Part shown: positions 1 to 7,793 of the stretch, piece after piece
Position numbering within the stretch: the stretch's first letter is position 1
Layout of the letters: each line of letters starts with the position of its first letter
Origin: Candidatus Aenigmatarchaeota archaeon
GTDB taxonomy: Archaea > Aenigmatarchaeota > Aenigmatarchaeia > PWEA01 > JACRMZ01
Direction: 5' to 3'
Assembly (NCBI GenBank): GCA_016219455.1
Contig: JACRMZ010000065.1
Coordinates: 1-7,793, forward strand
DNA length: 7,793 nucleotides
Program-made: the position numbers and the translations under genes
Notes under the pieces: model-generated
Databases searched by the model: none
What the model was told of the DNA's origin: nothing
The model's input: the letters and a program-made list of their open reading frames with translations, nothing else

Positions 1-1
1 A

Positions 2-76
2 AAGGACCTAAGGAGGAAGAAAGAAGCCGATAAGTCCCATCACGAAAAGACGCTAAAAGACAACGGCAAGGAATAG
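2..76 (+). CDS. possible C-terminal tail of an upstream gene (partial)
   Basis: An open frame enters from the left edge and ends at TAG (74-76). Its 24 visible codons encode a very polar, Lys/Glu/Asp/His-rich stretch (starting K-D-L-R-R-K-K-E), as is common in archaeal C-terminal tails. The stop lies 12 bp before the TATA box of the next gene, which fits a gene end. No domain can be recognised. One minus-strand frame is also open across this short stretch, so the call is weak. Confidence 0.35.
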   Translation, partial: KDLRRKKEADKSHHEKTLKDNGKE

Positions 77-87
77 CATGCAAAGCC

Positions 88-100
88 TTTTTATAAAAAA
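88..100 (+). promoter_or_regulatory. TATA box (box A) of the pirin operon
   Basis: The run TTTTTATAAAAAA contains a perfect archaeal TTTATAAA core (90-97). The core centre is 25.5 bp before the ATG at 119, so transcription should begin at or next to the start codon and give a leaderless mRNA. No Shine-Dalgarno sequence precedes this ATG, which agrees. Confidence 0.75.
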
Positions 101-118
101 GAGCATTAATTCATACCG

Positions 119-820
119 ATGATAGACATTGTAAGGTCAACGAAGCACCATTACCACGAGGAAGATTGGCTGAAAACATATTGGCATTTTTCCTTCGCCG
201 ATTATTACGACCCTGAGAACATGGCATTTGGCGTTTTGCGCGTTTTCAATGACGATGTGATAAAGCCTGGAAAGGGTTTTGGTTTCCATCCGCATTCAAA
301 CATGGAGATAGTAACGTATGTTTTTGAGGGCGAGCTGAGGCACAGGGACAACCTCGGCAACGAAGGCGTTATACTGCCAGGCGAAATCCAGAGAATGAGC
401 GCCGGAACCGGGATAATCCATTCAGAGTTCAATAACTCCGGGACAAATGAGCTCAAGCTTCTCCAGATGTGGGTCCTTCCTGAAAAAAACGGGATAAAGC
501 CTTCGTGGGAGCAGAAGAGATTTTCAAAGGAGGAACGGACAAACACGCTTCTTCCAATAATTTCCCCCATCCAGAACAGGAAGGGCGCCTCGCTGGGAAT
601 AAACCAGGACGTTTATTTTTACGTTTCTTTCATTAGCGGGAAGGAGATTGCGCATAGCGTTGCCGGAAGGCTCGCTTACATATTTGTCATTTCAGGCGAG
701 ATTGAGCTCAACGGCAGGAAGATGGGTTCAAAGGACTCGGCAAAGGTGCGTGGGGAGAAGGAAATATCCATAAAATCCAAGGGAGCGGACATAATACTGA
801 TAGAGATGCCGCCTGAGTAG
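119..820 (+). CDS. pirin-family protein (YhhW-like bicupin)
   Basis: This 233-residue protein has the length and layout of the pirin/YhhW family, metal-binding bicupins with reported quercetin 2,3-dioxygenase activity in some members and regulatory roles in others. The N-terminal cupin carries the complete metal site: His57 and His59 in GFHPHSNMEIVTYVFEGEL, and His101 and Glu103 in GTGIIHSEFN. These match the two-His plus His/Glu set of the family. The second cupin (about 150-230) is more divergent and lacks such ligands, as is usual. It is cytoplasmic, with no signal peptide. The ATG follows a TATA box at leaderless spacing and has no ribosome site. A zinc-ribbon gene begins 3 bp after its stop, suggesting a shared transcript. 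The family assignment is firm; the physiological substrate is unknown. Confidence 0.93.
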   Translation: MIDIVRSTKHHYHEEDWLKTYWHFSFADYYDPENMAFGVLRVFNDDVIKPGKGFGFHPHSNMEIVTYVFEGELRHRDNLGNEGVILPGEIQRMSAGTGIIHSEFNNSGTNELKLLQMWVLPEKNGIKPSWEQKRFSKEERTNTLLPIISPIQNRKGASLGINQDVYFYVSFISGKEIAHSVAGRLAYIFVISGEIELNGRKMGSKDSAKVRGEKEISIKSKGADIILIEMPPE

Positions 821-823
821 GTT

Positions 824-976
824 ATGGAACAACAAATATGCCCCAAGTGCAAGAGCAGGAACGTGACCCATGACACGTCGCGCCACGCCTACGGGAAAGG
901 AACGTTGTTCAACAGCATGCAATGCAAGGACTGCGGGAATTCGGGGATATTTTTTCCAGCGATTAAAAAAGGATGA
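824..976 (+). CDS. small zinc-ribbon protein (50 aa)
   Basis: ATG at 824 opens a 50-codon frame ending at TGA (974-976). The protein has two zinc knuckles, CPKC at residues 6-9 and CKDCG at 34-38, followed by a hydrophobic GIFFP and a short basic end. Four cysteines in a CxxC-x24-CxxC arrangement are the signature of a zinc ribbon. Its role (nucleic-acid or protein binding) cannot be read from the sequence. The gene starts 3 bp after the pirin stop and ends 1 bp before the ATG of the lipoprotein, so it fills the space between them exactly and is probably co-transcribed. It is easily missed because of its length and because the frame of the next gene is open back to 870 across it. Confidence 0.8.
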   Translation: MEQQICPKCKSRNVTHDTSRHAYGKGTLFNSMQCKDCGNSGIFFPAIKKG

Positions 977-977
977 T

Positions 978-2204
978 ATGATGTCAGGTATCCCAAACAC
1001 ATGCCATTCCAGGTTATCAGCACTCTTTGTTGTATTTATTGTCCTTTCAGCAGGCTGTCTTGGTGTCAGTCGTGAAGGCGCGAAAAGCACGGACAACATA
1101 ACTGCCGGCGGGGAAAACGGCAGGATTGATAATATTCAGAAGCCCAAAAGAATGTTTTCAGGTTCTGATAATGAACCAACGTGCGGCAATGAAACCTTCA
1201 CTGTCCCGCCACTGGAAAAAGGCACATATGACTACATCGACCCGTTGGGTCATCTCAACCCGCCAGACCATACGATACCCACGGACCATATATATTTTAT
1301 GCTGAAAAGAGACTTGCCTCTGGAAGGCGGCCGCGGGACCTCCATTGCAGCAAGCGTCAAGTCTCCCGGGGAGGTTGTAATATATTCTATTTCAGAATCC
1401 TCTTACCTTAAGGATGGCAAAAAGATAAACTCTGACTACTCAATAGAGTTTTCACTGTGCAAAGAAGTGAAGGGTAAGTTTGGCCATGTGTCTGAGCTTT
1501 CGGTTGCATTGAAAAACTTAATTAAAGAAGGCGGAAACTGCAACGAATACCCTATAGGGTCTGTAGGCGACACTGCAAGGATGTGCAGGAGCGACATAAA
1601 GTACAGCGCCAAGGCAGGGGAGGTAATAGGGACTGCCGGCGGAAAGGTTTCTGCCGCTTTGGATATGTGGGTTTTTGATTCACGGATTCCAAATCCCGCA
1701 TTTGCCAATCCGCAAAGGTATCATGCCATATATGCAGTCTGCCCCATCAGCTATTTTTCCAAAGAGGCAACGGAAAAACTTAATTATTTGGGAAGCTATG
1801 CGGGCCCAAGGACAATCGAGCCCCAGTGCGGCGAAATAAATCAGGACAAGAAGGGGACATTGCAGGGAAACTGGTTTTACGGTGACGCAGTCGATGGACC
1901 CGACGGCTGGCCAAAGTCACTTGCGTTGGTGCATGACAATTCCAACCCAATTATGGGTGTCGTTTCCGTTGGCGGTGTCATCTCAAAACCAGGCACTTGG
2001 CATTTCACGCCTGCCCATTCCGGGGAGGTTAACAGGGAATTTGGTGAAGTGACTCCTTCAGAAACTGTTTACTGCTACGAGTCAGAGAAAAGTACGGAAA
2101 GATTCCTCATTCAGCTGGTTGATGAAACTGCCCTGAAGATAGAGAAGCAGGATGGGAAGTGCGGACTGAACGCGTTTGTTGACCCAAAAACATACGAAAG
2201 ATAA
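978..2204 (+). CDS. exported lipoprotein, possible degenerate M23-like (duplicated hybrid motif) fold
   Basis: The 408-residue protein starts with a signal sequence: Arg12, a hydrophobic core (residues 13-23), then the lipobox LSAGC with Cys27 as lipid attachment site, so it should sit on the outer face of the membrane. A polar linker (28-75) follows. The segment with GHLNPPDHTIPTDHIYF, then S-P-G-E-V-V, D-Y-S-I-E-F, FGHVSELS and AGEVIGTAGG resembles the strand order of M23/lysostaphin-like folds. However, the zinc ligands (HxxxD and HxH) are not all recognisable, so it may be a non-catalytic relative; this is inference. The frame is open upstream to 870, but an upstream start would overlap the zinc ribbon and bury the signal peptide, so ATG 978 is chosen. 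ATG 981 is equally possible and is better spaced from the GGATGAT at 971-977. The 3' end is 1 bp from the convergent tRNA. Confidence 0.8.
   Translation: MMSGIPNTCHSRLSALFVVFIVLSAGCLGVSREGAKSTDNITAGGENGRIDNIQKPKRMFSGSDNEPTCGNETFTVPPLEKGTYDYIDPLGHLNPPDHTIPTDHIYFMLKRDLPLEGGRGTSIAASVKSPGEVVIYSISESSYLKDGKKINSDYSIEFSLCKEVKGKFGHVSELSVALKNLIKEGGNCNEYPIGSVGDTARMCRSDIKYSAKAGEVIGTAGGKVSAALDMWVFDSRIPNPAFANPQRYHAIYAVCPISYFSKEATEKLNYLGSYAGPRTIEPQCGEINQDKKGTLQGNWFYGDAVDGPDGWPKSLALVHDNSNPIMGVVSVGGVISKPGTWHFTPAHSGEVNREFGEVTPSETVYCYESEKSTERFLIQLVDETALKIEKQDGKCGLNAFVDPKTYER
2186..2190 (-). terminator. oligo-T run downstream of tRNA-Arg
   Basis: On the minus strand, five consecutive T (complement of 2186-2190) occur 16-20 nt beyond the encoded CCA, after a T-rich TATCTTTCGTATG. 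Archaeal RNA polymerase stops at oligo-T runs, so this may end the tRNA transcript. It lies inside the 3' end of the convergent lipoprotein coding region. Confidence 0.35.
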
Positions 2205-2205
2205 G

Positions 2206-2324
2206 TGGTGGGCCCGACGGGATTCGAACCCGCATCCGGAGGTGACTGCAAGCATTATTGCGTCGTTATTTTCCGCAAGCGCTTTCCGAAGCCTCCTCGG
2301 TTATCCAGGTTACCACACGAGCCC
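2206..2324 (-). tRNA. tRNA-Arg (anticodon UCG) with 42-nt intron and encoded CCA
   Basis: Read on the minus strand, 2324 to 2206 folds as a full cloverleaf. The acceptor is GGGCUCG/CGGGCCC, with discriminator A (2209) and CCA encoded at 2208-2206. The D-stem is UGGU/ACCG with G18G19 in the loop, and the T-arm is GCGGG-UUCGAAU-CCCGU. The anticodon stem GGAGG pairs with CCUCC only after removing 42 nt. The spliced loop CUUCGGA gives anticodon UCG (plus-strand 2287-2289), decoding CGA and probably other CGN Arg codons. A20 and C35, known arginine identity bases, are present, and A15 can pair with U48. The mature length is 77 nt with CCA. The 4-nt variable loop (GGAU) is slightly short. It lies 31 bp downstream of a same-strand protein gene. 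Confidence 0.93.
2244..2285 (-). other. archaeal tRNA intron (position 37/38) with bulge-helix-bulge
   Basis: The 42-nt intron lies between G37 and A38. The splice-site fold can be drawn directly. The anticodon stem is followed by a central 4-bp helix, CUUC (nt 32-35) against intron GCAG with one U-C mismatch. Then come 3-nt bulges GGA and UCA, each cut between its second and third base, and then a perfect inner helix AAGC/GCUU. An apical hairpin UUGCG/CGCAA closes the intron. This is the canonical substrate of archaeal splicing endonuclease apart from the single mismatch. Confidence 0.88.
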
Positions 2325-2345
2325 TGAAGTATAATTTGCTTGGAA

Positions 2346-2353
2346 GCTTAAAA
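2346..2353 (-). promoter_or_regulatory. candidate TATA-like box for tRNA-Arg
   Basis: The minus-strand sequence TTTTAAGC is centred 25.5 bp before the first base of the mature tRNA (G1 at 2324), the same distance seen from TATA to start codon at the pirin and glyS genes. The match to TTTAWA is only moderate. Read-through from the upstream protein operon is an alternative source of transcript. Confidence 0.4.
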
Positions 2354-2355
2354 TG

Positions 2356-3561
2356 CTAGGCTTTCCTTCCGGCAACGGAAATCTTGTATGACCCCGTAGA
2401 GGCGTGGCTGGGCACGTTGAGGAAGAGGTGGATAACCTGCGTTTTCGATATGTTGTTAGACGGCAGTGTCACAGTCTTCCCTTTGCTGACTATGCATTGC
2501 GAGCAGTCAAACTGGTAGTCCCAGTCGGAAGGCGGCAATTTTTTCAGGAACACCTCCACATTTATCGGCGGGCAGAGCGTTGCGTTGATTTCAATGTCAA
2601 CCTGTATTTGCTTCCCGCTTATTGTCTTCAGCGACGTCGCGCCTGCCTTTGCATCTTCCGGTTCCCCAATTCTGAGGCTGCCGCATTGTTTCCAAGTCAC
2701 ATCGGAAAAGGATGCGGTTTCCGTTATCGCCGAACCCATTGTGATCGAAGTGGAGTTCAGTGGACCGCCATAGCTTCCGGTACCGGAACCATCCCACGAG
2801 TCGAAGACGTAGTTGGAGGAGGGAGAAGCGGAAATCAGGACCCCCGCTTCCGGGTCATGCCAGTAGCTTCCCGCTGTTGGGGAGACTGACCCGCCTGATG
2901 GGGGGATGGCGGAAACGTCAAGCCGGTATTGGGATTTGTAAGATGCGTTTACCGAAGGGGACGCTTTTGATACTGCGCCAGTGCAGCCGGAGGTGCATGA
3001 GTACCTTGTGCCTGAGATATCGTTGGTAGGAGTGACGTAAGAGTATCCTTTCGTTCCGGTTACAGTCGCGGTTATTTTGGAGGAAGCTGAATTGTAAGAA
3101 GTGCCGCCTACTGAGACACTCCAGACGATTCCCGGAGCCACGCCTGTCTGGTAGAACGTTGCCGTGTAAGGGGAGCAGTCATTAGGGCACGTCGCTGCGT
3201 TTTCGTAACTGTCGCAGACGCCGTTGTTGTTGCACAGGTTTGTTTCGCACCCGTCTGAGGGGTTGTTGTTGGCATCGGCAAAGCCAGCAGGACATGTTGA
3301 ATACGAGCAATAAGACGAGCTTGTGTCAGCGTTAGCGCAGGCGTTTGTGGTGGACGCTGTTCCGTCATTGCAGTTCGAGTAGTCATGGCATATTATGTAG
3401 TAGCCGTAGCATGAGATTATTGGGCGCTGGTTGCTGCAGCCGCGCGGCGGATGCGTGTAGCTGCATGATTGCTGCAGCCCCGCGTGGGCTTCTGCCAGGG
3501 AGGCGATTAAGGGGATTGAAACTAGAATCACGGCAGCAAATAAGAGAGAAGAGTTCCTCAT
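2356..3561 (-). CDS. secreted cysteine-rich multidomain beta protein
   Basis: The 401-residue protein has a signal peptide (hydrophobic 6-22, likely cleavage after A-E-A, residue 25) and is probably exported. Residues 33-129 hold 13 cysteines, including DANNNPSDGCE (a possible Asp/Asn metal-binding loop) and CNNNGVCDSYE...CPNDC, of the widespread CGDGxC...CPxDC type. Then comes a TATFYQTGVAPGIVWSVSVGG segment (about 131-208) like the surface beta domains of thermopsin-type and other archaeal exoproteins. Residues 211-287 match the divergent InlB/Listeria-Bacteroides repeat pattern (GGSVSPTAGSY, then YVFDSWDGSG, then ETASF). A C-terminal beta sandwich (about 293-401) has four more cysteines. 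No catalytic motif is seen, so adhesion or binding is inferred. Its ATG directly follows the TGA of the upstream gene, implying translational coupling. Confidence 0.85.
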   Translation of the reverse strand: MRNSSLLFAAVILVSIPLIASLAEAHAGLQQSCSYTHPPRGCSNQRPIISCYGYYIICHDYSNCNDGTASTTNACANADTSSSYCSYSTCPAGFADANNNPSDGCETNLCNNNGVCDSYENAATCPNDCSPYTATFYQTGVAPGIVWSVSVGGTSYNSASSKITATVTGTKGYSYVTPTNDISGTRYSCTSGCTGAVSKASPSVNASYKSQYRLDVSAIPPSGGSVSPTAGSYWHDPEAGVLISASPSSNYVFDSWDGSGTGSYGGPLNSTSITMGSAITETASFSDVTWKQCGSLRIGEPEDAKAGATSLKTISGKQIQVDIEINATLCPPINVEVFLKKLPPSDWDYQFDCSQCIVSKGKTVTLPSNNISKTQVIHLFLNVPSHASTGSYKISVAGRKA

Positions 3562-4599
3562 TCACCTCACCTCAAATCTTGAGCCTTCCATCCTGCTAAG
3601 CATGTATGCCATGTACGACGCTTCGGTTATGGTGCTGAAGCTCTGGTCAGAGTTGGACTTTATCGCATTGTTTCCAGAGACCTTTGGCGAATATGACGAG
3701 TCCCAATACTTCGTTATGATGTGCTGCGCAATCTTCTCTGCATCAGCGTTGTAGCTTTTGTCCCCGGTGAGCTCATAGAGGCTCTGGTAGACATCGAGGC
3801 ATGGCTGAAGGTCAGTCATCATCCAGAAGATGTTGAGATTGCCTGGTATGTTGTTTGCGGCAAATGCCTTTACGCCATCAAGGTACTTCGAGTCGTCTGT
3901 CGACTTGAAGAGTTCAAGTCTCGCAAGCTGCGGCCAGCATGAGAACGTGCGGTATTTGTTGCCGTCCTTCTCGAACAGGGTCTTTTCGTTTGCAAGAAGA
4001 GCTTCAGCCTGTGAAAGTTTTTTTATTGATGAATCAAGAGCCTTGCTGTCACCGCTCCATATGTACGAGTCTGATAACTCAACAGAGTCTATCGCTATCA
4101 GCATTGTGAAGTTCGTTTCCGCTTCGTCAGGAAGGGAAAGAAGAGCTGCCGTTTCGGTGTTGATGAAATCCAGATACTTCTTGTCCCCGGTCTCACTGTA
4201 AAGGGCGTCTATCTGGTAAAGTACCCTGACACATTCTCTGGAGTCCTGAGCACACCACGCTATCATCGTGTCTGCGTCCCGTTTTGCGGCATCCAGATAC
4301 TTGGAGTCGTTCGTTGCCCTGTACATGCCAACGCTTGCGTAGACTGGCCAGGTATTCGCGTTCTTGAACACCGAATCAATGAAAGGGCACCCTCCCTTGC
4401 AGTTGGACGCGTACGCATAGAAGCCGTCCTTGTTCTTTTGCGTCCCTATGTAAGAGTAGATTTCTTTTGCGATCTCAAGGCCGCTTTTAGTTGTCTTTTC
4501 CGTGACCTGCTTATCAATGGGTGTTTGGGAAAATATGAAGTACAATGCAACAACGATGACAATGGCAGCAACAGCCAAAACAGGCTTTTTTGTACTCAT
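3562..4599 (-). CDS. membrane-anchored alpha-helical repeat protein (toroid/six-hairpin-like)
   Basis: The 345-residue protein has a short basic N-terminus (STKK), one transmembrane anchor (about residues 7-24) and a large outward-facing domain. The body has an internal repeat: a [TS]xD-[SK]-x-YLD-like turn recurs at residues 96-103, 137-144, 182-189, 234-241 and 278-286 (TNDSKYLD, TGDKKYLD, SGDSKALD, TDDSKYLD, TGDKSYNAD), 41-52 residues apart. Each copy is preceded by Tyr-rich helices and followed by an Ala-rich helix. That period and style suit stacked helical hairpins, as in (alpha/alpha)6 glycosidase or epimerase toroids or TPR-like folds. No catalytic residues are assigned. An in-frame TTG at 4620 lies upstream of the transcription start expected from the TATA box at 4626-4633, so ATG 4599 is used. 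It is first in a two-gene operon with the secreted beta protein. Confidence 0.8.
   Translation of the reverse strand: MSTKKPVLAVAAIVIVVALYFIFSQTPIDKQVTEKTTKSGLEIAKEIYSYIGTQKNKDGFYAYASNCKGGCPFIDSVFKNANTWPVYASVGMYRATNDSKYLDAAKRDADTMIAWCAQDSRECVRVLYQIDALYSETGDKKYLDFINTETAALLSLPDEAETNFTMLIAIDSVELSDSYIWSGDSKALDSSIKKLSQAEALLANEKTLFEKDGNKYRTFSCWPQLARLELFKSTDDSKYLDGVKAFAANNIPGNLNIFWMMTDLQPCLDVYQSLYELTGDKSYNADAEKIAQHIITKYWDSSYSPKVSGNNAIKSNSDQSFSTITEASYMAYMLSRMEGSRFEVR
3567..3573 (-). promoter_or_regulatory. ribosome binding site inside the end of the upstream gene
   Basis: The minus strand reads GAGGTGAGGTGA immediately before the ATG at 3561. GAGGTGA (3573-3567) matches the archaeal anti-SD complement with 5-nt spacing and lies in the last codons of the upstream gene, whose TGA (3564-3562) abuts the ATG. 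This is a classic translational-coupling arrangement and fixes the start of the downstream gene. Confidence 0.8.
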
Positions 4600-4625
4600 C
4601 CAATAAAAAATACTGCTCAAATCAT

Positions 4626-4633
4626 TATTTAAA
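4626..4633 (-). promoter_or_regulatory. TATA box of the exported-protein operon
   Basis: The minus strand carries TTTAAATA, centred 30.5 bp before the ATG at 4599. The predicted transcript starts around 4604, giving a leader of about 5 nt. The in-frame TTG at 4620 would lie upstream of that start and so be untranscribed. Confidence 0.7.
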
Positions 4634-4743
4634 CCCGTCAGGAGACCCGTTTTCCGCCAATGGATTTTTACAAGAATAGTGCCTTTCCGTCTGAGAATCG
4701 GTATTCAGTCTTTGCTGTTGCAATCTGCCGTCCCAGTTCTGTT

Positions 4744-4751
4744 TTTAAATA
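4744..4751 (+). promoter_or_regulatory. glyS: TATA box of glyS
   Basis: TTTAAATA within GTTTTTAAATATCC is centred 25.5 bp before ATG 4773, predicting a leaderless mRNA that starts at that codon. The 4600-4772 interval holds this box and the divergent minus-strand box; nothing else is evident in it. Confidence 0.75.
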
Positions 4752-4772
4752 TCCGCCGGGAATTATGTGATT

Positions 4773-6272
4773 ATGCCGGCAATAGAGGAAATAGCGACGT
4801 TCTGCAAACGTAAGGGTTTCGTGTACCCCTCTTCAGAGATTTACGGTGGGCTCTCAGGCTTCTGGGATTTCGGGCCGCTTGGCGCCGAGCTAAAGGGCAA
4901 TTTAAAGAGGGAGTTCTGGAAGACTTTTGTCCATCAGCGCGATGACATTGTCGGGATAGACGGCTCCATTGTCTCGCATCCTGGAATATGGAAGGCTTCC
5001 GGCCACGTCGACTCTTTTGTCGATGTCCTCGTGGACTGCAAAAAGTGCGGCTCGCGTTATCGCGCTGACCATCTTCTGGAGGACACGCTGAAGATGCATA
5101 CGGAAGGAATGACACCTGAGAAGATGGGCGAAACATTGCGAGCCAGAAATATCCGCTGCCAAAAATGCAAGTCAGAGCTTGGCGAGCCTAGGAGATTCAA
5201 TCTGATGTTCACGACGAATGTCGGGCCAATACAGGATTCATCTTCTTTGTCTTACCTGCGTCCGGAAACAGCGCAGCTTATTTTCGCGAATTTCAAGAAC
5301 GTCTTTGAGACGACGCGCGTAAAACTACCTTTCGGAATAGCGCAGATGGGAAAAGCATTCCGGAACGAGATTTCCCCGCGTGATTTCCTTTTCCGGATGC
5401 GGGAGTTTGAGCAGATGGAAATCGAGTATTTCATCCATCCGCAGGACAAGGGCTGCCCGTGGGTAGACAGCGTTGCCGGCACGGAACTGCTCGTCTACTC
5501 GGAGGGTATGCAAAAGTCAGGGGAGAAGGAAAAAAAGATGAGCATAAGGCACGCGCTTGATGGAGTCATAATACGGAACTCATGGCACGCCTATTGGCTG
5601 GCTTCCATGTTCAACTGGTTCGTTTCCCTTGGCGCAAATCCGGAGAAGTTTAGGATACGGCAGCATCTTCGCGAAGAACTAAGCCATTATTCTTCTGATA
5701 CATGGGACCTTGAGTACAACTTCCCGTTCGGGTGGAAGGAGCTTGCTGGCGTGGCAGACAGGGGAGATTTCGACTTGCGCCAGCACGAGAAGTTTTCCAA
5801 GCAGGACTTGTCTGTTTTTGACGAGACTAGCAAAAGCAAAGTAGTCCCGCATGTCGTCTGCGAACCGTCACTTGGAGTGGAGCGCGCGTTCCTCGTGTTC
5901 CTTTTTGACTCCTACGTTTTCGATGAGAAGCGCGAGAATATTGTTTTGCGGCTACACCCAAAACTTTCGCCTGTGAAAGCAGGTGTTTTCCCATTGGTTA
6001 ACAAGGACGGGCTTCCGGAGAAGGCCCGCGAGATTTATTCAGAGTTGAAACAGGACTATAACATCTTCTACGACCAGGGAGGCTCCATTGGGCGGCGCTA
6101 TGCGCGGCAGGACGAGATAGGAACTCCTATTTGCATCACTGTCGATTATGACACGCTAAGCGATGGTTCCGTTACAGTGAGGGACAGGGACACTACTGAG
6201 CAAAAGCGAGTGAAGATAAGCGAGCTTCCTTCGCTCTTGTCAAGGGCATTGAAAGGGGAAAGGATATTCTGA
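4773..6272 (+). CDS. glyS: glycyl-tRNA synthetase (alpha2, archaeal type)
   Basis: This class II aminoacyl-tRNA synthetase charges tRNA-Gly with glycine using ATP in the cytoplasm. At 499 residues it is slightly compact for the alpha2 form. The N-terminal catalytic core has GGLSGFWDFGPLGAELK (about 25-41). An inserted zinc-ribbon-like element has CKKC (89-92) and CQKC (129-132), followed by FNLMFTTNVGP. YLRPETAQLIFANF (161-174) has Leu where Gly is usual. Motif 2 is FRNEISPRDFLFRMREFEQMEIE (from about 196) and motif 3 is EPSLGVERAF (364-373). The C-terminal anticodon-binding domain includes SIGRRYARQDEIGTP (438-452) and VTVRDRD. A GTG at 4767 is in frame, but ATG 4773 has exact leaderless spacing from the TATA box and gives the usual MPxIEE-like N-terminus. 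The next gene begins 13 bp after its stop. Confidence 0.97.
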   Translation: MPAIEEIATFCKRKGFVYPSSEIYGGLSGFWDFGPLGAELKGNLKREFWKTFVHQRDDIVGIDGSIVSHPGIWKASGHVDSFVDVLVDCKKCGSRYRADHLLEDTLKMHTEGMTPEKMGETLRARNIRCQKCKSELGEPRRFNLMFTTNVGPIQDSSSLSYLRPETAQLIFANFKNVFETTRVKLPFGIAQMGKAFRNEISPRDFLFRMREFEQMEIEYFIHPQDKGCPWVDSVAGTELLVYSEGMQKSGEKEKKMSIRHALDGVIIRNSWHAYWLASMFNWFVSLGANPEKFRIRQHLREELSHYSSDTWDLEYNFPFGWKELAGVADRGDFDLRQHEKFSKQDLSVFDETSKSKVVPHVVCEPSLGVERAFLVFLFDSYVFDEKRENIVLRLHPKLSPVKAGVFPLVNKDGLPEKAREIYSELKQDYNIFYDQGGSIGRRYARQDEIGTPICITVDYDTLSDGSVTVRDRDTTEQKRVKISELPSLLSRALKGERIF

Positions 6273-6285
6273 TTGAGTGAGAACT

Positions 6286-6714
6286 ATGGAAACGGGATTC
6301 ATTTACGCAACAGGGGCGGCAATTACGTGGGGGTTGGTTTATGCCATAGACCAGAAGATTCTCGCCAACGTCGACCCGCTGACGCTTCTGTTCATTGATT
6401 CAATTATAGTGGCAATTATTATGTTGCCGTTAGTATTTCTCAGCAACGGCTCCATAAGGGACGTGCTTGTTTCGGTGAAAGGCAACTTGACACTCATCGC
6501 CGTTTCCGTTGCTTTGGCGACTCTATCCAGCTTTTTCATTTTTTCGGCCATCAAAAGCCTTGGAGCTGCAACAGCATCCATAATAGAAATTGCGTATCCG
6601 TTTTTTGTCGTGCTGTTCAGTTACGTTCTTTTCCGTTACACCCCGAACATATACTTCTTTATCGGCGGAACGCTGGTTTTTATTGGCTCAATTATAATCA
6701 TCAAGTTCGCTTAG
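6286..6714 (+). CDS. half-size EamA/DMT-type membrane protein
   Basis: The 142-residue, highly hydrophobic protein has five predicted membrane segments (about 4-24, 32-51, 66-87, 94-114 and 120-139). The first contains the GAAITWGLVYAIDQK pattern typical of EamA domains of the drug/metabolite transporter superfamily, and the fourth contains IIEIAYPFFVVLFSYVLF. Most EamA transporters have two such domains (10 segments). This has one and so probably works as a dimer, like ancestral single-domain forms; the substrate is unknown. An in-frame GTG at 6277 is possible, but ATG 6286 is preferred because it is followed at once by the first helix and preceded by GAGTGAG. It is probably co-transcribed with glyS, since only 13 bp separate them and no TATA box lies between. 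Confidence 0.8.
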   Translation: METGFIYATGAAITWGLVYAIDQKILANVDPLTLLFIDSIIVAIIMLPLVFLSNGSIRDVLVSVKGNLTLIAVSVALATLSSFFIFSAIKSLGAATASIIEIAYPFFVVLFSYVLFRYTPNIYFFIGGTLVFIGSIIIIKFA

Positions 6715-6756
6715 GAAAACTGGTTGCGCAAGGTGGATAGACAGCGCACTAATGAC

Positions 6757-6813
6757 GATACGTTTAAATATCACTTGATACTATAAGTTATCACATGATA
6801 CGAAAAGATATCA
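6757..6813 (+). repeat. 20-bp-periodic palindromic operator array at the MNT/HEPN promoter
   Basis: Two perfect interrupted palindromes, TATCACTTGATA (6769-6780) and TATCACATGATA (6789-6800), have centres exactly 20 bp apart. Their 20-bp units (6769-6788 and 6789-6808) agree at 16 of 20 positions. The half-site GATAC also occurs in phase at 6757, 6777 and 6797, and TATCA at 6769, 6789 and 6809. The first palindrome overlaps the last two bases of the TATA box and the second encloses the ATG at 6795. Binding here should block promoter access, so this is a likely operator array. The HTH domain of the gene it precedes is the natural candidate ligand (inference). Confidence 0.75.
6763..6770 (+). 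promoter_or_regulatory. TATA box of the MNT/HEPN operon
   Basis: TTTAAATA is centred 28.5 bp before the ATG at 6795, so the predicted leader is 0-4 nt and the gene has no upstream ribosome site. The box shares its last two bases with the first operator palindrome, which would couple operator occupancy to TBP access. Confidence 0.75.
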
Positions 6814-7316
6814 AGAATCTCATCCAAAGGGAGTTTTTTGACCGCCCTGCCAAGAAGTTCCAATTGAGGGAATTGGCAAGGGCTCTGAAGGTAGGGCTCC
6901 CCACAGCCAAAAGGGCCGTAGAAAGGCTTGCAAAGGAAGGCATTGTGGAGAGGGGGACAAATGGCATATATCCCTATTACACGGCTAGCAGGACAGAAGC
7001 ATATTCCATCCGCAGGCGTCTGGACGTCCAGCTAAGGCTTCAGGAGTCGGGGCTGATAGAATATCTTGTGGAAAAACTCACCCCTGATGCCATAGTGCTC
7101 TTTGGCTCAGCCTCCCGTGGAGAGGACGTAGAGACGAGTGACATAGACCTTTTTGTAGTCTCTTCGGAAAAGGAGCTTGAGACAGCGGCATTCGAGAGGC
7201 AGCTTAAGAGGAAAATACATATGATCTTTGAGCCATATCCAAAAAAGGCGCCTAAAGAACTTCTCAACAACGTGATAAACGGGATAGTCGTCTATGGTTA
7301 CCTGAAGGTGCTGTGA
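6795..7316 (+). CDS. HTH-fused minimal nucleotidyltransferase (MNT), antitoxin-like
   Basis: The 173-residue protein has two domains. Residues about 1-75 form a winged helix-turn-helix (QLRELARALKVGLPTAKRAVERLAKEGIVER), expected to bind DNA. Residues about 85-173 are a minimal nucleotidyltransferase with FGSASRGEDVETSDIDLFVV. Gly104-Ser105 followed by 10 residues and then Asp116-x-Asp118 is the GSX10DXD signature of MntA-type enzymes, which AMPylate HEPN partners. The usual third acidic residue is not obvious in the following strand (KIHMIFE). It ends with NGIVVYGYL, a pattern I recall from archaeal HTH-MNT proteins. In HEPN/MNT modules this protein acts as the antitoxin; the fused HTH suggests it also represses the operon through the palindromes at its promoter (inference). 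Its stop overlaps the HEPN start codon. Confidence 0.88.
   Translation: MIRKDIKNLIQREFFDRPAKKFQLRELARALKVGLPTAKRAVERLAKEGIVERGTNGIYPYYTASRTEAYSIRRRLDVQLRLQESGLIEYLVEKLTPDAIVLFGSASRGEDVETSDIDLFVVSSEKELETAAFERQLKRKIHMIFEPYPKKAPKELLNNVINGIVVYGYLKVL
7305..7310 (+). promoter_or_regulatory. ribosome binding site for the HEPN gene
   Basis: AAGGTG lies 5 nt before ATG 7316, inside the last codons of the MNT gene. The spacing favours ATG 7316 over the in-frame GTG at 7313, only 2 nt away, and supports translational coupling through the TGATG overlap. Confidence 0.55.
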
Positions 7317-7738
7317 TGAAGAGTTGGAAAGAGTCTGCTGAAGAAGTAAGAAGAGTAAGGCCAGACAAGGAGATGGCGGCGTCTCTGTTGAAGATGATGG
7401 AAATGAGGCTGAAAGCCATCGAAAGCTTGGACGCTGAAAAGTTCCCCCCTTTGGTCATTGAAGGATATTATGAGGTCATGAAAGAGGCGATAACTGCCCT
7501 TATGGCGGTAGACGGCTACAAGACGCTAAGCCACGAGGCACTTGTCGCATATCTTAATGAGCATTATCACGAGTTTTCTGATTCTGAGATGCACCTCATT
7601 GATCAGTTAAGGCAGCTCAGGAACAGTATCATATACAAAGGGCTCTTCGTAGGAGCAGACTATATTGAGAGGAATGGAGACATCATATCAGGGATAATAG
7701 AAAAGCTAAAGTCAGCAATAAAAAGGAAACTTAGATAG
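7316..7738 (+). CDS. HEPN-domain protein, partner of the MNT (toxin-like, variant active site)
   Basis: The 140-residue all-helical protein fits the HEPN fold: a long helix with MEMRLKAIESLDAEKFPPLVIEGYYEVMKEAITALM (about 28-64) and a later helix with LIDQLRQLRNSIIYKG. HEPN RNases carry Rx4-6H, in HepT the form RNxxxHxY. Here Arg102-Asn103 is present but the His position is Tyr107, and no other His falls in register. The protein may therefore be a non-nucleolytic HEPN, for example a binding or regulatory partner, or it may use another residue. The TGATG overlap with the MNT gene indicates one transcript and balanced production. GTG 7313 is an alternative start. Fold and pairing are well supported; toxicity is not shown. 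Confidence 0.82.
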   Translation: MKSWKESAEEVRRVRPDKEMAASLLKMMEMRLKAIESLDAEKFPPLVIEGYYEVMKEAITALMAVDGYKTLSHEALVAYLNEHYHEFSDSEMHLIDQLRQLRNSIIYKGLFVGADYIERNGDIISGIIEKLKSAIKRKLR

Positions 7739-7769
7739 ATGGGTTGCACACGTGGACATACAGGGTTAG

Positions 7770-7777
7770 TTTATAAA
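7770..7777. promoter_or_regulatory. TATA box near the right edge
   Basis: A perfect TTTATAAA lies 32 bp after the HEPN stop. By the spacing used elsewhere here, a + strand transcript would start near 7799, outside the window, so it most likely serves the next gene. The core is symmetric, so orientation cannot be decided. The ATG at 7786 is too close to be its start codon. Confidence 0.5.
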
Positions 7778-7793
7778 TTTTTCAAATGAAAGA

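Follow-up and report, generated by a model that had tools for sequence, protein, structure and literature searches.

A predicted operator array of three phased palindromes spanning the promoter and first codons of an archaeal HTH-MNT/HEPN-like operon

The window, a complete stretch of 7,793 nucleotides from a Candidatus Aenigmatarchaeota archaeon, carries two overlapping plus-strand genes near its end. The first (6795–7316) encodes a 173-amino acid protein comprising a winged helix-turn-helix (HTH) and a minimal nucleotidyltransferase (MNT) with the motif GSX10DXD. The nucleotidyltransferase domain (Polbeta; 7053–7295, plus strand, residues 87–167) was matched by Pfam above cut-off and its motif residues G104, S105, D116 and D118 are invariant in 34 of 34 aligned sequences, and the winged HTH matched several Pfam HTH families, all below cut-off. 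An AlphaFold model of the protein (pLDDT 91.2) contains helices at residues 3–16, 24–31 and 35–47 and strands at residues 51–54 and 61–64, and by the usual succession of elements in a winged HTH the helix at 35–47 (6897–6935, plus strand) is presumed to be the recognition helix. Its first residue, residue 35, is Leu in the window and shows the strongest coupling of any column to the operator word described below. At the protein level, conservation extends to N-terminal residues such as MIQNY/MLQKY. Scores against two antitoxin models were under cut-off, at 29.6 bits for NCBIfam MntA_antitoxin (cut-off 60) and 16.3 bits for AbiEi (cut-off 150).

The ATG of the partner gene (7316–7738, plus strand, 140 amino acids) overlaps the stop codon of the HTH-MNT gene. 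Amongst loci of relatives with enough downstream sequence, a partner HMM recognized an open reading frame at 99 of 112 loci in the close set and 48 of 58 in the distant set, its start lying between −40 and +150 nt relative to the HTH-MNT stop codon and mostly at −4 to +1. No Pfam family matched the window's partner protein above cut-off, and two of 25 relatives matched PF05168 (best E-value 0.00099). The AlphaFold model of the partner (pLDDT 95.7) predicts a HEPN fold, with HEPN protein 2hsb as the best PDB match (TMq 0.72, probability 1.00, E-value 4.7e-3) and no match at E ≤ 0.001 in that search of the PDB. The first-pass annotation had named this product HEPN; the modelled fold agrees with that name, but the Rx4-6H RNase motif is not present and RNx3Y (R102-N103-Y107) stands in place of Rx4H. 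Where the RNase His would be expected, the window's protein has a Tyr, as do 138 of 141 ungapped rows, with one row having His (a further 6 of the 147 rows were gapped). The partner is possibly inactive as an RNase, or the Tyr is possibly a site of AMPylation, and because the Tyr replaces the Rx4H histidine the description of the partner as an RNase toxin is unproven.

Upstream of and extending into the HTH-MNT gene is a 58-bp element at 6756–6813 consisting of three palindromes of the form TGATA-N8-TATCA, each of 18 bp and none with a strand, with centres at 6764.5, 6784.5 and 6804.5 and hence a spacing of 20 bp. Unit 1 (6756–6773) is made up of half-sites H1 (CGATA, 6756–6760), whose first letter is the sole mismatch of the six half-sites, and H2 (TATCA, 6769–6773), unit 2 (6776–6793) of H3 (TGATA, 6776–6780) and H4 (TATCA, 6789–6793), and unit 3 (6796–6813) of H5 (TGATA, 6796–6800) and H6 (TATCA, 6809–6813). 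Unit 3 lies within codons 1–7 of the HTH-MNT gene (ATG ATA CGA AAA GAT ATC AAG). A predicted archaeal TATA box, TTTAAATA (6763–6770, plus strand, −32 to −25 from the start codon), overlaps the N8 spacer and H2 of unit 1, and the family consensus derived from 81 sequences has TTTATATA at the same place. By the archaeal rule for the spacing between TATA box and transcription start, this position would place the start of the transcript at or near the ATG, giving a leaderless or near-leaderless mRNA. A candidate sigma-70 promoter was rejected, as the scan, unsuited to archaea, returned one weak site on the opposite strand and such sites were no commoner than in shuffles. The six half-sites are in exact phase with 29 of 30 letters matched, and the 20-letter core matches at 20 of 20. 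The best scores obtained from 2,000 dinucleotide shuffles of 6595–6894 were 15 for the core and 20 for the six-half-site array, and from 60 shuffles of the whole window 15 and 19, respectively. Taken singly, the palindrome is unremarkable: at two mismatches or fewer, the window contains 4 copies where 2.67 would be expected.

To characterize conservation of the element, the best 80 of 160 relatives found in contigs from one genome per species were aligned with the window at the start codon (n = 81). Information per position was 0.01–0.03 bits at −50 to −47, 0.11–0.29 bits at −46 to −42 and 0.68 bits for an A at −41, and a conserved block, high at most positions, extended from about −39 to +19, with 0.04 bits at +20. 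Unit 1 corresponds to the conserved columns −39 to −22, and the single conserved positions past the block (+22, +29 and +32) look like conserved codons. The consensus of the block is [CT]GNNA-N8-TANCA-N2-TGNNA-N8-TNNCA-N2-TGNTA-N8-TANCA. The half-site word varies by locus (TGATA, TGTNA, TGCTA or TGAGA), and the units of one locus tend to share it. The set was then enlarged with 60 more regions, 205 source records yielding 202 hits with a start codon and, after duplicate removal, 175 loci, of which 114 were close (E below 1e-38) and 61 distant. Matches were scored over 15 skeleton letters (the T, G and A of five half-sites, H5 being omitted owing to the ATG). At least 12 were present in the same phase at 87 of the 114 close loci, with the other 27 below this threshold, compared with none in 20 rounds of composition shuffles; comparable arrays thus occur in most close relatives, the opposite of the palindrome-free orthologous promoters that would have counted against the first-pass reading. 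The threshold was reached at 8 of the 61 distant loci. When arrays were slid by +20 or −20 bp, 70 and 12 of the 114 close loci, respectively, still reached 12, because the array is periodic and such slides keep four and three of the five half-sites scored; each of the 11 remaining slides gave 0. Amongst the N8 dyads of the distant loci, that of unit 2 again had the highest complementarity (55%; mean 32%, sd 6; n = 61).

Relatives (E ≤ 1e-12) were contained in 73 of 156 genomes of the window's phylum. Named homologues amongst the matches listed were mostly from Aenigmarchaeota and other DPANN archaea, with Methanoperedens and a few others, and none was from a cultured species amongst the matches listed (best 120 of 555, 75, best 80 of 160 and best 120 of 1701). 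A locus titled Parcubacteria group bacterium (L089) has both gene and array. Two pattern matches were observed in viral contigs, neither of them a relative, and a search of plasmids with the protein of locus L098 identified no relatives. Several distant subfamilies carry other words in the same phase, such as TGTTTA/TAAACA with ATGTTC...TTAAACA at locus L176, and in the distant MYKLKLT subfamily of HTH-MNT proteins (L194, L190, L178 and similar) repeats of the AGTTAA-N6-TTAACT type are present in a different register around the start codon.

Dyad centres recur every 10 bp in the close set, with N8 and N2 dyads alternating, so the same letters can be read in two ways. Complementarity was 82% for the N8 dyads at −10.5 and +9.5 and 59% for the N8 dyad of unit 1, and 80% and 72% for the N2 dyads at −0.5 and −20.5, compared with a mean over all positions of 30% (sd 12; n = 114). 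Compared with shuffles that ignore kinship (n = 81), agreement of the middle dinucleotide between the halves of N8 pairs was 41/81 for H3–H4 (shuffled 14.6, z 8.2), 45/81 for H5–H6 (shuffled 27.2, z 5.5) and only 20/81 for H1–H2 (shuffled 16.0, z 1.4), and between those of N2 pairs 26/81 for H2–H3 (shuffled 18.9, z 2.1) and 22/81 for H4–H5 (shuffled 12.8, z 3.3). Unit 2 is the unit with the best agreement between halves relative to shuffles. The middle base alone gave no separation of N8 pairs (z 7.8 for H3–H4, 6.1 for H5–H6 and 2.3 for H1–H2) from N2 pairs (z 6.4 for H2–H3 and 5.9 for H4–H5). Over 94 nearest-neighbour pairs, the frequency with which the second half differed given that the first differed was 0.66 for H3–H4, 0.65 for H1–H2 and 0.43 for H5–H6 (N8), and 0.42 for H4–H5 and 0.55 for H2–H3 (N2); given that the first was the same, it was 0.21–0.29 for all pairs. 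These comparisons favour, with moderate confidence, the N8 palindrome as the physical unit, the N2 reading being a description of the same letters. The first-pass annotation had reported two TATCA-NN-TGATA palindromes with outer half-sites that might be due to chance. The two palindromes are exact at 6769–6780 and 6789–6800 (centres 6774.5 and 6794.5, 20 bp apart) and the outer half-sites, GATAC (6757) and TATCA (6809), occur in phase with them. The letters and the 20-bp phase of that layout therefore stand, but three copies of TGATA-N8-TATCA are likelier than two of TATCA-N2-TGATA plus spare halves, and the outer half-sites cannot be put down to chance because relatives conserve them as H1 and H6, completing units 1 and 3. 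The copy at 6809 does lie inside coding sequence, as had been noted, but is a conserved feature in relatives rather than a doubtful one.

To relate the operator word to the protein, word class was defined as the middle base common to both unit-2 halves and was assigned at 81 of the 114 close loci (46 T, 29 A and 6 C), the class test omitting the other 33 (17 mixed, 15 without the skeleton and 1 G-type). Residue 35 was the most informative on the word amongst the 173 columns, with 1.07 of 1.27 bits compared with 0.75 for the next column. With residue groups picked after the table was seen, L/M/V was present at 27 of 29 A-type loci, P/T/H/A at 45 of 46 T-type loci and Q at 6 of 6 C-type loci. 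Exceptions were the A-type loci L031 and L059 with Pro35 and the T-type locus L079 with Leu35, and amongst the omitted loci with Gln35, L077 and L113 have no C word in unit 2 and L057, L062 and L106 have a C word in one half. Word class changes 10 times on a tree built from the MNT domain only. When labels were simulated on this tree and kept if class sizes were similar and changes numbered 8–13, 0 of 1000 reached the value for residue 35 (maximum 0.78 bits). Amongst the 13 columns tried, residues 6 and 39 were likewise matched by 0 of 1000 and residues 13, 57 and 157 by 1, so that residue 35 stands out by size but not alone. Supported independent contrasts of A against the rest numbered only three (two agreeing, none opposing and one showing no difference; 0.4–1.5 agreeing for the control columns listed) and so cannot be significant, kinship limiting the statistics.

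A natural switch is provided by locus L063 compared with L068, L073 and L076. Within residues 31–47 the proteins differ from that of L063 at 9 of 17 residues each, compared with 0, 1 and 1, respectively, of the 23 residues at 8–30 and 13, 11 and 11 of 94 in the MNT domain, which is 88% identical between L063 and L073. Residues 48–79 also differ (9, 10 and 5 of 32), so the change extends beyond the helix. In unit 2, L063 reads TGCAA..TTGCA, L073 reads TGAGA..TCTCA, and L068 and L076 have mixed words, whilst H2 is TAGCA in L063, TATCA in L068 and L073 and TACCA in L076, and H5 is TGATA in all four. Paralogues within one genome, read from a hand-made subset, often have different words (genome G039 and most copies in G116), although a unit-2 word is common to L147/L150 (G104) and L136/L179 (G116) and nearly so to L013/L031 (G023). 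Genome G116 (approximately 1.1 Mb) has nine HTH-MNT matches at E ≤ 1e-12 (for example L136, L151, L159 and L179) and several operator words. With such pairs of operator and helix, the L063/L073 switch included, specificity can be put to a direct test.

That the half-site word goes with the predicted recognition helix of the protein encoded at the same locus supports the first-pass proposal that the antitoxin may be its own repressor, and favours self-regulation over a separate regulator. An array serving a different, trans-acting regulator of many genes, with the HTH acting elsewhere or in protein contacts only, would be in keeping with PMC2701414, where it was suggested that MNT-HEPN may rely on a DNA-binding component supplied in trans. 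This alternative is unlikely, as the word tracks the helix of the downstream gene's own product, several paralogues of one genome have different words, and at up to three mismatches the sole match to two consecutive units in the window's assembly (866 kb, 65% complete) was the window's array itself. No regulon beyond the operon was indicated in that assembly by a second array, and outside the operon only single-palindrome near-matches were observed, at roughly the control rate.

Unit 3 is written in codons and is more palindromic than its peptide demands. It forms a perfect palindrome at 51 of the 114 close loci compared with a mean of 3.8 and a maximum of 10 in 500 synonymous-codon redraws, and mean matches were 4.12 of 5 against a null of 2.56 (sd 0.083), falling to 0.75–2.25 when the partner half was slid by 1–3 bases. 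Where codon 2 encodes Ile it is ATA in 32 of 32 cases, compared with 47% at residues ≥11 of the same genes, and where it encodes Leu (n = 69) it is TTA in 54 and CTA in 12, compared with 20% and 9% elsewhere in the same genes. Similarly, at codon 6, Asn is encoded by AAC in 56 of 63 cases (43% elsewhere), Ser by AGC in 18 of 26 (24%), Thr by ACC in 11 of 11 (18%) and Ile by ATC in 10 of 10 (20%). Judged by these frequencies, the spelling of codons 2 and 6 serves the palindrome and not the usual codon preference of these genes. TGTAA is barred at H5 because ATG-TAA would contain a stop codon, and TGTTA fills both H5 and H6 at 30 of the 46 T-type loci. At a single locus, L010 (= L085), the called start codon is approximately 27 nt further downstream, the third unit is noncoding and TGTAA is present in place of H5. 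The family suggests that binding sites can shape the peptides of the repressors that recognize them.

These data also bear on whether the block could be merely an archaeal promoter followed by a conserved N-terminal peptide, with the palindromes incidental. Both a TATA consensus inside the block and the N-terminal residues conserved in the protein would be explained in this way, but such an origin is very improbable given that H1, H3 and H4 are conserved though they overlap neither the TATA box nor the codons, that the noncoding H3 and the coding H5 have the same middle base in 63 of 81 sequences (shuffled 32.0), and that codons 2 and 6 depart from the codon usage of the genes themselves, with perfect palindromes exceeding all 500 redraws. 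Least credible of all is that unit 3, an inverted repeat in the first 19 nt of the gene, folds into a hairpin in the RNA and, at the 5′ end of a leaderless transcript, controls translation, since the first 46 nt in the window fold no better than shuffles (z 0.49, one sequence), units 1 and 2 have the same layout upstream of the likely transcript, and no Rfam family was present at gathering score in this region.

Operator-like sites are located over the promoter of an operon whose first product contains a DNA-binding domain, both promoter and domain being predicted. The reading preferred here, with a probability of roughly 0.8, is that the 58-bp array is an operator at which dimers of the same HTH-MNT protein repress the HTH-MNT/HEPN-like operon. 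HTH-MNT dimers would bind on one face of the DNA, one per 18-bp unit, the 20-bp spacing making cooperation between dimers on the same face probable. Occupancy of unit 1 would exclude TBP/TFB, and units 2 and 3 would block polymerase at the leaderless start. Repression might ease when the HTH-MNT protein is titrated or changed, by the partner or by nucleotidylation, and different words amongst the paralogues of one cell would reduce cross-regulation. A broader proposal has somewhat better than even odds, namely that archaeal HTH-MNT regulators have private, self-addressed operators with the last third in their own first seven codons, that helix, word and N-terminal amino acids evolve as one cassette, and that paralogous modules in one small genome hold separate addresses, each repressing only itself.

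Autoregulation of MNT/HEPN operons is already known, and what is supported as new by the present sequence comparisons is an operator situated partly in the regulator's own codons. The published accounts are compared here as far as the passages cited extend. The Shewanella MNT antitoxin (SO_3166/SO_3165, HepT/MntA) binds its own promoter (PMC4621449), and the window's operon resembles this type VII, Class I HEPN/MNT system in having two genes, MNT then HEPN, and an MNT with GSX10DXD (PMC4621449; PMC7641770). However, the Shewanella antitoxin has no predicted DNA-binding domain whereas the MNT here carries a fused winged HTH, the Shewanella promoter has two palindromes unlike each other rather than three phased units reaching into codons, and the Shewanella HEPN protein has the RX4HXY motif that the window's partner lacks. 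Closer in this last respect are Class II HEPN/MNT systems (PF05168/PF01909), commoner than Class I in archaea, with GSX10DXD in the MNT and a conserved tyrosine without the RX4H RNase motif; the account of them in section 22 of PMC7641770 includes neither HTH fusion nor operator, both of which are predicted here. Models of the PADLOC candidate PDC-M05 match both window proteins (M05A nucleotidyltransferase, 1.2e-15; M05B HEPN, 6.4e-6). Of detected instances of PDC-M05, 59% are archaeal and an antiviral role is unconfirmed (PMC12988326); it is defined there by proteins alone with no operator described, in contrast to the array predicted here.

A likeness in regulation is seen with the AbiEi antitoxins of type IV AbiE systems, which are two-domain proteins autorepressing at promoter inverted repeats (PMC7319586), as is predicted here. 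AbiEi has one pair of inverted repeats and Rv2827c two, with positive or negative cooperativity (PMC7319586). The AbiE repeats are of 23 bp, and those of Rv2827c fall within −1 to −131 relative to the start codon whereas the third unit described here is in coding sequence. The nucleotidyltransferase is in the toxin in AbiE (PMC7319586) but in the regulator here. PMC2701414 describes MNT-HEPN as the most widespread mobile two-gene module of its class and leaves its regulation open; taking HEPN for the antitoxin, its authors doubted that it regulates transcription and suggested that DNA binding is provided in trans. For a large archaeal branch, a predicted DNA-binding domain is instead fused in cis with its likely target sequence alongside. 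No earlier report of this operator was present amongst the best-ranked matches in open-access papers, subscription papers being mostly outside the search.

Elsewhere in the window, an open frame of 444 amino acids (870–2204, plus strand) had no match in Pfam (E ≤ 0.01) or NCBIfam (E ≤ 0.1). On the minus strand at 2209–2324 a tRNA was identified by Rfam at 38.2 bits (gathering score 29) but was not reported by ARAGORN as run; its 116 bases compared with the 71-position model suggest an intron. Finally, a gene at 6277–6714 (plus strand) encodes a protein of 142–145 amino acids with a single EamA domain, whereas the usual EamA transporter is a two-domain protein, twice the single-domain form.
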